Shown here: positions 1 through 64,000 of the stretch, piece by piece
Layout of the letters: every line of letters starts with the position of its first letter
How positions within the stretch are numbered: the stretch's first letter is position 1
Origin: Ornithinicoccus hortensis
GTDB taxonomy: Bacteria > Actinomycetota > Actinomycetes > Actinomycetales > Dermatophilaceae
Direction: 5' to 3'
DNA: 64,000 nt
NCBI RefSeq assembly: GCF_006716185.1
Contig: NZ_VFOP01000001.1
Span: forward strand, 3,348,001-3,412,000
Made by a program: the position numbers and the translations under genes
The notes under the pieces: model-generated
The model's database searches: none
The model's input: only the letters and a program-made list of their open reading frames with translations
Told to the model about the DNA's origin: nothing

Positions 1-1
1 C

Positions 2-538
2 AGCAAGGTGGTCCAGCGGCTGGAGGGCACCACGATCGGTCCCGGTCTGGACGACCCCGACCTGGGCCCGCTGGTCTCGGCCAAGCAGTGGGAGCGGGTC
101 TCCAGCTTCTTCACCGACCTGGGCCAGGGCGAGGTCCTCACCGGCGGCGGACGCCCCGCGGACGAGGCGCTCGCCGAGGGCGCCTACTTCGCCCCCACCG
201 TCGTCGACGGTGTCGACCCGCACAGCCGGATCGCGCAGGAGGAGGTCTTCGGACCGGTCCTGGCGGCGATGACCTTCACCGACGAGGACGAGGCGGTCGC
301 GCTGGCCAACTCCACCGAATACGGCCTGCTCGCCGCGCTGTGGACCCGCGACCTGAGCCGCGCGCACCGGTTGGCCGGCCGGGTGCGCGCCGGTCAGGTC
401 TTCGTCAACAACTACGGCGCGGGCGGCGGCGTGGACCTGCCGTTCGGCGGGTTCGGCAAGTCGGGCTACGGCCGGGAGAAGGGCCTGGAGGCCCTCGAGT
501 CCTTCACCCAGACCAAGACCGTCGTGATCAAGTTGTGA
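2..538 (+). CDS. NAD(P)-dependent aldehyde dehydrogenase, C-terminal part (5' end outside window)
   Basis: This is the last ~178 residues of an aldehyde dehydrogenase, which oxidises an aldehyde to a carboxylic acid with NAD(P)+. The family motif EEVFGPV is seen near nt 240 and the C-terminal PFGGFGKSGYGREKG block near nt 437-481, followed by the usual oligomerisation tail ending in KTVVIKL. The catalytic Cys and the general-base Glu lie before the window, so activity cannot be judged. The reading frame is open from the first bases. The substrate cannot be told from this part. The next gene starts 60 bases downstream on the same strand but is unrelated in function. Confidence 0.93.
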   Translation, partial: SKVVQRLEGTTIGPGLDDPDLGPLVSAKQWERVSSFFTDLGQGEVLTGGGRPADEALAEGAYFAPTVVDGVDPHSRIAQEEVFGPVLAAMTFTDEDEAVALANSTEYGLLAALWTRDLSRAHRLAGRVRAGQVFVNNYGAGGGVDLPFGGFGKSGYGREKGLEALESFTQTKTVVIKL

Positions 539-598
539 GTCCGGCCGGATCGACATACCTGCTGCGCCGCACCGGACGAGAATGTTCTACTGGCTGAC

Positions 599-1624
599 AT
601 GACCGACGCGACCGCGCCCCCGGCGCCGCCACCGTCCGCGCCACCCGGCACCGCGATCGAGGTCGAGGGGCTGTCCAAGAAGTTCGGGGACTTCGCCGCC
701 GTCGACGACCTCTCCTTCCGCGTCCAGCCCGGACGGATCACCGGGTTCCTCGGCCCGAACGGCGCCGGCAAGACCACGACCCTGCGGATGTTGCTGGGCC
801 TGATCCGGCCCTCCGCCGGACGCGGGTTGATCGGGGGGCAGCGGTATGCCGACCTGCCGGCCCCGCTCTCGACCGTCGGCGCAGCGCTCGAGGCCACCAA
901 CTTCCACCCCGGGCGGACGGGTCGCAACCACCTGCGGGTGCTGGCGGCCACGCACCGCATCCCCGACGCCAGGGTCGACGAACTCCTGGAGCTGGTGGGG
1001 ATCCCCGCGGCCGCGCGCAAGCGGGCCGGGGGTTACTCGATGGGTATGCGGCAGCGGCTCGGTCTCGCGGCCGCCCTCCTCGGCGACCCGGACGTGCTGA
1101 TCCTGGACGAGCCGGCCAACGGCCTGGACCCCGAGGGGATCCGCTGGCTGCGGGGGCTGCTGCGGCACCTGGCCGGCGGCGGCAAGACCATCCTCGTCTC
1201 CTCGCACCTGCTCAGCGAGGTGGAGCAGACGGTCGACGACGTCGTGATCATCGCGAACGGCCAGCTGGTCCGGCAGGGCTCCATGGACGACCTGCACGGG
1301 GACCCCAACACGCTGCTGCGCACGTCCGACGCCGACCGGCTGCTGCGGATGCTGCGCGAGGGCGGGTTCACCGCCGACCACAGCCCCGAGCACGGTCCCG
1401 GGGCGCTGCGCGTGGTCGGGGACGACATGGTGCGGATCGGCGACCTCGCGCTCGCCGGGGGTGCCCCGGTCCACGAGATGCGCACGCTGCGCACCGACCT
1501 GGAGCGCCTCTACTTCGAACTCACCGAGTCCCCGCAGCACCAGAACCGCAACCGGGCCGGGGCCGGCCCGGGTCCCGAAGGGGTAGGACCGATGAACACC
1601 GTCGACGGGGAGGACCAGCGATGA
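599..1624 (+). CDS. ABC-2 type transporter ATP-binding protein
   Basis: This is the ATPase subunit of an ABC-2 type exporter (341 aa). The sequence shows Walker A GPNGAGKTT at about residues 52-60, the drug-exporter form of the signature (YSMGMRQRL, about 146-154), Walker B VLILDEP near 166 and the H-loop VSSH near 200. The C-terminal ~100 residues are a variable domain. There is no clear Shine-Dalgarno; the start fits the first family residues after a short Pro/Ala-rich N-terminus. Its stop overlaps the ATG of the permease gene by four bases (ATGA), so the two are translationally coupled. The substrate is unknown; BcrA-like drug or lipid exporters are the nearest family. Confidence 0.92.
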   Translation: MTDATAPPAPPPSAPPGTAIEVEGLSKKFGDFAAVDDLSFRVQPGRITGFLGPNGAGKTTTLRMLLGLIRPSAGRGLIGGQRYADLPAPLSTVGAALEATNFHPGRTGRNHLRVLAATHRIPDARVDELLELVGIPAAARKRAGGYSMGMRQRLGLAAALLGDPDVLILDEPANGLDPEGIRWLRGLLRHLAGGGKTILVSSHLLSEVEQTVDDVVIIANGQLVRQGSMDDLHGDPNTLLRTSDADRLLRMLREGGFTADHSPEHGPGALRVVGDDMVRIGDLALAGGAPVHEMRTLRTDLERLYFELTESPQHQNRNRAGAGPGPEGVGPMNTVDGEDQR

Positions 1625-2454
1625 TCGCCCTCGTCCGTTCCGAGTTGCTGAAGTACCGCTCCACCCGGCTGTTCTGGGGGATGCTGATCGGGATGTTCCT
1701 CACCGGCGCCGCGTTCGCCGCGATCGGTGCGGCGTTCACCATCTACGGCGAGATGCCGATGGGTGGCCAGACGGTCGAGATGCGGTCCCTGGTGCCCGAC
1801 GAGACGCTGGTCCGGCAGACATATACCGGCGGCATCCAGTTGGGTTACCTGCTGGCCCTGGTCATCGGGGTGCTCTCGATCGGCCAGGAGTTCCGGCACA
1901 AGACCGCCACCGGGACCTTCCTGGCCGCGCCCCGCCGCAGCCGGGTGATCGCTGCCAAGGTGATCTCGCTGATCGTGATCGGTGCCGTCAACGGCGTGGT
2001 CCACCTGGCCGGCGCGATGATCGGCGGCGGCGCGCTGCTGGCGGCCAACGGCATCCCGCTGTTCCCCGGCCCCGGCGGCCTGGTCCGCACCCTGGCGCTG
2101 GCCCTGCTGGTGCTCGGGCTCTGGGCATTGATGGGCCTGGGCATCGGGGTGCTGATCCCGAACCAGATCGCCGCGCTCCTGGTGGCGATCGCCTTCGCCT
2201 GGATCGTGGAGCCGCTGGTCGGCTTCGGCCTCAGCCTGGTGGACGGCGGGTCCGAGGTGGCCCGGTTCTTCCCCAGCCAGGCGACCTCGGCGGCCCTGGA
2301 CACCTTCGGCGGGATGGACGCCTCGGCGGCCGAACAGATGGGTGCCTCCGGCGACCAACTGGCCTGGTGGGCCGGGGCCCTGGTGCTCCTCGCATACGCC
2401 GCGGTCATGACCGCGATCGGCACCTGGTTGACGCGCCGCCGCGACATCGTCTGA
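1621..2454 (+). CDS. ABC-2 type transporter permease
   Basis: This is a 277-aa integral membrane protein and the partner of the preceding ATPase. It has a short cytoplasmic N-terminus (IALVRSELLKYRSTR, typical of ABC-2 permeases), then about six hydrophobic segments: residues ~18-40, ~70-95, ~110-135, ~155-180, ~180-205 and ~245-268. The ATG overlaps the stop of the ATPase gene. No substrate-binding protein or regulator lies beside it, which fits an exporter rather than an importer. Confidence 0.88.
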   Translation: MIALVRSELLKYRSTRLFWGMLIGMFLTGAAFAAIGAAFTIYGEMPMGGQTVEMRSLVPDETLVRQTYTGGIQLGYLLALVIGVLSIGQEFRHKTATGTFLAAPRRSRVIAAKVISLIVIGAVNGVVHLAGAMIGGGALLAANGIPLFPGPGGLVRTLALALLVLGLWALMGLGIGVLIPNQIAALLVAIAFAWIVEPLVGFGLSLVDGGSEVARFFPSQATSAALDTFGGMDASAAEQMGASGDQLAWWAGALVLLAYAAVMTAIGTWLTRRRDIV

Positions 2455-2500
2455 CGCGTCTGGCGACTCGGCCGACCCGGGGGCCCACGAAGTGGCCGCG

Positions 2501-2520
2501 GCGGGCTAGGCTTAGCCCGC
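2501..2520 (+). promoter_or_regulatory. kgd upstream hairpin with embedded -10 box
   Basis: A perfect 8-bp inverted repeat, GCGGGCTA and TAGCCCGC, encloses a 4-base loop. The bases TAGGCT at 2507-2512 fit a TANNNT -10 box, giving a predicted start near 2519 and a 45-base leader with a GAGGAAG ribosome site for kgd. The hairpin could also end the exporter operon. No good -35 box is seen. Confidence 0.4.
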
Positions 2521-2563
2521 AGAAGATCGTCTGTCAACCATGTGAGGAAGAGGCGCGGACGCC

Positions 2564-5500
2564 GTGGCAGCACAGCCCCCCAGCAGTGACAATCCCCTGG
2601 CCGACTTCGGAGCCAACGAGTGGCTCGTGGAATCGATGTACGAGCAGTTCCAGGCCGATGAGTCCTCCGTAGCCCCCGAGTGGCGGGCGTTCTTCGCCAC
2701 CTTCACCCCCGGCGACGCCGGCAGCAACGGCACGACGGCAGGTGACGGCGACCGGCCCGGCACCGGGTCCGCGACGAGCAAGGCCGCCAAGAGCGAGCCC
2801 GCCAAGACCACGGCCGCGCCGGAGAAGTCCGCCGCGCCGAAGCAGCCCGCCGCCAAGGCGGCACCGGCCAAGGCCGAGCCCGCCAAGGCCGAAACCGCCA
2901 AGAGGGACGCGACCAAGTCCGAGACATCCAAGTCCGAGTCCGCCAAGGGCGAGGGCTCCCCCACCCCCCGGGACGCCCCGGCCCGCAGGGACGCCGGGCC
3001 CCAGGAGGCGGCCCAGGTCACCCGGCTGCGCGGGGCGACCGCGCGGGTGGTCACCAACATGGAGTCCTCCCTGGAGGTCCCGACGGCGACCAGCCTGCGG
3101 GCCGTGCCGGCCAAGCTGCTGATCGACAACCGGATCGTGATCAACAACCACCTGTCCCGCAGCCGCGGCGGCAAGGTGTCCTTCACCCACCTCATCGGCT
3201 ACGCCATGGTCAAGGCCCTGGCCGCGATGCCGGAGATGAACTACAGCTACGCCGAGCAGGACGGCAAGCCCGCCCTGGTCGTGCCCGCGCACGTCAACCT
3301 CGGCCTGGCCATCGACGTCCCGAAGCCGGACGGCAGCCGGCAGCTCTTGGTGCCCAGCATCAAGAGCGCCGAGCGGATGGACTTCGCCAACTTCTGGGGC
3401 GCCTACGAGGACCTGGTCCGCAAGGCCCGCGACAACAAGCTGACACTCGAGGACTTCCAGGGCACCACGGTCTCGCTGACCAACCCCGGCGGCATCGGGA
3501 CGGTCTCTTCCGTGCCGCGGCTGATGCAGGGGCAGGGCGCCATCATCGGCGTCGGCTCGCTGGACTACCCGGCCGAGTGGCAGGGCTCCAGCCCCCAGCT
3601 GATCGCGAACAACGCGGTGAGCAAGGTGCTCACCCTCACCTCGACATACGACCACCGGATCATCCAGGGCGCCCAGTCCGGGGAGTTCCTGCGGGTGCTG
3701 CACCAGCTGTTGCTGGGCTCCGACGGGTTCTACGACGAGATCTTCACCTCGCTGCGGATCCCCTACGAGCCGGTCCGGTGGGCACCGGACATCACGGCCA
3801 CGCACGACGACGACGTGTCCAAGGCGTCGCGGGTGCAGGAGCTGATCCACTCCTACCGGGTGCGCGGTCACCTGATGGCCGACACCGACCCGCTGGAGTA
3901 CCGCCAGCGGCGGCACCACGACCTCGACATCACCAACCACGGGTTGACCCTGTGGGACCTGGAGCGGTCGTTCCCGACCGGCGGTTTCGGCGGCACACCG
4001 CGGCTGACGCTGCGCAAGATCCTGGGCATCCTGCGCGACTCCTACTGCCGCACCGTCGGCATCGAGTACATGCACATCCAGGACCCGGAGCAGCGGGCCT
4101 GGATCCAGCAGCGGGTCGAGGTCCCCTACGAGAAGACCTCGGCCGACGAGCAGCTGCGCATCCTGCGCCGGCTGAACGCCGCGGAGGCCTTCGAGACCTT
4201 CCTGCAGACCAAGTTCGTCGGGCAGAAGCGGTTCAGCCTCGAGGGCGGCGAGTCGGTCATCGCGCTGCTGGACCAGATCCTGACGATGTCCGCCGAGGAG
4301 GACCTCGACGAGGTCTGCATCGGTATGCCGCACCGCGGCCGGCTCAACGTGCTGGCCAACCTGGCCGGCAAGTCCTACGGGCAGATCTTCCGCGAGTTCG
4401 AGGGCAAGCAGGCCCCGGGCTCGGTCCAGGGCTCGGGTGACGTGAAGTACCACCTGGGCACGGAGGGCGAGTTCACCACCGAGAGCGGCAAGACCACCAA
4501 GGTCTACCTGGCCGCCAACCCCTCCCACCTGGAGGCGGTCAACCCGGTTCTCGAGGGCATCACCCGGGCCAAGCAGGACCGGCTCGACCTCGCGGGCGAA
4601 GCGTTCACCGTGCTCCCCGTGCTGCTGCACGGCGACGCCGCGTTCGCCGGCCAGGGTGTGGTCGCCGAGACCCTCAACCTGTCCCAGCTGCGCGGCTACC
4701 GCACCGGCGGCACCATCCACGTGGTCATCAACAACCAGGTCGGATTCACCACCAGCCCGAGCTCCTCCCGCTCCAGCGTCTACTGCACCGACGTGGCGCG
4801 GATGGTGCAGGCACCGATCTTCCACGTCAACGGGGACGACCCCGAGGCGTGCGTGCGGGTCGCCGAGCTGGCCTACGAGTTCCGGCAGGCGTTCCACAAG
4901 GACGTCGTGATCGACATGGTCTGCTACCGCCGCCGCGGTCACAACGAGGGCGACGACCCCTCGATGACCCAGCCGCTGATGTACGACCTGATCGAGTCCA
5001 AGCGCTCGGTCCGCAAGCTCTACACCGAGGCGCTGATCGGTCGCGGTGACATCACCGTGGACGACGCGGAGGCCGCGCTGCGCGACTACCAGCGCCAGCT
5101 GGAGCAGGTGTTCACCGAGACCAAGGCCGCGCTGCGCGGCGAGGACGGCGACTCCCGCGGTCTGGACCGCCCCCGTGCCCAGGAGGAGGACGAGGCGGCG
5201 CCGGTCACCAAGCACAAGAGCGCGATCAGCGCCGAGACCCTGCAGCGCATCGGCGACGCCTTCAGCGACACACCGGAGGGCTTCACGGTCCACCCCAAGC
5301 TCGCGCAGCTGATGCAGCGTCGCACCGAGATGACCCGCGAGGGCGGGATCGACTGGGCGATGGGCGAGCTGATCGCGATCGGGTCGCTGCTCATGGAGGG
5401 CACCCCGGTCCGGCTGGCCGGCCAGGACTCCCGCCGCGGCACCTTCGTGCAGCGGCACGCGGTCCTGACCGACAAGAAGACCGCGGATGAGTGGACGCCG

Positions 5501-6382
5501 TTGCTCCACCTGACCGAGGACCAGGCCAAGCTGTGGATCTACGACTCGCTGCTCAGCGAGTATGCCGCGATGGGCTTCGAGTACGGCTACTCGGTGGAGC
5601 GTCCGGACGCCCTGGTGATGTGGGAGGCCCAGTTCGGCGACTTCGTCAACGGCGCCCAGACGATCATCGACGAGTTCATCTCCTCCTCGGAGCAGAAGTG
5701 GAACCAGCGTTCCTCGGTCGTGCTGCTGCTGCCGCACGGCTACGAGGGGCAGGGACCGGACCACTCCTCCGCGCGGATCGAGCGCTTCCTACAGCTGTGC
5801 GCCGAGGAGAACATGCGGGTGGCCTACCCGTCCACGCCCGCCTCCTACTTCCACCTGCTGCGTCGGCAGGCGTTCGGTCGCCCGCGCCGGCCGCTCGTGG
5901 TGTTCACCCCGAAGGCGATGCTGCGGCTGAAGGCGGCCGCCAGCAAGCCGGAGGACTTCACCGAGGGCCGCTGGCAGCCGGTGCTCCCGCCGCGCCCGGT
6001 GGCCGACGCCTCGAAGGTCACCCGTGTCCTGCTCGCCTCGAGCAAGCTGGTGCACGACCTGGAGGACGACAGGGCCAAGCGCGAGGACGAGGGCACCGTG
6101 GTGCTGCCGGTCGAGCAGCTCTACCCGGTCCCCGGCCGGGAGATCGCCGAGGCGGTCCGGGCCTTCCCCAACGCCGAGCTGGTCTGGGTGCAGAACGAGC
6201 CGAAGAACCAGGGCGCCTGGCCGTTCATGGCGATCAACCTGCCCGAGGCCCTGGCCGAGTTCGGCGAGACCCGCCCGCTGCGGGTCGGCGCCCGCCCGGC
6301 CTCGGCGTCGCCGGCCACCGGATCGGGCAAGGCGCACGCCGCTGAGCAGCAGGTGCTGCAGGACGAGGCCTTCGCCCGCTGA
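2564..6382 (+). CDS. kgd: multifunctional 2-oxoglutarate decarboxylase/dehydrogenase E1-E2 (Kgd)
   Basis: This is the actinobacterial fused 2-oxoglutarate metabolism enzyme (1272 aa) of the TCA cycle, in which an E2-type succinyltransferase domain precedes a thiamine-diphosphate E1 domain. The order seen is an E1o N-terminal helix (residues 1-45), a long Lys/Ala/Pro/Ser linker (about 50-140), the acyltransferase domain (about 155-390, with DHRIIQGA near 360), then E1. E1 shows HRGRLNVL near 590, the ThDP/Mg2+ motif [10 protein letters not shown] near 688 and NNQVGF near 722. Mycobacterial homologues are about 1230 aa, so the linker is slightly longer here. The GTG start has GAGGAAG upstream. 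A strong two-way terminator follows. Confidence 0.98.
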
Positions 6383-6433
6383 CCCACCTGGCCCGGCCGA
6401 GGCGTCGGTCAGCTGGGGCCCGGCACTCGTCAC

Positions 6434-6491
6434 GGACGCACGCGAGAGGGGCACGACCACCGTGGTGGTCGTGCCCCTCTCCGGTGCGTCC
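6434..6491. terminator. bidirectional terminator between kgd and dctM
   Basis: An 18-bp perfect inverted repeat has left arm GAGAGGGGCACGACCACC at 6444-6461 and its complement at 6464-6481. After a 2x2 internal loop it is extended by a further 8 bp (GGACGCAC at 6434-6441 with GTGCGTCC at 6484-6491). It sits between two convergent genes. There is no U-tract, as is common for actinobacterial terminators. Confidence 0.85.
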
Positions 6492-6505
6492 TTCGGGGAG
6501 CCGGG

Positions 6506-7870
6506 CTATCCGCCGGTGGCGACGCCGCTGGAGTAGAGCTTCTCGGGCAGCCAGGTGATGATCTCGGGGAAGACGGAGAACAACACGAGGGCCAGCGCGA
6601 GGATTCCGACGTAGGGCAGCGCACCGATCAGGACTTCCTTGAGCGGGATGTCCGGGGCGATCCCCTTGATCACGTAGAGGTTCAGGCCGACCGGCGGGGT
6701 GATCAGGCCCATCTCCATGTTGATGGTCATCAGCACCCCGAACCAGATCGGGTCGAAGCCGAGGGTCAGGATCACCGGCAGCAACACCGGGGTGACCATC
6801 ACGATGATCGACACCGGCGGCAGGAAGCAGCCCATCACCAACAGGATCACGTTGATGATCAGCATGACCACCCACTTGTTCATGTCCAGGTCGGTCACCA
6901 GGGTGGCCAGGTCCTGCGGGATCCGCAGGTAGCTCAGCACCACGGCGATCACGGCCGAGAAGCAGGTGATCAGCAGGATCATCGTGCTCTGGTTGGTGGT
7001 CTCGAGCAGGACCTTGATCAGGTCCTTGCCGCGCAGTCCCCGGTAGCCGATCCCGATCAGGGCCATCACCAGGACCACGCCGACCGCGGCGGCCTCGCTC
7101 GGGGTCGCGATGCCCCGGTAGAGGACGAACAGGACCGCGAAAACCAGCAGCGCGAAGGGCACCACCTTGGCCAGGCTGACGAACCGGTCCGGCCAGGAGT
7201 ACAGCCGCGCCGTGACCTTGCGGGCACCGTGGTGCGGCAGCACGTCCGGACGGCTCGCCCGACGCTCCTCCATCCGGGTCGCGATGAAGATCCAGATGCA
7301 GAACATCGCGGTGATCACGATGCCGGGGATGATGCCGCCGGCGAAAAGCTGTCCGATCGACTGCTCCGCCGCGATGCCGTAAAGGATCAACGTCACGCTG
7401 GGCGGGATCAGGATGCCGAGGGTTCCACCGGCGGCGACGGCACCCGTGGCGATCCGGGAGGAGTAGCCCCGGGTCGCCATCTCCGGGATGGCGACCCGGC
7501 CGATCGCGGCGGCGGTGGCCGCGCTGGCACCGGTGAGCGCGGCGAAGATGGCCGAGGCCAGCACGCTGCTCATCGCCAGCCCGCCCTTGACCCGGGACAA
7601 CCAGGCCTCACCGGCCTCGAAGAGCTGCTTGCTGGCCGTCGACCCGCCGAACAGGTTGCCCATCAGCACGAACAGCGGGATGGCGAGCAACCCGAAGTCG
7701 TTCATCGAGTCGAAGACCATTTTGCCGAATAGGTCGAACTGGTCCGGCCCGAGGAAGATGACGATGGACAGGATGGCCGTGATGGCCAGCGCGAAGGCGA
7801 TCGGCATGCCGGTCAGGAACAGCACCATCGCCATCGCCAGGATGATGCCGCCTTGGGCGAAGGAGCTCAT
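6506..7870 (-). CDS. dctM: TRAP transporter large permease (DctM)
   Basis: This is the 454-aa large membrane subunit of a tripartite ATP-independent periplasmic (TRAP) transporter, which uses an ion gradient to import a carboxylate or similar acid presented by the binding protein. About 12 hydrophobic segments span the length, and the family signatures GRVAIPEM and TLGILIPPSVTLILYGI are visible. The ATG overlaps the dctQ stop by four bases. It is the last gene of the dctP-dctQ-dctM unit. The family carries dicarboxylates, sialic acid, keto acids and malonate, so the substrate must be taken from context (CoA-transferase and carboxyltransferase nearby). Confidence 0.95.
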   Translation of the reverse strand: MSSFAQGGIILAMAMVLFLTGMPIAFALAITAILSIVIFLGPDQFDLFGKMVFDSMNDFGLLAIPLFVLMGNLFGGSTASKQLFEAGEAWLSRVKGGLAMSSVLASAIFAALTGASAATAAAIGRVAIPEMATRGYSSRIATGAVAAGGTLGILIPPSVTLILYGIAAEQSIGQLFAGGIIPGIVITAMFCIWIFIATRMEERRASRPDVLPHHGARKVTARLYSWPDRFVSLAKVVPFALLVFAVLFVLYRGIATPSEAAAVGVVLVMALIGIGYRGLRGKDLIKVLLETTNQSTMILLITCFSAVIAVVLSYLRIPQDLATLVTDLDMNKWVVMLIINVILLVMGCFLPPVSIIVMVTPVLLPVILTLGFDPIWFGVLMTINMEMGLITPPVGLNLYVIKGIAPDIPLKEVLIGALPYVGILALALVLFSVFPEIITWLPEKLYSSGVATGG

Positions 7871-8544
7871 CGGCCGGCCTCCGTGTCGTCGTCGGTGGGT
7901 CGCGGTTCGTCCTGGGCGGCCGCCTCGGCCTCCGCTTCGGCCCCTGCCTCGGCTTCCGCCGCGGCCGCGACGCCGATCTGTTCGATCTCCTGCTCGACGA
8001 CCGCCTTCTCACCGCCGTGGCCCATCAGCATGACCTCGGACATCGGGATCTTGCCGGTCAGTCCCCTGACCCCGTCGACGATCATCGCGACGTACTGCAG
8101 CGCGACCGCGCCCATCCCGACCGGCAGGATCGTGTAGACGACCGACAGCGGCGCCCGCCACGCGGTGGAGGAGGTGAAGCCGCCCTCATAGGCCTCGAGC
8201 CAGATCTTGAACGAGGTCCAGAAGACGATGAGGACCACGCCCAGGCAGAGCACCGCGGTGACCAGCCGCAGGATCAGCTGGGGGCGTGGCCCCAGCGCCT
8301 CGACGACCAGGTCGACGCCCACGTGCGCGTGGTGCTTCAACCCGTAGGCGGCCCCCACGAAGGTGACGAACATCAGCAGGTAGATGGTCAGTTCGGTCTG
8401 CCAGACCGTCGGCGCCCCGAGGAAGTAGCGGGCGGTGACCGCCTGGACGGTCACCGCCGTCGCCGCCAGCAGGGCAATGCCGCACAGGTAGCCGGTGAGC
8501 TCGGAGAGGGCGTTGGCCCACCGGAAGGTGAGGATCGACTTCAT
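7867..8544 (-). CDS. dctQ: TRAP transporter small permease (DctQ) with acidic C-terminal tail
   Basis: This is the 225-aa small membrane subunit of the TRAP transporter. It has four hydrophobic segments in the first ~175 residues, with the family-typical VTVQAVTARYFLG and GLKHHAHVGVDLVVEAL stretches. The last ~45 residues form a low-complexity Glu/Ala/Asp tail, which is unusual because DctQ proteins normally end soon after the fourth helix. The tail's reading frame runs right into the dctM overlap. It starts 3 bases after the dctP stop, so the three genes form one transcript. Confidence 0.92.
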   Translation of the reverse strand: MKSILTFRWANALSELTGYLCGIALLAATAVTVQAVTARYFLGAPTVWQTELTIYLLMFVTFVGAAYGLKHHAHVGVDLVVEALGPRPQLILRLVTAVLCLGVVLIVFWTSFKIWLEAYEGGFTSSTAWRAPLSVVYTILPVGMGAVALQYVAMIVDGVRGLTGKIPMSEVMLMGHGGEKAVVEQEIEQIGVAAAAEAEAGAEAEAEAAAQDEPRPTDDDTEAGR

Positions 8545-8547
8545 CGG

Positions 8548-9606
8548 TCAGTCGTGTTGTTCCTGGGCGAGCTCCAGCAACTCGGCACCACCCTCGACAT
8601 CCGCGGCGTAGGCATCCCACTGCTTCTGCGCCAGCTCCAGCCACTCGTCGAAGGCGGCGTCGTCCATCTGGACGACCTCGACGCCGGCGTCCGCGAAGAT
8701 CTTCTCGACCCGGGCGTCGTCCTCCTCGGAGGCGGTGTAGGCGTAGTCCTGCAGGTCCGCACCGACCTTGTCGACGGCGGCCTGCTGGTCCGAGCACAGC
8801 TTCTCGTAGGAGCCGGTGGAGATGATCAGCGGCTCGAACATGAACCAGAAGGTGTTCTCGGTCGGCGAGGTGAAGGACTTCACCTGCTCCTGCAGGTTGT
8901 AGGAGGCGAACGAGCCGGTCGAGGTGACGGCGGCGTCCAGGACCCCGGTCTGCATCGCGGTGTAGATCTCGTTGCTGGGCAGGCTGGAAATGCCCGCGCC
9001 CGCGTCCTCGAGCATGAACTCCACATAGGAGCCGGCGGCCCGCATCGTCATGCCGGGCTCGACGTCGGAGGGGCTCACGATCGGGTCGGTCTTGGACCCG
9101 ATCGCGCCGGCGTTCCACACCCAGGTGAGCAGGTGGGCGCCGTTCTCCTCCATGTTGGCCACCAGCGCGTCGCCGATCGGGCTGCCCTCCCAGGACTGCG
9201 CCTGCGCGTGGTTGCGCACCAGGCCGGGCATCAGCGTGACGCTCCACTCCGGCACCCGGCCGGAGGCGTAGTCCAGCGGGAAGACCGACATGTCGATCGA
9301 GCCGTTCATCATCGCGTCGTACTGCTCGGTGGACTTGGACAGCGTGCTGTTCGGGAAGACCTGGACCTTGACCTGTCCGTCGGTCTCCTCCTCCACCCCC
9401 TCGGCGAACTTCTGGGCGATCAGGGACCGGAAGTCCCCGTCCTCACCCGTTGCCTCGGGCCACTGGTGCGACAGCCGCAGCGTCACGTCCTCGCAGTCGC
9501 CGCCAGCCGTGCTGCCGCTGTCGTCGCCACCGCCACCGCCGCATGCTGCGAGCACCAGGCTCGAGCCGAGGGCCAGGGCCACCAGGGGCGAGATTGGGTT
9601 CCTCAT
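8548..9606 (-). CDS. dctP: TRAP transporter substrate-binding lipoprotein (DctP)
   Basis: This is the 352-aa extracytoplasmic solute receptor of the TRAP system. It has a lipoprotein signal peptide with lipobox LAAC (Cys22), a Gly/Asp/Ser-rich linker, then the DctP fold starting at VTLRLSHQWPEATG. The Arg in GMTMRAAGSY (near residue 184) is in the position that binds the substrate carboxylate in known DctP proteins. An organic acid substrate is therefore expected. It is first in its operon, with its own promoter and a candidate GntR operator just upstream. Confidence 0.95.
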   Translation of the reverse strand: MRNPISPLVALALGSSLVLAACGGGGGDDSGSTAGGDCEDVTLRLSHQWPEATGEDGDFRSLIAQKFAEGVEEETDGQVKVQVFPNSTLSKSTEQYDAMMNGSIDMSVFPLDYASGRVPEWSVTLMPGLVRNHAQAQSWEGSPIGDALVANMEENGAHLLTWVWNAGAIGSKTDPIVSPSDVEPGMTMRAAGSYVEFMLEDAGAGISSLPSNEIYTAMQTGVLDAAVTSTGSFASYNLQEQVKSFTSPTENTFWFMFEPLIISTGSYEKLCSDQQAAVDKVGADLQDYAYTASEEDDARVEKIFADAGVEVVQMDDAAFDEWLELAQKQWDAYAADVEGGAELLELAQEQHD

Positions 9607-9648
9607 TGATCCGTCCTCCCTCGAGGGACTACTCCGTCCCAGGGCGCC

Positions 9649-9663
9649 AGTGGCCTATCCACT
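9649..9663. promoter_or_regulatory. candidate GntR operator at dctP promoter
   Basis: The inverted repeat AGTGG-CCTAT-CCACT lies immediately downstream of the predicted dctP transcription start, where a repressor would block the polymerase. The same 15-bp pattern (ATTGG-CCTAG-CCAAT) occurs at 12460-12474 between caiB and gntR. Ten core bases, TGGCCTA plus CCA, are shared and the outer bases change in a compensated way. Confidence 0.7.
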
Positions 9664-9675
9664 AGTCCTCGCTGG

Positions 9676-9704
9676 ACAGTAGCCACGGTCACAGCGCAGG
9701 TCAA
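9676..9704 (-). promoter_or_regulatory. dctP promoter
   Basis: On the minus strand a -35 box TTGACC (9704-9699) is separated by exactly 17 bases from a -10 box TACTGT (9681-9676). The predicted start is near 9669, giving a ~63-base leader that contains the operator at 9649-9663. Confidence 0.65.
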
Positions 9705-9753
9705 GAAACAACACACACGTATGCCGATCCGTTGCGAAGCCGTGATCCTCCGG

Positions 9754-11247
9754 TCACCGCCCGGTCGGCAGGCCCAACCGCCGGTACCGGGTCCGACGGT
9801 CGGCGAAACGCTGCTCGGGGTCCTGCGCGAGCACCTCGAACAGGGTGGCCCGGAGCACGGCTCCCATGCGGAGGCAGAACTGCTCGGGCTCCTCCGCGGC
9901 GTCCGGCAGCTCGGGCACGACGTGGTCCACCACGCCCTGCCGGAGCAGGTCGAGCGAGCGGACCTGCTGGGCCGCAGCCAGTTCCGGGGCGTGCGAGGTG
10001 TTGCCGTGCAGGATCACGCTGGCGCCCTCCGGCGGCAGGGGGGACAGCCACCCGTGCTGGGCGGCGATCACCCGGTCGGCGGGGATCAGCGCCAGTGCGC
10101 CACCACCGGTCCCCTGCCCGAGCAGTACCGAGATGGTGGGTGCCGGCAGCGAGCTGAGGTCGGCCAGGCACCGCGCGATCTCCATCGCCATCCCCCGCTC
10201 CTCGGCGTCCTGGCTGAGGGCTGCGCCCGGCGTGTCGATCACGGTGACCAGCGGCAGGTCCAACTCGGCCGCCAGCCGCATCCCGCGCCGCGCCTCCCGG
10301 AGCGCACCCGGGCCCATCGGCTGCTCGTCGGTCTGCCCCCGGCGGTCCTGTCCGAGCAGGACGCAGGGCGCCCCGCCGAAGGTGGCCAGGCACAGGATCA
10401 CCCCCGGATCCACCTCGCCGTCGCCGGTCCCGCTGAGCGGGACCACGTTCTCGGCCGCCATCCGCAGCAGCCTGCGCACACTGGGTCGCTCCGGCCGCCG
10501 GGAGAGCTGGATGGATTCCCAGGCGGGGATGTCGGGCAGGTCGTCGCGCGGGGGCACCTCGGGCACCGGGAAACCGCGGCGCGGGGCGAGGAGCACGGTG
10601 AGGGCCGCCGCGGCCAGGTCCCGCAGCCCCTCCGGCGGCACCACACCGTCGATCAGCCCGTGCGCGAAGAGGTTCTCCGAGGTCTGCACGCCGTCCGGGA
10701 AGGGCTCGCCGTGCAGCGCCTCGTACACCTTCGGGCCGAGGAAACCGACCAGCGCCCCCGGTTGGGCCACGGTGACGTGACCCAGCCCACCCCAGGAGGC
10801 GAGCACGCCACCGGTCGTGGGGTGCCGCAGGTAGACCAGGTAGGGCAGCCCCGCCGCCTTGTGGTCGTTGAGCGCCGCGGAGATCTTCACCATCTGCAGG
10901 AACGCGGTCGTGCCCTCCTGCATCCGGGTCCCGCCGGAGGCGGTCGCCGCCAGCAGTGGCAGGCCCTCGGCGGTCGCCCGCTCGACGGCCGACACCAGCC
11001 GTTCGGCCGCGGCGACCCCGATCGACCCGGCCAGGAAGGAGAAGTCGCAGGCCATGATCGCCACCCGGCGACCCTGGAGCAGCCCCTCCCCGGAGACGAC
11101 GGACTCGTCCAGGCCGGACCGCTCGGCCGCCCGGGCCAGGCTGCCGGCATACGCCTCGTCCGCGTCCACCTGGATCGGGGCCCCGTCCCAGCGGACGAAG
11201 GTGCCAGGGTCCAGCGTGGTCGTGATCAGCTCGAGGGTGGCGTTCAC
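9754..11247 (-). CDS. fused AccD-AccA type carboxyltransferase (possible decarboxylase)
   Basis: This 497-aa protein joins an AccD-like half (residues ~1-245) to an AccA-like half (~255-490), the two crotonase-fold parts of an acyl-CoA carboxyltransferase. Conserved carboxyltransferase stretches are SGGTRMQEGT and PTTGGVLASWGG in the first half and PGAALSQDAEERG and GQGTGGGAL in the second. The Zn-ribbon with CxxC motifs found at the N-terminus of AccD is absent. No biotin carboxylase or biotin carrier gene lies nearby. The GTG start overlaps the stop of the CoA-transferase gene (GTGA). It may be a carboxyltransferase using a partner encoded elsewhere, or a malonyl-CoA-type decarboxylase like the MdcD/MdcE pair. 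Confidence 0.85.
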   Translation of the reverse strand: MNATLELITTTLDPGTFVRWDGAPIQVDADEAYAGSLARAAERSGLDESVVSGEGLLQGRRVAIMACDFSFLAGSIGVAAAERLVSAVERATAEGLPLLAATASGGTRMQEGTTAFLQMVKISAALNDHKAAGLPYLVYLRHPTTGGVLASWGGLGHVTVAQPGALVGFLGPKVYEALHGEPFPDGVQTSENLFAHGLIDGVVPPEGLRDLAAAALTVLLAPRRGFPVPEVPPRDDLPDIPAWESIQLSRRPERPSVRRLLRMAAENVVPLSGTGDGEVDPGVILCLATFGGAPCVLLGQDRRGQTDEQPMGPGALREARRGMRLAAELDLPLVTVIDTPGAALSQDAEERGMAMEIARCLADLSSLPAPTISVLLGQGTGGGALALIPADRVIAAQHGWLSPLPPEGASVILHGNTSHAPELAAAQQVRSLDLLRQGVVDHVVPELPDAAEEPEQFCLRMGAVLRATLFEVLAQDPEQRFADRRTRYRRLGLPTGR

Positions 11248-12434
11248 GACTCGGCGAGCCACTGCCGGATCGACTCCCCGTCGGCGTCCAGTGCCGGGGG
11301 TGCGGAGTGGTCGCGCTTGGTGGTCTCCACCTCGGCGCCGTCCTCCACCCGGAAGGTCCGCAACGGCGGGCCGGGCAGGCTGATGGTGCCCAGCAGCGGG
11401 TGCTCCACGTCGATCAGCAGGCCCTGCGAGCGGGTCTGGTCCCACTCGTAGACCTCCTGCAGGGTGCGCACCCGACCCGCCGGCACCCCCGCCTGGGCGA
11501 GCCGGTCGAGCAGGTCCGCACCGTCCAGGTCGGCGAAGGCGTCCTCGATCACCTCGATGAGGCGGGGCCGGTTGGCGACCCGGTCCGGGTTGGTCGCCAG
11601 GCCGTCCATGGCCGGGTCCAGGTCGAAGGCGGCGCAGAACTTCTCCCACAGCGACTGGTTGGCCACGGCCACCTGGACCGCTCCGTCCCGGCAGCGGAAG
11701 AGGCCGTACGGCGCGATGGAGGGGTGGTGGTTGCCCTGGGCCGCCGGCACCTCACCGGCGACGGTCCACCGGGTGCCCTGGAAGGCATGGACCCCGACGA
11801 CGCTGGCCAGCAGCGAGGTCCGGACCACCTGGCCCTTGCCGGTGCGGGCCCGCTCGAGCAGCGCGGAGACCACGCCGTACGCGCCGTACATCCCGGCCAG
11901 CACGTCCCCGATCGGGACGCCCACCCGCTGCGGGTCGTCCGGCCCGCTCCCGGTCAGGGACATCAGGCCGGCCTCGCCCTGGGCGATCTGGTCGTAGCCC
12001 GCGCGTCCCCCCTCGGGGCCGTCGTGGCCGAAGCCGGACACGGACAGCACGACCAGGCCGGGGTTGAGCTCGGCCAGCCGGGCGGTGGAGAACCCGAGGC
12101 GGTCGAGCACGCCCGGACGGAAGTTCTCCAGCAGCACGTCCGCCCGGGTGATGAGCTCGGTCAGCACCGCCCGGTCGTCCTCCCCCTTCAGGTCCAGCGC
12201 GATGGACTCCTTGTTGCGGTTGCAGGACAGGTAATAGGTGGCGACGTCACCCTCGTCGGTCGGCATGAACGGCGGCCCCCAACCCCGCGTGTCGTCCCCC
12301 TTGCCGGGCACCTCCACCTTGATCACCCGAGCCCCCAGGTCGGCGAGCATCATCGCCGCGTGCGGGCCCGCCAGGGCACGGGTGAGGTCGACGACGAGCG
12401 TGCCGGCCAGGGGACCTGTCGAGGTCTGGTTCAT
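11244..12434 (-). CDS. CaiB/BaiF family (type III) CoA-transferase
   Basis: This 396-aa enzyme moves CoA between carboxylic acids. The family-typical start PLAGTLVVDLTRALAGPHAAMMLADLGARV is present, together with NKESIALDLK and the catalytic Asp in GYDQIAQGE (Asp148). The ATG at 12434 is chosen because TAAGGAGA lies just upstream; a longer frame exists but has no ribosome site. The start is 26 bases from the shared operator. It is translationally coupled to the carboxyltransferase, so it most likely makes the CoA ester that this enzyme carboxylates or decarboxylates. Substrate not determined. Confidence 0.93.
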   Translation of the reverse strand: MNQTSTGPLAGTLVVDLTRALAGPHAAMMLADLGARVIKVEVPGKGDDTRGWGPPFMPTDEGDVATYYLSCNRNKESIALDLKGEDDRAVLTELITRADVLLENFRPGVLDRLGFSTARLAELNPGLVVLSVSGFGHDGPEGGRAGYDQIAQGEAGLMSLTGSGPDDPQRVGVPIGDVLAGMYGAYGVVSALLERARTGKGQVVRTSLLASVVGVHAFQGTRWTVAGEVPAAQGNHHPSIAPYGLFRCRDGAVQVAVANQSLWEKFCAAFDLDPAMDGLATNPDRVANRPRLIEVIEDAFADLDGADLLDRLAQAGVPAGRVRTLQEVYEWDQTRSQGLLIDVEHPLLGTISLPGPPLRTFRVEDGAEVETTKRDHSAPPALDADGESIRQWLAES

Positions 12435-12459
12435 GCGCCATTTCTCCTTAGACGAGCGG

Positions 12460-12474
12460 ATTGGCCTAGCCAAT
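12460..12474. promoter_or_regulatory. candidate GntR operator between caiB-like gene and gntR
   Basis: The inverted repeat ATTGG-CCTAG-CCAAT sits in the 75-bp divergent intergenic region. On the minus strand a TTGACT -35 box for the CoA-transferase gene lies at 12497-12492, which would place this palindrome over its -10 region. For gntR it lies directly upstream of the -35 region. It matches the palindrome at 9649-9663. Confidence 0.7.
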
Positions 12475-12503
12475 AGGACAATCCGCCTGGAAGTCAATAT
12501 CCT
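12475..12503 (+). promoter_or_regulatory. gntR promoter, probably leaderless
   Basis: The -10 box TATCCT (12498-12503) is six bases before the ATG at 12510. A weak -35 box AGGACA (12475-12480) is 17 bases upstream of it. No Shine-Dalgarno precedes the start, so the mRNA probably begins at the start codon. Confidence 0.5.
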
Positions 12504-12509
12504 GTGCCC

Positions 12510-13253
12510 ATGATGGCCTCACCGACGGAGGAGCCGGACTCTGCCCTGTCCCGGATGCCGCGCCAGCGGCTCTACGAGCAGATCGTCCAGCAGTTGTTGC
12601 GCCACGTCGAGACCCGGGGCCTGGCTCCCGGGGACCGGCTCCCCCCGGAGCGCGACCTGGCGGCCACGCTCGGGGTCAGCCGCGCCTCGATCTCCCAGGC
12701 TCTGGTGGCCCTGGAGGTCCTCGGTGTCGTGTCGGTGCGGCACGGCGACGGCGCCATGCTGCTGGACCGGCGCAGCGAGCACCAGGTGCTCACCGCGCTG
12801 CGCAGCCACCAGGCGAGGCTCCCGGAGGTCATCGACGCCCGCGCGGCGATGGAGGGCACGCTGGCCCGGCTGGCGGCCGTTCGGCGCACGGACGCGGACC
12901 TCGCGGCGATCGACGCCGCCCTGGACAAGATGGAGGCGGACATCGACGCCGGTGCCCGCGGGGTGGACGGGGACAAGGCCTTCCACGCGGCCATCACCGC
13001 CGCCGGGCACTCCCCGCTGCTGGCCCGGCTGATGGCCGAGATCTCCGAGCTGATCCGGGAGACCCGCCTAGAGTCACTGGCCCAGCCGGGACGCCCCCGG
13101 GAGTCGCTGGCCGCCCACCGCCGGATCACCGAGGCGATCCGCGCCGGGGACGCCGACGGCGCCCGCGTGGCGATGGAGGACCACATCGCCCTGGTATCCG
13201 ACGTCGCGCTGAACCGGGAGCACGACCCCGGCCCGCACCCCGAGGAGGACTGA
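12510..13253 (+). CDS. FadR-type GntR family transcriptional regulator
   Basis: This 247-aa regulator has an N-terminal winged helix (residues ~15-85; LPPERDLAATLGVSRASISQALVALEVLGVV is the HTH core) and a C-terminal all-helical FCD ligand-binding domain (~95-225, with AAMEGTLARLAA and FHAAITAAGHSPLLARL). FCD proteins bind small carboxylic acids and usually act as repressors. It is divergent from the CoA-transferase gene, with a palindrome between that is repeated at dctP, so it is the likely regulator of the whole 6.5-12.4 kb cluster. Start could also be GTG 12504 or ATG 12513; the -10 box position favours 12510-12513. Confidence 0.93.
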   Translation: MMASPTEEPDSALSRMPRQRLYEQIVQQLLRHVETRGLAPGDRLPPERDLAATLGVSRASISQALVALEVLGVVSVRHGDGAMLLDRRSEHQVLTALRSHQARLPEVIDARAAMEGTLARLAAVRRTDADLAAIDAALDKMEADIDAGARGVDGDKAFHAAITAAGHSPLLARLMAEISELIRETRLESLAQPGRPRESLAAHRRITEAIRAGDADGARVAMEDHIALVSDVALNREHDPGPHPEED

Positions 13254-13255
13254 CC

Positions 13256-13957
13256 GTGGCCGGCTCCCACCTGGACGCGAACCTGGAGCTGCTGGCCGGC
13301 GAGACCCGTGCCCTGGTGGACACCGTCGCCGCGCTGCGCCCGGAGGACCTGGCCGCACCGACGCTGTGCCCCGGCTGGTCGAGGGCCCACGTCATCACCC
13401 ACGTCGCCCGCAACGCCGACGCCCTGGACAACCTCTTGCACTGGGCCCGGACCGGCGAGCGCCGGGACGCCTACGGCTCCGAGGAGCAACGGGCCGCGGC
13501 CATCGAGGAGGGCGCCGGACGCGGACCGTCCGAGTTGCTCGCAGACCTGACCGACAGCGCGCAGCGGTTCGCCACGCACGCGGTCGACCTGCGCGGCCCC
13601 GCCGGTCAGGCGGAGGTGCTTACCCGCACCGGCACCCCGGTCCGCGGGGACCAGGTGCCCACCATGCGGCTGCTCGAGGTGGTCGTCCACCACGTCGACC
13701 TGCTCGCCGGCTACACCTTCGCCGACAGCGACCCGGGCTTCGTGCAGCGCACCCTGCGTCGCGCCGCCCGGACGGCGGGCGCCGGCGGACTCGACCTGCG
13801 GTTGCGGACCCCCGACGGCCAGGAGCTGCCCGTGGGGGCGGGCACCGGCCCGGTGGTCACCGGCAGTCCCGCGGACCTGCTGCTGTGGCTGGTCCGCGGG
13901 CGTGCGGAACGGCTGACCCACGACATACCGCTGCCGGACCCGCCACCCTTCGCCTGA
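13256..13957 (+). CDS. mycothiol-dependent maleylpyruvate isomerase family protein
   Basis: This is a 233-aa DinB-like four-helix protein of the mycothiol-dependent maleylpyruvate isomerase family. The N-terminal PTLCPGWSRAHVITHVARNADAL and the central LLEVVVHHVDLLAGY supply the His/Glu/His metal ligands of this family. The C-terminal part is the smaller SCP2-like domain. The GTG start is two bases after the gntR stop, so it is probably co-transcribed with gntR. Family members act in gentisate breakdown or as mycothiol S-transferases; which of these applies is not clear. Confidence 0.85.
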   Translation: MAGSHLDANLELLAGETRALVDTVAALRPEDLAAPTLCPGWSRAHVITHVARNADALDNLLHWARTGERRDAYGSEEQRAAAIEEGAGRGPSELLADLTDSAQRFATHAVDLRGPAGQAEVLTRTGTPVRGDQVPTMRLLEVVVHHVDLLAGYTFADSDPGFVQRTLRRAARTAGAGGLDLRLRTPDGQELPVGAGTGPVVTGSPADLLLWLVRGRAERLTHDIPLPDPPPFA

Positions 13958-14015
13958 GCGCCCCGTCACCGCTCGTGGGGGCCACCCACCCGATGCGGAT
14001 GCAAAAATAGCCGGC

Positions 14016-15065
14016 ATGAGTCTCGCCGAACGCGCCGACCACCTCACCCCACCACTGCCGGACTGGTCGGCATACGAGCCGACCGACGCCGACATCGACG
14101 ACCTCGTGGCGTTGCTCCGCAGACACGAGAAGGAAGCCCGCGGCTGGCCTGGCGCGGACAGCGAGATGGTGGAGGCGGAGGTCGCCGGGCGGGGCGCGGA
14201 CACCCGCAACCACCTCATGGTGCGCGACCCCGAGGGCGTCGCCCGGGGCTGGGTGAGCTGCCACGACCGGGCCCGCGGCCGCGTCCTGGTCGGCGTGACC
14301 GTGGACCCGAACCTGCCCGACGACCTGGCGGACCCGGTCGCGGCATGGTGCTTCGAGCGCGCCGAGGAGCTGGCGACGGTGATCGGGGTGGACCGCGGTC
14401 TGGAGCGGACCCAGATGGACTCCGGCGCGTTCGCCGACGACGACCGGCAGCCCCGGTGGCTGACCGCGGCCGGCTTCCGGCACGTCCGCGACTGGTGGCA
14501 GATGACCCGGCCGGTGGCGCCTGAGGAGGCGACCTCCCTCCCGGAGCCCCGGGAGGGAGTCACCGTGCGTCTCGTCGCCCGCGACGGCGGCGGCCGGTTG
14601 CCGGACGAGCAGGACCTGCGCGACGTGCACATGGTGTTGGAGGCCTCGTTCGCCGACCACTTCAACTCCTACCGGGAGACCTTCGAGGAGTTCCTGCACC
14701 GGCTGCGCGCCGACCCGGGGCACCGGTGGGACCACTGGTGGCTCGCCGAGGTCGACGGTCAGCCGGCGGGGGCCCTCGTGGCGGTCGCGGTGACCGGCCG
14801 CACCACCCGGGACGGCCAGGAGCAGCCGGACGGGTCCTACGTCGAGTACATCGGGGTGCACTCGCGGGCCCGGGGCCGGGGCGTGGCCAAGTCGCTGCTC
14901 TACGCGGTGATCGCGGACGCCGCGGAGCGGGGCCGCAACCGGGTCGGGCTCGAGGTCGACGCGGACTCCCCCACCGGCGCGGACGGGCTCTACCGCTCCC
15001 TCGGCTGGGAGACCGTCTACACCACCCAGTCATGGCACCGGGATCTCGCCCTCCCGGCCGGATAG
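14016..15065 (+). CDS. GNAT family N-acetyltransferase with two GNAT folds
   Basis: This 349-aa protein looks like a tandem GNAT protein: a degenerate N-terminal fold (~15-165) and an active-looking C-terminal fold (~175-345). The acetyl-CoA-binding motif A, VHSRARGRGVAKSLL, is at about residues 287-301. The arrangement resembles mycothiol synthase MshD and similar two-domain acetyltransferases, but I cannot assign the substrate. No Shine-Dalgarno is seen; an A-rich stretch at about 14002-14007 may act as a -10 box for a leaderless mRNA. Its TAG stop is shared with the -10 box of the next gene. Confidence 0.88.
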   Translation: MSLAERADHLTPPLPDWSAYEPTDADIDDLVALLRRHEKEARGWPGADSEMVEAEVAGRGADTRNHLMVRDPEGVARGWVSCHDRARGRVLVGVTVDPNLPDDLADPVAAWCFERAEELATVIGVDRGLERTQMDSGAFADDDRQPRWLTAAGFRHVRDWWQMTRPVAPEEATSLPEPREGVTVRLVARDGGGRLPDEQDLRDVHMVLEASFADHFNSYRETFEEFLHRLRADPGHRWDHWWLAEVDGQPAGALVAVAVTGRTTRDGQEQPDGSYVEYIGVHSRARGRGVAKSLLYAVIADAAERGRNRVGLEVDADSPTGADGLYRSLGWETVYTTQSWHRDLALPAG

Positions 15066-15068
15066 TCT
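15063..15068 (+). promoter_or_regulatory. -10 box of the DUF6104 gene, built on a stop codon
   Basis: TAGTCT fits TANNNT and lies six bases before the GTG at 15075. Its first three bases are the TAG stop of the GNAT gene. This implies a leaderless mRNA. Confidence 0.6.
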
Positions 15069-15074
15069 GCCCCT

Positions 15075-15266
15075 GTGTACTTCACCGACCGGGGCATCGA
15101 GGAGCTCGCCTCACGACGGGGCGAGGAGGAGGTCAGCCTGGACTGGCTGGCCGCCCAGTTGCGCACCTTCGTGGACCTCCATCCCGAGTTCGAGACCCCG
15201 GTCGACCGGCTGGCCACCTGGCTCGCCCGGCTCGACGACGACCTCGACGACGACCTCGACGAGTGA
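15075..15266 (+). CDS. DUF6104 family small protein
   Basis: A 63-aa acidic protein beginning MYFTDRGIEELASRRGEEEV and containing WLAAQLRTFVDLHPEFETP, the recognisable DUF6104 family found throughout actinobacteria. It ends in an unusual run of Asp/Leu (LDDDLDDDLDE) encoded by a short direct repeat. The function is unknown. It has its own -10 box overlapping the preceding stop codon and no Shine-Dalgarno. Confidence 0.88.
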   Translation: MYFTDRGIEELASRRGEEEVSLDWLAAQLRTFVDLHPEFETPVDRLATWLARLDDDLDDDLDE

Positions 15267-15296
15267 ACCGCACCCGATGAACAGGAGAGAGCATTC

Positions 15297-15956
15297 GTGA
15301 CGTCCGGCACTGACGGCGCCCCCGTCGAGTTCACCCCCAGCGCCAACTTCCAGGTCGGCGACGGCCCACGCGACATCGGCCTGTGCTTCGCCGGCGACGG
15401 CTTCGTCGCCGGCTACGGCGACCCCAAGGCCCTGGGCTGGGTGAGCCGGGTGGTCGGCCGGACCCCGCTGCAGGAGGCCGACCTCAGCGCCTACAACCTG
15501 GGCGTGCGGGGCGACTCGAGCGCCGACGTGATGCACCGGTGGCGCACCGAGTGCCCGCCGCGCTGGAAGGACCGTGGGGAGCGGCGGCTCGTCGTGGGCG
15601 TCGGGTCCGAGGACGTGGCCCAGGAGATCACCACGGCCCGGTCCCGGCTCAACCTGGCCAACATCCTCGACGAGGCCACGACGACGGGGATCTCCACCTT
15701 CGTGGTGGGCCCGACCCCCCAGCTGGATGCCCAGGTCAACGCCAAGCTGGCCCAGTTGTCCGACGCGCAGGCCGACGTCTGCGCCCGCCGCGGCGTCCCC
15801 TTCGTGGACTGCTTCGCCCCGCTGCGCGAGCACGACCAGTGGCAGTCCGACCTCGCGGCCGGCGACACGGTCCACCCCGGGCAGGCCGGGTACGGGCTGA
15901 TCGCCTGGCTGGTGCTGCACGCCGGCTGGCTGCGCTGGCTGCAGCTGGCCGCCTGA
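15297..15956 (+). CDS. SGNH/GDSL hydrolase-like protein lacking the nucleophilic serine
   Basis: A 219-aa protein with the SGNH hydrolase outline: block I near residue 32, block III near 101 and block V DTVHPGQAGY near 190. In block I the GDS of the family reads GDG (AGDGFVAGYGDP), so the nucleophilic Ser is missing. The GxND block reads GSED. The Asp and His of the third and fourth catalytic positions remain. Esterase activity by the usual mechanism is therefore unlikely unless another Ser takes over. It has a good ribosome site (AGGAGAGAG) before a GTG start. It converges with pheA with only 16 bases between. Confidence 0.8.
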   Translation: MTSGTDGAPVEFTPSANFQVGDGPRDIGLCFAGDGFVAGYGDPKALGWVSRVVGRTPLQEADLSAYNLGVRGDSSADVMHRWRTECPPRWKDRGERRLVVGVGSEDVAQEITTARSRLNLANILDEATTTGISTFVVGPTPQLDAQVNAKLAQLSDAQADVCARRGVPFVDCFAPLREHDQWQSDLAAGDTVHPGQAGYGLIAWLVLHAGWLRWLQLAA

Positions 15957-15972
15957 GCGCCGCGGCGGACGC

Positions 15973-16908
15973 TCAGGCGCGGCCCTGCAGCCGGGTGACC
16001 CAGTCCTGGGCCTCCCGGTATGCCGTGGGGCCCGCCTCGTCGGCGACCGGCTGGACGACCCCGTCGGCCCGCGGGTAGGAGCCGAGGAAGCGCACCTGGG
16101 CGCAGGTCCGTTTCAGGCCCACCAGCGCCTCGGCCAGCCGGGGTTCGGCGATGTGTCCCACCGCCTCGATGGTGAAGCAGTACTTGCCGATCCCCTGCCC
16201 CGTCGGGCGCGACTCCAGCCGGAAGAGGTCGATGTCGCGGACCGCGAACTGCTCGAGCAGCTCCAGCAGCGCACCCGGCCGGTTGTCGCGGATGAAGGCC
16301 ACCATGGTGGTGGTGTCGGCCCCGGTGGGCGGTGGCGGCGGCACGTCCCCGCGGGCCAGCTCGACGAACCGGGTCACCGCGCCGCGGTGGTCGGCGATCC
16401 CGTCCTCGAGGACCACCAGCCCGTGCACCTCGGCGGCCAGCGCCGCCGAGATCGCGGCGTCGTAGACCTCCGCGCCGACCAGGGCCGCGGCGCGGGCGGT
16501 CGAGGACTCGGGGATCAGTTCGACGCCCGGGAGGTTCCGGGCGACCCACTCGCGGGTCTGCGCCATGGCGACCGGGTGGGTGGAGACCCGCCGGATATCC
16601 TCGCGGGTGGTCCCCTCCCGGACCACGAGGGCGAACTCGACGGCGATGTGCGTCTCCCGGGTGATCACCAGCGGCAGGCCGTGGATCAACTGGTCCAGGG
16701 TGGAGGACACCCCACCCTCGATGGAGTTCTCGAACGGCACCACGGCCCGGTCCACCTCCCCCGACCGCAACCCGTCGAGGGCCGCCTCGACACCCGGGGC
16801 GGCCCAGGTTTCCTCGGCGTCGGGATACAACCGGCGCAGCGCCTGCTGGGTGAAGGTCCCCGCCGGACCCAGGTAGCCGATCCGCCGCGGTGCCTGCTGC
16901 TCGCTCAC
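15973..16908 (-). CDS. pheA: prephenate dehydratase
   Basis: This 311-aa enzyme converts prephenate to phenylpyruvate in phenylalanine synthesis. The catalytic domain (residues 1-185) starts RIGYLGPAGTFTQQAL and carries the conserved Thr-Arg-Phe triplet in GAVTRFVEL near residue 183. A C-terminal ACT regulatory domain (~200-280) contains GALLELL and ESRP, the phenylalanine-binding elements. Length is normal for monofunctional actinobacterial PheA. It stands alone, not in an operon. Confidence 0.96.
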   Translation of the reverse strand: MSEQQAPRRIGYLGPAGTFTQQALRRLYPDAEETWAAPGVEAALDGLRSGEVDRAVVPFENSIEGGVSSTLDQLIHGLPLVITRETHIAVEFALVVREGTTREDIRRVSTHPVAMAQTREWVARNLPGVELIPESSTARAAALVGAEVYDAAISAALAAEVHGLVVLEDGIADHRGAVTRFVELARGDVPPPPPTGADTTTMVAFIRDNRPGALLELLEQFAVRDIDLFRLESRPTGQGIGKYCFTIEAVGHIAEPRLAEALVGLKRTCAQVRFLGSYPRADGVVQPVADEAGPTAYREAQDWVTRLQGRA

Positions 16909-16938
16909 ACGCGAACCCTAATCGGCCCGCAACTGCGG

Positions 16939-16979
16939 CGAGCCACCGAGCCGACCGTAGTGGTCGGGCCGATGGCTCG
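16939..16979 (-). terminator. terminator after the sugar transferase gene
   Basis: An 18-bp imperfect inverted repeat (16939-16956 with 16962-16979, 5-base loop). Read on the minus strand the two purine-pyrimidine differences become G-U pairs, leaving one mismatch, so the hairpin is best on that strand. Confidence 0.6.
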
Positions 16980-16996
16980 CGGCCGGGCAGGGGCGC

Positions 16997-18568
16997 TCAG
17001 TACGCGCCGCTCTTCCGGCTGTCCAGGACCACCCGGAAGGTGCGCCAGATGATCATCAGGTCGAGCAGCGGCGTCCAGTTCTCCACGTAGTACAGGTCGA
17101 GACGGACAGCCTCTTCCCAGGCCAGTTCGGTGCGGCCACTGATCTGCCAGAGGCCGGTCATGCCCGGGTTCACCAGCAGTCGGCGACGGGTGTCCTGCTC
17201 GTACAGCTCGACCTCCTTGGGCAGCGGCGGCCGGGGGCCGACCAGGCTCATCTGCCCGAGCAGGACGTTCACCAGCTGGGGCAGCTCGTCCACGCTGTAC
17301 TTGCGCAGGTACTTGCCGACCCGGGTGACCCGCGGGTCCTCCCGGATCTTGAACAGCGGTCCGGCGCCCTCGTTCTGGGCCTGCAGCTCGGCCAACCGCG
17401 CCTCGGCGTCCACGGCCATGCTGCGGAACTTGATCATCTGGAACGGGGTGCCGTTGCGGCCCACCCGCTCCTGCCGGAAGAACACGGGCCCCGGGTCGTC
17501 CATCCGCACCAGCAGCGCGACGACGAGGAACACCGGGGCCAGCAGCAGCAGCCCGAATGCGGCACCGACCCGGTCCAGGACCGACTTGACGATGGCGCGG
17601 GGACCGGTGAAGCGCGGCGCCTCGACGTGGATCAGCGGCAGCCCGTCGATCGGGCGGGTGACCACGCGCGGGCCCGCGACGTCCATGATGCCGGGAGCGA
17701 CCACGAGCTCGATGGTGGTGCCCTCCAACGCCCACCCGAGCCGGCGCAGCCCCTTGGTGCCCAGACCGGCCGAGCTGGAAACGGCGATGACGTCGACCCG
17801 GTGCGCGAGCGCCTGGACCAACACGTCGGCCTCCCGGCCGAGCACCTGCGTCTTCTCGTCGAACTTGACCGCCGGGTCGTCGGTGCAGACGCCGAGCACC
17901 TTGTAGCCAGCGCCCGGGGTGCGCGCCAGCGCGGTGGACAGGCCCTGGACGTGATCGTAGTCACCGACCAGGAGCACCCGGTCCGACATCCGGCCGGCCG
18001 CGCGCTGGGTCACCAGCCACTTGCGCGCCGTCCAGCGGCCGGCCAGCAGCAGCAGGGTGGCCAGCGGGAAGGCGTACAGCACGTAGCGGTGCGCACCGTT
18101 GACCTGGTAGGCGAAGGCGGCGACGGAGAACGCGGCGAGCAGCCAGATGCTGGCCGTGACCACGTTGCGGTACTCCTGGATGCCGTGCCCGATCACCCGG
18201 GCGTCGTAGGTGTTGTGCCACTGCAGCAGGAGCATCCAGCCCACGGCCAGGCCCAGACCGAGGATGATCGTGCGCAGCTGGTCCGGTGAGGACTCCGAGG
18301 TCGGGAACAGGTTGACCTCGCCCAGTCCGACGAACTGGACCGCGACGATCGCGATAAGCACCATCGCGAGATCGAGCGCGCGGACGGCATACAGGTAGCG
18401 GGTGAGGTACCGGCGCAGGCCCACCGGCCGACGACCGGAGGCCTGGGCCCGGGTGCCGAAGTCGGGCATCACGAACAGCGGTGGCGCGTGGCGTCCGTCG
18501 GCTACACTTCCCCCGCCCATCGCTCCGAGCAGCGATTCCCCTGCCTCGGCTCGCAAATGTGCAGACAT
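16997..18568 (-). CDS. polyprenyl-phosphate sugar-1-phosphate transferase (exopolysaccharide initiation)
   Basis: A 523-aa membrane enzyme that moves a sugar-1-phosphate from a nucleotide sugar to undecaprenyl/decaprenyl phosphate, the first step of a surface polysaccharide. An N-terminal region with about five membrane helices (~55-180) is followed by a CoA-binding-like Rossmann domain (~190-310) and the C-terminal catalytic bacterial sugar transferase domain. That domain shows PVFFRQERVGRNGTPF, MIKFRSM, DELPQLVNVLLGQMSLVGPRP and the GLWQISGR stretch. The ATG at 18568 has AGGAATGAG upstream and is preferred to the longer frame. No glycosyltransferase or Wzx/Wzy gene is adjacent, so it is an orphan here. 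Confidence 0.93.
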   Translation of the reverse strand: MSAHLRAEAGESLLGAMGGGSVADGRHAPPLFVMPDFGTRAQASGRRPVGLRRYLTRYLYAVRALDLAMVLIAIVAVQFVGLGEVNLFPTSESSPDQLRTIILGLGLAVGWMLLLQWHNTYDARVIGHGIQEYRNVVTASIWLLAAFSVAAFAYQVNGAHRYVLYAFPLATLLLLAGRWTARKWLVTQRAAGRMSDRVLLVGDYDHVQGLSTALARTPGAGYKVLGVCTDDPAVKFDEKTQVLGREADVLVQALAHRVDVIAVSSSAGLGTKGLRRLGWALEGTTIELVVAPGIMDVAGPRVVTRPIDGLPLIHVEAPRFTGPRAIVKSVLDRVGAAFGLLLLAPVFLVVALLVRMDDPGPVFFRQERVGRNGTPFQMIKFRSMAVDAEARLAELQAQNEGAGPLFKIREDPRVTRVGKYLRKYSVDELPQLVNVLLGQMSLVGPRPPLPKEVELYEQDTRRRLLVNPGMTGLWQISGRTELAWEEAVRLDLYYVENWTPLLDLMIIWRTFRVVLDSRKSGAY

Positions 18569-18648
18569 CTCATTCCTGGCGTTGTGTCGACTCAGTCGGG
18601 CTCGCCTCCGGGTCACCGAGGGCTTTTTACTGTTTCTTGACCATCAGC

Positions 18649-18654
18649 AGACTA
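18649..18654 (-). promoter_or_regulatory. possible -10 box for the sugar transferase gene
   Basis: TAGTCT on the minus strand fits TANNNT and would give a leader of about 75 bases. The 18617-18850 intergenic stretch is locally AT-richer and holds a T5 run and short inverted repeats (GGCAGG/CCTGCC around 18661-18684), but no convincing -35 box or promoter for the plus-strand gene. Confidence 0.3.
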
Positions 18655-18850
18655 GATGTTTGGCAGGCATTTGGCTAGTCCTGCCGCCGAAATCGTCCCG
18701 GAAGGTCCTTCGGTGCATCGCGGGGGAAGAGTCGCCCCCGACCGTCCTGATACATGGAGGCGCTCGGCGGACACACACCGTGGGTGCTGTTGTCCACGGG
18801 AAACTTGGTGCAGGATGACCCCACAGACCGCCCGACGGAAGGACGACCCC

Positions 18851-19780
18851 ATGACCCGGCGAACCACCAAGAGCGCGACCCGCTCCCTGATCGCAGTGGC
18901 GGCCCTCGGGCTCGTACTCGCCTCGTGCGGGTCCGACGAGGGCGACCCCGGGGATGCCGGGGGTGGCGACAGCAGCGCCGGTGAGGAGGGCGCGGGTGGC
19001 GGCACGACGGTCGAGGCCGACGAGGAGCTGGCCGCCATGGTGCCCGAGGACATCGCCGAGGCCGGGGTGCTCCGGGTCGGCACGGACGCGTCCTACGCGC
19101 CCAACGAGTTCTTCGACGAGGACGGCTCCACCATCGTGGGCTTCGACGTCGACCTGTTCGACGCCGTCGCGGCCAAGCTCGGCCTGGAGACGCAGTGGGA
19201 GAACTCCTCCTTCGACACGATCATCGTGGGCGTCTCCAGCGACAAGTACGACGTGGGCGTCTCCAGCTTCACGATCAACGAGGACCGCAAGACGCAGGTC
19301 AACATGATCAGCTACTACAACGCGGGCACCCAGTGGGCGGTGGCGACCGGCAACCCCGACGGCGTCGACCCCGACGACGCGTGCGGGCTGATCGTCGCCG
19401 TGCAGACGGGCACCGTCCAGGAGGAGGACGACCTGCCGGTCCGGCAGGAGGCCTGCGGCGACAACCCGTTCACCGTCCAGTCCTACGAGGGCCAGGACGA
19501 GGCGACTTCCGCGCTGGTGACCGGCAAGGCACAGGCGATGCTGGCCGACTCCCCCATCATCGGCTACGCGGTCTCCCAGACAAACGGCCAGATCGAGGCG
19601 GTCGGTGAGGTCTACGACGCCGCCCCCTACGGCTATGTGGCACCGCTGGAGGACACCGACCTCGCCGATGCCCTCGCCGCGGCCCTGACCTCCCTGGAGG
19701 AGGACGGCACCTACGGCGAGATCCTCGCCGAGTGGGGTGTCGAGGACGGCGCGATCGACGACTTCGCCGTCAACCCCTGA
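18851..19780 (+). CDS. polar amino-acid ABC transporter substrate-binding lipoprotein
   Basis: This is a 309-aa family-3 solute-binding lipoprotein. It has a signal peptide with lipobox LASC (Cys near residue 25), a ~35-residue Gly/Glu/Asp linker, then the binding fold beginning VLRVGTDASYAPNEF and including GFDVDLFDAVAAKLG. Family-3 proteins bind polar amino acids such as glutamine, glutamate, arginine or histidine. The ATG at 18851 is chosen for the GGAAGGACG ribosome site and the correct signal peptide. It heads an SBP-permease-ATPase operon. Confidence 0.94.
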   Translation: MTRRTTKSATRSLIAVAALGLVLASCGSDEGDPGDAGGGDSSAGEEGAGGGTTVEADEELAAMVPEDIAEAGVLRVGTDASYAPNEFFDEDGSTIVGFDVDLFDAVAAKLGLETQWENSSFDTIIVGVSSDKYDVGVSSFTINEDRKTQVNMISYYNAGTQWAVATGNPDGVDPDDACGLIVAVQTGTVQEEDDLPVRQEACGDNPFTVQSYEGQDEATSALVTGKAQAMLADSPIIGYAVSQTNGQIEAVGEVYDAAPYGYVAPLEDTDLADALAAALTSLEEDGTYGEILAEWGVEDGAIDDFAVNP

Positions 19781-19781
19781 G

Positions 19782-20747
19782 ATGAGTCAGACCCCTGCCG
19801 GCCCCGAGGCGGGGGCCGAGGAACGACCGGGGCGGATCGACGCCGTCCCGGTCCGCCACCCCGGGCGGTGGCTCGGCGTGGCGATCATCAGCGTGCTGGT
19901 GGCGATGTTCGTCAACATGCTGATCACCAACGAGAAGTTCAACTGGCCGTTCGTCTTCGAGTCGATGTTCAAGCCGCCGGTGATCAACGGCCTGCTGATG
20001 GGCACCCTGGTGGTCACCGCCCTGGCCATGCTCATCGGCGTGACGCTGGGCGTCCTGCTGGCCGTGATGCGGTTGTCCCCCAACCCGGTGCTCTCCGGCG
20101 TGGCGTTCGCGTTCGTCTGGTTCTTCCGCGGGGTGCCCCGCCTGGTGCTGCTCACCATCATGGGCAGCCTGGGCATCCTGTTCATCGGCGGCCTGGACAT
20201 CGGCATCCCGTTCGACCAGCAGATCCTCGGCCTGTTCGGGATCGATGGTGACTGGCGCTTCCTGACCCTGGACGCCAACCAGGTCTTCGTCGGGGTCGCC
20301 GGCGGCGCGATCGGCCTGGGCCTGTCCGAGGCCGCCTACATGGCCGAGATCGCCCGGGCGGGGATCCTGTCCGTCGATAGCGGCCAGACGGAGGCCGCCG
20401 AGGCGCTGGGCATGGACGGCAGCACCACCATGCGGCGGATCGTGCTCCCCCAGGCGATGCGGGTGATCGTGCCCCCGACCGGCAACGAGCTGATCTCGAT
20501 GGTCAAGGACACCTCCCTGCTGATCGGCGTGCCGGTCAGCACCGAGTTGTTCTTCCAGCTCAGGTCCATCGGGTCGCGCACCTACGAGGTCTTCCCGGTG
20601 CTCGTGGCCGCCTGCATCTGGTACCTGATCATCGGCAGCATCCTGATGGTCGGTCAGTACTACCTGGAGCGCTACTTCAACCGTGGCTACGGCGCCCGCC
20701 GCGACGCCGCGCCGGTAGCGGCCAACGACACGGCGGAGGGAGTGTGA
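19782..20747 (+). CDS. polar amino-acid ABC transporter permease
   Basis: A 321-aa HisM/GlnP-type permease. After a ~50-residue cytoplasmic N-terminus it has about five membrane segments. The EAA loop that contacts the ATPase is clear ([17 protein letters not shown], near residues 185-215). The long first periplasmic insertion with [12 protein letters not shown] is typical of actinobacterial members. It starts one base after the SBP stop. A single permease implies a homodimer. Confidence 0.94.
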
Positions 20748-21580
20748 TGGGTATGCAGCCACTCGTCCGCGCGGTCAACGTCACCAAGGCGTTCGGCCAC
20801 AACGAGGTGCTCAAGGGGATCGACCTGTCCGTGGAGTCCGGCCAGGTCGTCACCCTGCTGGGCCCCTCGGGTTCGGGCAAGACCACCTTCCTGCGCTGCA
20901 TCAACCAGTTGGAGACCATCGACGGCGGCCGGATCTGGGTCGACGGCGACCTGATGGGCTACCGGGAGGACGGCGGCAAGCTCTACCGCCTGACCGACCG
21001 GCAGATCGCCGCGCAGCGGCGCAACATCGGCATGGTCTTCCAGCGGTTCAACCTGTTCCCGCACAAGACGGTGCTGGAGAACATCTGCGAGGCACCCGTC
21101 GTGGTCCAGGGGCGCAAGCGCCGGGCCGTGGAACAGGAGGCGCTGACCCTCCTGGAGCGGGTCGGTCTGCAGGACAAACCGCGGGCCTACCCCAACCAGC
21201 TCTCCGGCGGCCAGCAGCAGCGCGTGGCGATCGCCCGGGCGCTGGCGATGTCCCCCAAGCTAATGCTCTTCGACGAGCCGACGTCCGCGCTGGACCCCGA
21301 ACTCGTCGGGGACGTCCTGGCCGTGATGCGCGACCTGGCGCTGAGCGGCATGACCATGGTCGTGGTCACCCACGAGATGGCCTTCGCCCGGGACGTGAGC
21401 GACCACGTGGTCTTCATGGACGGCGGGGTCGTCGTCGAGGAAGGGCCACCGAAGGAGGTCCTGGTCAACCCGCAGCACAACCGGACCCGCAACTTCCTGC
21501 AGCGGGTCCGCGAGGAGCACGCCGACGGGGTCGAGGAGGTGCCGGACCACGTCCGGCAGCCGGGCGAGCCCGTCGACTGA
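20747..21580 (+). CDS. polar amino-acid ABC transporter ATP-binding protein
   Basis: A 277-aa GlnQ/HisP-type ATPase with Walker [10 protein letters not shown] (near residue 39), Q-loop [10 protein letters not shown], signature [15 protein letters not shown] and Walker [15 protein letters not shown]. It energises import by the preceding permease and binding protein. The permease stop overlaps the start region; GTG 20744 and ATG 20747 are both possible, and the spacing to GGAGGG favours 20747. Confidence 0.95.
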
Positions 21581-21606
21581 TGCCTCCCTGACGGGCGGCC
21601 TCCCGG

Positions 21607-22182
21607 TCAGCGCCCGGTGAGCGCCCGCGACAGGTGCGGGAGCAACGCGGCGACCTGGTCGCTCATCAGCTGGTAGGTGGCGGCGGACCGCATGTAGGGG
21701 TCGACGATGTCGACCGCGGCGGCCTCCCGCGGGGGACGCAGCCCCCGTTGCGCGGCCAGCGCCCCGGTGACCTCCCGGACCCACTGGGCACTGTCGTCGG
21801 TGTCCGGCAGGTCCTCCGCGGGCAGGTGCTCGGCGAGGTCGGCGAAGTCGCCGACGGTGAAGGTGTAGCGCAACGCCTTGGGATAGGTCTTCACGACGGC
21901 GGCCCGGTGCTCCCGGGTCGCGGTCAGCACCAGATCGGCCGCGGCCACCAGGTCGCGGGTGAGTTGCCGGGAGACGAAGCCGTCGGCGCTGCCGCCGAAG
22001 CCGGCCAGGCGCTCCGCGGACTGCTCGTCCATCGGATGGCCGACCATGGCCATCGTCCCAGCGCTCCGCACCGGCACGGTGCCGGCGCCCCACCGCTCGT
22101 CCACCATCCCCTGCAGCACGCGCTCGAGCAGCGGCGAGCGGCAGATGTTGCCGGTGCACACGGTCAGGATCTGTCCCTCCAT
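21607..22182 (-). CDS. low-molecular-weight protein tyrosine phosphatase
   Basis: A 191-aa LMW-PTP. The phosphate-binding loop VCTGNICRSP at residues 8-17 gives the C-x5-R-S signature, and the late acid Asp is in VDPYM near residue 162. Such enzymes act on tyrosine kinases of polysaccharide export or on arginine phosphate; the partner is unknown here. It lies 10 bases after tsaE but has its own -10 box, so it is only partly tied to the alr unit. The position would normally hold tsaB in related genomes. Confidence 0.92.
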   Translation of the reverse strand: MEGQILTVCTGNICRSPLLERVLQGMVDERWGAGTVPVRSAGTMAMVGHPMDEQSAERLAGFGGSADGFVSRQLTRDLVAAADLVLTATREHRAAVVKTYPKALRYTFTVGDFADLAEHLPAEDLPDTDDSAQWVREVTGALAAQRGLRPPREAAAVDIVDPYMRSAATYQLMSDQVAALLPHLSRALTGR

Positions 22183-22189
22183 GACCCGG

Positions 22190-22195
22190 ACTCTA
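22190..22195 (-). promoter_or_regulatory. -10 box of the phosphatase gene, built on the tsaE stop codon
   Basis: TAGAGT on the minus strand begins with the TAG stop of tsaE and lies seven bases before the phosphatase ATG. This implies an internal, leaderless promoter. Confidence 0.55.
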
Positions 22196-22744
22196 CGGGG
22201 CGGCCGAGGTCACCTCGGCCAGGGCCTGCACGACCTCGCTCTCCGACCAGCGCTGCCCCACGGTCCGCAGGGTGGCGACCCGATAGTCCGGCAGCGCGCC
22301 GGGGTCCGGCACGGCACGTCCCGCCACCGGCGGCTCCGCCACCTCCTCGGGGTGCCGGAGCACGACCTCCAGCCGGGCCTCGGTCAGCTGCTCGACCAGG
22401 CCCTGCCCCCACTCCACGACCGTGACCGAGGACTCGACGGAGTCGTCCAGGTCCAGGTCGTCCAGCTCGGCCGCCCCGTCCAGGCGGTAGGCGTCCACGT
22501 GCACCAGGGCCGGGCCGCCGACCTCCGAGGGGTGCACCCGGGAGATGACGAAGGTCGGCGAGATGATCGGTCCCCGCACCCCGAGCCCCTCGGCGAGGCC
22601 CTGGGTCAGGGTCGTCTTGCCGGCGCCTAGCCCACCGACCAGGAGCACCAGGTCGCCGGCCCGCAGCAGCCTGCCGAGGGCGGCACCGAACCGGCGGGTC
22701 TCCTCCGCGTCGGCCAGCCGCCGGGTCAGCTGCTGCCCGGTCAC
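22193..22744 (-). CDS. tsaE: tRNA threonylcarbamoyladenosine synthesis ATPase TsaE
   Basis: A 183-aa P-loop protein needed with TsaB and TsaD to make t6A37 in tRNAs reading ANN codons. Walker A is GGLGAGKTT near residue 38, followed by the family motifs SPTFVISRVH, HVDAYRLDG and VVEWGQ. The GTG start overlaps the stop of the alpha/beta hydrolase gene. In most actinobacteria tsaB, rimI and tsaD follow directly; here they do not. Confidence 0.95.
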   Translation of the reverse strand: MTGQQLTRRLADAEETRRFGAALGRLLRAGDLVLLVGGLGAGKTTLTQGLAEGLGVRGPIISPTFVISRVHPSEVGGPALVHVDAYRLDGAAELDDLDLDDSVESSVTVVEWGQGLVEQLTEARLEVVLRHPEEVAEPPVAGRAVPDPGALPDYRVATLRTVGQRWSESEVVQALAEVTSAAP

Positions 22745-23934
22745 GCGTCCGTGCGCCGCGGCTGCGCCCGGCGCCTCGTCGGGCGGGTGGCCCGGTCGCG
22801 GCGCTGCTTGTCCAGGTCGGTGACCCTGCGCCGGGACCCACGGGTCGCCCGCGAGGCCGCCGGCGCCGGGGTGACGGCGGCCCGCTCGGCGCGCCGGGCC
22901 AGGGCCAGGATCTGCTCGCCGACGACCTGGGGGTGCTCCAGCATGATGATGTGCCCGGCGTCGGCCACCACCACGTGGTCGGCACCCGGCAGCAGCTCCA
23001 CGATCTCGTCGCTGTGCTCGGTCGAGGTCAGGATGTCCTTGTCCCCGTTGAGCACCAGCACCTCCACCCCGTCCAGGTTGGCCAGCGCCGCCCGCTTGTC
23101 GTGCCGGTTCAGGGCGGGGGTGTAGGAGGCCATCACCTCCATGGTGGTGCCGAAGATCATGTCGGCGGTGAGCCGCACCACAGACAACGGCACCGGCGAG
23201 GCGAACGAGCCCCGGTCGACCAGGAACTCCTGGAGCTGCCGCCCGCCGCGCATCACCGAGTCGACGACCTCCTGCCGGCCGGCCATGGTCGACATCGCCA
23301 CCGGGCCGAGCCGGTTCACCACCCCGCCGAGCAGCTTGCCCATGCCCCAGGTGACCCGCTCCAGCCCACCGGCGCTGGTCGAGACGAGCGCCACGCCGAC
23401 CACCCGCTCGCGGAACAGCTGGGGGTCCGCCTCGGCGAGGGCCATGATCGCCATCCCACCCATCGAGTGCCCCACGAGGACCAGGTCACCCTCCGGGACG
23501 ACCTCGTCGACCAGCCGGTGCAGGTCGGACCCGACCTGCTCCACCGTGTTGTGCGACGGCTCGCCCGTGCCGGACGACCCGTGCCCGCGCTTGTCCCACA
23601 CCACGACCCGGTAGCCGGCCTCGTGCAGCATCCGCCGCTGGTAGACCCAGCACCGCAGGTCCAGCGTGTAGCCGTGCCCGAGGACGATGGTCGGCCGGCC
23701 GGGTACCGGTTCGTCCGGCTCGTCGATCTCCACGTGCAGCGGCACGCCGTCGTCGGCGACCACCACGGCCGTGCTCGTCGGCTCCACGGTGAAGTCCTCG
23801 TCGGTGCCGAGCGCGACCGCGTGCTCCCGGTCCCGCCAGAGGCGGTCGATGGCCACCCCCGCCACCGTGGCCAGGCCGGCCGCCGCGACTCCGGCGCCGA
23901 TCCCCAACAGCTTGTTGCGATCCGTCTCGATCAC
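22741..23934 (-). CDS. membrane-anchored alpha/beta hydrolase with basic C-terminal tail
   Basis: A 397-aa alpha/beta-fold hydrolase. A hydrophobic segment at residues ~9-30 probably anchors it. The oxyanion region is LGHGYTLD, the nucleophile elbow GHSMGG (Ser near 159) and the catalytic His in ADAGHIIMLEHP near 330. The last ~50 residues are rich in Arg/Thr and look unstructured. The substrate is unknown; it could be a lipase or esterase. The GTG start overlaps the alr stop and its own stop overlaps tsaE, so it is a true member of the alr-tsaE transcript. Confidence 0.88.
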   Translation of the reverse strand: MIETDRNKLLGIGAGVAAAGLATVAGVAIDRLWRDREHAVALGTDEDFTVEPTSTAVVVADDGVPLHVEIDEPDEPVPGRPTIVLGHGYTLDLRCWVYQRRMLHEAGYRVVVWDKRGHGSSGTGEPSHNTVEQVGSDLHRLVDEVVPEGDLVLVGHSMGGMAIMALAEADPQLFRERVVGVALVSTSAGGLERVTWGMGKLLGGVVNRLGPVAMSTMAGRQEVVDSVMRGGRQLQEFLVDRGSFASPVPLSVVRLTADMIFGTTMEVMASYTPALNRHDKRAALANLDGVEVLVLNGDKDILTSTEHSDEIVELLPGADHVVVADAGHIIMLEHPQVVGEQILALARRAERAAVTPAPAASRATRGSRRRVTDLDKQRRDRATRPTRRRAQPRRTDA

Positions 23935-25175
23935 CCTTCCGCACCGCTCTGGACGGCCGCCGACGCGGCCGCGCTTCCGACATACACCCGGGGCACCCGG
24001 GGCCCGAACCGGGTGACGATCTCATAATTGATCGTCCCGACGGATTCTGCCCAATCCTGCGCCGTCGGCTCGCCCGCCGTGCCGGGGCCGAACAGCACCA
24101 CCTCGTCCCCCGCCCGCACCGGCAGGTCCCCCACGTCCACGACGAACTGGTCCATGCACACCCGCCCGGCGATCCGCCGCCGTTCCCCCTCCACCAGCAC
24201 GGACGCCCGGTTCGAGGCGTGCCGGGGCACCCCGTCGGCATAGCCGAGCGGGATGTCCACCAGCGTGGTCGGACCCGGGGTCGTGTAGGTGTGCCCGTAG
24301 GAGACCCCTTGCCCGCCGGGCACCCGCTTGACCACCGCCGCGCGGGCCACCGCGGTCATCGCCGGGACGAGGCCGAGCTGCTCGGGGGTGCCGATCTCGG
24401 GGGCCGGCGACAGGCCGTAGACGGACAGGCCGGGACGCACCAGGTCCCACGCGGACTCGGGGGTGGTCAGCGTCGCGGCCGAGTTGGACATGTGCCGCAC
24501 CTCGGGAGTCAGGCCGGCCCGCTCGGCGATCGCCACCGCATCGGCGAAGGCTTCCTGCTGGTGCCGCACCGTCGGGTGGCCGGGCGCGTCGGCGTAGGCG
24601 AAGTGGGTGAAGATCCCGACCACCCGGACCGCGCCCTCGGCCTCCAGCCGCCGGGCGTGGTCGACCAGGATCTGCCAGTCGGTATGCCGTGCGCCGGCGT
24701 CCGCGAGGAAGGCACCGTTGCGGCCCAACCCGGTGTCCACCTTCAGGTGCACCCGGGCGGTCTCCCCGGTAGCGCGGGCCGCCTCCAGCACGGCATCCAG
24801 CGTCCACGGCGCGGACGCCGCGAGGTCGATGCCCGCGGTGAGCGCCGGGGCGAAGTCCATCCCCGGCGCGTGCAACCAGGACAGCACCGGTGCGGTGATC
24901 CCCGCGGCGCGCAGCGCCAGGGCCTCCTGCAGCTGGGCCACGCCGAGCCAGCCGGCACCGCCGGCGAGCGCGGCGCGGGCGCTCGGCACCAGGCCGTGGC
25001 CGTAGGCGTCGGCCTTGACCACGGCCATCAGGTCGGCGGCGCCGGCCCGGCGGCGGAGCTCTCCCACATTGGCGGCGATGGCGTCGAGGTCGATCCGGAC
25101 CTCGGCGGGGTGCCGCAGGACGACCGGGTGCTCTCCGGTCTGCTGCGGCTCTGGTGTCGGCGGCGTGGCATTCAT
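23931..25175 (-). CDS. alr: alanine racemase
   Basis: A 414-aa PLP enzyme that makes D-alanine for peptidoglycan. The PLP lysine is in VVKADAYGHGL near residue 44. Also seen are KVDTGLGRNG, THFAYAD, VRPGLSVYG, the second catalytic Tyr in SYGHTY, and GRVCMDQFVVDVG. The ATG at 25175 matches the usual N-terminus (VRIDLDAIAANV follows within 30 residues); the longer frame upstream has no support. It heads the alr-hydrolase-tsaE unit. Confidence 0.96.
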   Translation of the reverse strand: MNATPPTPEPQQTGEHPVVLRHPAEVRIDLDAIAANVGELRRRAGAADLMAVVKADAYGHGLVPSARAALAGGAGWLGVAQLQEALALRAAGITAPVLSWLHAPGMDFAPALTAGIDLAASAPWTLDAVLEAARATGETARVHLKVDTGLGRNGAFLADAGARHTDWQILVDHARRLEAEGAVRVVGIFTHFAYADAPGHPTVRHQQEAFADAVAIAERAGLTPEVRHMSNSAATLTTPESAWDLVRPGLSVYGLSPAPEIGTPEQLGLVPAMTAVARAAVVKRVPGGQGVSYGHTYTTPGPTTLVDIPLGYADGVPRHASNRASVLVEGERRRIAGRVCMDQFVVDVGDLPVRAGDEVVLFGPGTAGEPTAQDWAESVGTINYEIVTRFGPRVPRVYVGSAAASAAVQSGAEG

Positions 25176-25235
25176 GGTGAGGGCCAGTCTGGCAGTCCGG
25201 TTGCCGTCCGGCGTGCACCTGGGCAGACTCGGGCC

Positions 25236-25823
25236 ATGAACGACCGGCATCCCGACCTCGATCCGGCGGGCGTCGCGCTGCTCAACGCGCTCGGCGCCGT
25301 GCACTCCGAGCACCTGGACCTGCCGACGCCGTGCCGGGACTGGCCGGTCAGTGTCCTGATCGCCCACCTGGACGAGTTGACCAAGGCGTTCGCCGACAGC
25401 GCGGCCCGGGAGTTCGGCCCCTGGACCGACAACCCGCCGGCCGAGCGCGAATTCGTGCTCGCACAGGGCTGGTCGACCCGGCTGCCCCGACACGTCCAGG
25501 AACTCGTCCTGGCCTGGCACGCCCCGGGGGTCTGGGACGGGGAGACCCGGATCGGCGGGGTCGACCAACCCGCCGAACAGGTCGGCCTGGCCGCGCTCAC
25601 CGAGGTGGTGCTGCACGGGTGGGACCTGTCCCGGGCGATCGGGGTGCCGTACGAGCCCGACGAGGCGACCGCCCGGGCCGTCCTGGACTACCTGGAGTCG
25701 CTCGGCGACGCGCGGGAGGGTGCCTACGGTCCGGCGGTCCCGCTGCCGGACGACCTCACCCCGGAGGCGGACACGCTGGACCGGGCACTCGCGCTCAGCG
25801 GGCGGTCCCCCGACTGGTCCTGA
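25236..25823 (+). CDS. maleylpyruvate isomerase N-terminal domain protein (TIGR03086-like)
   Basis: A 195-aa DinB-like protein, shorter than the one at 13.3 kb and without the C-terminal domain. LDLPTPCRDWPVSVLIAHLDEL and ALTEVVLHGWDLSRAIG correspond to the metal-ligand regions of the family. Members are usually called TIGR03086 family proteins of unknown substrate and may be mycothiol-dependent. It is divergent from alr; CAGACT six bases before the ATG may be a weak -10 box. Confidence 0.82.
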   Translation: MNDRHPDLDPAGVALLNALGAVHSEHLDLPTPCRDWPVSVLIAHLDELTKAFADSAAREFGPWTDNPPAEREFVLAQGWSTRLPRHVQELVLAWHAPGVWDGETRIGGVDQPAEQVGLAALTEVVLHGWDLSRAIGVPYEPDEATARAVLDYLESLGDAREGAYGPAVPLPDDLTPEADTLDRALALSGRSPDWS

Positions 25824-25876
25824 CCGGTCACGGGTCCCTGCGCCGGGCGGGGACCGCCGTTTGGTAGGCAGGTGGG

Positions 25877-26575
25877 GTGACCACGTCGCCGCGCCGCGAG
25901 CGCCTCCACCTCGTCCTGATGCTGATCCTCACGTTCTCCACCGGGGTGGTCGACGCCGTCGGCTACCTCGGCTTCGACCGGGTGTTCACCGGCAACATGA
26001 CCGGCAACGTCGTCATCCTCGGGATGGGCCTCGCCGGGGCCGAGGAGCTGCCGGTCCTCCGCCCGCTGCTGGCGCTCGGGCTGTTCCTGGTGGGGGCCCT
26101 GCTCGGGGGGCGGCTGTCGACCCACGAGCAGGGCTGGACCCGGCGGACCACCCTGGCGTTCGGGCTGGCCGCCCTCTCGCTGACCCTGCTCGCGGTGGTC
26201 ATGGCGACCCTGGACGCGGCCGACTCCGGCCCCGTCGGCACCGTCACCACCTCCACCCTCGCCCTGACGATGGGCCTCCAGGCGGCCACGGCGAAGAGGC
26301 TGGGCGTCACGGACGTCAGCACGGTGGTGGTGACCTCCACGATCACCGGCCTTGCCGCCGACTCCCGCCTCGCCGGCGGTCAGGGCCCGCGCAGCGGCAG
26401 GCGGGCGCTGGCCGTGCTCCTGATCCTGCTGGGGGCGCTGACCGGCGCCCTGCTGCTGCGGATCGACCCGTGGGTGGGCGTGGCCCTGTCGGCGACCCTG
26501 TGCCTGGTGGTGACCTGCGCGGGCCACCGGGACTCCCGGCGGGAGGTCCCGGTGGCGGCCACGCAGCCGGCGTGA
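25877..26575 (+). CDS. DUF1275 (YoaK) family membrane protein
   Basis: A 232-aa protein with about six membrane segments. The N-terminal STGVVDAVGYLGFDRVFTGN is the hallmark of DUF1275. Its function is unknown. The GTG start has AGGTGGGG close upstream. It converges with leuB across a 13-base gap. Confidence 0.9.
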   Translation: MTTSPRRERLHLVLMLILTFSTGVVDAVGYLGFDRVFTGNMTGNVVILGMGLAGAEELPVLRPLLALGLFLVGALLGGRLSTHEQGWTRRTTLAFGLAALSLTLLAVVMATLDAADSGPVGTVTTSTLALTMGLQAATAKRLGVTDVSTVVVTSTITGLAADSRLAGGQGPRSGRRALAVLLILLGALTGALLLRIDPWVGVALSATLCLVVTCAGHRDSRREVPVAATQPA

Positions 26576-26588
26576 GCGCGGCGGTCCG

Positions 26589-27710
26589 TCAGGCGTTCGC
26601 CACGGCCGCCAGCTGGGCCATCAGGCTGTCCCCGCCCAGGAGGTCGGAGTCCACCTCGCCGAGCCGGTCCACGATCCGTTGGCCGACCACCTCGGTGGTG
26701 GCGCCCATCGCCTCGCCGGCCAGGGCCGGGAGCTCGGAGAGCACGGACGCTGCGGCGGCCTCCACCGCGGCGGCGGCCTCCCCCTCGCCGAGGGTGCCCA
26801 GGGCCAGCGCCAGGGAGAGCACCGCGCCCGCCGGGTTCGCCCACCCGCGCCCGGCGATGTCCGGCGCCGAGCCGTGGATCGGCTCGAACATGCTCGTGCC
26901 GGACCCGTCCAGGTTGAGGTTGCCGCTGGCGGCGACCCCGAGGCCACCGGCGAGCACGGCACCCAGGTCCGTGACGATGTCGCCGAACAGGTTGTCGGTG
27001 ACGACCACGTCGAACCGCTCCGGCGTGGTCGGCAGGTGCATGCACATGGCGTCCACGTGGACGTAGTCGGTCTCCACGTCCGGGTACTGCGCCGACAGCT
27101 CTTCCACCACCGACAGCCACAGCCTGCCGGCCTCGACCAGCACGTTCGTCTTGTGGCACAGGGTGAGCTTCTTGCGGCGCTGCTGGGCCAGCCGGAAGGA
27201 GAAGTCCACGGCGCGGTGCGCGGCATACCAGGTGTTCACCGACTCCTGCACCGCCACCGCGGCGGGGGTGCCGCGGTGCACGGTGCTGCCGCGGCCGACA
27301 TACGCGCCCTCGCTGTTCTCCCGGACCACGACCAGGTCGCACCGCTGCGGCGTGAGGCCCGCGATCGGGGTGGGCACCCCCGGGTAGAGCCGCACGGGGC
27401 GCAGGTTGACGGCCTGGGTCATCGCGGCGCGCATGGCCAGGATCACGCCGTGCTCGAGGATCCCCGGGGTCACCTTGGGGCTGCCGATGGCACCGAACAG
27501 GATCGCGTCGTTGCTGCGCAGCTCGGCCACCGCCTCGTCCGGGAGGAGCTCCCCGCTCTCCAGGTACCGGTCGGCCCCGAGGGAGACCGTGGTGCGCTCG
27601 GTGCTGAAGCCGAACCGTTGCTCGGCGGCGTCCAGCACGGCGAGTGCCGCGTCGGTGACCTCTGGCCCGATCCCGTCCCCGGGGATGACGGCCAACCGGT
27701 GATGACCCAT
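26589..27710 (-). CDS. leuB: 3-isopropylmalate dehydrogenase
   Basis: A 373-aa NAD-dependent beta-decarboxylating dehydrogenase of leucine synthesis. It starts MGHHRLAVIPGDGIGPEV and shows FGAIGSPK, the substrate-binding VVVRENSEGAYVG, KTNVL with the catalytic Lys, the metal-binding VTDNLFGDIVTDLGA and the NAD-binding EPIHGSAPDIAG. The ATG at 27710 is set by AAGGAG eight bases upstream. It is divergent from leuCD, which strengthens the leucine assignment over tartrate or isocitrate dehydrogenases. Confidence 0.95.
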   Translation of the reverse strand: MGHHRLAVIPGDGIGPEVTDAALAVLDAAEQRFGFSTERTTVSLGADRYLESGELLPDEAVAELRSNDAILFGAIGSPKVTPGILEHGVILAMRAAMTQAVNLRPVRLYPGVPTPIAGLTPQRCDLVVVRENSEGAYVGRGSTVHRGTPAAVAVQESVNTWYAAHRAVDFSFRLAQQRRKKLTLCHKTNVLVEAGRLWLSVVEELSAQYPDVETDYVHVDAMCMHLPTTPERFDVVVTDNLFGDIVTDLGAVLAGGLGVAASGNLNLDGSGTSMFEPIHGSAPDIAGRGWANPAGAVLSLALALGTLGEGEAAAAVEAAAASVLSELPALAGEAMGATTEVVGQRIVDRLGEVDSDLLGGDSLMAQLAAVANA

Positions 27711-27744
27711 AACGACTCCTTCGTTTGCATACAACTCTGGCGGA

Positions 27745-27750
27745 TACAGT
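27745..27750 (+). promoter_or_regulatory. possible -10 box of leuCD
   Basis: TACAGT fits TANNNT and gives a ~31-base leader with AAGGAG before leuC. The 77-bp divergent leuB/leuC region also holds the near-palindrome TTGCATACAA (27725-27734), a possible site for an IclR-type leu regulator of the LtbR/NdgR kind; no such gene is in the window. Confidence 0.4.
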
Positions 27751-27787
27751 GTGTCCTACGTCAACCACCTCGGAAGGAGTGGCCCCG

Positions 27788-29179
27788 ATGGGTAAGACCC
27801 TGGCTGAAAAGGTCTGGCAGTCGCACGTCGTGCGCCGAGCCGAGGGAGAACCGGACCTTCTCTACATCGACCTGCACCTGGTGCACGAGGTCACCAGCCC
27901 GCAGGCGTTCGACGGTCTGCGGTTGGCGGGCCGCGGCGTGCGCCGCCCGGACCTCACCGTGGCCACCGAGGACCACAACGTGCCGACCACCCTCGGCCCG
28001 GTGGTCGACCTGGTGAGCCGCACCCAGCTGGAGGCGCTGAAGCGCAACTGTGACGAGTTCGGCATCGTGCACCACGAGCGCGGCAAGCTGGGCCAGGGCA
28101 TCGTGCACGTCATCGGCCCCGAGCTCGGGCTGACCCAGCCGGGCATGACGATCGTGTGCGGCGACTCCCACACCTCCACCCACGGCGCGTTCGGCGCGAT
28201 CGCGATGGGTATCGGTACCAGCGAGGTCGAGCACGTCCTCGCCACGCAGACCCTGCCGCTGGCACCGTTCAAGACGATGGCGATCACCGTCGAGGGCGAG
28301 CTCCCGGCGGGCGTCTCGGCCAAGGACATCATCCTGGGCGTGATCAACCGGATCGGCACCGGTGGTGGGCAGGGCTACATCCTGGAGTACCGCGGCAGCG
28401 CCATCGAGTCGCTGTCCATGGAGGGCCGGATGACGATCTGCAATATGTCGATCGAGGCCGGTGCCCGGGCCGGGATGGTGGCCCCCGACGAGACCACCTT
28501 CGCCTACCTCAAGGACCGCCCGCACGCCCCGAAGGGCGCCGACTGGGACGCCGCCCTCGAGGAGTGGCGCCAGCTGCGCACCGACCCGGACGCCACCTTC
28601 GACGCCGAGGTCGTCATCGACGCCGCCGACCTGTCGCCCTACGTCACGTGGGGTACCAACCCCGGGCAGTCCGTCCCGCTGGGCTCGGCCGTGCCGGACC
28701 CGGAGACCTTCGGCGACGAGGCCGCGGCCGATGCCGGGCGCCGGGCGCTGGAGTACATGGACCTGCAGGCCGGCACCCCGATGAAGGAGATCGCGGTCGA
28801 CGCCGTCTTCCTCGGGTCCTGCACCAACGGCCGGATCGAGGACCTGCGCACCGCGGCCGAGCTGTTGCGCGGCAAGCACATCGCTGACGGGGTCCGGATG
28901 CTTGTGGTCCCGGGCTCGCACGCGGTGAAGCTGCAGGCCGAGGCCGAGGGGCTGGACGAGGTGTTCACCGCGGCCGGTGGCGAGTGGCGCCTGGCCGGGT
29001 GCTCGATGTGCCTGGGCATGAACCCCGACCAGCTCTCGCCGCAGGAGCGCTGCGCGTCGACCTCCAACCGCAACTTCGAGGGACGCCAGGGCGCCCGGTC
29101 CCGCACCCACCTGGTGTCCCCCGCGGTCGCCGCGGCCACCGCGCTGCGCGGCACCCTGTCCTCCCCCGCCGACCTGTAA
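27788..29179 (+). CDS. leuC: 3-isopropylmalate dehydratase large subunit
   Basis: A 463-aa aconitase-superfamily subunit that with LeuD isomerises 2- to 3-isopropylmalate. The 4Fe-4S ligands are the Cys in [11 protein letters not shown] (near 343) and the CxxC in [12 protein letters not shown] (near 403-406). [14 protein letters not shown] is the family active-site stretch. The ATG is set by AAGGAG 11 bases upstream. LeuD follows after 11 bases. Confidence 0.98.
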
Positions 29180-29190
29180 GGAGCGCCCCG

Positions 29191-29793
29191 ATGGACCCCT
29201 TCACCACGCACACCGGCGTCGGCGTCCCGCTGCGCCGCAGCAACATCGACACCGACCAGATCATCCCGGCCTCCTTCCTCAAGCGGGTCTCCCGCACCGG
29301 GTTCGAGGACGGACTGTTCTCCCGCTGGCGGGAGGACCCCGACTTCGTCCTCAACCAGGAGGCCTTCCGGGACGGTTCGGTCCTGGTCGCCGGCCCCGAC
29401 TTCGGCACCGGCTCCTCCCGGGAGCACGCCGTGTGGGCGCTGATGCAGTACGGCTTCCGCGTGGTCATCTCCTCCCGGTTCGGCGACATCTTCCGGGGCA
29501 ACTCGGGCAAGGGCGGGCTGCTCACCGCCCAGGTCGCGCAGGGCGACGTCGAGCTCATCTGGAAGTACCTGGAGAACGAGCCCGGCGCCACCGTCACCGT
29601 CGACCTCACCGAGCGCCGCATCGTGGCCGGTGACCTCACCACCACCTTCGAGGTCAACGACTACGTCGCCTGGCGACTGCTCAACGGGCTCGACGACATC
29701 TCGCTGACGCTGGAGCACGAGGCCGACATCACGGCATACGAGGCGCAGCGTCCGTCCTACAAGCCGGTCGTCACCGGGGCGACCACGAGCTGA
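29191..29793 (+). CDS. leuD: 3-isopropylmalate dehydratase small subunit
   Basis: A 200-aa swivelling-domain partner of Leu[18 protein letters not shown], the substrate loop [13 protein letters not shown] and [18 protein letters not shown] are all present. AAGGAGCG lies before the ATG. The leuA leader promoter begins ~40 bases after its stop, inside the terminator hairpin. Confidence 0.98.
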
Positions 29794-29802
29794 CCCACGC
29801 GC

Positions 29803-31718
<1,916 letters not shown>

Positions 31719-31725
31719 CCCCGCC

Positions 31726-31759
31726 GGCCCGGCCTCCCCTCCTCGCGGGCGGCCGGGCC
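31726..31759 (+). terminator. leuA terminator
   Basis: A 9-bp perfect stem, GGCCCGGCC (31726-31734) and GGCCGGGCC (31751-31759), with a 16-base loop starts eight bases after the leuA stop. Confidence 0.7.
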
Positions 31760-31761
31760 TG

Positions 31762-31790
31762 CAGGATTATCGGGTCACCCGATAATCCTG
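31762..31790. repeat. AT-containing 13-bp inverted repeat after leuA
   Basis: Arms CAGGATTATCGGG and CCCGATAATCCTG are separated by only TCA. It follows the leuA terminator and precedes the convergent VOC gene's end. It could be a second terminator for either strand or an operator-like site; the ATTATC/GATAAT content is unlike the neighbouring GC-only hairpins. The rest of 31791-31871 holds a short GCTTC/GAAGC hairpin and nothing else I recognise. Confidence 0.6.
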
Positions 31791-31871
31791 TGCTTCGTAG
31801 CAGAAGCTTCCCGGTCGAAAGCGCCAGGTTCCGGGGTGAAGCACCGCCCGGAGGCGGCGAAAGGCTCCGGA

Positions 31872-32300
31872 TCAGCCCTTGCCGTCGCCCAGCACGGTCG
31901 CACCGTCCTCGGTGATCGTCCAGAACGGGTTGTGCGCGATCTCCCAGGGGTGCCCCTCGGGGTCGATGAACACCCCGGAGTAGCCGCCCCAGAAGGTCCC
32001 GGCGCCCCGACGGCCGATGGTGCCACCTGCGGCCTGCGCCTGCTCCAGGATCTCGTCGACCTCGTCGCGGCTGGCGACGTTGTGGGCCGGGGTCACCCCA
32101 CCCCAACCGCCGCTGTCCTCGACGCACGAGTCCACCTCGAGGGCGGCGCGCTCCCACAGGGCGAGGACCATCCCGCCCGCCTGGAAGAAGACCACGCCCT
32201 CCGGGGACGCGGCGGGCTCCCAGCCCATCGCCCGGTAGAAGGCCGTCGCCCGATCCAGGTCTCGCACACCGAGAGTCACCACGCTCAACCGTTGCTCCAT
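31872..32300 (-). CDS. VOC (glyoxalase/bleomycin-resistance) family protein
   Basis: A 142-aa vicinal-oxygen-chelate protein with the paired beta-alpha-beta-beta-beta modules: LSVVTLGVRDLDRATAFYRAMGW in the first, and VFIDPEGHPWEIAHNPFW, with the C-terminal Glu metal ligand, in the second. Such proteins are small metal-dependent enzymes or binding proteins and the substrate is unknown. A -10 box seven bases before the ATG suggests a leaderless mRNA. Confidence 0.9.
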   Translation of the reverse strand: MEQRLSVVTLGVRDLDRATAFYRAMGWEPAASPEGVVFFQAGGMVLALWERAALEVDSCVEDSGGWGGVTPAHNVASRDEVDEILEQAQAAGGTIGRRGAGTFWGGYSGVFIDPEGHPWEIAHNPFWTITEDGATVLGDGKG

Positions 32301-32307
32301 GACAGTC

Positions 32308-32313
32308 AGCCTA
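32308..32313 (-). promoter_or_regulatory. -10 box of the VOC gene
   Basis: TAGGCT on the minus strand lies seven bases before the ATG at 32300. The remaining 32314-32471 stretch between this site and the tetR stop holds no gene I can support. Confidence 0.5.
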
Positions 32314-32471
32314 GCCCTGCTGCCCGGAGGTCCCGCGCAGCGCGGACCCGGCGCGGCGCAGGACGTCCCGCAGGGCGTCGGTCACGTCCTCGTCCGGCGC
32401 CACTCGGGCACGCTGGGCGATGTCGTATGCCCCACCCGCCTCCGCCGCGTCCGCGCCGGGACGGCCGAGCC

Positions 32472-33068
32472 CTAGGGGTGCTCGTCCATCAGGTAGCGCT
32501 GGAGCGTCGGGCCCAGCCAGGCCACGACCTCGTCCGGGGTCAGCTCGGTGACCGGCGGCATCCGGAGGACGTAGCGGGTCAGCGCCAGGCCGAGCACCTG
32601 GGTCCCCACCAGGGCCGCCCGCTTCTGCGCCTGCTCCGGGAAGGGCGTCAGGCTGCGCACGGTGGGCAGGATCTGGGTGGCGAAGACCTCCAGCACCCGC
32701 TCGACGCCGGCCGGGTTGGTCACCGCCACCCGCAGCAGCGCCACCAGGATGTCGTCCTCCTCCCAGCGGGTCACCAGGTGCCGAGCCAACTGGGTCCCGG
32801 GGGGCTCCGGCCCGTCCGGGTCGACCTCGGGCAACCGCACGTCGACGGTGCTCGCCGCCGCGAACAGCCCCTCCTTGTTGCCGAAGTAGCGCATCACCAG
32901 CGACGGGTCGATGTCGGCGTCCCCGGCGATCGCCCGGATCGTGGCGCGCTCGTAGCCGTCGGCGGCGAACCGGTCGCGCGCCGCAGCCAGGATCGCGGCG
33001 CGGGTGGCCTCCGATCGAGGCCCTCCGACCTGCGCGCCCCCGACGCCCTCACCACCGCGCGCACTCAT
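32472..33068 (-). CDS. TetR family transcriptional repressor
   Basis: A 198-aa TetR protein. The N-terminal HTH is at about residues 20-65 (ILAAARDRFAADGYERATIRAIAG then DPSLVMRYFGNKEGLF). The C-terminal ligand domain resembles TetR_C families with LVGTQVLGLALTRYVLRM. It is divergent from the FAD monooxygenase gene, and the intergenic DNA carries matched palindromes, one reaching its own start codon. It therefore probably represses both genes. The inducer is unknown. Confidence 0.93.
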   Translation of the reverse strand: MSARGGEGVGGAQVGGPRSEATRAAILAAARDRFAADGYERATIRAIAGDADIDPSLVMRYFGNKEGLFAAASTVDVRLPEVDPDGPEPPGTQLARHLVTRWEEDDILVALLRVAVTNPAGVERVLEVFATQILPTVRSLTPFPEQAQKRAALVGTQVLGLALTRYVLRMPPVTELTPDEVVAWLGPTLQRYLMDEHP

Positions 33069-33141
33069 GTCAACGAGTGTAGGCCAACAACTGTTGACAT
33101 CGGTCGCGACACGCGCCTACCGTGGATGCCAACAGGTGTTG
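33067..33141. promoter_or_regulatory. TetR operators between tetR and the monooxygenase gene
   Basis: Two copies of the palindrome CAACA-NN-TGTTG are seen, at 33085-33096 (AC spacer) and 33130-33141 (GG spacer). The second extends to ATGcCAACA..TGTTGaCAT. A third half-site ATGTCAAC covers the tetR start codon (33067-33074). The first site overlaps the TTGACA -35 box and the second lies just past the predicted start of the monooxygenase transcript. Confidence 0.82.
33094..33123 (+). promoter_or_regulatory. promoter of the FAD monooxygenase gene
   Basis: A consensus -35 box TTGACA (33094-33099) and a -10 box TACCGT (33118-33123) are 18 bases apart. Both are flanked by the TetR palindromes. Confidence 0.75.
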
Positions 33142-33171
33142 ACATTCCGCCGATGCCGCCGAGGAGGAGTC

Positions 33172-34632
33172 ATGAACCACGTGATCGTCGTCGGGGCGGG
33201 CCCCACCGGCCTGCTGCTCGCGGGAGACCTGGCCACGGCCGGAGTCCGGGTGACCCTGGTCGAACGCCGCCCCCGCACCGAGAGCAACCTCACCCGCGCC
33301 TTCGGGGTGCACGCCCGCACCCTGGAACTGTTCGACGCCCGCGGCCTGGCCGACGAGCTCGTCGCGACCGGTCAACCGATCACCCGGTTGAGCCTGTTCC
33401 ACCGGCTGACCCTGGACCTCGGCGCGCTCCCGAGCCGGTTCCGCTTCCTGCTGATCACCCCGCAGTACCAGGTCGAGCGGCTCCTGGCACGCCGGGCCGG
33501 CGACGCCGGCGTCGCCTTCCGGCACGGGACGACGCTGACCGGCCTGGCCCAGGACGCCGACGGGGTCTCCGCCGCGGTCAGGACCCCCGACGGCCGGCAC
33601 GAGACGATCAGGGCCGACTACCTGGTCGGCACGGACGGACACCACAGCACGGTGCGCGAGCTGATCGGACTCCCCTTCCCCGGCACCGCGGTGCTGCGGT
33701 CGATGGTGCTCGCGGACGTCCGGCTGGCGGACCCCCCGGCCGAGCAGCTGACCGTCAACGGGGTCGGGGACGCCTTCGCCTTCATCGCCCCGTTCGGCGA
33801 CGGCTGGCACCGGATCTTCGCCTGGGACCGGGACGACCAGCAGCCGGTCGACGCCCCGCTGGAGCTCGAGGAGGTGCGGGCGATCACCCGTCGCGCGCTG
33901 GGCACCGACCACGGGATCCTCGAGGCCCGGTGGCTGTCCCGCTTCCACAGCGACGAGCGCCAGGCGCCGGCCTACCGGGTGGGCCGGGTGTTCCTGGCCG
34001 GCGACGCCGCCCACGTGCACTCACCGGCCGGCGGGCAGGGGATGAACACCGGCCTGCAGGACGCCGCCAACCTGTCCTGGAAGCTCGCCGCCGTGGAGTC
34101 CGGTCGGGCCCGCGACGGGCTCCTCGACAGCTACCAGACCGAGCGGCACCCCGTCGGCCACCAGGTGCTGCGCAGCAGCGGCGCGCTGATCCGCCTCGCG
34201 ATGGCCCGCCACCCCGGGGTGCGTGCCCTCCGGGCGGTCTTCTCCGTGGTGGTCAGCACCGTCGCCCCGGTCCGTCGCCGTGCGTTGGGGATGGTGACCG
34301 GTGTGGGCATCGCCTACCGGGCCGCCCCGCGCAGCCACGGGCTCACCGGGTCCCGGGCACCGGACGTGACGCTGGCCGACGGCCGACGGCTCTACGAGGC
34401 GCTCCGGCGAGGCCGGTTCGTCCTGGTCACCCCGCCCGGCCGGAGCGGCGACCTCGCCGGCCTGGCCGACGCCGGTCTGGTGGTCACCGCCGGCCCGCAG
34501 GACCGCACCGTGCTGGTCCGCCCCGACGGTTACATCGCCTGGGCCTGCGAGGGGGTCGCGGGCGCAGACACCCTCGCCCGGGTGCTCGACACGGTCGGTC
34601 ACGCACCGCTTCGGGTGGCCCGCCCGGCCTGA
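33172..34632 (+). CDS. FAD-dependent class A monooxygenase (aromatic hydroxylase type)
   Basis: A 486-aa PheA/TfdB-type flavoprotein hydroxylase related to enzymes that act on phenols, polyketides or rifamycins. The FAD-binding motif VVGAGPTGLLLAGDLA is at residues 5-20, the DG motif in GTDGHHSTVRELIG near 160, and the GD motif in RVFLAGDAAHVHSPAGGQGMN near 275. The C-terminal thioredoxin-like domain (~390-486) is present. The ATG is set by GAGGAGGAG. Together with the TetR repressor it looks like a detoxification or xenobiotic-response pair. Confidence 0.92.
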   Translation: MNHVIVVGAGPTGLLLAGDLATAGVRVTLVERRPRTESNLTRAFGVHARTLELFDARGLADELVATGQPITRLSLFHRLTLDLGALPSRFRFLLITPQYQVERLLARRAGDAGVAFRHGTTLTGLAQDADGVSAAVRTPDGRHETIRADYLVGTDGHHSTVRELIGLPFPGTAVLRSMVLADVRLADPPAEQLTVNGVGDAFAFIAPFGDGWHRIFAWDRDDQQPVDAPLELEEVRAITRRALGTDHGILEARWLSRFHSDERQAPAYRVGRVFLAGDAAHVHSPAGGQGMNTGLQDAANLSWKLAAVESGRARDGLLDSYQTERHPVGHQVLRSSGALIRLAMARHPGVRALRAVFSVVVSTVAPVRRRALGMVTGVGIAYRAAPRSHGLTGSRAPDVTLADGRRLYEALRRGRFVLVTPPGRSGDLAGLADAGLVVTAGPQDRTVLVRPDGYIAWACEGVAGADTLARVLDTVGHAPLRVARPA

Positions 34633-34652
34633 CCGGTCCGGCGCCCAGCCGC

Positions 34653-35609
34653 TCAGGGCAGCGGGTAGCGCTCCGGGCCCGCGGCGGCCAGGTCGAGCAG
34701 GAACGCGCGCTGCCGCGGGTCCGCCCACGCCTGCGCGTCGTTGTCCTCCAGCGCCCAGCTGCCCTCCTCCCAGAACATGTGGTCCAGGGCCGCCGGCCAC
34801 AGCTCGCGCTCGGCGGGGGTGAGCTCGACCTGCCCCAGGTATGCCGTGGCGAAGGTCTGCCACTCCGCGGCGGTGAACAGCCGCCCCGGCGCGCCGTCGC
34901 ACTCGTTGTGGAACAGCACCACCGCCAGGGCCAGGTCGAACAGCCGGGGCTCGACCCCGCCGTTGTCCGGATCCACCAGCACGGGGGCGGGGTCGCCGTC
35001 CGCGGGGCCGGTGAAGACGAGGTTGTTGGCCTTGTAGTCGCTGCACACCCCGGTCCGCACCAGGTCGTCGGCGCGGTCCCGGAGCACGGGCAGCGAGTCA
35101 CGCCACCAGCGTCGGCCGAGGGTGGCGACGGACCCGGCGAGCCCGGCCTCCCCCTGCTCCCCCAGCACCCGTTCCAGGGTCACCAGGTCCCCCTCCATGT
35201 CCTCCTCGGTGGAGTCCGGGAAGGCGTACTCCCGCAGCCCGAGGTCGTCCACCCGGACAGGATCGGCGTGCAGCCGACCCAACAGCTCCCCGGCGGCGGC
35301 GAGCTGGTCACGCCCACCGGCATACGGTGCGCCGGCCTCGAACGGGTAGACCACCCACCACTCCTGGCCGACCTGCTGCGGGTTCGGCGTCCCCGCGTCG
35401 TACGGTGCCACGACCGGCAGTCCGGCACCGCGCAGCCGGGTGGTCCAGCCGGCCATGGCGCGGGCCCGTCCCTCCTCGGTCGCGGTGCGCTTGACCACGA
35501 CGGGGGCCCCGTCGCGGGCGGTCCCGCGGAACACCGGGGCCCAGCGGGTCAGCGGGTCCGGCTCCACGGTGGTCAGGTCGAATGCTGCGGCGAGGTCGGT
35601 CGGGTGCAC
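34653..35609 (-). CDS. APH-family (kinase-like fold) phosphotransferase
   Basis: A 318-aa protein of the aminoglycoside-phosphotransferase superfamily. The catalytic loop reads CSDYKANNLVF (near residue 210), with Cys where most APH proteins have His but with the Asp and metal-binding Asn kept. The second metal motif is LVDPDNGGVEPRLFDLAL. The ATP-binding lobe shows VVVKRTATEEGRARAM. The substrate is unknown; resistance should not be assumed. GTG 35609 is preferred because a TAGCGT -10 box lies eight bases upstream. Confidence 0.8.
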   Translation of the reverse strand: MHPTDLAAAFDLTTVEPDPLTRWAPVFRGTARDGAPVVVKRTATEEGRARAMAGWTTRLRGAGLPVVAPYDAGTPNPQQVGQEWWVVYPFEAGAPYAGGRDQLAAAGELLGRLHADPVRVDDLGLREYAFPDSTEEDMEGDLVTLERVLGEQGEAGLAGSVATLGRRWWRDSLPVLRDRADDLVRTGVCSDYKANNLVFTGPADGDPAPVLVDPDNGGVEPRLFDLALAVVLFHNECDGAPGRLFTAAEWQTFATAYLGQVELTPAERELWPAALDHMFWEEGSWALEDNDAQAWADPRQRAFLLDLAAAGPERYPLP

Positions 35610-35617
35610 GACCGACG

Positions 35618-35623
35618 ACGCTA
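35618..35623 (-). promoter_or_regulatory. -10 box of the APH-like gene
   Basis: TAGCGT on the minus strand is eight bases before the GTG at 35609, with no Shine-Dalgarno between. Confidence 0.45.
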
Positions 35624-35658
35624 GCCGCGGCCACCGCGCCCCCAAAATCCGGGCGCCG

Positions 35659-36314
35659 TCAGGTGCTCGCGGGCCGCAGCCGGAGCCAGACCCGGTGGGC
35701 CACCACCACGACCATCGCCCACGCCAGCCCCACCGCCCACCCGCCCATCACGTCGGTCAGCCAGTGCTGTGCCAGGTAGACGCGGCTGAGGCCCACCAGC
35801 ACCGGGAAGAGGGCGCACGCCACGACGCCGACCACGCGCCGGGACGAACGTGGGAGGGTCAGCAGCAGGAGGTATGCCGTCACGACCGCCAGCACGGTCG
35901 CGTTCAGGCTGTGCCCGCTCGGCCAGGCGGGCGAGGTCTCGTAGGGCGGGAGCGCGAGGACCACGGGCGGCCTGAGCCGTCCGACCAGCTCCTTGCCGAG
36001 GACGGTGAGACCGAGGGACCCGGCCAGCGCGCTAGCCACCGCCACCGGCGCCGTCCAGTCGCGGCGCCGCCAGCTGAACGCCCCGACCAGCAGGATCGCG
36101 AGGAGGGGCACCCCGACCCGACCGGCGGCGAAGGTCAGCGCCTGCGCCACGGTCGTCAGCCAGGGGTGCGCACGTCCTGGGCCAGGTCCAGCGCGGGGTG
36201 GTCGAGGGACCCGACACCGTCGCCGTCGGTGACCCCCTCATAGACCTCGAAGCCGCCCCAGGTCGCCAGCGCCACCAGCAGGCCCAGCAGGACCGCCGTC
36301 CCGACGAAGGCCAC
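35659..36314 (-). pseudogene. PAP2-family phosphatase interrupted by a single-base frameshift
   Basis: The downstream frame (35659-36150) encodes all three PAP2 motifs: KELVGRLRPP, PSGHSLNAT and SRVYLAQHWLTDVMGG, with four to five membrane helices. The upstream frame, from about GTG 36314, encodes the expected first helix (VAFVGTAVLLGLLVALATWGG) and the periplasmic loop ending LDLAQDVRTP, then stops. One extra G in the run of four at 36163-36166 (plus strand) would join them as DVRTPWLTTVAQAL, the usual family sequence. It is either a recent pseudogene or a sequencing error. An internal GTG at 36150 could give a truncated protein. Confidence 0.75.
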
Positions 36315-36387
36315 GTCGGCCCCGCGCCGCGGGGAGCCCCGGGCGGCCGGGGGTCGGGTGGTTCATGCGGGGCAGTGTGGCACGCCG

Positions 36388-37857
36388 TCAACGCAGCAGC
36401 AGGTGGGCGACGGTGGTCCCGAGGCCCTGTGCCACCGCCTGCGCCCGCAGCGGACCGCCGGGGTTGGCGCGGTCGGCCGCGACCCCGTGGACGAGGGCGG
36501 CCAGCGAGCCGGCGGCGATCGGGTCCAGGCCCGCGGCCAGCAGGGTCCCCGCCAGCCCGGCGAGGACGTCGCCGGCGCCGGCCGTCGCCAACCACGACGG
36601 CGCGTCGGCCTGGCTCCGGACCGGGGTGCCGCCGGGAGGGACCACCAGGGTGGTGGAGCCCTTCAGCAGGACCACGGCCCCAGTGCGCTCCGCCGCGCGC
36701 TCGGCCTGGTCGAGCGGCCGGTCGACCACGTCCTCGCGGGTCACCTCGGTCCCCTCCAGCCGGCTCAGCAACCGGGCCAGCTCGCCCGCGTGGGGCGTGA
36801 GCAGGGTCGGGGCCGACCGCGGCCGGTCCACCAGGTCCAGGGCCCCGGCGTCGACGAGGCAGGGACGGTCGCCGGCCAGGGCCGCACGGCAGGCCTCCAG
36901 CTGGGCCGCCCCCGAGGGGGTGCGGTCGTCCCCGGCGAGCCCCGGCCCGAGCACCCACGCCTGGACCCGCCCCGCCCCGGGGACCACCTCGGGGCAGGCG
37001 GCCAGCACCAGGTCCTCGGCCCGCTCCGGACCGACGTAGCGGACCATGCCGGCCCCGGCGCACACGGCGGCGGTCGTGGCGAGAAGGGCGGCACCGGGGT
37101 AGCGCTCGCTCCCGGCCACCACGCCCACGACCCCGCGGCGGTACTTGTCGTCCGCGGGACCGGGCACCGGCCAGAGGTCCCGGACGTCGTCGAAGGTCAA
37201 CCGTTCCACGGCGGCCCGGTCCGGCTCGACGACCCCGATGTCGACCACGGTCAGCCGTCCGACGGCGGGCTCGGTGGCCGGCAGCAGGTGGACCGGCTTG
37301 GGCACCCCGAAGGTGACCGTCTCGTCGGCGAAGACGGCCCGCCCCAGCGGTTCCCGGCCCGCCGGGTCGGCGCCGCTGGGCAGGTCGACCGCCACCAGAT
37401 AGCTGTCGTCCTCGACCGCGGCCGCCAGGGCCGCCATGGCGCCGCGCAGCCCGGCGCGTCCCCCGATGCCGAGCAGGCCGTCCACCACGAGGTCGGCCTC
37501 GGCGAGCAGCCCGGTCACCTCCGGCGGCAGCTCGTGCGCTGCGGGGTCCAGCAGGTGCGGCTGCACTCCCGCGGACCGGACCGCCTCGAGGCCTCCGGCA
37601 TGGACCGCCTCCCCCACCCCGACCACGGCGACGGCGAGGCCGTGGGCGAGGTGCGCCGCGGCATACAGGGCGTCCCCGCCGTTGTCACCGGGGCCGGCGA
37701 GGACCACGACCGTCCCGGCCCGGGTGTCCTCCGCCCGGGCCGCGACGACCGCGGCCAGTCCTTCGGCGGCGCGGGCCATCAGGGCACCGTCCGGCAGGTC
37801 CGCCATGGCGTCCTGCTCGATCCGGCGGACGTCCGGGACGGCGTGCGCCCGGATCAC
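36388..37857 (-). CDS. nnr: bifunctional NAD(P)H-hydrate epimerase / ADP-dependent dehydratase
   Basis: A 489-aa repair enzyme for hydrated NAD(P)H. The N-terminal YjeF epimerase domain (1-~215) shows VVVLAGPGDNGGDALYAA and VDLPSGADP. The C-terminal ribokinase-like dehydratase domain (~225-489) shows DKYRRGVVGVVAG, LTPHAGELARLL and the nucleotide-binding TAGAGDVLAG. It starts one base after the acpS stop, an order (glmS-acpS-nnr) common in actinobacteria. Confidence 0.96.
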   Translation of the reverse strand: MIRAHAVPDVRRIEQDAMADLPDGALMARAAEGLAAVVAARAEDTRAGTVVVLAGPGDNGGDALYAAAHLAHGLAVAVVGVGEAVHAGGLEAVRSAGVQPHLLDPAAHELPPEVTGLLAEADLVVDGLLGIGGRAGLRGAMAALAAAVEDDSYLVAVDLPSGADPAGREPLGRAVFADETVTFGVPKPVHLLPATEPAVGRLTVVDIGVVEPDRAAVERLTFDDVRDLWPVPGPADDKYRRGVVGVVAGSERYPGAALLATTAAVCAGAGMVRYVGPERAEDLVLAACPEVVPGAGRVQAWVLGPGLAGDDRTPSGAAQLEACRAALAGDRPCLVDAGALDLVDRPRSAPTLLTPHAGELARLLSRLEGTEVTREDVVDRPLDQAERAAERTGAVVLLKGSTTLVVPPGGTPVRSQADAPSWLATAGAGDVLAGLAGTLLAAGLDPIAAGSLAALVHGVAADRANPGGPLRAQAVAQGLGTTVAHLLLR

Positions 37858-37858
37858 C

Positions 37859-38215
37859 TCAGGACCCGCCCTCGGCCACGACGACGGCCGAGGCGATCCC
37901 GGCGTCGTGCGACAACGACAGGTGCAGCGAGGTCACCCCCAGGCTGTCGGCGCGGGCCCGCACCGTGCCGATGATGCTCAGGTGCGGGCGGCCGTCCCCG
38001 GCCCGGACGACCGTGCAGTCGGTCCAGCGCAACCCCACCGGGGCCCCGAGCGCCTTCGCCAGGGCCTCCTTGGCGGCGAACCGGGCGGCCAGCGAGTTGG
38101 TGCCCAGTCCCCGCTCGCCCTCGGTGAACAGCCGGTCGAGCAGCCGGGGGCTGCGCTCGAGCTGCTTGGCGAACCGGGCGACGTCCACGACATCGATCCC
38201 CAGACCGATGATCAT
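37859..38215 (-). CDS. acpS: holo-[acyl-carrier-protein] synthase
   Basis: A 118-aa phosphopantetheinyl transferase that activates acyl carrier protein. [12 protein letters not shown] gives the metal-binding Asp, [13 protein letters not shown] the second ligand region, and [17 protein letters not shown] the third motif. It starts four bases after glmS. Confidence 0.97.
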
Positions 38216-38219
38216 CGGC

Positions 38220-40076
38220 TCACTCGACGGTGACCGACTTGGCCAGGTTGCGCGGCTGGTCCACGTCCAGCCCCTTGGCGGTGGACAGCTGCAGTGCGAA
38301 CACCTGCAGCGGCACGGTGGTCAGCAACGGCGCAAGCAGCGGCGGGGTGGCGGGGACGCGGATCACCACGTCCGCGAACGGGACCACGGCCTCGTCGCCC
38401 TCCTCGGCGATCACCAGGGTGCGGGCCCCCCGGGCCCGGATCTCCTGGATGTTGGAGACCACCTTGCCGTGCAACCCGTGCTCGGAGTCCGGCGAGGGCA
38501 CCACGATGAACACCGGTTGACCGGGCTCGATCAGCGCGATGGGCCCGTGCTTGAGCTCCCCGGCGGCGAAACCCTCGGCGTGGATGTAGGCGAGCTCCTT
38601 GAGCTTCAGCGCACCCTCCATCGCGACCGGGTAGCCGACGTGCCGCCCGAGGAAGAGCACCGAGCGGGTGTCGGACATGAAGTAGGCGATCTCCTTGACC
38701 CGCTCCATGCCGTCGAGCACGGCCTGGATCTTCTCCGGGACCTGCTGCAGTTCGCGCATCACCTCCGCGATCTGCTCGGCCGGCTCGCCGCGCAGCTGGG
38801 CCAGGTAGAGGCCGAGGACGTAGCTGGCGGTGATCTGCGCCAGGAAGGCCTTGGTGGAGGCGACCGCGATCTCCGGGCCGGCGTGGGTGTAGAGGACCGC
38901 GTCGGACTCCCGCGGGATGGTCGACCCGTGCGTGTTGCAGATGGACAGCGACTTCGCGCCCAGCTCGTTGGCGTGCCGCACCGCCATCAGCGTGTCCATC
39001 GTCTCCCCCGACTGGGAGATGGAGACCACCAGGGTGCGCTCGTCGACGACGGGGTCGCGGTAGCGGAACTCGTGCGCCAGCTCGACCTCGACCGGGATCC
39101 GGGTCCACCGCTCGATGGCGTACTTGGCCACCATGCCGGCGTAGGACGCGGTGCCGCAGGCCACGATGACGATCTTGTCGACCGCCCGGAGCTCCTCCTC
39201 CGGCAGCAGCAGCTCGTCCAGCACCAGGTGCCCGTCGGCGTCGGTCCGCCCGAGCAGGGTGTCCGCCACGGCGTGCGGCTGCTCGTTGATCTCCTTCTCC
39301 ATGAAGGTGTCGAAGCCGCCCTTCTCCGCGGCGGCCGCGTCCCAGGTCACCTCGTAGGCCTTGCCGTCCGAGGGGGTGCCGTCGAAGGCGATCACCGAGT
39401 AACCCTCCGGGGTGATCGTCACGATCTGGTCCTGACCCAGCTCCAGGGCGTGCCGGGTGTAGCCGATGAAGGCGGCGACGTCCGAGCCCAGGAAGTTCTC
39501 GCCCTCCCCCAGACCGACGACGAGGGGGGAGTTGCGGCGCGCGCCCACGATCAGGTGGGGCTGGTCGGCGTGCACGGCGAGGAGGGTGAAGGCGCCCTCC
39601 AGGGTGTTCACCACCTCGCGCATCGCCTCGGTCAGGTCGCCGGTGCGGGCGAAGGCGGCGTCCACCAGGTGCGCGACGACCTCGGTGTCGGTCTCGGAGG
39701 AGAAGGTCACCCCGTCCGACTCCAGCTGCTGCTTGAGCGCGTGGAAGTTCTCGATGATGCCGTTGTGCACCAGCGCCAGCTTCCCGGCCGTCCCGCCCCG
39801 GTGCGGGTGGGCGTTGGCGTCGGTCGGACCCCCGTGCGTGGCCCAGCGGGTATGGCCGATCGCGGTGGCCGTGTCGGGCAGCGGAGCCTCCTCGAGGGCC
39901 TCGCGCAGGTTGCTCAGCTTCCCCGCGCGCTTCTGGCCCTCGACCCGCTCACCGGTCACGAGGGCGACACCGGCGGAGTCGTACCCCCGGTACTCCAACC
40001 GGCCCAGGCCCTCCATGACCACGGTGAGGGCCCGGTCGCTGCGGTCGGGCCCGACGTATCCCACGATTCCACACAT
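38220..40076 (-). CDS. glmS: glutamine-fructose-6-phosphate aminotransferase (isomerizing)
   Basis: A 618-aa enzyme that makes glucosamine-6-phosphate for cell-wall precursors. The N-terminal glutaminase domain begins MCGIVGYVG with the nucleophilic Cys2, and shows [21 protein letters not shown] and HNGIIENF. Two SIS sugar-isomerase domains follow ([41 protein letters not shown]), and the protein ends in the expected C-terminal loop [11 protein letters not shown]. The start is fixed by the need for Cys2. A -10 box lies seven bases upstream, so no glmS ribozyme or leader is possible. Confidence 0.98.
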
Positions 40077-40083
40077 GCGGCAC

Positions 40084-40089
40084 AGCCTA
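40084..40089 (-). promoter_or_regulatory. -10 box of glmS (leaderless)
   Basis: TAGGCT on the minus strand lies seven bases before the glmS ATG, in the 33-bp region divergent from coaA. Confidence 0.6.
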
Positions 40090-40109
40090 ACCGTGGGAGG
40101 CCGTGCACA

Positions 40110-41072
40110 ATGTCCGCCATGGCATCCAACGGCGCCAACCAGCCCACGCCCTTCGTCGAACTCGACCGTGCCGCCTGGGCACGGTTGCGTGATCAGCACC
40201 CGATGCGGCTCGACGCGAGCGAGGTCAGGCGGCTGCAGGGACTGGGCGACCGGCTGGACATCGCGGAGGTCGAGCAGATCTACCTGCCGCTGTCCCGGCT
40301 GCTCTCCTTCTACGAGCGGGCCACCGAGGGCCTGCACCGGGTGACCGGCGACTTCCTCGGCGAGCGCCGGGCGCGCACCCCCTTCGTCATCGGGGTGGCC
40401 GGGTCGGTCGCGGTGGGCAAGTCCACCACCTCCCGCATCCTGCGCGAGCTCATCATGCGGTGGGAGTCCCGACCCACCGTCGAGCTGGTCACCACCGACG
40501 GGTTCCTCTTCCCCAACGCCGAGCTCGAGCGGCGCAACCTGATGAGCCGCAAGGGCTACCCGGAGTCCTACGACCGGCGCGCGCTGCTCCGGTTCGTCAC
40601 CGCGGTCAAGGCGGGGCAGGCGGAGGTCGTGGCGCCGGTCTACTCCCACCTCACCTACGACATCCTGCCCGACGAGCAGATCGTGGTCCGGCAGCCGGAC
40701 GTGCTCATCGTGGAGGGGCTCAACGTGCTCCAGGCGCCCCGGGAGCAGCCGGACGGGCGCACCGGGCTGGCGGTCAGCGACTTCTTCGACTTCTCGGTGT
40801 ATGTCGATGCCAAGGACTCCGACGTGAAGACCTGGTATGTCGACCGCTTCCTCCGGCTGCGGGAGACCGCGTTCGCCCAGCCGTCCTCCTACTTCCGGCG
40901 GTATGCCTCGCTCAGCGACGACGCGGCCCAGGACATCGCGGAGAACATCTGGGACGCGATCAACGCGCCCAACCTGGTGCGCAACATCCGTCCGACCCGG
41001 GGCCGGGCCACCCTGGTGCTGCGCAAGGGGACGAACCACAAGGTGGAGCGGGTCCGGCTGCGCCGCCTCTGA
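40110..41072 (+). CDS. coaA: type I pantothenate kinase
   Basis: A 320-aa enzyme of coenzyme A synthesis. Walker A is [12 protein letters not shown] near residue 97, followed by [33 protein letters not shown] and VEGLNVLQ, all typical of CoaA. The ATG at 40110 is preferred because GGGAGG lies nine bases before it; ATG 40119 in the same frame is the alternative. It is divergent from glmS. Confidence 0.96.
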
Positions 41073-41094
41073 GCGACCCCGCTGAGCGACCCCG
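41069..41094 (+). repeat. 13-bp tandem duplication over the coaA stop
   Basis: CTGAGCGACCCCG occurs twice head-to-tail. The first copy contains the coaA TGA, so the duplication repeats the end of the gene without changing the protein. Confidence 0.8.
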
Positions 41095-41131
41095 CGCCGC
41101 GTGCGCGACGGGGGTGGTCCACGATGGGGGT

Positions 41132-42541
41132 ATGAGCACCGGACAGGCCACCCGCATCGAACGCGACTCCATGGGTGAGGTGGAGGTGCCGGCAGACGCC
41201 CTGTATGCCGCCCAGACCGCCCGCGCCGTCGCCAACTTCCCGATCTCCGGCCAGGGGGTGCCGATCCCGATCGTGCACGCACTCGCCCTGGTCAAGTCCA
41301 TCGCCGCCGGCGTCAACGCCGACCTGGGCGTGCTGGACGCCGACCTGGCGGCGGCCATCACCGCCGCCGCCGACGAGGTCGTCGCGGGCACCCACGACGA
41401 CCACTTCCCGATCGACGTCTACCAGACCGGGTCCGGCACCTCGACGAACATGAACGTCAACGAGGTGGTCGCCACCCTGGCCAACCGCGACCGGGCCGAG
41501 GGCGCCGACCGGGTCCACCCGAACGACCACGTCAACTACGGGCAGTCCAGCAACGACACCTTCCCCACGGCACTCCGGATCGCGGTGACCCGGCAGAGCG
41601 TCGAGCAGCTCGAGCCCGCGCTGGCCCGGCTGGAGGCCTCGCTGACCGCCAAGTCCGAGGAGTTCGCCGACGTCGTCAAGGCGGGGCGCACCCACCTGAT
41701 GGACGCCGTCCCGGTCACCCTGGGCCAGGAGTTCGCCGGCTATGCACGGCAGATCGCGCTGGGCCGCCGCCGACTCGCCGAGGCGGCCGCCCTCACCGCG
41801 GAGCTCCCGCTGGGCGGCACCGCCGCCGGGACCGGGCTCAACGCCCACCCGGAGTTCGCCGGGAAGGTGATCGCCGAGCTGTCCTCCCGGACCGGGATCG
41901 AGTTCACCGAGGCCGCCGACCACTTCGAGGCCCAGTCCACCCAGGACGCCCTGGTGGCCCTGGGCGGGGCGCTGAAGGTCGTCGCCGTGTCGCTGACCAA
42001 GATCTGCAACGACCTGCGCTGGATGGGTTCGGGCCCGCGCGCCGGCCTGGGCGAACTGCACCTGCCCGACCTGCAGCCGGGGTCCTCGATCATGCCGGGC
42101 AAGGTCAACCCGGTGATCCCGGAGGCCACCTTGATGGTGTGCGCCCGGGTGATCGGCAACGACGCCACGCTCACCATCGGCGGGGCCTCCGGCGCCTTCG
42201 AGCTCAACGTGATGCTGCCGGTCATGGGGCTGGCGCTCACCGAGTCCCTGACCCTGCTCTCGACCTCCTCGGTGCTGCTGGCCGAGCGCGTCGTGGACGG
42301 GCTGGAGGCCGACGCGGACCGGTGCCGGGAGCTGGCCGAGAGCTCCAGCGCCATCGTGACCCCGCTCAACAAGTACATCGGCTACGAGGCGGCCGCGGCC
42401 GTGGCCAAGCAGTCGCTGGCCGAGAAGCGCACCATCCGCGACGTCGTGATCGACCGCGGTCACGTCGCCCGGGGCGAGCTCACCGAGGAGCAGCTGGACC
42501 AGGCGCTGGACGTGCTGTCGATGACCCGTCCGCACGCCTGA
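41132..42541 (+). CDS. fumC: class II fumarate hydratase
   Basis: A 469-aa fumarase/aspartase superfamily member. The signature [15 protein letters not shown] is near residue 318, with [29 protein letters not shown] and the catalytic His in [16 protein letters not shown]. The residues fit fumarase rather than aspartase or argininosuccinate lyase. The start is chosen as the first ATG of the conserved N-terminus [18 protein letters not shown]. Confidence 0.97.
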
Positions 42542-42596
42542 CGAGCCACCACGGCTCACCGACCCACCGCGCCCGACCGGCGCGTCCGGCACGACG

Positions 42597-42636
42597 ACGA
42601 GCGGGCCGTCCGGGAGATCCCGGGCGGCCCGCTCGT
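42597..42636. terminator. bidirectional terminator between fumC and the transglycosylase gene
   Basis: Arms of 18 bp (42597-42614 and 42619-42636) include CGAGCGGGCCGTCCGGG with a single T/G wobble and a 4-base AGAT loop. The genes converge on it. Confidence 0.85.
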
Positions 42637-42665
42637 GGGTGCTGCAGGTGAGGTTGGTTGGTGGC

Positions 42666-43604
42666 TCAGTACCAGCCGACGGCCTCGGAGTGTGCCCAGG
42701 CGCCGCAGGGCGTGCCGTAGCGGCCGGAGATGTAGCCCAGGCCCCAGCTGATCTGGGTGGCCGGGTTGGTCTGCCAGTCGGCGCCGGCGCTGGCCATCTT
42801 GTTGCCGGGCAGGGCCTGCGGGATGCCGTAGGCACCCGAGGACGGGTTCTGGGCGGTGTGGTTCCAGCCGCTCTCGCGCTGCCACAGCGACTCGAGGCAG
42901 CCCCACTGGTCCTGGCCCCAGCCGTAGCTGCCGAGCATGGACTGGGCGATGCTCTTCGGGCTGCCGGAGGGCGGCGCGGGGGCGGCCTCGACGGGCTCCT
43001 CCTCGACCGGCGCCTCCTGGACCGGCTCCTCGACGGGGGCGGCCTCGCGGACCTCCTCGCGGGAGGCGGCCTCCTCGGCGGAGCGCTCGGCGGCAGCCTG
43101 CTCAGCCGCGGCCTGCTCGGCGGCAGCCTGCTCGGCGGCAGCCTGCTCGGCGGCAGCCTGCTCGGCGGCAGCCTTCTCCTCGGCAGCCTTCTCCGCGGCC
43201 AGTTCCTCGGCGCGGGCGTTGGCGGCCTCGACGGCCTGGCTGTTCGCGGCGACGGAGCCGAGCACGGCCGCGTGGGCCTGCTCGAGACGGTCGATCCGCA
43301 GGCTGCCAGCGTCGGTCTGCTGGCGCTGCACACCCTGGCGCACGGCCGAGAAGGTGTCGGCGCTGACGGCCGGGCCGACCTTGCTCAGGCTGGCGCGCAC
43401 GCCGTCGGCGGTCACGGTCTGCCCCGGGGACAGCGTCGCGTAACCGGCCAGGCCGAGGGTGCCCGCGGTGATGAACGCGGTCACCAGGGTGGCGGGACGG
43501 TGCAGGGCGCGGCGGGCGCGGTGCTTGGGCTGGGAAGCGTCGGCGGACTCGAGCAGCTCGACGGACTCGACGGGGGCGGTCGAGGATTCGGGCGTGGGGG
43601 ACAT
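42666..43604 (-). CDS. secreted lytic transglycosylase-like protein with AAAEQ repeats
   Basis: A 312-aa protein. It has a cytoplasmic Ser/Glu-rich N-terminus, an Arg-rich stretch, one membrane segment (~43-65), an alpha-helical region (~75-150), a block of AAAEQ pentapeptides (~140-180), a Pro/Glu-rich spacer and a C-terminal SLT/Rpf-like domain (~235-312). The catalytic Glu is in LWQRESGW, followed by SSGAYGIPQALPG. It cleaves or remodels peptidoglycan outside the cell. The ATG at 43604 is set by GGAGG upstream; longer frames are not supported. Confidence 0.9.
   Translation of the reverse strand: MSPTPESSTAPVESVELLESADASQPKHRARRALHRPATLVTAFITAGTLGLAGYATLSPGQTVTADGVRASLSKVGPAVSADTFSAVRQGVQRQQTDAGSLRIDRLEQAHAAVLGSVAANSQAVEAANARAEELAAEKAAEEKAAAEQAAAEQAAAEQAAAEQAAAEQAAAERSAEEAASREEVREAAPVEEPVQEAPVEEEPVEAAPAPPSGSPKSIAQSMLGSYGWGQDQWGCLESLWQRESGWNHTAQNPSSGAYGIPQALPGNKMASAGADWQTNPATQISWGLGYISGRYGTPCGAWAHSEAVGWY
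43081..43200 (-). repeat. 15-bp tandem repeats encoding AAAEQ
   Basis: Eight 15-bp units run in frame. The four at 43111-43170 are identical (plus strand GCCTGCTCGGCGGCA) and the flanking ones differ by a few bases. The array encodes the Ala/Glu pentapeptide linker and is a likely site of length variation. Confidence 0.9.
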
Positions 43605-43662
43605 GGGCACTACTACCTCCAGGACTCCTCGCGCCGGCAGGGGACCGGAGAGCCGCAGGAGC

Positions 43663-43678
43663 GTTATCAAATCGTAAT
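43663..43678 (-). promoter_or_regulatory. MtrA-like direct repeat upstream of the transglycosylase gene
   Basis: On the minus strand ATTAC-N6-ATAAC lies 59 bases before the start codon in an otherwise GC-rich region. MtrA sites in actinobacteria are direct repeats of GTNAC-like pentamers six bases apart and control Rpf and other wall hydrolases. The match is inferred by eye. The rest of 43605-43834 holds a GAACTT/AAGTTC hairpin and no gene. Confidence 0.4.
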
Positions 43679-43834
43679 GAACGCGTTCACCGTGCCAGCC
43701 CCCCGGGGAACTTTGCAAGTTCAACGACCCAGACGTGGGGAACCTCACACGCCCTCGACGAGGGGTGCACCGACCCGGCCAGGCTACCCCGGTGGCCCTC
43801 GGGGAGCCGACCCGGGGCGCCTGCCGGACAGGGC

Positions 43835-44299
43835 TCAGCCGGCGACGGCGGCCGCCAACCGGCCCAGCGAGTCCTCGAGCTGACCCTGGCTGACCAGCGG
43901 GAACCCGATCTTCTCCAGGAGCTGCGGGTCGGTCACGCCGGACCAGTCATAGGTGAGCCGCACGGTCGTCGCGTCGGTCCCCTCGGGGGTCAGCTCCCAC
44001 ACCCACTGCCACCCCGGGGGCTCGGTGCCGGCCGGCGCCGTCTTCCAGGCGATCAGGTGGTTGTCGTCGAAGCCGACGACGTGGTTGTCCGTCTGGTACT
44101 CCCCGCCCATGTGCGGCCCCTCCATGTTCATCGTGAACACCTGGCCGGTGCCGGTGATCCGGTCGGTGCGGTCGTCCGACCGGACGAAGCCCGAGCCGTC
44201 CAGCTCGGCGTGCCGCGCGGGGTTGGAGAGCACCGCGAAGATGTCCTGCGCGGGGGCGTCGACCACGCGGCTGACGGTGATGCTGGTGTCCTCGGTCAT
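43835..44299 (-). CDS. SRPBCC family protein
   Basis: A 154-aa START/Bet v1-like (SRPBCC) protein beginning TSITVSRVVDAPAQDIFAVLSNPARHAELDGSG, the classic polyketide-cyclase/dehydrase-like opening. It should form a hydrophobic pocket, and the ligand is unknown. The ATG is set by AAGGAG. It is monocistronic, preceded by the phoH terminator. Confidence 0.88.
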   Translation of the reverse strand: MTEDTSITVSRVVDAPAQDIFAVLSNPARHAELDGSGFVRSDDRTDRITGTGQVFTMNMEGPHMGGEYQTDNHVVGFDDNHLIAWKTAPAGTEPPGWQWVWELTPEGTDATTVRLTYDWSGVTDPQLLEKIGFPLVSQGQLEDSLGRLAAAVAG

Positions 44300-44369
44300 G
44301 GGGCTGCTCCTTCTCGACGGGGTGCTGTGGCGGCGCGGGGCCGTCCTCCCGACGGTAGGCGCACCGCAG

Positions 44370-44395
44370 CCCCGTCGCACGCGGGGGCGACGGGG
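44370..44395 (-). terminator. phoH terminator
   Basis: A 9-bp perfect stem CCCCGTCGC / GCGACGGGG with an 8-base loop, 21 bases after the phoH stop. Confidence 0.7.
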
Positions 44396-44415
44396 GCGCC
44401 GGCCCAGGGGGCCGC

Positions 44416-45789
44416 TCAGCCCAGGGCGTTGCTGCCCTCGAGCAGGTCGGTGACCAGGGCCGCGATCGGGCTCCGTTCGCTGCGGTGCAGGGTGATGTGG
44501 GCGAACAGCGGGTGGCCCTTGAGCGACTCGATCACCGCCGCGACGCCGTCGTGCCGGCCCACCCGCAGGTTGTCCCGCTGGGCGACGTCGTGGGTCAGCA
44601 CCACGCGCGAGCTCTGGCCGATCCGCGACAGCACGGTGAGCAGCACGTTGCGCTCCAGCGACTGGGCCTCGTCCACGATCACGAAGGCGTCGTGCAGCGA
44701 GCGCCCGCGGATGTGCGTCAGCGGCAGCACCTCGAGCATGTCGCGGTCCACGATCTCCTCGACGACCTCCTTGGAGACGACCGCTCCCAGGGTGTCGAAG
44801 ACGGCCTGCGCCCAGGGACCCATCTTGTCGTTCTCGCTGCCGGGCAGGTAGCCGAGCTCCTGGCCCCCCACGGCATACAGCGGGCGGAACACGATCACCT
44901 TGCGGTGCTGGCGCCGCTCCATCACGGCCTCCAGGCCGGCGCACAGCGCCAACGCGCTCTTGCCGGTGCCGGCGCGGCCACCGAGGCTGACGATCCCGAC
45001 GTCCGGGTCGAGCAGCAGGTCCAGCGCGATCCGCTGCTCCGCAGAGCGGCCGTGCAGGCCGAAGGCGTCACGGTCCCCCCGAACCAGCTTGATCGAACGG
45101 TCGGGGGCCACCCGCGCCAGCGCGCTGCCCGAGGGACCGAGCACGGTCAGCCCGGTGTGCACCAGCAGGTCCTCGGTGGCCCCGTGCTCGAGCCGGCCGC
45201 TGTCGTAGAGCGTGGCCATCTCGGCGTCGGAGACCTCCACCTCGGCCATCCCGGTCCAGCCGCTCTCGACCGCGAGCTCGGCACGGTACTCCTGCGCCTG
45301 CAGCCCCACCGCCGAGGCCTTGACCCGCATCGGCAGGTCCTTGCTGACCACGACCACGTCGTGCCCCTCGTTGGCCAGGTTGCGGGCGACCGCCAGGATC
45401 CGGGTGTCGTTGTCGCCGAGCCGGAAGCCGGCCGGCAGCGACTGGGGGTCGGTGTGGTTCAGCTCGACCCGCAGCGTGCCCCCGGCGTCCCCCACCGGGA
45501 TCGGCGTGCTCAAGCCGTCGTGCTCGACCCGCTTGTCGTCCAGCAGCCGCAACGCCTCACGGGCGAAGTAGCCGAGCTCGGGGTGGTGCCGCTTGGCCTC
45601 CAGCTCGCTGATGACCACGACCGGGAGCACGACCTCGTGCTCGGCGAACCGGAGCATCGCCCGCGGGTCGGACAGCAGCACGGAGGTGTCGAGCACGTAG
45701 GTCCGGAGCCGGGTCGGGTCACCCGTTCCCTCCTGTGCCTCGGCCGCGGTGCGGCCCTGGACGGCGGTGGAACGGGTGCTGGTGACCAT
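44416..45789 (-). CDS. PhoH2: PIN-domain/PhoH ATPase fusion
   Basis: A 457-aa two-domain protein. The N-terminal PIN RNase domain (~25-165) begins [12 protein letters not shown] and keeps the acidic residues (Asp of LDTS, Glu of ISELEAK, Asp of GDNDTR). The C-terminal PhoH ATPase (~250-457) has Walker [12 protein letters not shown] and Walker B VDEAQS. Mycobacterial PhoH2 is a sequence-specific RNA helicase/RNase paired with an upstream antitoxin gene. Here 45790-46035 upstream has no convincing small partner gene. The ATG is set by GGGGAG. Confidence 0.95.
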
Positions 45790-46035
45790 GTCGACTCCCC
45801 TGTGCGTGCGGCAGCTACGCGGTGGTGGCGGTGTGGTGACCGGGACCGGGGCCCACGACGCTCGCGGGGAGCCGGTGCCGGCCCTCCGCCCAGAGTCGTC
45901 GATCCATCTGGTGGGCCTTCCCGAACGAGGACGGGTGTCCTGCGTCATTCCGACCGTATGCCGAGGCGATGGCTGGAGGGGGATCTCGCCCGGCGTGGCG
46001 CAATCGACGGCTCGGTGAACATTGGGTGACTCGGC

Positions 46036-47178
46036 TCAGCCGGGCTCACCGCCGGTTGCCCGGGTGGCGGCCCGTCCGCGCCAGCGCAACAGGTCCTCGG
46101 CGTATTCCTCGGCGGCGTGGGCGGCCAGCCCCGCGGTCCGGGCCAGCACGAACAGCGCGGTGCCTGCGGTGGCGGGCAGATCGAGCGCGACGGTGGCCAC
46201 CGCGAGGGCGGCGTCGATGTTCGGCTCGTAGCGCCCGCCGTCGGGCAGGCCCGCGCGCAGTTCGGCCAGCGCGGCCAGCGGGGCGGCGGCCGCGGGCACC
46301 CGACCCCACGCCGCGAGGGCGACGTCGGCACGCGGGTCCCCCTCGGCATACATGAAGTGACCGAACCCCGCCCGGACACCGTCCGGTGGCGCGACCGCAC
46401 GGAGCACGGGGTGCAGCCGCTCGCTGGCACGGCCGTGCTCATGCCCGGCGAGCGCGGCGTAGCCGGCCAGGAGGCAGTCGGCGATGCCGGCGCGGGCGGA
46501 CGCTGCGGCCCGGGTGGCGGTGGTCGACGCGGTGAGCCCGTGGTCGAGCAGTTGGACCAGCGTCTCGTCGACGGCCGTGCTCTCCTCCTCCGTGGCGGTT
46601 CGGCCGGTGAGGTTCGCCACGATCCGCTGGGCCAGTCGCGGAGACCGGTCGGGCCGGCCCGTGGCCGAGAGCGCGTCGACCAGCGCCGGGCAGGCGGTGG
46701 CCACCGCGGCCGCGGCCCCGGACGACGTGCGCTCCTCGCCCCACCCGCTCTCCGCCAGCCGCACGATCGCCCCAGTCAGCCGGCGGTCCAGCGGGACCTC
46801 GGTGGGCAGGGCCGTGACTCTGAGCGACGGCGGCTGCGACAGCTCGGGGCGGAACCCCAGGACCAGCTCGATGCCGTCCTCCAGCGTCTTGCCCCTGGAC
46901 CACGCGCTGACCTCGTGACCGCGGTAGTACAGGGCGTCCGGCCCGGAGTGCGATACCTCTGAGGTCACGGACCGGAACCGGTGCACCCGCTGCGCGGTCC
47001 GCCGCCCCCGCCGGCCGCCCTCGGCCAGCCGGTCCACGGCGGTGCGGTCCAGCAGACTCCCCCGCCCGGCCGGGTTGCGCCGACTCACCAGCAGCCCCCG
47101 GCTGACGTAGGCGTAGACCGTCGCCGGCTTCACGCCGAGACGCTGCGCCGCCTCATCGGTGCTGATCCACTGCGTCAC
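46036..47178 (-). CDS. citrate-synthase-fold protein with N-terminal helix-turn-helix
   Basis: A 380-aa protein whose first ~40 residues (ISTDEAAQRLGVKPATVYAYVSRGLL) form a MerR/excisionase-like HTH. The rest is a citrate-synthase fold. Of the catalytic region it keeps GFGHFMYAEGDPRAD (His/Asp) and EPNID, but where the enzyme has GPLHGGA it has GHEHGRA. It may be a regulator that senses a TCA or acyl-CoA metabolite, or an enzyme with its own DNA-binding part. It is divergent from a normal citrate synthase with a palindrome between. GTG 47178 is chosen because the HTH starts there. Confidence 0.85.
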   Translation of the reverse strand: MTQWISTDEAAQRLGVKPATVYAYVSRGLLVSRRNPAGRGSLLDRTAVDRLAEGGRRGRRTAQRVHRFRSVTSEVSHSGPDALYYRGHEVSAWSRGKTLEDGIELVLGFRPELSQPPSLRVTALPTEVPLDRRLTGAIVRLAESGWGEERTSSGAAAAVATACPALVDALSATGRPDRSPRLAQRIVANLTGRTATEEESTAVDETLVQLLDHGLTASTTATRAAASARAGIADCLLAGYAALAGHEHGRASERLHPVLRAVAPPDGVRAGFGHFMYAEGDPRADVALAAWGRVPAAAAPLAALAELRAGLPDGGRYEPNIDAALAVATVALDLPATAGTALFVLARTAGLAAHAAEEYAEDLLRWRGRAATRATGGEPG

Positions 47179-47198
47179 CTGGAAGGCCCTTCCTGTGG

Positions 47199-47219
47199 AC
47201 TGAATCAATATTGACTGAA
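47199..47219. promoter_or_regulatory. palindrome in the divergent citrate-synthase intergenic region
   Basis: A perfect 10-bp palindrome TCAATATTGA (47205-47214) is flanked by direct repeats ACTGAA at 47199-47204 and 47214-47219. This is the only AT-rich stretch in the 93-bp gap and sits where both promoters must lie. It is the natural binding site for the HTH of the neighbouring gene product. Confidence 0.6.
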
Positions 47220-47271
47220 CCGCGCCCAGACGTCCACCGTGGAGGCTTCCAGCACACGTGAGGAGACCGCC

Positions 47272-48417
47272 ATGACCGCTTCCACACTGACCGTCCCCCG
47301 GGGACTGGCCGGGGTCATCGTGACCGACACCGAGATCGGTGACGTCCGGGGCCAGGAGGGCTACTACCACTACCGGCAGTACTCGGCGGTCGAGCTGGCC
47401 CGGACGCAGAGCCTCGAGGACGTCTGGTTCCTGATGTTCCAGGGGCGACTGCCGGACGAGGCCGAGCGCACGGCGTACCGCCAGGAGATCGGGCAGGCCC
47501 GGCTGGCACCCGAGGAGCTCCTCACCGCCCTGCCCGTCCTGTGCCCCGCCGGCAGCGCGCCACTGACCACGCTGCGCACCGCCTGGTCCTGGCTCGGCGC
47601 TCACCTGGACCTGGTGCCCATGTATGACAGCAGCCCCGAGGAGCGGGCCGCCACCGCGCTCCGGCTGGCCGCGCTGGCACCGACCGTGCTCGCCGCCGCC
47701 CACCGGATCGCCGCCGGCGAGGAGCCGGTGCCCGCGGACCCGACCCTGGGTCACGCCGAGGACTACCTGCGGATGCTCACCGGCAGCACACCCAGGGCCG
47801 AGGACGTCCGCGCGGTGGAGCAGTACCTGGTGCTCACCGTGGACCACGGCTTCAACGCCTCGACCTTCACGGCCCGCACGGTCGCCAGCACCGGCGCGGA
47901 CGTCGCTGCGACGCTGGTGGCCGCGGTCGGGTCCTTCTCGGGACCGTTGCACGGGGGTGCACCGAGCCGGGCGCTGGCGGCGCTGGAGGAGATCGGCACG
48001 CCCGACCGGGTCCGCAGCTGGGTGCGCGAGCAGGTCGCCGCGGGCCAGCGGGTGATGGGATTCGGGCACGCGGTCTACCGCACCCACGACCCCCGCTCGG
48101 AGATGCTGCGCGAGGTGGCCCAGGCCCGCGGTGGCGACCTGGTGGACTTCGCCGTCCTGGTCGAGCGTGAGGTCGAGGCCGCGCTGGCCGAGCTCAAACC
48201 GGGTCGTCCGCTCTATGCCAACGTCGAGTTCTATGCCGGTGTGGTGATGGAGCAGGCCGGCATCGCGCGGGACATGTTCACCCCGACCTTCTGCGTGGCC
48301 CGGGCCATCGGCTGGGCGGCAAACGTGCTTGAGCAGGCACGGGACAGCAAGATCATCCGGCCGGCCGCCCGGTATGTCGGTCCCCCTCCGGAGGTTGCCG
48401 GGGACGGCGCAGCCTGA
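47272..48417 (+). CDS. citrate synthase / 2-methylcitrate synthase family protein
   Basis: A 381-aa citrate synthase of the short Gram-positive type. VDHGFNASTFTARTVASTGAD, SFSGPLHGGAPSRAL (catalytic His), GFGHAVYRTHDPR (second His) and ANVEFYAGVV are seen. The third catalytic position carries Glu rather than the usual Asp, a form also found in other actinobacterial members. The choice between oxaloacetate + acetyl-CoA and propionyl-CoA cannot be made here. The ATG is set by GAGGAG. It is divergent from the HTH-fusion paralogue. Confidence 0.92.
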   Translation: MTASTLTVPRGLAGVIVTDTEIGDVRGQEGYYHYRQYSAVELARTQSLEDVWFLMFQGRLPDEAERTAYRQEIGQARLAPEELLTALPVLCPAGSAPLTTLRTAWSWLGAHLDLVPMYDSSPEERAATALRLAALAPTVLAAAHRIAAGEEPVPADPTLGHAEDYLRMLTGSTPRAEDVRAVEQYLVLTVDHGFNASTFTARTVASTGADVAATLVAAVGSFSGPLHGGAPSRALAALEEIGTPDRVRSWVREQVAAGQRVMGFGHAVYRTHDPRSEMLREVAQARGGDLVDFAVLVEREVEAALAELKPGRPLYANVEFYAGVVMEQAGIARDMFTPTFCVARAIGWAANVLEQARDSKIIRPAARYVGPPPEVAGDGAA

Positions 48418-48445
48418 CCCGAGGACAGCCGCGGCCCGGAAAGGG

Positions 48446-49210
48446 TCAGGCCCCGAACCGGCGCTCGCGCTCGGCGTAGGAGCGCAGGGCGCGCAGGAAG
48501 TCGACCTTGCGGAAGTCGGGCCAGAACGCCTCGCAGAAGTAGAACTCGCTGTGCGCGCTCTGCCAGAGCAGGAAACCTCCCAGGCGCTGCTCCCCGCTGG
48601 TGCGGATCACCAGATCCGGGTCGGGCTGTCCCTTGGTGTACAGGTGCTCGGAGATGTGCTCGACCTCCAGGGTCCGCGCCAGTTCCGCCAGCGGGGTGCC
48701 CTTGGCGGCGTGCTCGGCCAGCAGCGAGCGCACGGCGTCCGCGATCTCCTGGCGGCCGCCGTAGCCGATGGCCACGTTGACCAGCATCCCCTCGACCTCA
48801 ACGGTCGAGTCGGCGGCGGTGGCCAGCGCGGCGGCGGTGCCGGACGGCAGCAGGTCACGGGCCCCCACGACGTGCAGGCGCCACCGCTTGGAGGCCGCGA
48901 GCTCGGCCACCACCTCTTCGATGATCCGCAGCAGGGGCTCCAGCTCGGTGGCCGAACGGTTCAGGTTGTCGGTGGACAGCAGCCACAGGGTGACCACCTC
49001 GACGCCGGCCTCGTCGCACCACTCCAGCAACGGCTGGATGTTGTCCGCCCCCGCTCGGTGCCCGTGCGCCGTGTCCGCCCCGCGTGCCTTGGCCCACCGA
49101 CGGTTGCCGTCGAGCATCACCCCGACGTGCCGCGGCACGCGATCCGCCTGCAGCTGTTTGCTCAGGGAGCGGTTGTACGCCCGGTAGAGCAACTCGCGCA
49201 GGGAGGCCAT
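48446..49210 (-). CDS. uppS: cis-prenyltransferase (isoprenyl diphosphate synthase)
   Basis: A 254-aa Z-type prenyltransferase that extends allylic diphosphates for the lipid carrier of wall synthesis. The catalytic Asp is in VMLDGNRRWAK near residue 30, with NVAIGYGGRQEI, DPDLVIRTSGEQRLGGFLLWQ and SEFYF. In the syntenic mycobacterial position is the short-chain enzyme Rv1086, so it may make Z-farnesyl diphosphate. ATG 49210 is preferred because a TACCTT -10 box lies six bases before it. Confidence 0.95.
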   Translation of the reverse strand: MASLRELLYRAYNRSLSKQLQADRVPRHVGVMLDGNRRWAKARGADTAHGHRAGADNIQPLLEWCDEAGVEVVTLWLLSTDNLNRSATELEPLLRIIEEVVAELAASKRWRLHVVGARDLLPSGTAAALATAADSTVEVEGMLVNVAIGYGGRQEIADAVRSLLAEHAAKGTPLAELARTLEVEHISEHLYTKGQPDPDLVIRTSGEQRLGGFLLWQSAHSEFYFCEAFWPDFRKVDFLRALRSYAERERRFGA

Positions 49211-49216
49211 GCGGTC

Positions 49217-49222
49217 AAGGTA
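49217..49222 (-). promoter_or_regulatory. -10 box of uppS (leaderless)
   Basis: TACCTT on the minus strand lies six bases before the uppS ATG; no Shine-Dalgarno is present. Confidence 0.55.
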
Positions 49223-49277
49223 CTCGCTCCACCTGCAGCGCCGTCCGAGGGTGACGCGAGTCATAACTTACGCATTG

Positions 49278-49301
49278 GTAACCTACGGGCCCGTAGGTTA
49301 C
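49278..49301. promoter_or_regulatory. perfect 24-bp palindrome at the hemolysin III promoter
   Basis: The half-site GTAACCTACGGG is followed directly by its exact complement. Its right half includes TAGGTT (49294-49299), a TANNNT box 11 bases before the ATG at 49311. Its size and symmetry suggest a TetR-type operator. No regulator gene lies next to it. Confidence 0.75.
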
Positions 49302-49310
49302 GCTGGTGCC

Positions 49311-50069
49311 ATGGCACAGACCGAACCGAACAGCAGCGGCATCTCCTCGTTGGGTGATGCCGCCCGCGACGTGGCCGACAGCGCTCGTGAGATGGCCGAC
49401 TCGGCGCGCGACCTCGCACACGCCCTCAAGCCCAAGTTGCGCGGGTGGCTGCACCTGGGCATGGCGCCGCTGGCGCTGGCTGCCTCGATCGTGCTGGTCT
49501 CGCTGGCGCCGACCAGCCAGGGCCGGATCGCCGCGGCGGTCTTCGGGGTCACCGCGGTCCTGCTGTTCGGGACCTCGGCGCTCTACCACCGTGGCAACTG
49601 GAGCCCGCGGACCGCGCGGCTGCTCAAGCGGTTCGACCACGCCAACATCTTCCTGATCATCGCCGGCACCTATACCCCGTTCGCGGTGCTCCTGCTCCCC
49701 GACGGCAAGAGCGCGACGCTGCTCTGGCTGGCCTGGGGCGGCGCCCTCATGGGCGTGGCGTTCCGGATGCTGTGGGTCGGCGCCCCGCGCTGGCTCTACA
49801 CCCCGGTCTACGTCGCGCTGGGCTGGGTCGCGGTGTTCTACCTCCGGGAGTTCCTGGAGTTCGGCGGGCCGGCCGTGCTGACCCTCATCGCGGTCGGTGG
49901 CCTGCTCTACACGATCGGCGCGGTCGTCTACGGCACCAAGCGGCCCAACCCCTCACCGCGCTGGTTCGGCTTCCACGAGATCTTCCACGCGTTCACCGTG
50001 CTGGCGTTCATCGCCCACTACACGGCCGCCTCGCTCACCGTCTACGGCGCGACACCGGTCGGCGTCTGA
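49311..50069 (+). CDS. hemolysin III (PAQR) family membrane protein
   Basis: A 252-aa protein with seven membrane segments after a ~45-residue N-terminal helix (AARDVADSAREMADSARD). The PAQR zinc-site motifs are present: SALYHRGNW, FDHANIFLIIAGTYTP and FHEIFHAFTVLAFIAHY. Bacterial members have been linked to membrane-lipid control; a haemolysin role is not implied. A full palindrome covers its promoter, so it is probably tightly regulated. Confidence 0.9.
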   Translation: MAQTEPNSSGISSLGDAARDVADSAREMADSARDLAHALKPKLRGWLHLGMAPLALAASIVLVSLAPTSQGRIAAAVFGVTAVLLFGTSALYHRGNWSPRTARLLKRFDHANIFLIIAGTYTPFAVLLLPDGKSATLLWLAWGGALMGVAFRMLWVGAPRWLYTPVYVALGWVAVFYLREFLEFGGPAVLTLIAVGGLLYTIGAVVYGTKRPNPSPRWFGFHEIFHAFTVLAFIAHYTAASLTVYGATPVGV

Positions 50070-50112
50070 GCGCCTTCCCGCGTGTTGTCGGGTCCCTGCG
50101 GGTGATCCCGGT

Positions 50113-50427
50113 TCAGGACCTGCTGTCGGCATCCCCCGCCGGGTCGGACCCGGCGGCATCGGACTGACCCTCGACACCGTCACCAGCGCCGTCGGCAACG
50201 CCCTCCGCCGCGTCCTGGGCGGGGCCGACCTCGCCACCCTCGGCGCCTGCCCGCTGCGCGTCGGCGGCTGCGGCCTCCGCGTCGGCGGCCCGCAACTCCT
50301 CCCGCTGCCGGGACCGGCGTAGCCGCCGGCTCAGGTCACGGCCGAGGAACCACAGCGCCAGACCCAACCCGAACAGGACCAGGAAGCCGCCCAGTCCCGC
50401 GGTGATCTCGACACCGGTGGGGTTCAC
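50113..50427 (-). CDS. small single-pass membrane protein downstream of mca
   Basis: A 104-aa protein with one membrane helix (residues ~10-30, GLGGFLVLFGLGLALWFLG), a basic stretch (RRLRRSRQR) and a long Ala/Glu/Asp-rich tail. The GTG start overlaps the mca stop (GTGA), so it is translated with mca. It occupies the position of mycobacterial Rv1083. Function unknown. Confidence 0.8.
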   Translation of the reverse strand: MNPTGVEITAGLGGFLVLFGLGLALWFLGRDLSRRLRRSRQREELRAADAEAAAADAQRAGAEGGEVGPAQDAAEGVADGAGDGVEGQSDAAGSDPAGDADSRS

Positions 50428-51527
50428 GCCGAGGCCGCCGTGCCGTCGTCACCGGCGCGCTGCCCCGGCTGTCGACGGTCCCGGTCGTGGTGCCCCTCGA
50501 CCTCGGTCATCTCGTCGCCGACCTCCTGGGCGTCGTACTCCGCGGCGTGGGCGGAGTACTCCTCCTCCGTGCGCTCCTGGGGCAGCGGCGCGCGGAAGAC
50601 GACGACGGGTTCGCCCTCGGGGTCCCGCTCCGGCTCGCGCCGGCACAGCTGGTCGGCCTCCGTGAGGTCGGTGGGCAGCCCGGCGAACAGGTCGTCCTCG
50701 GGCAGGTCCACGCCGACCAGCGACCTGGCCAGTTCGTAGTCCTCGACCGGGTAGGCCCGCTGCTGCACCTCCAGCGGCACCCGGAACCAGTTGCCGTCCG
50801 GGTCGACCTGCGTGGCGTGGGCGCGCAGCGCGTCGTCGCGCACCCCGTAGTACTCGGCGCACTCGACGTGCGTGGTGATCGTCCGCTCCGGCCGCTTGTC
50901 GAGGTTCTGCATCCACTCGACATACGGCGATTCCTGCCCCAGCTCGAGCATCGCCTCGTGCAACGCTCGGATCCGGGCCGCGGACCACGCGCTGTAGTAC
51001 ACCTTCTGCGGCTGCCACGGCTCGCCCGCGTGGGGGTATGCCGTGGGGTCGCCGGCCGCGCGCCAGGCGGACATGGTCACGACGTGGGTCATGATGTGGT
51101 CCGGGTGCGGGTAGCCGCCGTTCTCGTCGTAGGTGGTGATCACGTGCGGACGGAACTCCCGGATGACCCGCACCAGGGCTTCGGTGGTGACCTCGATCGG
51201 TTCCAGGGCGAAGCAGCCTTCCGGCAGGGGCGGCAACGGGTCCCCCTCGGGGAGACCGGAGTCCACGAAACCCAACCAGGTGTGCCGGATGCCCAGGATC
51301 TTGGCGGCCCGCGCCATCTCGCGGCGCCGGACCTCGGCCAGGTCCCGGGTGATGTCCGGGTCGTCGATCAGCTTGGGGTTGAGCACGTCACCGCGTTCCC
51401 CGCCGGTGCACGAGACCACCATCACCTCGACGCCCTCCGCGACATACTTCGCGGTGGTCGCCGCCCCCTTGCTCGACTCGTCGTCGGGATGGGCATGCAC
51501 TGCCATCAACCGTCGGCCCTCAGACAC
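50424..51527 (-). CDS. mca: mycothiol S-conjugate amidase with long C-terminal extension
   Basis: A 367-aa Zn amidase that cleaves mycothiol-toxin conjugates to give a mercapturic acid. The metal motif is AHPDDESSKG near residue 12, with CTGGERGDVLNPKL and the second His ligand in YPHPDHIMTH. Known Mca proteins are about 290 aa; here ~75 extra residues at the C-terminus are acidic and poorly structured. The GTG start has GAGGAG upstream. The operon and neighbours match the Mycobacterium mca locus. Confidence 0.94.
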   Translation of the reverse strand: MSEGRRLMAVHAHPDDESSKGAATTAKYVAEGVEVMVVSCTGGERGDVLNPKLIDDPDITRDLAEVRRREMARAAKILGIRHTWLGFVDSGLPEGDPLPPLPEGCFALEPIEVTTEALVRVIREFRPHVITTYDENGGYPHPDHIMTHVVTMSAWRAAGDPTAYPHAGEPWQPQKVYYSAWSAARIRALHEAMLELGQESPYVEWMQNLDKRPERTITTHVECAEYYGVRDDALRAHATQVDPDGNWFRVPLEVQQRAYPVEDYELARSLVGVDLPEDDLFAGLPTDLTEADQLCRREPERDPEGEPVVVFRAPLPQERTEEEYSAHAAEYDAQEVGDEMTEVEGHHDRDRRQPGQRAGDDGTAASA

Positions 51528-51630
51528 CTGCGCTCCTCGTCGTTCTCGCGATGGCGGACAATGGTCCGCGAGGCACCCGCTCACGCGGGCCCCCGACATC
51601 CTCTCACCGTCGTGGAACGGAGTTGACAGC

Positions 51631-52011
51631 GTGACCATTCCGGCGCCCGCCGCCACCGGCCGCAGCACCCGGTTCTGGTGGGTGGTCGGGACTGTCGCGG
51701 TGCTGCTGATGACCGGCCTGGCGGTCTGGTTCGGGATCGCGGGGTCGGTGGGCAAGGTGCACTGGAACAACAACGGCTTCCAGTTGCACGGCGATACCTC
51801 GGTCGACGTCCGGTTCGACCTGACCCGCGACCCGAGCCGCGCCGTGGTGTGCGAGTTGCAGGCCCTGGACGAGACCCACGCCCGGGTCGGCACCACCGAG
51901 GTCACCGTCGGACCGTCCGAGTCCTCACCCAGCCGGCACATCGAGACGGTCCGGACGACCTCGGCCGCCACGACCGGATACGTCGACGCCTGCTGGTACG
52001 CCGAGCCCTGA
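51631..52011 (+). CDS. DUF4307 family membrane protein
   Basis: A 126-aa protein with one N-terminal membrane helix (~15-38) and a small extracytoplasmic beta domain (VHWNNNGFQLHGDTSVDVRFDLTR; VVCELQALDETHARVG). It corresponds to Rv1081c, between mca and greA. Function unknown. The GTG start has ACGGAG upstream. Confidence 0.85.
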   Translation: MTIPAPAATGRSTRFWWVVGTVAVLLMTGLAVWFGIAGSVGKVHWNNNGFQLHGDTSVDVRFDLTRDPSRAVVCELQALDETHARVGTTEVTVGPSESSPSRHIETVRTTSAATTGYVDACWYAEP

Positions 52012-52106
52012 ACCCGCTCCCCCGGTCCCGATCCGGGCGACCGTCAGGCGCCTCCGGACGTGACCGGATCGTAATCTCGCAAGGTGGAGTTTCGACCCGA
52101 ACTTGT

Positions 52107-52175
52107 TAAACTGAGGGTTCACGACGGTCCGGGCAGGGCGATTCCGCACGCAGTGGAACGCACACCGCCCGGGCC
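52107..52175 (+). promoter_or_regulatory. greA promoter and structured leader
   Basis: TAAACT (52107-52112) is a good -10 box in an AT-rich patch. Transcription from it would give a ~145-base leader. The leader can form a stem between GGTCCGGGC (52126-52134) and GCCCGGGCC (52167-52175). No leader peptide is recognised. The remainder of 52012-52265 holds no gene. Confidence 0.45.
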
Positions 52176-52265
52176 TCCTTGTTTCGTCAGACCGGTCCGG
52201 CACCCCGCCGTACCGGCCGTCCGGACAAGTGTCACCACCAGTAGGAACATGAGGGAGTGAGCGAC

Positions 52266-52763
52266 GTGACCGAGGCAGCAGCGACGTCGACCAATTTTCT
52301 GACCAAGGACGCCTTCGAGCGGCTCTCGGCGGAGTTGCGTCACCTGTCCGGTGAAGGACGCCAGGACATCGCGCGGCGGATCGAGTCCGCCCGCGAGGAG
52401 GGCGACCTGAAGGAGAACGGCGGCTACCACGCGGCCAAGGAGGAGCAGGGCAAGATGGAAGCCCGCATCCGCCAGCTCGAGCACCTGCTGGAGCACGCCA
52501 CCGTGGGCGAGGCCCCGCCGGACGACGGCGTCGTCGAGCCCGGGATGCTCGTCGAGGTCGAGATGTTCGGGGAGACCGAGACCTTCCTGCTGGGCAGCCG
52601 CGAGATCCTCGGCGACGGCGACGACCTCGTCGTCTACAGCGAGCGCTCCCCCCTGGGTATGGGCATCCTCGGCAAGTCCGCCGGTGAGACCACCACCTAC
52701 GAGGCGCCGAACGGCAAGCAGATCGAGGTCAAGATCATCAGCGCCAAGCCGTACTCCGGCTGA
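52266..52763 (+). CDS. greA: transcription elongation factor GreA
   Basis: A 165-aa factor that rescues backtracked RNA polymerase. The N-terminal coiled coil carries the acidic tip residues in SAREEGDLKENGGYHAAKEEQ, and the C-terminal FKBP-like domain ends GILGKSAGETTTYEAPNGKQIEVKI. GTG 52266 is preferred to 52257 because GAGGGAG lies eight bases before it. Confidence 0.97.
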   Translation: MTEAAATSTNFLTKDAFERLSAELRHLSGEGRQDIARRIESAREEGDLKENGGYHAAKEEQGKMEARIRQLEHLLEHATVGEAPPDDGVVEPGMLVEVEMFGETETFLLGSREILGDGDDLVVYSERSPLGMGILGKSAGETTTYEAPNGKQIEVKIISAKPYSG

Positions 52764-52771
52764 GCATCAGC

Positions 52772-52819
52772 ACGCAGGAGGGCCGGACCGGGAGCGTTCC
52801 CGGTCCGGCCCTCCTGCGT
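52772..52819. terminator. greA terminator, bidirectional
   Basis: A 22-bp stem with a 4-base GCGT loop, arms containing GGAGGGCCGGACCGGGA and its complement, nine bases after the greA stop. Confidence 0.88.
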
Positions 52820-52848
52820 TGCCGGTCAGTTCCTGCGTTGCCGGTCAG
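52812..52848 (+). repeat. 18-bp direct repeat after greA
   Basis: TCCTGCGTTGCCGGTCAG occurs at 52812-52829 and 52831-52848, a 19-bp period. The first copy overlaps the right arm of the greA terminator. Confidence 0.85.
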
Positions 52849-52860
52849 GTCTGGGAGGCC

Positions 52861-53208
52861 TCAGCTCACCAGGTTCCAGACGGCCATCGCCACGAGCAGG
52901 ACGGCGCCCACCACGGCGGCCACGGTCCCCGCCCGGATCTTGGCCCGCCCGGCATTCGGGTCCGGCCCCCGACCCTCGACGCCGAACCCGAGCTCGGTGC
53001 CGATGTCGAGCGTCCCCGGCGGCCCGCCGAACCCGCCCTTGGTGCCGATCCGGGCCCGCGCCTCACGCCGTTCCCGACGGCCCCAGAGGTAGAGCGCGAC
53101 GCCGACGACGAGCAGCACGAGCGGCAGCCCGAAGCGGGTCAGCAGCTCCGGCGTCGTCCAGTCGAGGGTCGCGGCCCGCAGCGGCACCGTCGTCAGCGCA
53201 GAAGACAT
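52861..53208 (-). CDS. small two-helix membrane protein
   Basis: A 115-aa protein with membrane segments at ~25-45 and ~93-113 separated by a basic ([13 protein letters not shown]) and a Gly/Pro-rich loop. I do not recognise the family. It is divergent from msrA. The ATG at 53208 is the first start giving the whole N-terminal helix; no clear ribosome site is seen. Confidence 0.7.
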
Positions 53209-53299
53209 GGGATGCACCGTGCCACAGGTGGGGCCCCTCCGCCAGATCGACCCGCGGCTCGGCATACCGCCGGATTCCGGCCCGTGTGACACTGGTGCC

Positions 53300-53989
53300 A
53301 TGCGCACCCAGCCTCCCGAGATCCCCGGCACCCCGCTCCCCGGACGGGACGAGCCGCTGCCCGGGATCCCCACCACCAACGAGGTCCTGGACTCCCCGCT
53401 CCACGGGCCGTGGGGCGAGCACACCGAGGTGTTGTACATCGCGATGGGCTGCTTCTGGGGCGCCGAGCGGATCTTCTGGCGCATCCCCGGCGTGGTGAGC
53501 ACCGCCGCGGGCTACATGGGCGGGGTCACCCCGAACCCCACCTACGAAGAGGTCTGCAGCGGCCGGACCGGTCACGCCGAAGCGGTCCAGGTCGTTTACG
53601 ACGCCAACGAGGTCTCCCCGGAGGAGCTGCTCAAGGCGTTCTGGGAGAACCACGACCCGACCACCCAGGACCGGCAGGGCAACGACCGCGGCACGCAGTA
53701 CCGGTCGGCGATCTACTGGACCACCCCCGGCCAGGAGGAGGCGGCCCGGGCCACACACGACGCCTTCCAGCAGGTGCTGACCGACAACGGCTACGGCCAG
53801 ATCAGCACCGAGTTGCGCCCGGCCGTCGACGCCGGCACCTTCTACTTCGCCGAGGGCTACCACCAGCAGTACCTGCACAAGAACCCGAACGGATACTGCA
53901 ACCACGGACCGAACGGGATGACCTGCCCCGTCGGGATCGTCCGCCAGGACGAGCTGCCCAGCCAGGAGTCGGTGCTCGGCCGGGAGTAG
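53300..53989 (+). CDS. msrA: peptide-methionine (S)-S-oxide reductase
   Basis: A 229-aa MsrA, which repairs methionine sulfoxide. The catalytic Cys is in [13 protein letters not shown] near residue 52, with [29 protein letters not shown] and the C-terminal YHQQYL. An extra C-terminal CNHG...CP pair may act as recycling cysteines. GACACT six bases before the ATG may be a -10 box. Confidence 0.96.
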
Positions 53990-54063
53990 GTCGACTGGAC
54001 GGGCTGTGCACGAGTGGCCGCCAGTCGGTGCCGTCGCGGTGGGACGCCACATGTCCTCCGTCC

Positions 54064-54100
54064 ACGGGTGACTGCCCCACCCTGCGGGGCAGTCACCCGT
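54064..54100. terminator. terminator between msrA and hrpB
   Basis: A 15-bp perfect stem, ACGGGTGACTGCCCC and its complement, with a 7-base loop. The genes converge. The following 54101-54234 stretch contains no gene I can support. Confidence 0.85.
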
Positions 54101-54234
54101 CTACCGAATGGACCAGTTGTGCACACGAATCGGCGATCTGCCGGCAACAACGCGTCCGCTCGGCGTCCGTGCGCACCGCAGGATTTACCGACCGGCCGTC
54201 GAGAGGTGTGGCATCGGCGACACCGGGTATGTCG

Positions 54235-56769
54235 TCAGGAACGTCGCTGGGTCCGGGCCGTGGCCGAGGCGGTCCACGGGTCCTCCGGCCATGGGTGCTT
54301 GGGGTAGCGACCGCGCATCTCGGCGCGCACCTGCGCGTAGGCACCGGACCAGAACGAGGCCAGGTCGTCGGTGACCGCGAGCGGGCGTCCGGCCGGGGAC
54401 AGCAGGTGGAACTGCACCGGCACCCCGGCCACCGCCGGGCTCTGCGCCCACCCGAAGCACTCCTGCAGCTTCACTGCGACCACCGGGCGCCCATCGGGGT
54501 CATCCACCGCCGGGTAGTCGATCCGGACCGCCCTACCGCTGGGGACCGCCAGGCGCTCGGGCGCCAGCTCTTCCAGCTGCGCCGCCTCCGGCCACGGCAA
54601 CAGGCGGCGCAGCGGCGCGGTCAGGTCGATCCGGTCCGCCCGTCCACCGTCGGCCAGGCGGTCCACCTCGGGGCCGAGCCACTCCGGCCACCGGGCGGCG
54701 AGCGCGGCGTCGCCCATGTCGGGCCAGGGGTCCCCGACCTCCCGGTGCAGCAGGGCCAGGCGGCGCCGCAGTCCGTCGGCGGCTTCGGACCAGGTGAAGA
54801 TGCCGAGTCCCTGCTCGGCCAGGGCGGACTCCACGGCCCGCCGCGCCTCGTCTGCTCCCGGACGCACCGCCACCGAGGACAGCTCGATGGCGTCCAGGGC
54901 GCGGACCCGGCGCGCAACGACCCTGTGGTCGCGGAAGGTCGCTGTGGTCCGTTCGACGAGCAGCCCGCCCGCCGCCATCTCGGCGGTCTCCTGGGCCAGC
55001 GGGGCCGCCGAACGGATGACCGCGCCGGTGCCGGCCGCGGCCCGGCCGTCCGCCCGGGCCACCTCGGCGACCGCGATCCACTCCTGGCCCCTCAACCCGC
55101 CGGGAGGCAGCGCGGCCCGGGTGCCGGACGCGAGCAGGTAGACCTCGCCGGTGCGCCGTGCCACCCGGTCCGGGTGGGCCAGCGCCACGACCAGCCCGAC
55201 GCCATCAGCCCGCCCGCCCCGGCCCGATCCGGTCCGCCGTTCGGCCAGCTCCTCCAGGCGCCGCACCTCCCGCATCCACCGGGTCGCGCCGGGGGCGCTC
55301 CCCCGGCGCAGCGCCCCCAGCAACCCGGCCAGGTCACCGCCGTCGGGGCGGTGGTCGTCGGCCAGCGCGGCGACCACCTCGGCCGCGACCCGCGGTCCCA
55401 CGAGCGCCGCGCCGTCGAGCAGCGCGCGGGCCAGGCGGGGGTCGGCAGGCACCTCGGCCAGTCGCCGTCCCAGGTCGGTGGCCTGCCCTTCCTCGTCGAC
55501 CGCCCCGAGTCGCCGCAGCACCGCCTCGGCGTCCCGGACGGCTCCGGCCGGTGGCGGATCGGGCAGCGGCATCCCCTCGCCGCGCGGGGTGCCCCAGCAC
55601 GCCAGCAGCAGGGCCGGCCCGACCAGGTCGGCGACCGAGATCTGCGGGGTGACGTGCGCCGGCATCGCCGCGAAGGTCGTCTCGTCGTAGCACCGCACCG
55701 CAAGACCGGTGCCCTGCCGCGCGGCCCGCCCGGCCCGTTGGACGGCGGCGTCCCGGGAGGCCGCCACGGTGACCAGGCCGGACATGTCGCGGGCCGCGTC
55801 CCTGCGCGGCTCCCGGGCCAGACCCGCGTCGACCACCAGGCGCACGCCCGGCACCGTGAGGGAGGACTCGGCCAGGGCGGTCGAGACCACGATGCGCGGC
55901 GCGTCCCCCGGGGAGGACCCGGCCGTCACCCGGTCCTGGGCACGGGCCCCGATCCGGCCATGCAGCTCCAGCACCTCGGCGCCGGGCACCAGTCGCCGCA
56001 GCCCCGCCGCGACCCGCTCCACCTCGCGGACCCCGGGCAGGAAGACCAGGGCGTCCGGAGGACCCTCCAGTCCCAGCGCTCCCGCGGCCTGCCGGTGAGC
56101 CTCGGCCGCGGTCTGGGTGACGTGGTCGAGGAAGGCGTCGGCCACTCCCCTGGCGTCGGTGCGCGGCACCGGTGCGGGCGCCCAGCGCAGCTCCAGGGGG
56201 TGCAGCGCCGAGGGGCAGTCCACCACGGGCGCGGGTCCGGCCGTGGCGGCACCGAGCAGCGTCGCGAACCGCGCCGCGTCGAGGGTCGCCGACATGGCCA
56301 CGAGCACCAGGTCCTCGCGCAGCACCCGGACCTCGGCCAGCATGCCGACCAGCAGGTCCGTCTCGATGCCCCGCTCGTGCACCTCGTCCAGGACCACGGC
56401 CGCCACACCGGGCAGGGCAGGGTCGGCGAGGAGCCGCCGCAGCAGCACGCCCGGGGTGGCGAACTCCACCCGGGTCGCGCTCGACACCTGCCGCTCCCCA
56501 CGCACGGTGAACCCGGCGAACTCCCCGGGGGAGGTCCCGGTCAGGTCCGCGAGGCGGCGGGCCGCGGCCCGCGCCGCGATCCGGCGGGGCTGCACGACGA
56601 CGACGCGGCCGGTCAGGTCCGCGGCCAGCGCGGGTGGGGCGAGGGTGGTCTTGCCGGTGCCCGGGGGCGCCTGGACGACGGCCACGCCGCGGTCCCGGAC
56701 CGCCGCCCGCAGGTCGGGGACCGCGGCCGCGAACGGCAGGCCCTCCCCGATGCGGTGGAGGTCGGTCAC
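54235..56769 (-). CDS. hrpB: ATP-dependent RNA helicase HrpB
   Basis: An 844-aa DEAH-box helicase. Motif I is APPGTGKTT near residue 36, motif II DEVHERG near 128, motif III SATLD near 158, and motif VI QRAGRAARQGTG near 333, followed by the HA2 and the HrpB-specific C-terminal domain (IDYPAVDDPDGRPVVAVKLQECFGW). The cellular role of HrpB is poorly known. GTG 56769 is preferred because a TAGCGT -10 box lies seven bases before it. Confidence 0.95.
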   Translation of the reverse strand: MTDLHRIGEGLPFAAAVPDLRAAVRDRGVAVVQAPPGTGKTTLAPPALAADLTGRVVVVQPRRIAARAAARRLADLTGTSPGEFAGFTVRGERQVSSATRVEFATPGVLLRRLLADPALPGVAAVVLDEVHERGIETDLLVGMLAEVRVLREDLVLVAMSATLDAARFATLLGAATAGPAPVVDCPSALHPLELRWAPAPVPRTDARGVADAFLDHVTQTAAEAHRQAAGALGLEGPPDALVFLPGVREVERVAAGLRRLVPGAEVLELHGRIGARAQDRVTAGSSPGDAPRIVVSTALAESSLTVPGVRLVVDAGLAREPRRDAARDMSGLVTVAASRDAAVQRAGRAARQGTGLAVRCYDETTFAAMPAHVTPQISVADLVGPALLLACWGTPRGEGMPLPDPPPAGAVRDAEAVLRRLGAVDEEGQATDLGRRLAEVPADPRLARALLDGAALVGPRVAAEVVAALADDHRPDGGDLAGLLGALRRGSAPGATRWMREVRRLEELAERRTGSGRGGRADGVGLVVALAHPDRVARRTGEVYLLASGTRAALPPGGLRGQEWIAVAEVARADGRAAAGTGAVIRSAAPLAQETAEMAAGGLLVERTTATFRDHRVVARRVRALDAIELSSVAVRPGADEARRAVESALAEQGLGIFTWSEAADGLRRRLALLHREVGDPWPDMGDAALAARWPEWLGPEVDRLADGGRADRIDLTAPLRRLLPWPEAAQLEELAPERLAVPSGRAVRIDYPAVDDPDGRPVVAVKLQECFGWAQSPAVAGVPVQFHLLSPAGRPLAVTDDLASFWSGAYAQVRAEMRGRYPKHPWPEDPWTASATARTQRRS

Positions 56770-56776
56770 CCCACGG

Positions 56777-56802
56777 ACGCTAGCAGGGCCCCGCCGTACC
56801 CT
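56777..56802. promoter_or_regulatory. back-to-back -10 boxes of hrpB and the P-loop kinase gene
   Basis: TAGCGT on the minus strand (56777-56782, seven bases before hrpB) and TACCCT on the plus strand (56797-56802, six bases before the kinase ATG) share a 39-bp gap. Each promoter's -35 region must lie within or beyond the other's -10, so the two may compete. Confidence 0.5.
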
Positions 56803-56808
56803 GTGCCG

Positions 56809-57282
56809 ATGAGCCGCGTCGTTTTCATGTGCGGCCCGGCCGGGTCGGGGAAGTCGACGATCGCCCGCACCTTCGAGCAGCAGGGGATGGTGCGGCTGTC
56901 CTTCGACCAGGAGGCGTGGGCCCGGGGCCTGCGCACCATGCCGCTCCCCGACGAGGTGCACCGCGAGATCGAGTCGGTGTTGCGTGAGCGTCTGGTCGCC
57001 CTGGTCCGGCAGGGCACCGACGTGGTGCTGGACTTCTCGTTCTGGTCGCGGCGGTCGCGGCAGGACTACCGGGAGCTGCTGCGACCGCTCGGCGTCGAGC
57101 CGGAGACGGTCTACCTCGCCACGGACCGGGAGACCGCGCTGCAACGGGTGCGGTCCCGTGCCGTCGGACACGGCGATGACTTCGCCCTGCCCGAGGAGGT
57201 CGCGGCCCGCTACTTCGACGACTTCGAGCCGCCGACCCCCGAGGAAGGGCCCCTCGTGGTCGTTCCGCCGCCCTCCGGGTGA
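56809..57282 (+). CDS. small P-loop ATPase/kinase (zeta-toxin-like AAA domain)
   Basis: A 157-aa protein with Walker A CGPAGSGKST at residues 8-17, LSFDQEAWARG, VVLDFSFWSRRSR and a DRETALQRVRSR lid-like region. It belongs to the AAA_33 group of small kinases, which phosphorylate nucleotides, sugars or antibiotics. The substrate is unknown. There is no antitoxin partner. Confidence 0.82.
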   Translation: MSRVVFMCGPAGSGKSTIARTFEQQGMVRLSFDQEAWARGLRTMPLPDEVHREIESVLRERLVALVRQGTDVVLDFSFWSRRSRQDYRELLRPLGVEPETVYLATDRETALQRVRSRAVGHGDDFALPEEVAARYFDDFEPPTPEEGPLVVVPPPSG

Positions 57283-57315
57283 GCCGTATGCAGCGGGAGA
57301 CTGTCGGCATACGGC
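57283..57315. terminator. terminator hairpin made from two copies of the GTATGC motif
   Basis: GCCGTATGC (57283-57291) and GCATACGGC (57307-57315) pair perfectly across a 15-base loop directly after the kinase stop. The genes converge. Confidence 0.65.
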
Positions 57316-57329
57316 CCGCCCGGTCCGGG

Positions 57330-59153
57330 TCAGCTCAGGTGGTGGACGGGCGCCAGGTTGTAGACGGGGGTGTCGATGCCCTCGTGGCGGGCCTTGAGCT
57401 GGAGCGCCAGGTAGAGGGAGTAGTGCCGTGACTGGTGCAGGTTGCCGCCGTGGAACCACAGCGCCTCCTGCTGGGTGGGCTTCCACATGTTGCGCTGCTC
57501 GCCCTCCCACGGCCCGGGGTCCTTGGTGGTGTCCGAGCCCAGGCCCCACACCTTGCCGACCGTGTCGGCGACCTCCTGGCTGATCAGGTCGGCGGCCCAG
57601 CCGTTCATCGAGCCGTACCCGGTGGCGTAGACGACCAGGTCGGCCTCGAGCTCGGTGCCGTCGGCGAGGACGACCGAGCCCTCGGTGAGGTGGTCGACCT
57701 GGCCCTGGACCAGCTTCACCTGGCCGTCGGCGACCAGGTCGGCGGCGCCGACGTCGATGTAGTAGCCCGAGCCGCGGCGCAGGTACTTCATGAACAACCC
57801 GGAGTCGTCGTCACCGAAGTCGAGCTGGAAGCCGGCCTGCTCCAGCCGCCGGTAGAAGTCGGCGTCGATCTCGCGCATCTTGTCGTAGAGCGGGATCTGG
57901 AAGGTGTGCATGATCCGGTAGGGCAGCGAGGCGAAGATCAGGTCGGCCTTCTCGGTGGTGACGCCCGCCGCGACCGCCCGCTCCGAGTAGAGGTCGCCCA
58001 GCCCGACCTCCATCAGGGTGTCGCTCTTGACGATGTGCGTGGAGGAGCGCTGCACCATCGTCACGTCGGCGCCGTGCTCCCAGAGCGCCCCGCAGATGTC
58101 GAACGCCGAGTTGTTGGAGCCGACCACCACGCACTTCTTGCCCGAGTAGGCGTCCGGACCCGGGTGCGCCGAGGAGTGGTGCTGCTCGCCGCGGAAGACG
58201 TCCTGGCCGGGCAGCACGGGCACGTTGGGCTTGCCGGACATGCCGGTGGCCAGGACCAGGTGGGTGGGCCGCAGGGTCAGCGGCGTGCCGTCCCGCTCGA
58301 CCTCGACGGTCCACTCGCCCGTCTCCGCCGAGTACTGCGCGCTGGTCGCGGTGGTCGAGGACCAGTAGGGCACCTCCATCACCTTGGTGTAGCTCTCCAG
58401 CCAGTCCCCGATCTTGTCCTTGGGGGCGAACACCGGCCAGTTGTCCGGGAACTTCAGGTAGGGCAGGTGGTCGTACCAGACCGGGTCGTGCAGGCACAGC
58501 GACTTGTAGCGGCCCCGCCACTGGTCCCCCGGGCGAGCGTGCTTGTCGACCACCAGCGAGGGGACGCCGAGCTGGCGCAGCCGGGCCCCCAGCGCGATGC
58601 CGCCCTGTCCGCCCCCGACGACGAGGACATACGGCTGGGTCGTCGTGCCGAAGCCCTCGTCCTCGGCCCGGCGGCGCTCCAGCCAGGTGACCCGGTCCTT
58701 GGTGGCGCCGTGCTCCGCGCCCATCGGCCGCCGGTCGCGGCGCGGCTCCTCGTGCCCCTTGAGCTCGTAGAGCGTGGTCAGGAAGGTCCACGCCTTGGTC
58801 CGACCGTCCTCCTCGATCAGCCGCGCCAGCCCCTGCCCCCGACCGACCTCGGTCTCGAAGGTGAACCAGGCGGTGGTCACCCCGCCCTCCTCCGCCGGTG
58901 GCTCGGAGGTCGCGAAGCCGTGGGGTCCGGTGTGGCCCAGGGTGTGCTCGAGCAGGTCCCGCACCCCGTCCGGATGCTCGACGGTCGTGATGTTCCAGGA
59001 GAAGGCGATCAGGTCCCGCCAGTAGCTCTCCGTGGCGAAAAGGTCGGCCGCCGCATCCACGTCACCGGCGGTCAGCGCCGATTCGAATGCGGCGAACCAG
59101 TCGTCGGCCACCTGCTGCGGTCCGGTCGTCTGGGGTTCCATCGTCTGGGTCAC
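57330..59153 (-). CDS. flavin-containing monooxygenase with N-terminal SnoaL-like domain
   Basis: A 607-aa protein. Residues ~10-140 form an NTF2/SnoaL-like domain. Residues ~165-600 form a class B flavin monooxygenase with FAD motif VVGGGQGGIALG, NADPH motif VVGSNNSAFDICG and the ATG motif in VVYATGYGS. Class B enzymes do Baeyer-Villiger or N/S oxidations. The substrate is unknown. GTG 59153 is set by AAGGAG; ATG 59141 is a later alternative. It is divergent from a GAF-domain regulator. Confidence 0.93.
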   Translation of the reverse strand: MTQTMEPQTTGPQQVADDWFAAFESALTAGDVDAAADLFATESYWRDLIAFSWNITTVEHPDGVRDLLEHTLGHTGPHGFATSEPPAEEGGVTTAWFTFETEVGRGQGLARLIEEDGRTKAWTFLTTLYELKGHEEPRRDRRPMGAEHGATKDRVTWLERRRAEDEGFGTTTQPYVLVVGGGQGGIALGARLRQLGVPSLVVDKHARPGDQWRGRYKSLCLHDPVWYDHLPYLKFPDNWPVFAPKDKIGDWLESYTKVMEVPYWSSTTATSAQYSAETGEWTVEVERDGTPLTLRPTHLVLATGMSGKPNVPVLPGQDVFRGEQHHSSAHPGPDAYSGKKCVVVGSNNSAFDICGALWEHGADVTMVQRSSTHIVKSDTLMEVGLGDLYSERAVAAGVTTEKADLIFASLPYRIMHTFQIPLYDKMREIDADFYRRLEQAGFQLDFGDDDSGLFMKYLRRGSGYYIDVGAADLVADGQVKLVQGQVDHLTEGSVVLADGTELEADLVVYATGYGSMNGWAADLISQEVADTVGKVWGLGSDTTKDPGPWEGEQRNMWKPTQQEALWFHGGNLHQSRHYSLYLALQLKARHEGIDTPVYNLAPVHHLS

Positions 59154-59172
59154 GGTCGCTCCTTCGCGTTGC

Positions 59173-59234
59173 GGTAACGTGATCCAGGTAACACTGGCGG
59201 GAGGACCGGACGGAAGGGTTGCAGAAGGTTGCAG
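59173..59234. promoter_or_regulatory. direct repeats in the monooxygenase/regulator intergenic region
   Basis: GGTAAC occurs at 59173-59178 and 59187-59192, and GGTTGCAG at 59217-59224 and 59227-59234. Such paired direct repeats are candidate sites for the divergently encoded regulator. Confidence 0.45.
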
Positions 59235-59286
59235 CCCGCCCGCACGGGGCGTCAGGCCCCCGCCGCGGAGTTCGCTGGGAGCGCCC

Positions 59287-60528
59287 ATGGAGTCGACCGA
59301 GCTGGCCCGGCGCCGCCACCGCGAGGACCACCTGAACGGCGCGGCCGCGGGCGACGGGGTCCGCGCGGACATCATGGCGTCGTGGCGCCGCGTGCACGCC
59401 GCCGGTGTCGACCCGCACGGTGACCCCGGCATCACCCCGCTGCCCGAGGCCGAGGTGCACCGGCGCCGAACCTCCGGGGGCCTGCGGGAGTTGCTGCCGC
59501 TGCTGGAGGACTCACTCCAGGCCGTCGTCGACGCCGGGCAGCTCCTGGTCGTCACGGACGCCGAGGGCAGGGTGCTGTGGCGCCGCGGGCGGGCCCCGGT
59601 GCGCCGGATGGCGGACGACCTGGGCTTCGTCGCCGGGTCGGCCTGGACCGAGGGCAACGTCGGGACCAACGCGATCGGGACGGCGCTGGTGCTCGGCGAG
59701 CCGTTCCGGATCACCGGCAGCGAGCACTACGTGGAGTCCCACGCACGGTGGGGGTGCGCCGCGGCCCCGCTGCGCGACCCGTGGACGGGGCACCTGGTCG
59801 GGGTGGTCGACGTCAGCGGTCCCCGCACGAGCATGCACCCGGTGCTGCTGTCGACCGTCGCCCTCGCCGCCCGGCTGGCCGAGATGGAGCTGCTGGAGCG
59901 CCACCGCCGCGCCCTCGACGAGCTACGCGCCGGCTCCGCCCACCTGTTGAGCAGGGTCGCCGGTCCCGCCGCCGTGGTCGACCCGACCGGACACGTCGCG
60001 GCCTCCTCCGGCCTGGTCCACGACCGCTCGGTCGCCCTGCCGGACGACCTGGAACCCGGCCCGGCGCACCTGCCCAGCCTGGGCGAGGTGGTCGTCGAGC
60101 CGCTGCCCGGTGGCTGGCTGCTGCGTCCCTCGGGGCAGGACGTCTCCTCCTCGCGGGTGGTCCTGGACCTCACCGGGGGTCCCGTGATCGAGGTGTATGC
60201 CGAGTCGGGCCGTTGGGTGCGCCGGCTCACCCCCCGGCACGCGGAGCTGCTAGTCGCCCTGGTCCGCGCGGGGTACACCGGCCTGACCGCCGCCGAGCTG
60301 GCCGACGCGGTCTTCGCGGACCCGGACCGGCTGGTGACCGTGCGCGCCGAGATGTCCCGGCTGCGCAAGACCCTCGGCGGCCTGGTGCTCGCCCGGCCCT
60401 ACCGGCTGGCCCCGTCGGTGGAGGTGCACACCCGGTGGCCGGTCGACCCCGCCGCGCTGCTCCCCGGGTCCAGCGCCCCGGTGGTGCAGCGCACCCGCGG
60501 CTGGCTGTCCAGCGCGCCGGGGACGTAG
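59287..60528 (+). CDS. GAF-domain transcriptional regulator without AAA+ domain
   Basis: A 413-aa regulator. A GAF sensor domain (~70-210) contains LGFVAGSAWTEGNVGTNAIGTAL and CAAAPLRDPWTGHLVGVVDVSG, the pattern of AcoR-type activators. The sigma-54 AAA+ domain of AcoR is missing. The C-terminal ~90 residues (RLTPRHAELLVALVRAGYTGLTAAELADAVF; VRAEMSRLRKTLGG) look like a winged helix. This actinobacterial type controls neighbouring aldehyde, alcohol or ketone oxidation genes. GGGAG precedes the ATG. Confidence 0.88.
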   Translation: MESTELARRRHREDHLNGAAAGDGVRADIMASWRRVHAAGVDPHGDPGITPLPEAEVHRRRTSGGLRELLPLLEDSLQAVVDAGQLLVVTDAEGRVLWRRGRAPVRRMADDLGFVAGSAWTEGNVGTNAIGTALVLGEPFRITGSEHYVESHARWGCAAAPLRDPWTGHLVGVVDVSGPRTSMHPVLLSTVALAARLAEMELLERHRRALDELRAGSAHLLSRVAGPAAVVDPTGHVAASSGLVHDRSVALPDDLEPGPAHLPSLGEVVVEPLPGGWLLRPSGQDVSSSRVVLDLTGGPVIEVYAESGRWVRRLTPRHAELLVALVRAGYTGLTAAELADAVFADPDRLVTVRAEMSRLRKTLGGLVLARPYRLAPSVEVHTRWPVDPAALLPGSSAPVVQRTRGWLSSAPGT

Positions 60529-60539
60529 TCCCGGGTCGC

Positions 60540-63500
60540 TCAGTCGCCGGTCGCCAGGTGCTGCTCGATCGACCGGATCACCGCGGGCCGCAGGTCGGAG
60601 GCCGCGATCACCTCGTCGACCGACCCCACCTCGACCGCCCGGTGGATGTTGTGGATGCCGTCGAACTCCGCGGCGACCTCACTGATCTTCTCGGCCCGCA
60701 GCGACGCCCGCAGGTCGGCCAGCTCCACCTGGAGCGCGGCCCGCTCCCCGACGGGCGCGGCCGCGATCCGTTCCTCGAGCTCGAGCACCTGCGGGCTGGC
60801 CGCGGCCCGCTTGTCCACCTCACCGGCGAAAACCACGGCCGCCGCCGGGGCGCCGCCCAGGACCGAGGCATACGACCCCTCGATCGCCAGCACCGTCATC
60901 CGCGGGTTCAGCCGCTTGGAGAAGACCACGAACGCCCCGCCGTGGTAGCGGGAGATCACGCAGAAGACGATCGGGCCGTCGAAGTTGACGATGGCCCGGC
61001 CGATCTCGGCGCCGTACTCCAGCTGCAGGTGCCGCATCGAGTCCGGTGACCCGTCGAAGCCGGACAGGTTGGCCAGCACCACCAGCGGGCGGTTGCCGCT
61101 CGCGGCGTTGATCGCCCGGGCCGCCTTCTTCGAGGACCGCGGGAACAGGGTCCCCGCCGTGTAGGTGTCCGGACCGTCCGTGGGCGGGAACCCGCGCCGC
61201 GGGACGGGGCGCGACTCGATGCCGAGCAGGCACACGGCATACCCACCGACGTGCGCGTCCTGCACGACCGCGGTGTCCGCGTCCGCCATCCCGGCCCACC
61301 GTTCCAGCGTCGGGTGGTCCTGGTCGGCGAGCGCGGCCATCACGGTGCGGATGTCGAAGGCCTTCTTGCGGTCCGGGTTCTTGGTGGCCGAGAAGATGTC
61401 CCCGACCGTCTGGAAGTCCGGGGAGGCCGGGTGGTCGTGCGGGTATGCCGTGACGTCGCGTTCCGCGGGGTCGTCCGTCGGGGCGCGGCGCGGGCCTGGC
61501 TCCCCGGGTGCGACGTAGGTGTGCTCGTAGTGCGACATCAGCGTGTCGACCGCGCCGGCGAGGTCCCGCGCCCAGTACTGCGCCTGGCCGTTGGGGCCCA
61601 TCACCCGGTCGTAGCCGCCGATGCCGAAGTTGTCCTCGGCCGACACCCCGCCGGAGAAGTCCAGCGACTGCTTGCCGGTGAGCACCATCGCGCTGTCCGG
61701 CGTCATCACCAGGATGCCCTTGGTGTGCATCAGCATGGTCGCCTCGGCGTTCCAGTAGGGCTGGGCACCGACGTTGATCCCGGCCACCACGATGTTGATC
61801 TCCCCGCCGGCCTGGGTGAACTCCACGATCCGTTTCAGCGCCTCCGCGACCCAGTCCATGTTCTCGGTGCCGGAGTCCATCGAGATGCGGGCGCCGGCCG
61901 ACAGGGCGTACCACTCCACGGGGACCCCGAGCTGCTCGGCCAGGTCCAGCGCGGCGATCACCCGGGCGCACTCCGGCTCCGACACCGCGCCGAGCGACCG
62001 GGTCGGGTCACCGCACAGCACGACCCGGGTGATCCCCTCGGGGTGCAGGTCGGTCGGCGTGGTCACGACGGCCGCGATGACGCCGGTGCGGTTCAGCCCG
62101 GGCGCGCGGTCGACCGGGACCAGCCGCCCGGTCTCGTCGAGGTCGTGCTCGACCAGCGTCCCGGTCCGCCGCGTGATCACGTCGGTCAGCTCGTAGGGGT
62201 AGACCAGGCCGCGCCGGCGGGCGCGCAGCACCTTGCCGGCGTAGTCGTCGACCGGCTTCAGCGGCTCCGTCGGGGGCGCGTCGACCGAGGCGATCACCCC
62301 GGCCGGACCGGCGTGGAACCGGACGGCGAACCGGACCGGTCCCTCTGGCCGGGCCAGGCGGCCCTGCGCGACGACCTCCTCGATCCCGGCCCGCTCGGTG
62401 AGCGGTGTGATCTTGTGCTGCAGGGCGGTCAGGTCGGCCAGGTCCACCTCGAGCACCGGCCAGACGGTGACCCAGACGTGGTTGGTGTCCCACTTGGCGC
62501 CCTGGGCGCCGCGGGCCGTGCGGGCCCGCCGGATCGCCTCGAGGCAGCTCTCGACCGCACGCTCCCCGTGCGGCATGCCGACGACCCGGCCGTCCTCGTC
62601 GCGCACGACCGCCAGCTGCCGCACCTGGGCCAGCGCCACGAGCCTGCGGTCGCTGGGGTTGCTGCGGGCCACGCACTCGTACAGCAGCACGTCGTCCGGG
62701 GCCTCCACCCGGGTGATGTCGAACTCGCGCAGCCGCCACAGGTCCAGCCGGCGGCCCACCATCGGGTGGACCCCCCGGACCAGGGTGTCCTCGTGGATCC
62801 CGCCCTCCTCGTCCGGACGCAGCGTGATGTATTCGATCGGGCGGTCCGGCCCGGGGCAGCAGGCGATCGCGACCCGGCGGCACCGGTGCGGGAAGTCCAG
62901 GGAGTCCAGCGTCCGGGCGAGCGCGTCGCTGGCCTCCTGGACGTCCTGCGGCATGTCCGGCCAGTGCAGGTAGAGGTCGACCACCACGCCCACGTCGTCC
63001 GCGACCGCGGCCACCTGCTCGGAGAGCGCGGCGACCAGGGCCGACCCCGGCCCGGACAGCTCGGCCACGGTCCCGATGGTGGTGACCAGGCGGGTGGGCC
63101 GCTCGTCCAGCACGTAGTCGGCGGTGACCAGCTCCCGGTCGGCCGCCTCGAGGTTGCGCACGTCGTGCAGGTCGAACTCCCGGTAGTGCCGGCGGACCAG
63201 CACCTCCAGCATCGGTTCGCGCGAGGGGACCCCGCCCTCGAGCCGCGCCGCGAGCACCCCGGCGATCCGTTCCGGGATCGCCGCGAGCCGCTCGATCCGC
63301 TCGGCCCGGTCCGGCAGGTCGTCGCGCTCGGCCAGGGCCGCCACCTCGTCGCCGACGCCGGCCAACGCGCTGGTCCGGTCCTCGTCCACGCTCGGTTGGT
63401 CGAACCACCTGAACCGGACGCTGCGGGCCAGGTCACCGATCACCGGGTACCGCAGCTGGGTCGCGCGGACCAGCCGCTCCAGCACGCCACGGACCTCCAG

Positions 63501-64000
63501 CGCCTGCTCCTGCGGGGGCGGTGCCTCCCCGATCCAGGACTGCAGCAGGGTGGTCACCACCTGCAGGTCGCGGGTCGAGCGCTGCTGGGCCAGGAAGATC
63601 CGGAAGACAGCGTCCTCCAGGGCCTCGGTGCGCTCCAGCTCGGCCACCCCGTAGTGCTCCAGCACCGCCAGCAACCGGTTGCGGAACGAGTCGGGCAGGC
63701 CGCCCCGCTCGACGTCCAGGCTCTGCAGGTAGGTGTGGAAGTGCTCTCGGGAGCTGTGCACGCGCAGCTCGGTGTGCTGCTCGTCCTCACCGGGCCGGTT
63801 GCGGGTGAGCTCGGCGAGGTCGGCGAAGGTGGCCAGGATGTCGGCCTCCCCGTCGAGCAGGGCCGCGCGGCTGTCCGTCGCCCCCAGCTCGGCGCGGGCC
63901 GCGAGGTATGCCGTCAGCGCGTCCCGTTGGGCGCCCAGCGGGACGTCGTAGCCCAGCACCCGGGCCACGAGGGCGGTCCGGATCGCCTCCACCCGGCTCT
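60540..64000 (-). CDS. single-chain acyl-CoA carboxylase, central and carboxyltransferase part (5' end outside window)
   Basis: The last ~1150 residues of a very large carboxylase like eukaryotic ACC and mycobacterial long-chain acyl-CoA carboxylase. The first ~550 residues form an ACC-central-like linker region (REFDLHDVRNLEAADRELVTADYVLDERP). The rest is the paired carboxyltransferase domain, with GARISMDSGTENMDWV, GGYDRVMGPNGQAQYWARDLAGAVDTLM, GYAVCLLGIESR and GGAFVVFSKRLNPRM. The biotin carboxylase and biotin carrier parts should lie beyond the right edge. The probable substrate is an acyl-CoA. It converges with the GAF regulator across 11 bases. Confidence 0.92.
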   Translation of the reverse strand, partial: SRVEAIRTALVARVLGYDVPLGAQRDALTAYLAARAELGATDSRAALLDGEADILATFADLAELTRNRPGEDEQHTELRVHSSREHFHTYLQSLDVERGGLPDSFRNRLLAVLEHYGVAELERTEALEDAVFRIFLAQQRSTRDLQVVTTLLQSWIGEAPPPQEQALEVRGVLERLVRATQLRYPVIGDLARSVRFRWFDQPSVDEDRTSALAGVGDEVAALAERDDLPDRAERIERLAAIPERIAGVLAARLEGGVPSREPMLEVLVRRHYREFDLHDVRNLEAADRELVTADYVLDERPTRLVTTIGTVAELSGPGSALVAALSEQVAAVADDVGVVVDLYLHWPDMPQDVQEASDALARTLDSLDFPHRCRRVAIACCPGPDRPIEYITLRPDEEGGIHEDTLVRGVHPMVGRRLDLWRLREFDITRVEAPDDVLLYECVARSNPSDRRLVALAQVRQLAVVRDEDGRVVGMPHGERAVESCLEAIRRARTARGAQGAKWDTNHVWVTVWPVLEVDLADLTALQHKITPLTERAGIEEVVAQGRLARPEGPVRFAVRFHAGPAGVIASVDAPPTEPLKPVDDYAGKVLRARRRGLVYPYELTDVITRRTGTLVEHDLDETGRLVPVDRAPGLNRTGVIAAVVTTPTDLHPEGITRVVLCGDPTRSLGAVSEPECARVIAALDLAEQLGVPVEWYALSAGARISMDSGTENMDWVAEALKRIVEFTQAGGEINIVVAGINVGAQPYWNAEATMLMHTKGILVMTPDSAMVLTGKQSLDFSGGVSAEDNFGIGGYDRVMGPNGQAQYWARDLAGAVDTLMSHYEHTYVAPGEPGPRRAPTDDPAERDVTAYPHDHPASPDFQTVGDIFSATKNPDRKKAFDIRTVMAALADQDHPTLERWAGMADADTAVVQDAHVGGYAVCLLGIESRPVPRRGFPPTDGPDTYTAGTLFPRSSKKAARAINAASGNRPLVVLANLSGFDGSPDSMRHLQLEYGAEIGRAIVNFDGPIVFCVISRYHGGAFVVFSKRLNPRMTVLAIEGSYASVLGGAPAAAVVFAGEVDKRAAASPQVLELEERIAAAPVGERAALQVELADLRASLRAEKISEVAAEFDGIHNIHRAVEVGSVDEVIAASDLRPAVIRSIEQHLATGD

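What the first reader, a model, noticed from the sequence alone, without database searches (positions are those of the whole stretch)
6506..13253. A regulon joining a TRAP importer, a CoA-transferase and a fused carboxyltransferase under one GntR palindrome
The 15-bp inverted repeats AGTGG-CCTAT-CCACT (9649-9663) and ATTGG-CCTAG-CCAAT (12460-12474) sit at the dctP promoter and in the gntR/CoA-transferase divergent gap. The outer bases differ in a compensated way, which is what two sites for one dimeric repressor look like. The genes make a full route: uptake of an organic acid, CoA transfer, then carboxylation or decarboxylation. GntR regulators, TRAP importers and carboxyltransferase-like decarboxylases occur in known malonate systems (Mdc, Mat), but none has this gene set. 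I infer a malonate, methylmalonate or related dicarboxylate pathway that uses a type III CoA-transferase in place of an acyl-carrier system.
Basis: partly seen in the sequence, partly recalled or inferred. Interest (0 to 1): 0.75.

Follow-up and report, generated by a model that had tools for sequence, protein, structure and literature searches.

The report
Actinobacterial malonate regulon with CoA shuttle
These genes look like a switchable set by which soil actinobacteria take up malonate and break it down through coenzyme A instead of the carrier protein used by the known system, and they suggest a job for a family of orphan carboxylase-like enzymes.

Summary
The two palindromes are real and belong to a regulon. 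Read into the genes they are ATTGGCTAGGCCAAT (caiB) and AGTGGATAGGCCACT (dctP). The own genome holds two more, before a short-chain-acid transporter with a malonamidase-like amidase and before a probably secreted hydrolase. In 29 genomes chosen for this carboxyltransferase (CT), the pattern occurs 30 times, 29 of them beside gntR, a transporter, caiB or CT. An orthologous GntR and the operator go together (13 of 14 against 3 of 15 genomes).

Malonate is strongly supported. In Rhodococcus and Mycobacterium a MatC-type carrier (or an MFS carrier) stands in place of the TRAP importer. In other actinobacteria CaiB or CT sits beside barbiturase, whose pathway yields malonate. One locus joins gntR, matC, caiB, CT, carbamate kinase and barbiturase.

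Proposed route: malonate import, CoA transfer by CaiB, decarboxylation of malonyl-CoA by the fused AccD-AccA-like CT. Decarboxylation is inferred, not shown; a biotin-dependent reaction is not excluded. Mycobacteria carry a second CT that, by recalled gene order, is the orphan AccD3.

The parts
6506..7870 (-). dctM, TRAP large permease
   Evidence: PF06808 320.6 bits, TIGR00786 above cut-off
7867..8544 (-). dctQ, TRAP small permease
   Evidence: PF04290 107 bits
8548..9606 (-). dctP, TRAP solute-binding protein, probable malonate binder
   Evidence: PF03480; nearest solved structure 4mco/4mev, 284 bits over residues 40-349, next best 74.5 bits. That 4mco holds malonate is recalled, not seen in a call
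9649..9663 (-). operator AGTGGATAGGCCACT (reading into dctP)
   Evidence: genome-wide exact pattern; lies 12 bases after a TTGACC-17-TACTGT promoter-like pair
9754..11247 (-). fused AccD-AccA-like carboxyltransferase (CT), proposed malonyl-CoA decarboxylase
11244..12434 (-). caiB, type III CoA-transferase, proposed malonate CoA-transferase
   Evidence: PF02515 382 bits; Asp177 kept in the 78-row alignment
12460..12474 (-). operator ATTGGCTAGGCCAAT (reading into caiB)
   Evidence: identical copy at G000:C1:2941448 before the SCFA transporter; TTGACT 17 bases upstream, so it covers the -10 position
12504..13253 (+). gntR, FadR/FCD-type regulator of the regulon
   Evidence: PF00392 and PF07729; orthologues 55-65% identical occur with the operator
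13256..13957 (+). MDMPI-type gene downstream of gntR, kept beside it in two relatives; role unknown
   Evidence: PF11716; same order in L058 and L266

Best explanation
A malonate-responsive regulon. A FadR-type GntR repressor binds the 15-bp operator over the promoters of caiB-CT and dctPQM, and elsewhere in the genome of a transporter-amidase pair and of a hydrolase. Malonate, or an amide of it hydrolysed by the amidase, enters the cell; malonate or malonyl-CoA lifts repression. CaiB moves CoA from acetyl-CoA (or succinyl-CoA) to malonate, and the fused CT decarboxylates malonyl-CoA to acetyl-CoA and CO2, so that CoA cycles between the two enzymes in place of the acyl-carrier protein of the Mdc system. 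Shown here by comparison: the operator, its link to this GntR, the conserved gene pair, and the link to MatC and barbiturase. Inferred: binding, effector, the CoA donor and both reactions.
For: Operator: 4 exact sites in the own genome; 30 sites in 29 genomes, 29 of 30 beside cluster genes (the reversed pattern, which is not a matched null, hits 160 places); in L043-L075 24 sites score 20 or more, two in each of 12 loci, while 20 column-permuted motifs gave 1 hit in all. Partly circular: the genomes were chosen for CT and some of their sites helped to build the motif. GntR orthologue and operator: 13 of 14 against 3 of 15, Fisher p 1.2e-4. Promoter: 18 of 21 sites that I picked have a TTGAC-type -35, and in 9 the operator sits at the -10 position (no shuffled control). 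Malonate: MatC PF07158 between gntR and caiB (one member tested by Pfam, the others by blast); barbiturase by PDB 5hwe, 804 bits; of 60 PF09663 loci 30 hold this CaiB, 16 CT and 13 both, against about 0.3 expected if each were once per 4 Mb; of 20 own-family CT loci 11 are beside barbiturase and 4 beside a GntR; L181 joins both sets. Amidases of the regulon are nearest malonamidase E2. Same-genus genome G145 keeps the window cluster and the caiB operator. CT-fold decarboxylation of malonyl-CoA has a precedent: MdcD-MdcE does it in vitro (PMC5534430, passages and section 12). A biotin carboxylase was found in 1 of 53 CT loci.
Against: No binding, growth or enzyme data. CT is nearer to AccD and AccA than to MdcD/MdcE, and by hand alignment Gln100 and Ser142 of MdcE are not kept. 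CaiB occurs without CT in 17 of 30 PF09663 loci with CaiB. The second operator (dctP) is not found in the two nearest TRAP clusters, and the caiB site of L058 is poor (14.5 bits). Of 20 own-family CT loci 5 have neither GntR nor barbiturase, and the 11 with barbiturase have no operator of 14 bits or more. Of the nine own-genus genomes listed, own included, two have CT. At a lax threshold of 9 bits the motif is not above permuted motifs (84 against 18-213). The genome has two biotin carboxylases elsewhere that could serve CT. Succinate-glutarate, oxalate and mesaconate CoA-transferases are the nearest named CaiB models, all below cut-off.
Confidence: 0.7

Rival explanations
1. Same regulon and substrate, but CT is a biotin-dependent carboxyltransferase that works with the housekeeping biotin carboxylase and carrier, passing the carboxyl group of malonyl-CoA to biotin or running as a carboxylase.
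For: Sequence nearest to AccD and AccA, fold nearest to AccA and biotin-dependent carboxyltransferases; two biotin carboxylases in the genome.
Against: A biotin carboxylase in only 1 of 53 CT loci, about 8 kb away; the GHQKG stretch of the AccA chain shown is GQDR in CT, kept in 61 to 63 of 63 rows per position; the second mycobacterial CT, if it is AccD3, found no partner in pull-downs (PMC4347857, passages).
Confidence: 0.2
2. The pathway serves a related acid (methylmalonate, tartronate, malonamate or another short dicarboxylate) and malonate is at most a side substrate.
For: MatC and TRAP families carry several dicarboxylates (recalled); the regulon also holds a short-chain fatty acid transporter, an amidase and an alpha/beta hydrolase.
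Against: The barbiturase link (CaiB in 30 of 60 loci), malonamidase-like amidases and the transporter swap TRAP/MatC meet in malonate.
Confidence: 0.12
3. CaiB makes malonyl-CoA for fatty acid or polyketide synthesis and CT only adjusts that pool; it is not a catabolic route.
For: CaiB without CT in 17 of 30 PF09663 loci with CaiB.
Against: A dedicated importer and regulator, and CaiB of 62% or more beside CT in 23 of 29 own-family loci, look catabolic.
Confidence: 0.1

Closest known systems
Biotin-independent malonate decarboxylase (MdcACDE)
   Same: Transferase loads malonate on a thiol carrier, a carboxyltransferase-fold enzyme removes CO2; MdcD-MdcE accepts malonyl-CoA in vitro (PMC5534430).
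   Different: CoA instead of acyl-carrier protein (inferred), type III instead of MdcA-type transferase, AccD-AccA fusion instead of MdcD/MdcE; no MdcE found in the own genome, 2 of 30 genomes have one.
Rhizobial MatRABC and MatPQMAB
   Same: Regulator with MatC or TRAP importer for malonate (PMC5237526 passages).
   Different: There a synthetase (MatB) makes malonyl-CoA and MatA decarboxylates it; neither is among the genes of this cluster. MatR is of the VanR group (PMC2018728 passages).
Acetyl-CoA carboxylase carboxyltransferase AccD/AccA, and mycobacterial AccD3
   Same: Sequence and fold; a second mycobacterial CT, AccD3 by recalled gene order, is 59-62% identical.
   Different: Fused; profile match starts at AccD position 87; biotin carboxylase in 1 of 53 loci.
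Oxidative pyrimidine (barbiturase) pathway
   Same: Barbiturase-family gene and carbamate kinase lie beside CaiB and CT in many actinobacteria.
   Different: No PF09663 gene was found in the window genome; it would rely on import.

Membership tests
Mdc malonate decarboxylase | MdcD/MdcE subunits above the curated cut-off | tested here: not met
   42.5 bits against 278.15 (TIGR03133) and 26.5 against 237.15 (TIGR03134)
Mdc malonate decarboxylase | MdcE elsewhere in the genome | tested here: not met
   no match at 1e-15 in G000; 2 of 30 genomes match over the cut-off
Mdc malonate decarboxylase | acyl-carrier protein MdcC and its prosthetic-group enzymes | not tested
   no search made for these families
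Mdc malonate decarboxylase | MdcE Gln100 and Ser142 equivalents | tested here: inconclusive
   hand alignment shows neither, no structural superposition
Mat malonate system | MatA malonyl-CoA decarboxylase PF05292 | tested here: inconclusive
   0 of 30 genomes, but the control genomes did not ring either
Mat malonate system | MatC carrier | tested here: inconclusive
   in relatives a PF07158 protein sits in the cluster; the window has TRAP instead
Acetyl-CoA carboxylase carboxyltransferase | curated AccD and AccA cut-offs | tested here: not met
   178.8 of 317.45 (TIGR00515) and 126.7 of 319.3 bits (TIGR00513)
Acetyl-CoA carboxylase carboxyltransferase | carboxyltransferase fold | tested here: met
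Acetyl-CoA carboxylase carboxyltransferase | works with biotin carboxylase and biotin carrier | not testable with these tools
   linked in 1 of 53 loci; partners unknown
Type III CoA-transferase | PF02515 domain | tested here: met
   382.4 bits
Type III CoA-transferase | catalytic aspartate | tested here: met
   Asp177 kept in at least 97% of 78 rows; that this is the catalytic one is recalled
GntR, FadR/FCD subfamily | GntR and FCD domains | tested here: met
   PF00392 and PF07729 above cut-off
GntR, FadR/FCD subfamily | binds a short palindromic operator | not testable with these tools
   conserved candidate operator only

The most novel reading that the evidence does not exclude
A further kind of cytosolic malonate decarboxylation: free CoA is the carrier, a type III CoA-transferase replaces MdcA, and a biotin-independent AccD-AccA fusion replaces MdcD-MdcE. 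It serves both imported malonate and malonate from pyrimidine (barbiturate) breakdown across Actinomycetota, and the second CT of mycobacteria (the orphan AccD3 by recalled gene order) is a member of this decarboxylase family.
Probability: 0.5. Interest if true: 0.75.

Novelty: new variant of a known kind. Interest (0 to 1): 0.62.

Why it matters
It would show a carrier-protein-free malonate route spread over many actinobacteria, fill the last steps of oxidative pyrimidine breakdown there, and give a testable function to carboxyltransferases that look like acetyl-CoA carboxylase subunits but mostly stand without a biotin carboxylase beside them. The operator is specific enough to find the regulon in new genomes.

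Tried and rejected
Loose matching of the palindrome inside the window gives no excess over shuffles, nor does the weight matrix at a lax threshold; exact genome-wide matches and relatives were needed. Malonyl-CoA decarboxylase PF05292 was sought in 30 genomes without a hit, but the control was silent, so no claim is made. A cyanuric acid pathway was considered for the PF09663 neighbours, because all three tested pass the cyanuric acid hydrolase cut-off; for the R. erythropolis-group gene L056 it was rejected, since it matches solved barbiturase with 804 bits against 328. The other PF09663 genes are called barbiturase by blast kinship only. The amidase next to that barbiturase is not especially near malonamidase. 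Operator hits in G034 and G054 are unexplained (the latter inside the end of an acyltransferase-domain, fabD-like gene), and the one in G171 lies about 170 bases before a GNAT acetyltransferase gene; they are counted as misses. The DctP model was poor (pLDDT 38) and was not searched. MdcD/E chains are not among the 50 entries listed in the fold comparison, which shows nothing either way. A first reading of the Abhydrolase_10 gene as full of stops was my own error of two bases; a first biotin carboxylase query was read in the wrong frame and redone. The CT tree is a quick one with many long branches; used only for the separate grouping of the second mycobacterial CTs. Paper searches for this system: malonate with CoA transferase and barbiturase, malonate with CaiB, GntR and carboxyltransferase, barbiturase with malonate and Rhodococcus, two of ureidomalonate, barbiturase, malonate, malonate with CoA-transferase, malonyl-CoA decarboxylase and Actinobacteria: searches found 0 papers, one search listed 3 on other subjects. 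The library lacks most subscription journals.
Full report
What is there. On the minus strand the window holds caiB (11244-12434), a fused AccD/AccA-like carboxyltransferase (CT, 9754-11247, overlapping caiB by four bases), dctP, dctQ and dctM; gntR (12504-13253) and an MDMPI-type gene follow on the plus strand.

The palindrome. Inside the window the looser pattern is not above chance. In the whole genome (3.94 Mb) the exact pattern WNTGGCCTANCCANW occurs four times: before dctP, before caiB, before a short-chain fatty acid transporter (PF02667) that is followed by an amidase, and before an Abhydrolase_10 protein whose start looks like a signal peptide. Read towards the gene all four are WNTGGMTAGGCCANW.

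Relatives. A scan of genome contigs gave 33 loci with CT. In 13 of them a GntR 58-65% identical lies near. A weight matrix built from nine sites (four own, five from relatives) found 24 sites of 20 bits or more in these 33 loci: two in each of twelve loci, one before the transporter gene and one before caiB or CT; twenty column-permuted matrices together gave one. At 9 bits there is no excess (84 against 18 to 213). In 59 genomes of the own family the pattern WNTGGMTAGKCCANW hits nine places, four in the own genome; of the other five, three (G015, G028, G029) lie at the cluster and two (G034, G054) do not. In the 29 genomes of the loci it hits 30 places, 29 beside cluster genes. The reversed pattern hits 160, but it is not a matched null, as its letters stand in another order. 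These 29 genomes were chosen because they hold CT, and some of their sites helped to build the motif, so the count is not fully independent; the caiB sites of four Rhodococcus and five mycobacterial loci, and those of Nocardiopsis, Tersicoccus, Aeromicrobium, G015, G028 and G029, were not used for it. Among the 29 genomes the operator is present in 13 of 14 with a GntR 55% or more identical and in 3 of 15 without (Fisher p 1.2e-4); two of those three have a GntR of 42-47% beside the site. Of 21 sites that I picked for inspection 18 have a TTGAC-type -35, and in nine the operator starts 16-17 bases after it, over the -10 position; at dctP it lies just after a TTGACC-17-TACTGT pair (no shuffled control). 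This fits repression.

Which acid. In Rhodococcus and Mycobacterium loci a MatC (PF07158 by Pfam in L045, others by blast) or an MFS carrier stands where TRAP stands in the window. MatC is the malonate importer of rhizobia (PMC12303837 and PMC5237526, passages), and a TRAP importer for malonate under the regulator GtrA is on record in Sinorhizobium meliloti (PMC5237526 passages and its reference list). In the R. erythropolis group the pair lies in a cluster with PucR, XdhC, a xanthine/uracil-type permease, an amidase and a PF09663 protein that matches solved barbiturase with 804 bits and cyanuric acid hydrolase with 328. Barbiturase opens barbiturate to ureidomalonate, which yields malonate (established pathway, recalled). 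Starting from the other side, 81 of 394 genomes of the class have PF09663; I fetched 60 of these loci, the best-scoring ones, several of them cut short by contig ends: 30 hold a CaiB above 45% identity (lowest 53%) to the window's or a relative's, 16 hold CT and 13 hold both; about 0.3 would be expected (the expectation assumes one copy per 4 Mb). In 17 loci CaiB stands without CT, in 3 CT without CaiB. Carbamate kinase is in 44 of 60 (identity). L181 carries GntR, MatC, CaiB, CT, carbamate kinase and barbiturase in a row, without a good operator. Of 20 further own-family CT loci, mostly the best-scoring of the 65 of 149 genomes with CT, 11 are beside barbiturase, 4 beside a GntR (two of them only 40-43% identical to the query that found them), none beside both, 5 beside neither. 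The same-genus genome G145 repeats the window cluster with the caiB operator but without the dctP one, as does an Ornithinimicrobium bin with a poor caiB operator (L058). In the own genus only two of the nine genomes listed hold CT, so the trait is patchy.

Two smaller hints point the same way. The amidases downstream of the operator in the own genome and in Tersicoccus are nearest malonamidase E2 among solved structures (221.6 and 231.1 bits, next family 149.7 and 156.7). The window DctP is 284 bits from 4mco/4mev and 74.5 from the next; that this structure was solved with malonate is recalled only.

AccD3. Five mycobacterial genomes hold a second CT, 59-62% identical to the window's. In four of the five an enoyl-CoA hydratase-like gene (EchA6-like by my reading) lies beside it, in two a PrrA-like response regulator, in one (L139) both, with a PrrB-like kinase (no family search was made on these). 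By gene order (recalled) this is AccD3. The five form a separate group in a quick tree. AccD3 found no partner in a pull-down study, whose authors doubted that it is a carboxylase subunit (PMC4347857, passages). If CT is a malonyl-CoA decarboxylase, AccD3 is a candidate for the same.

Verdict. I found no paper that describes this system, in an open-access library only.

Noticed in passing
L066, L068, L070 and L049, L057: Genes like FdrA, AllG and AllH (oxamate carbamoyltransferase; Pfam in L066, blast kinship for those in L068 and L070) or carbamate kinase (L049, L057) stand with CT, in L049, L057, L068 and L070 also with a PF09663 gene; perhaps the ureido group of ureidomalonate is recovered as carbamoyl phosphate and ATP.
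   Followed up: partly
L012:9940-11919 (genome C1, about 403.9 kb): An Abhydrolase_10 protein with a signal-peptide-like start is under the same operator; perhaps an esterase that frees malonate from malonyl esters.
   Followed up: partly
window 13256-13957: The MDMPI-type gene behind gntR is kept in the same place in G145 and L058; its role in the regulon is unknown.
   Followed up: no
G169 and G177 (mycobacteria): These two genomes hold a true MdcE gene besides this cluster, in L120 apparently fused to MdcD, so both malonate systems can coexist.
   Followed up: no
G000:C1:3412809, 0.8 kb past the window end: A second biotin carboxylase in a very long open frame with a C-terminal biotin-carrier-like part.
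   Followed up: no
L111:7735-8544: In Aeromicrobium the second operator lies at the start of a TauE/SafE-type permease gene.
   Followed up: no
L116:7408 (G054): One exact operator match lies inside the end of an acyltransferase-domain (fabD-like) gene, in a genome whose best GntR match is 39% identical; chance not excluded.
   Followed up: no
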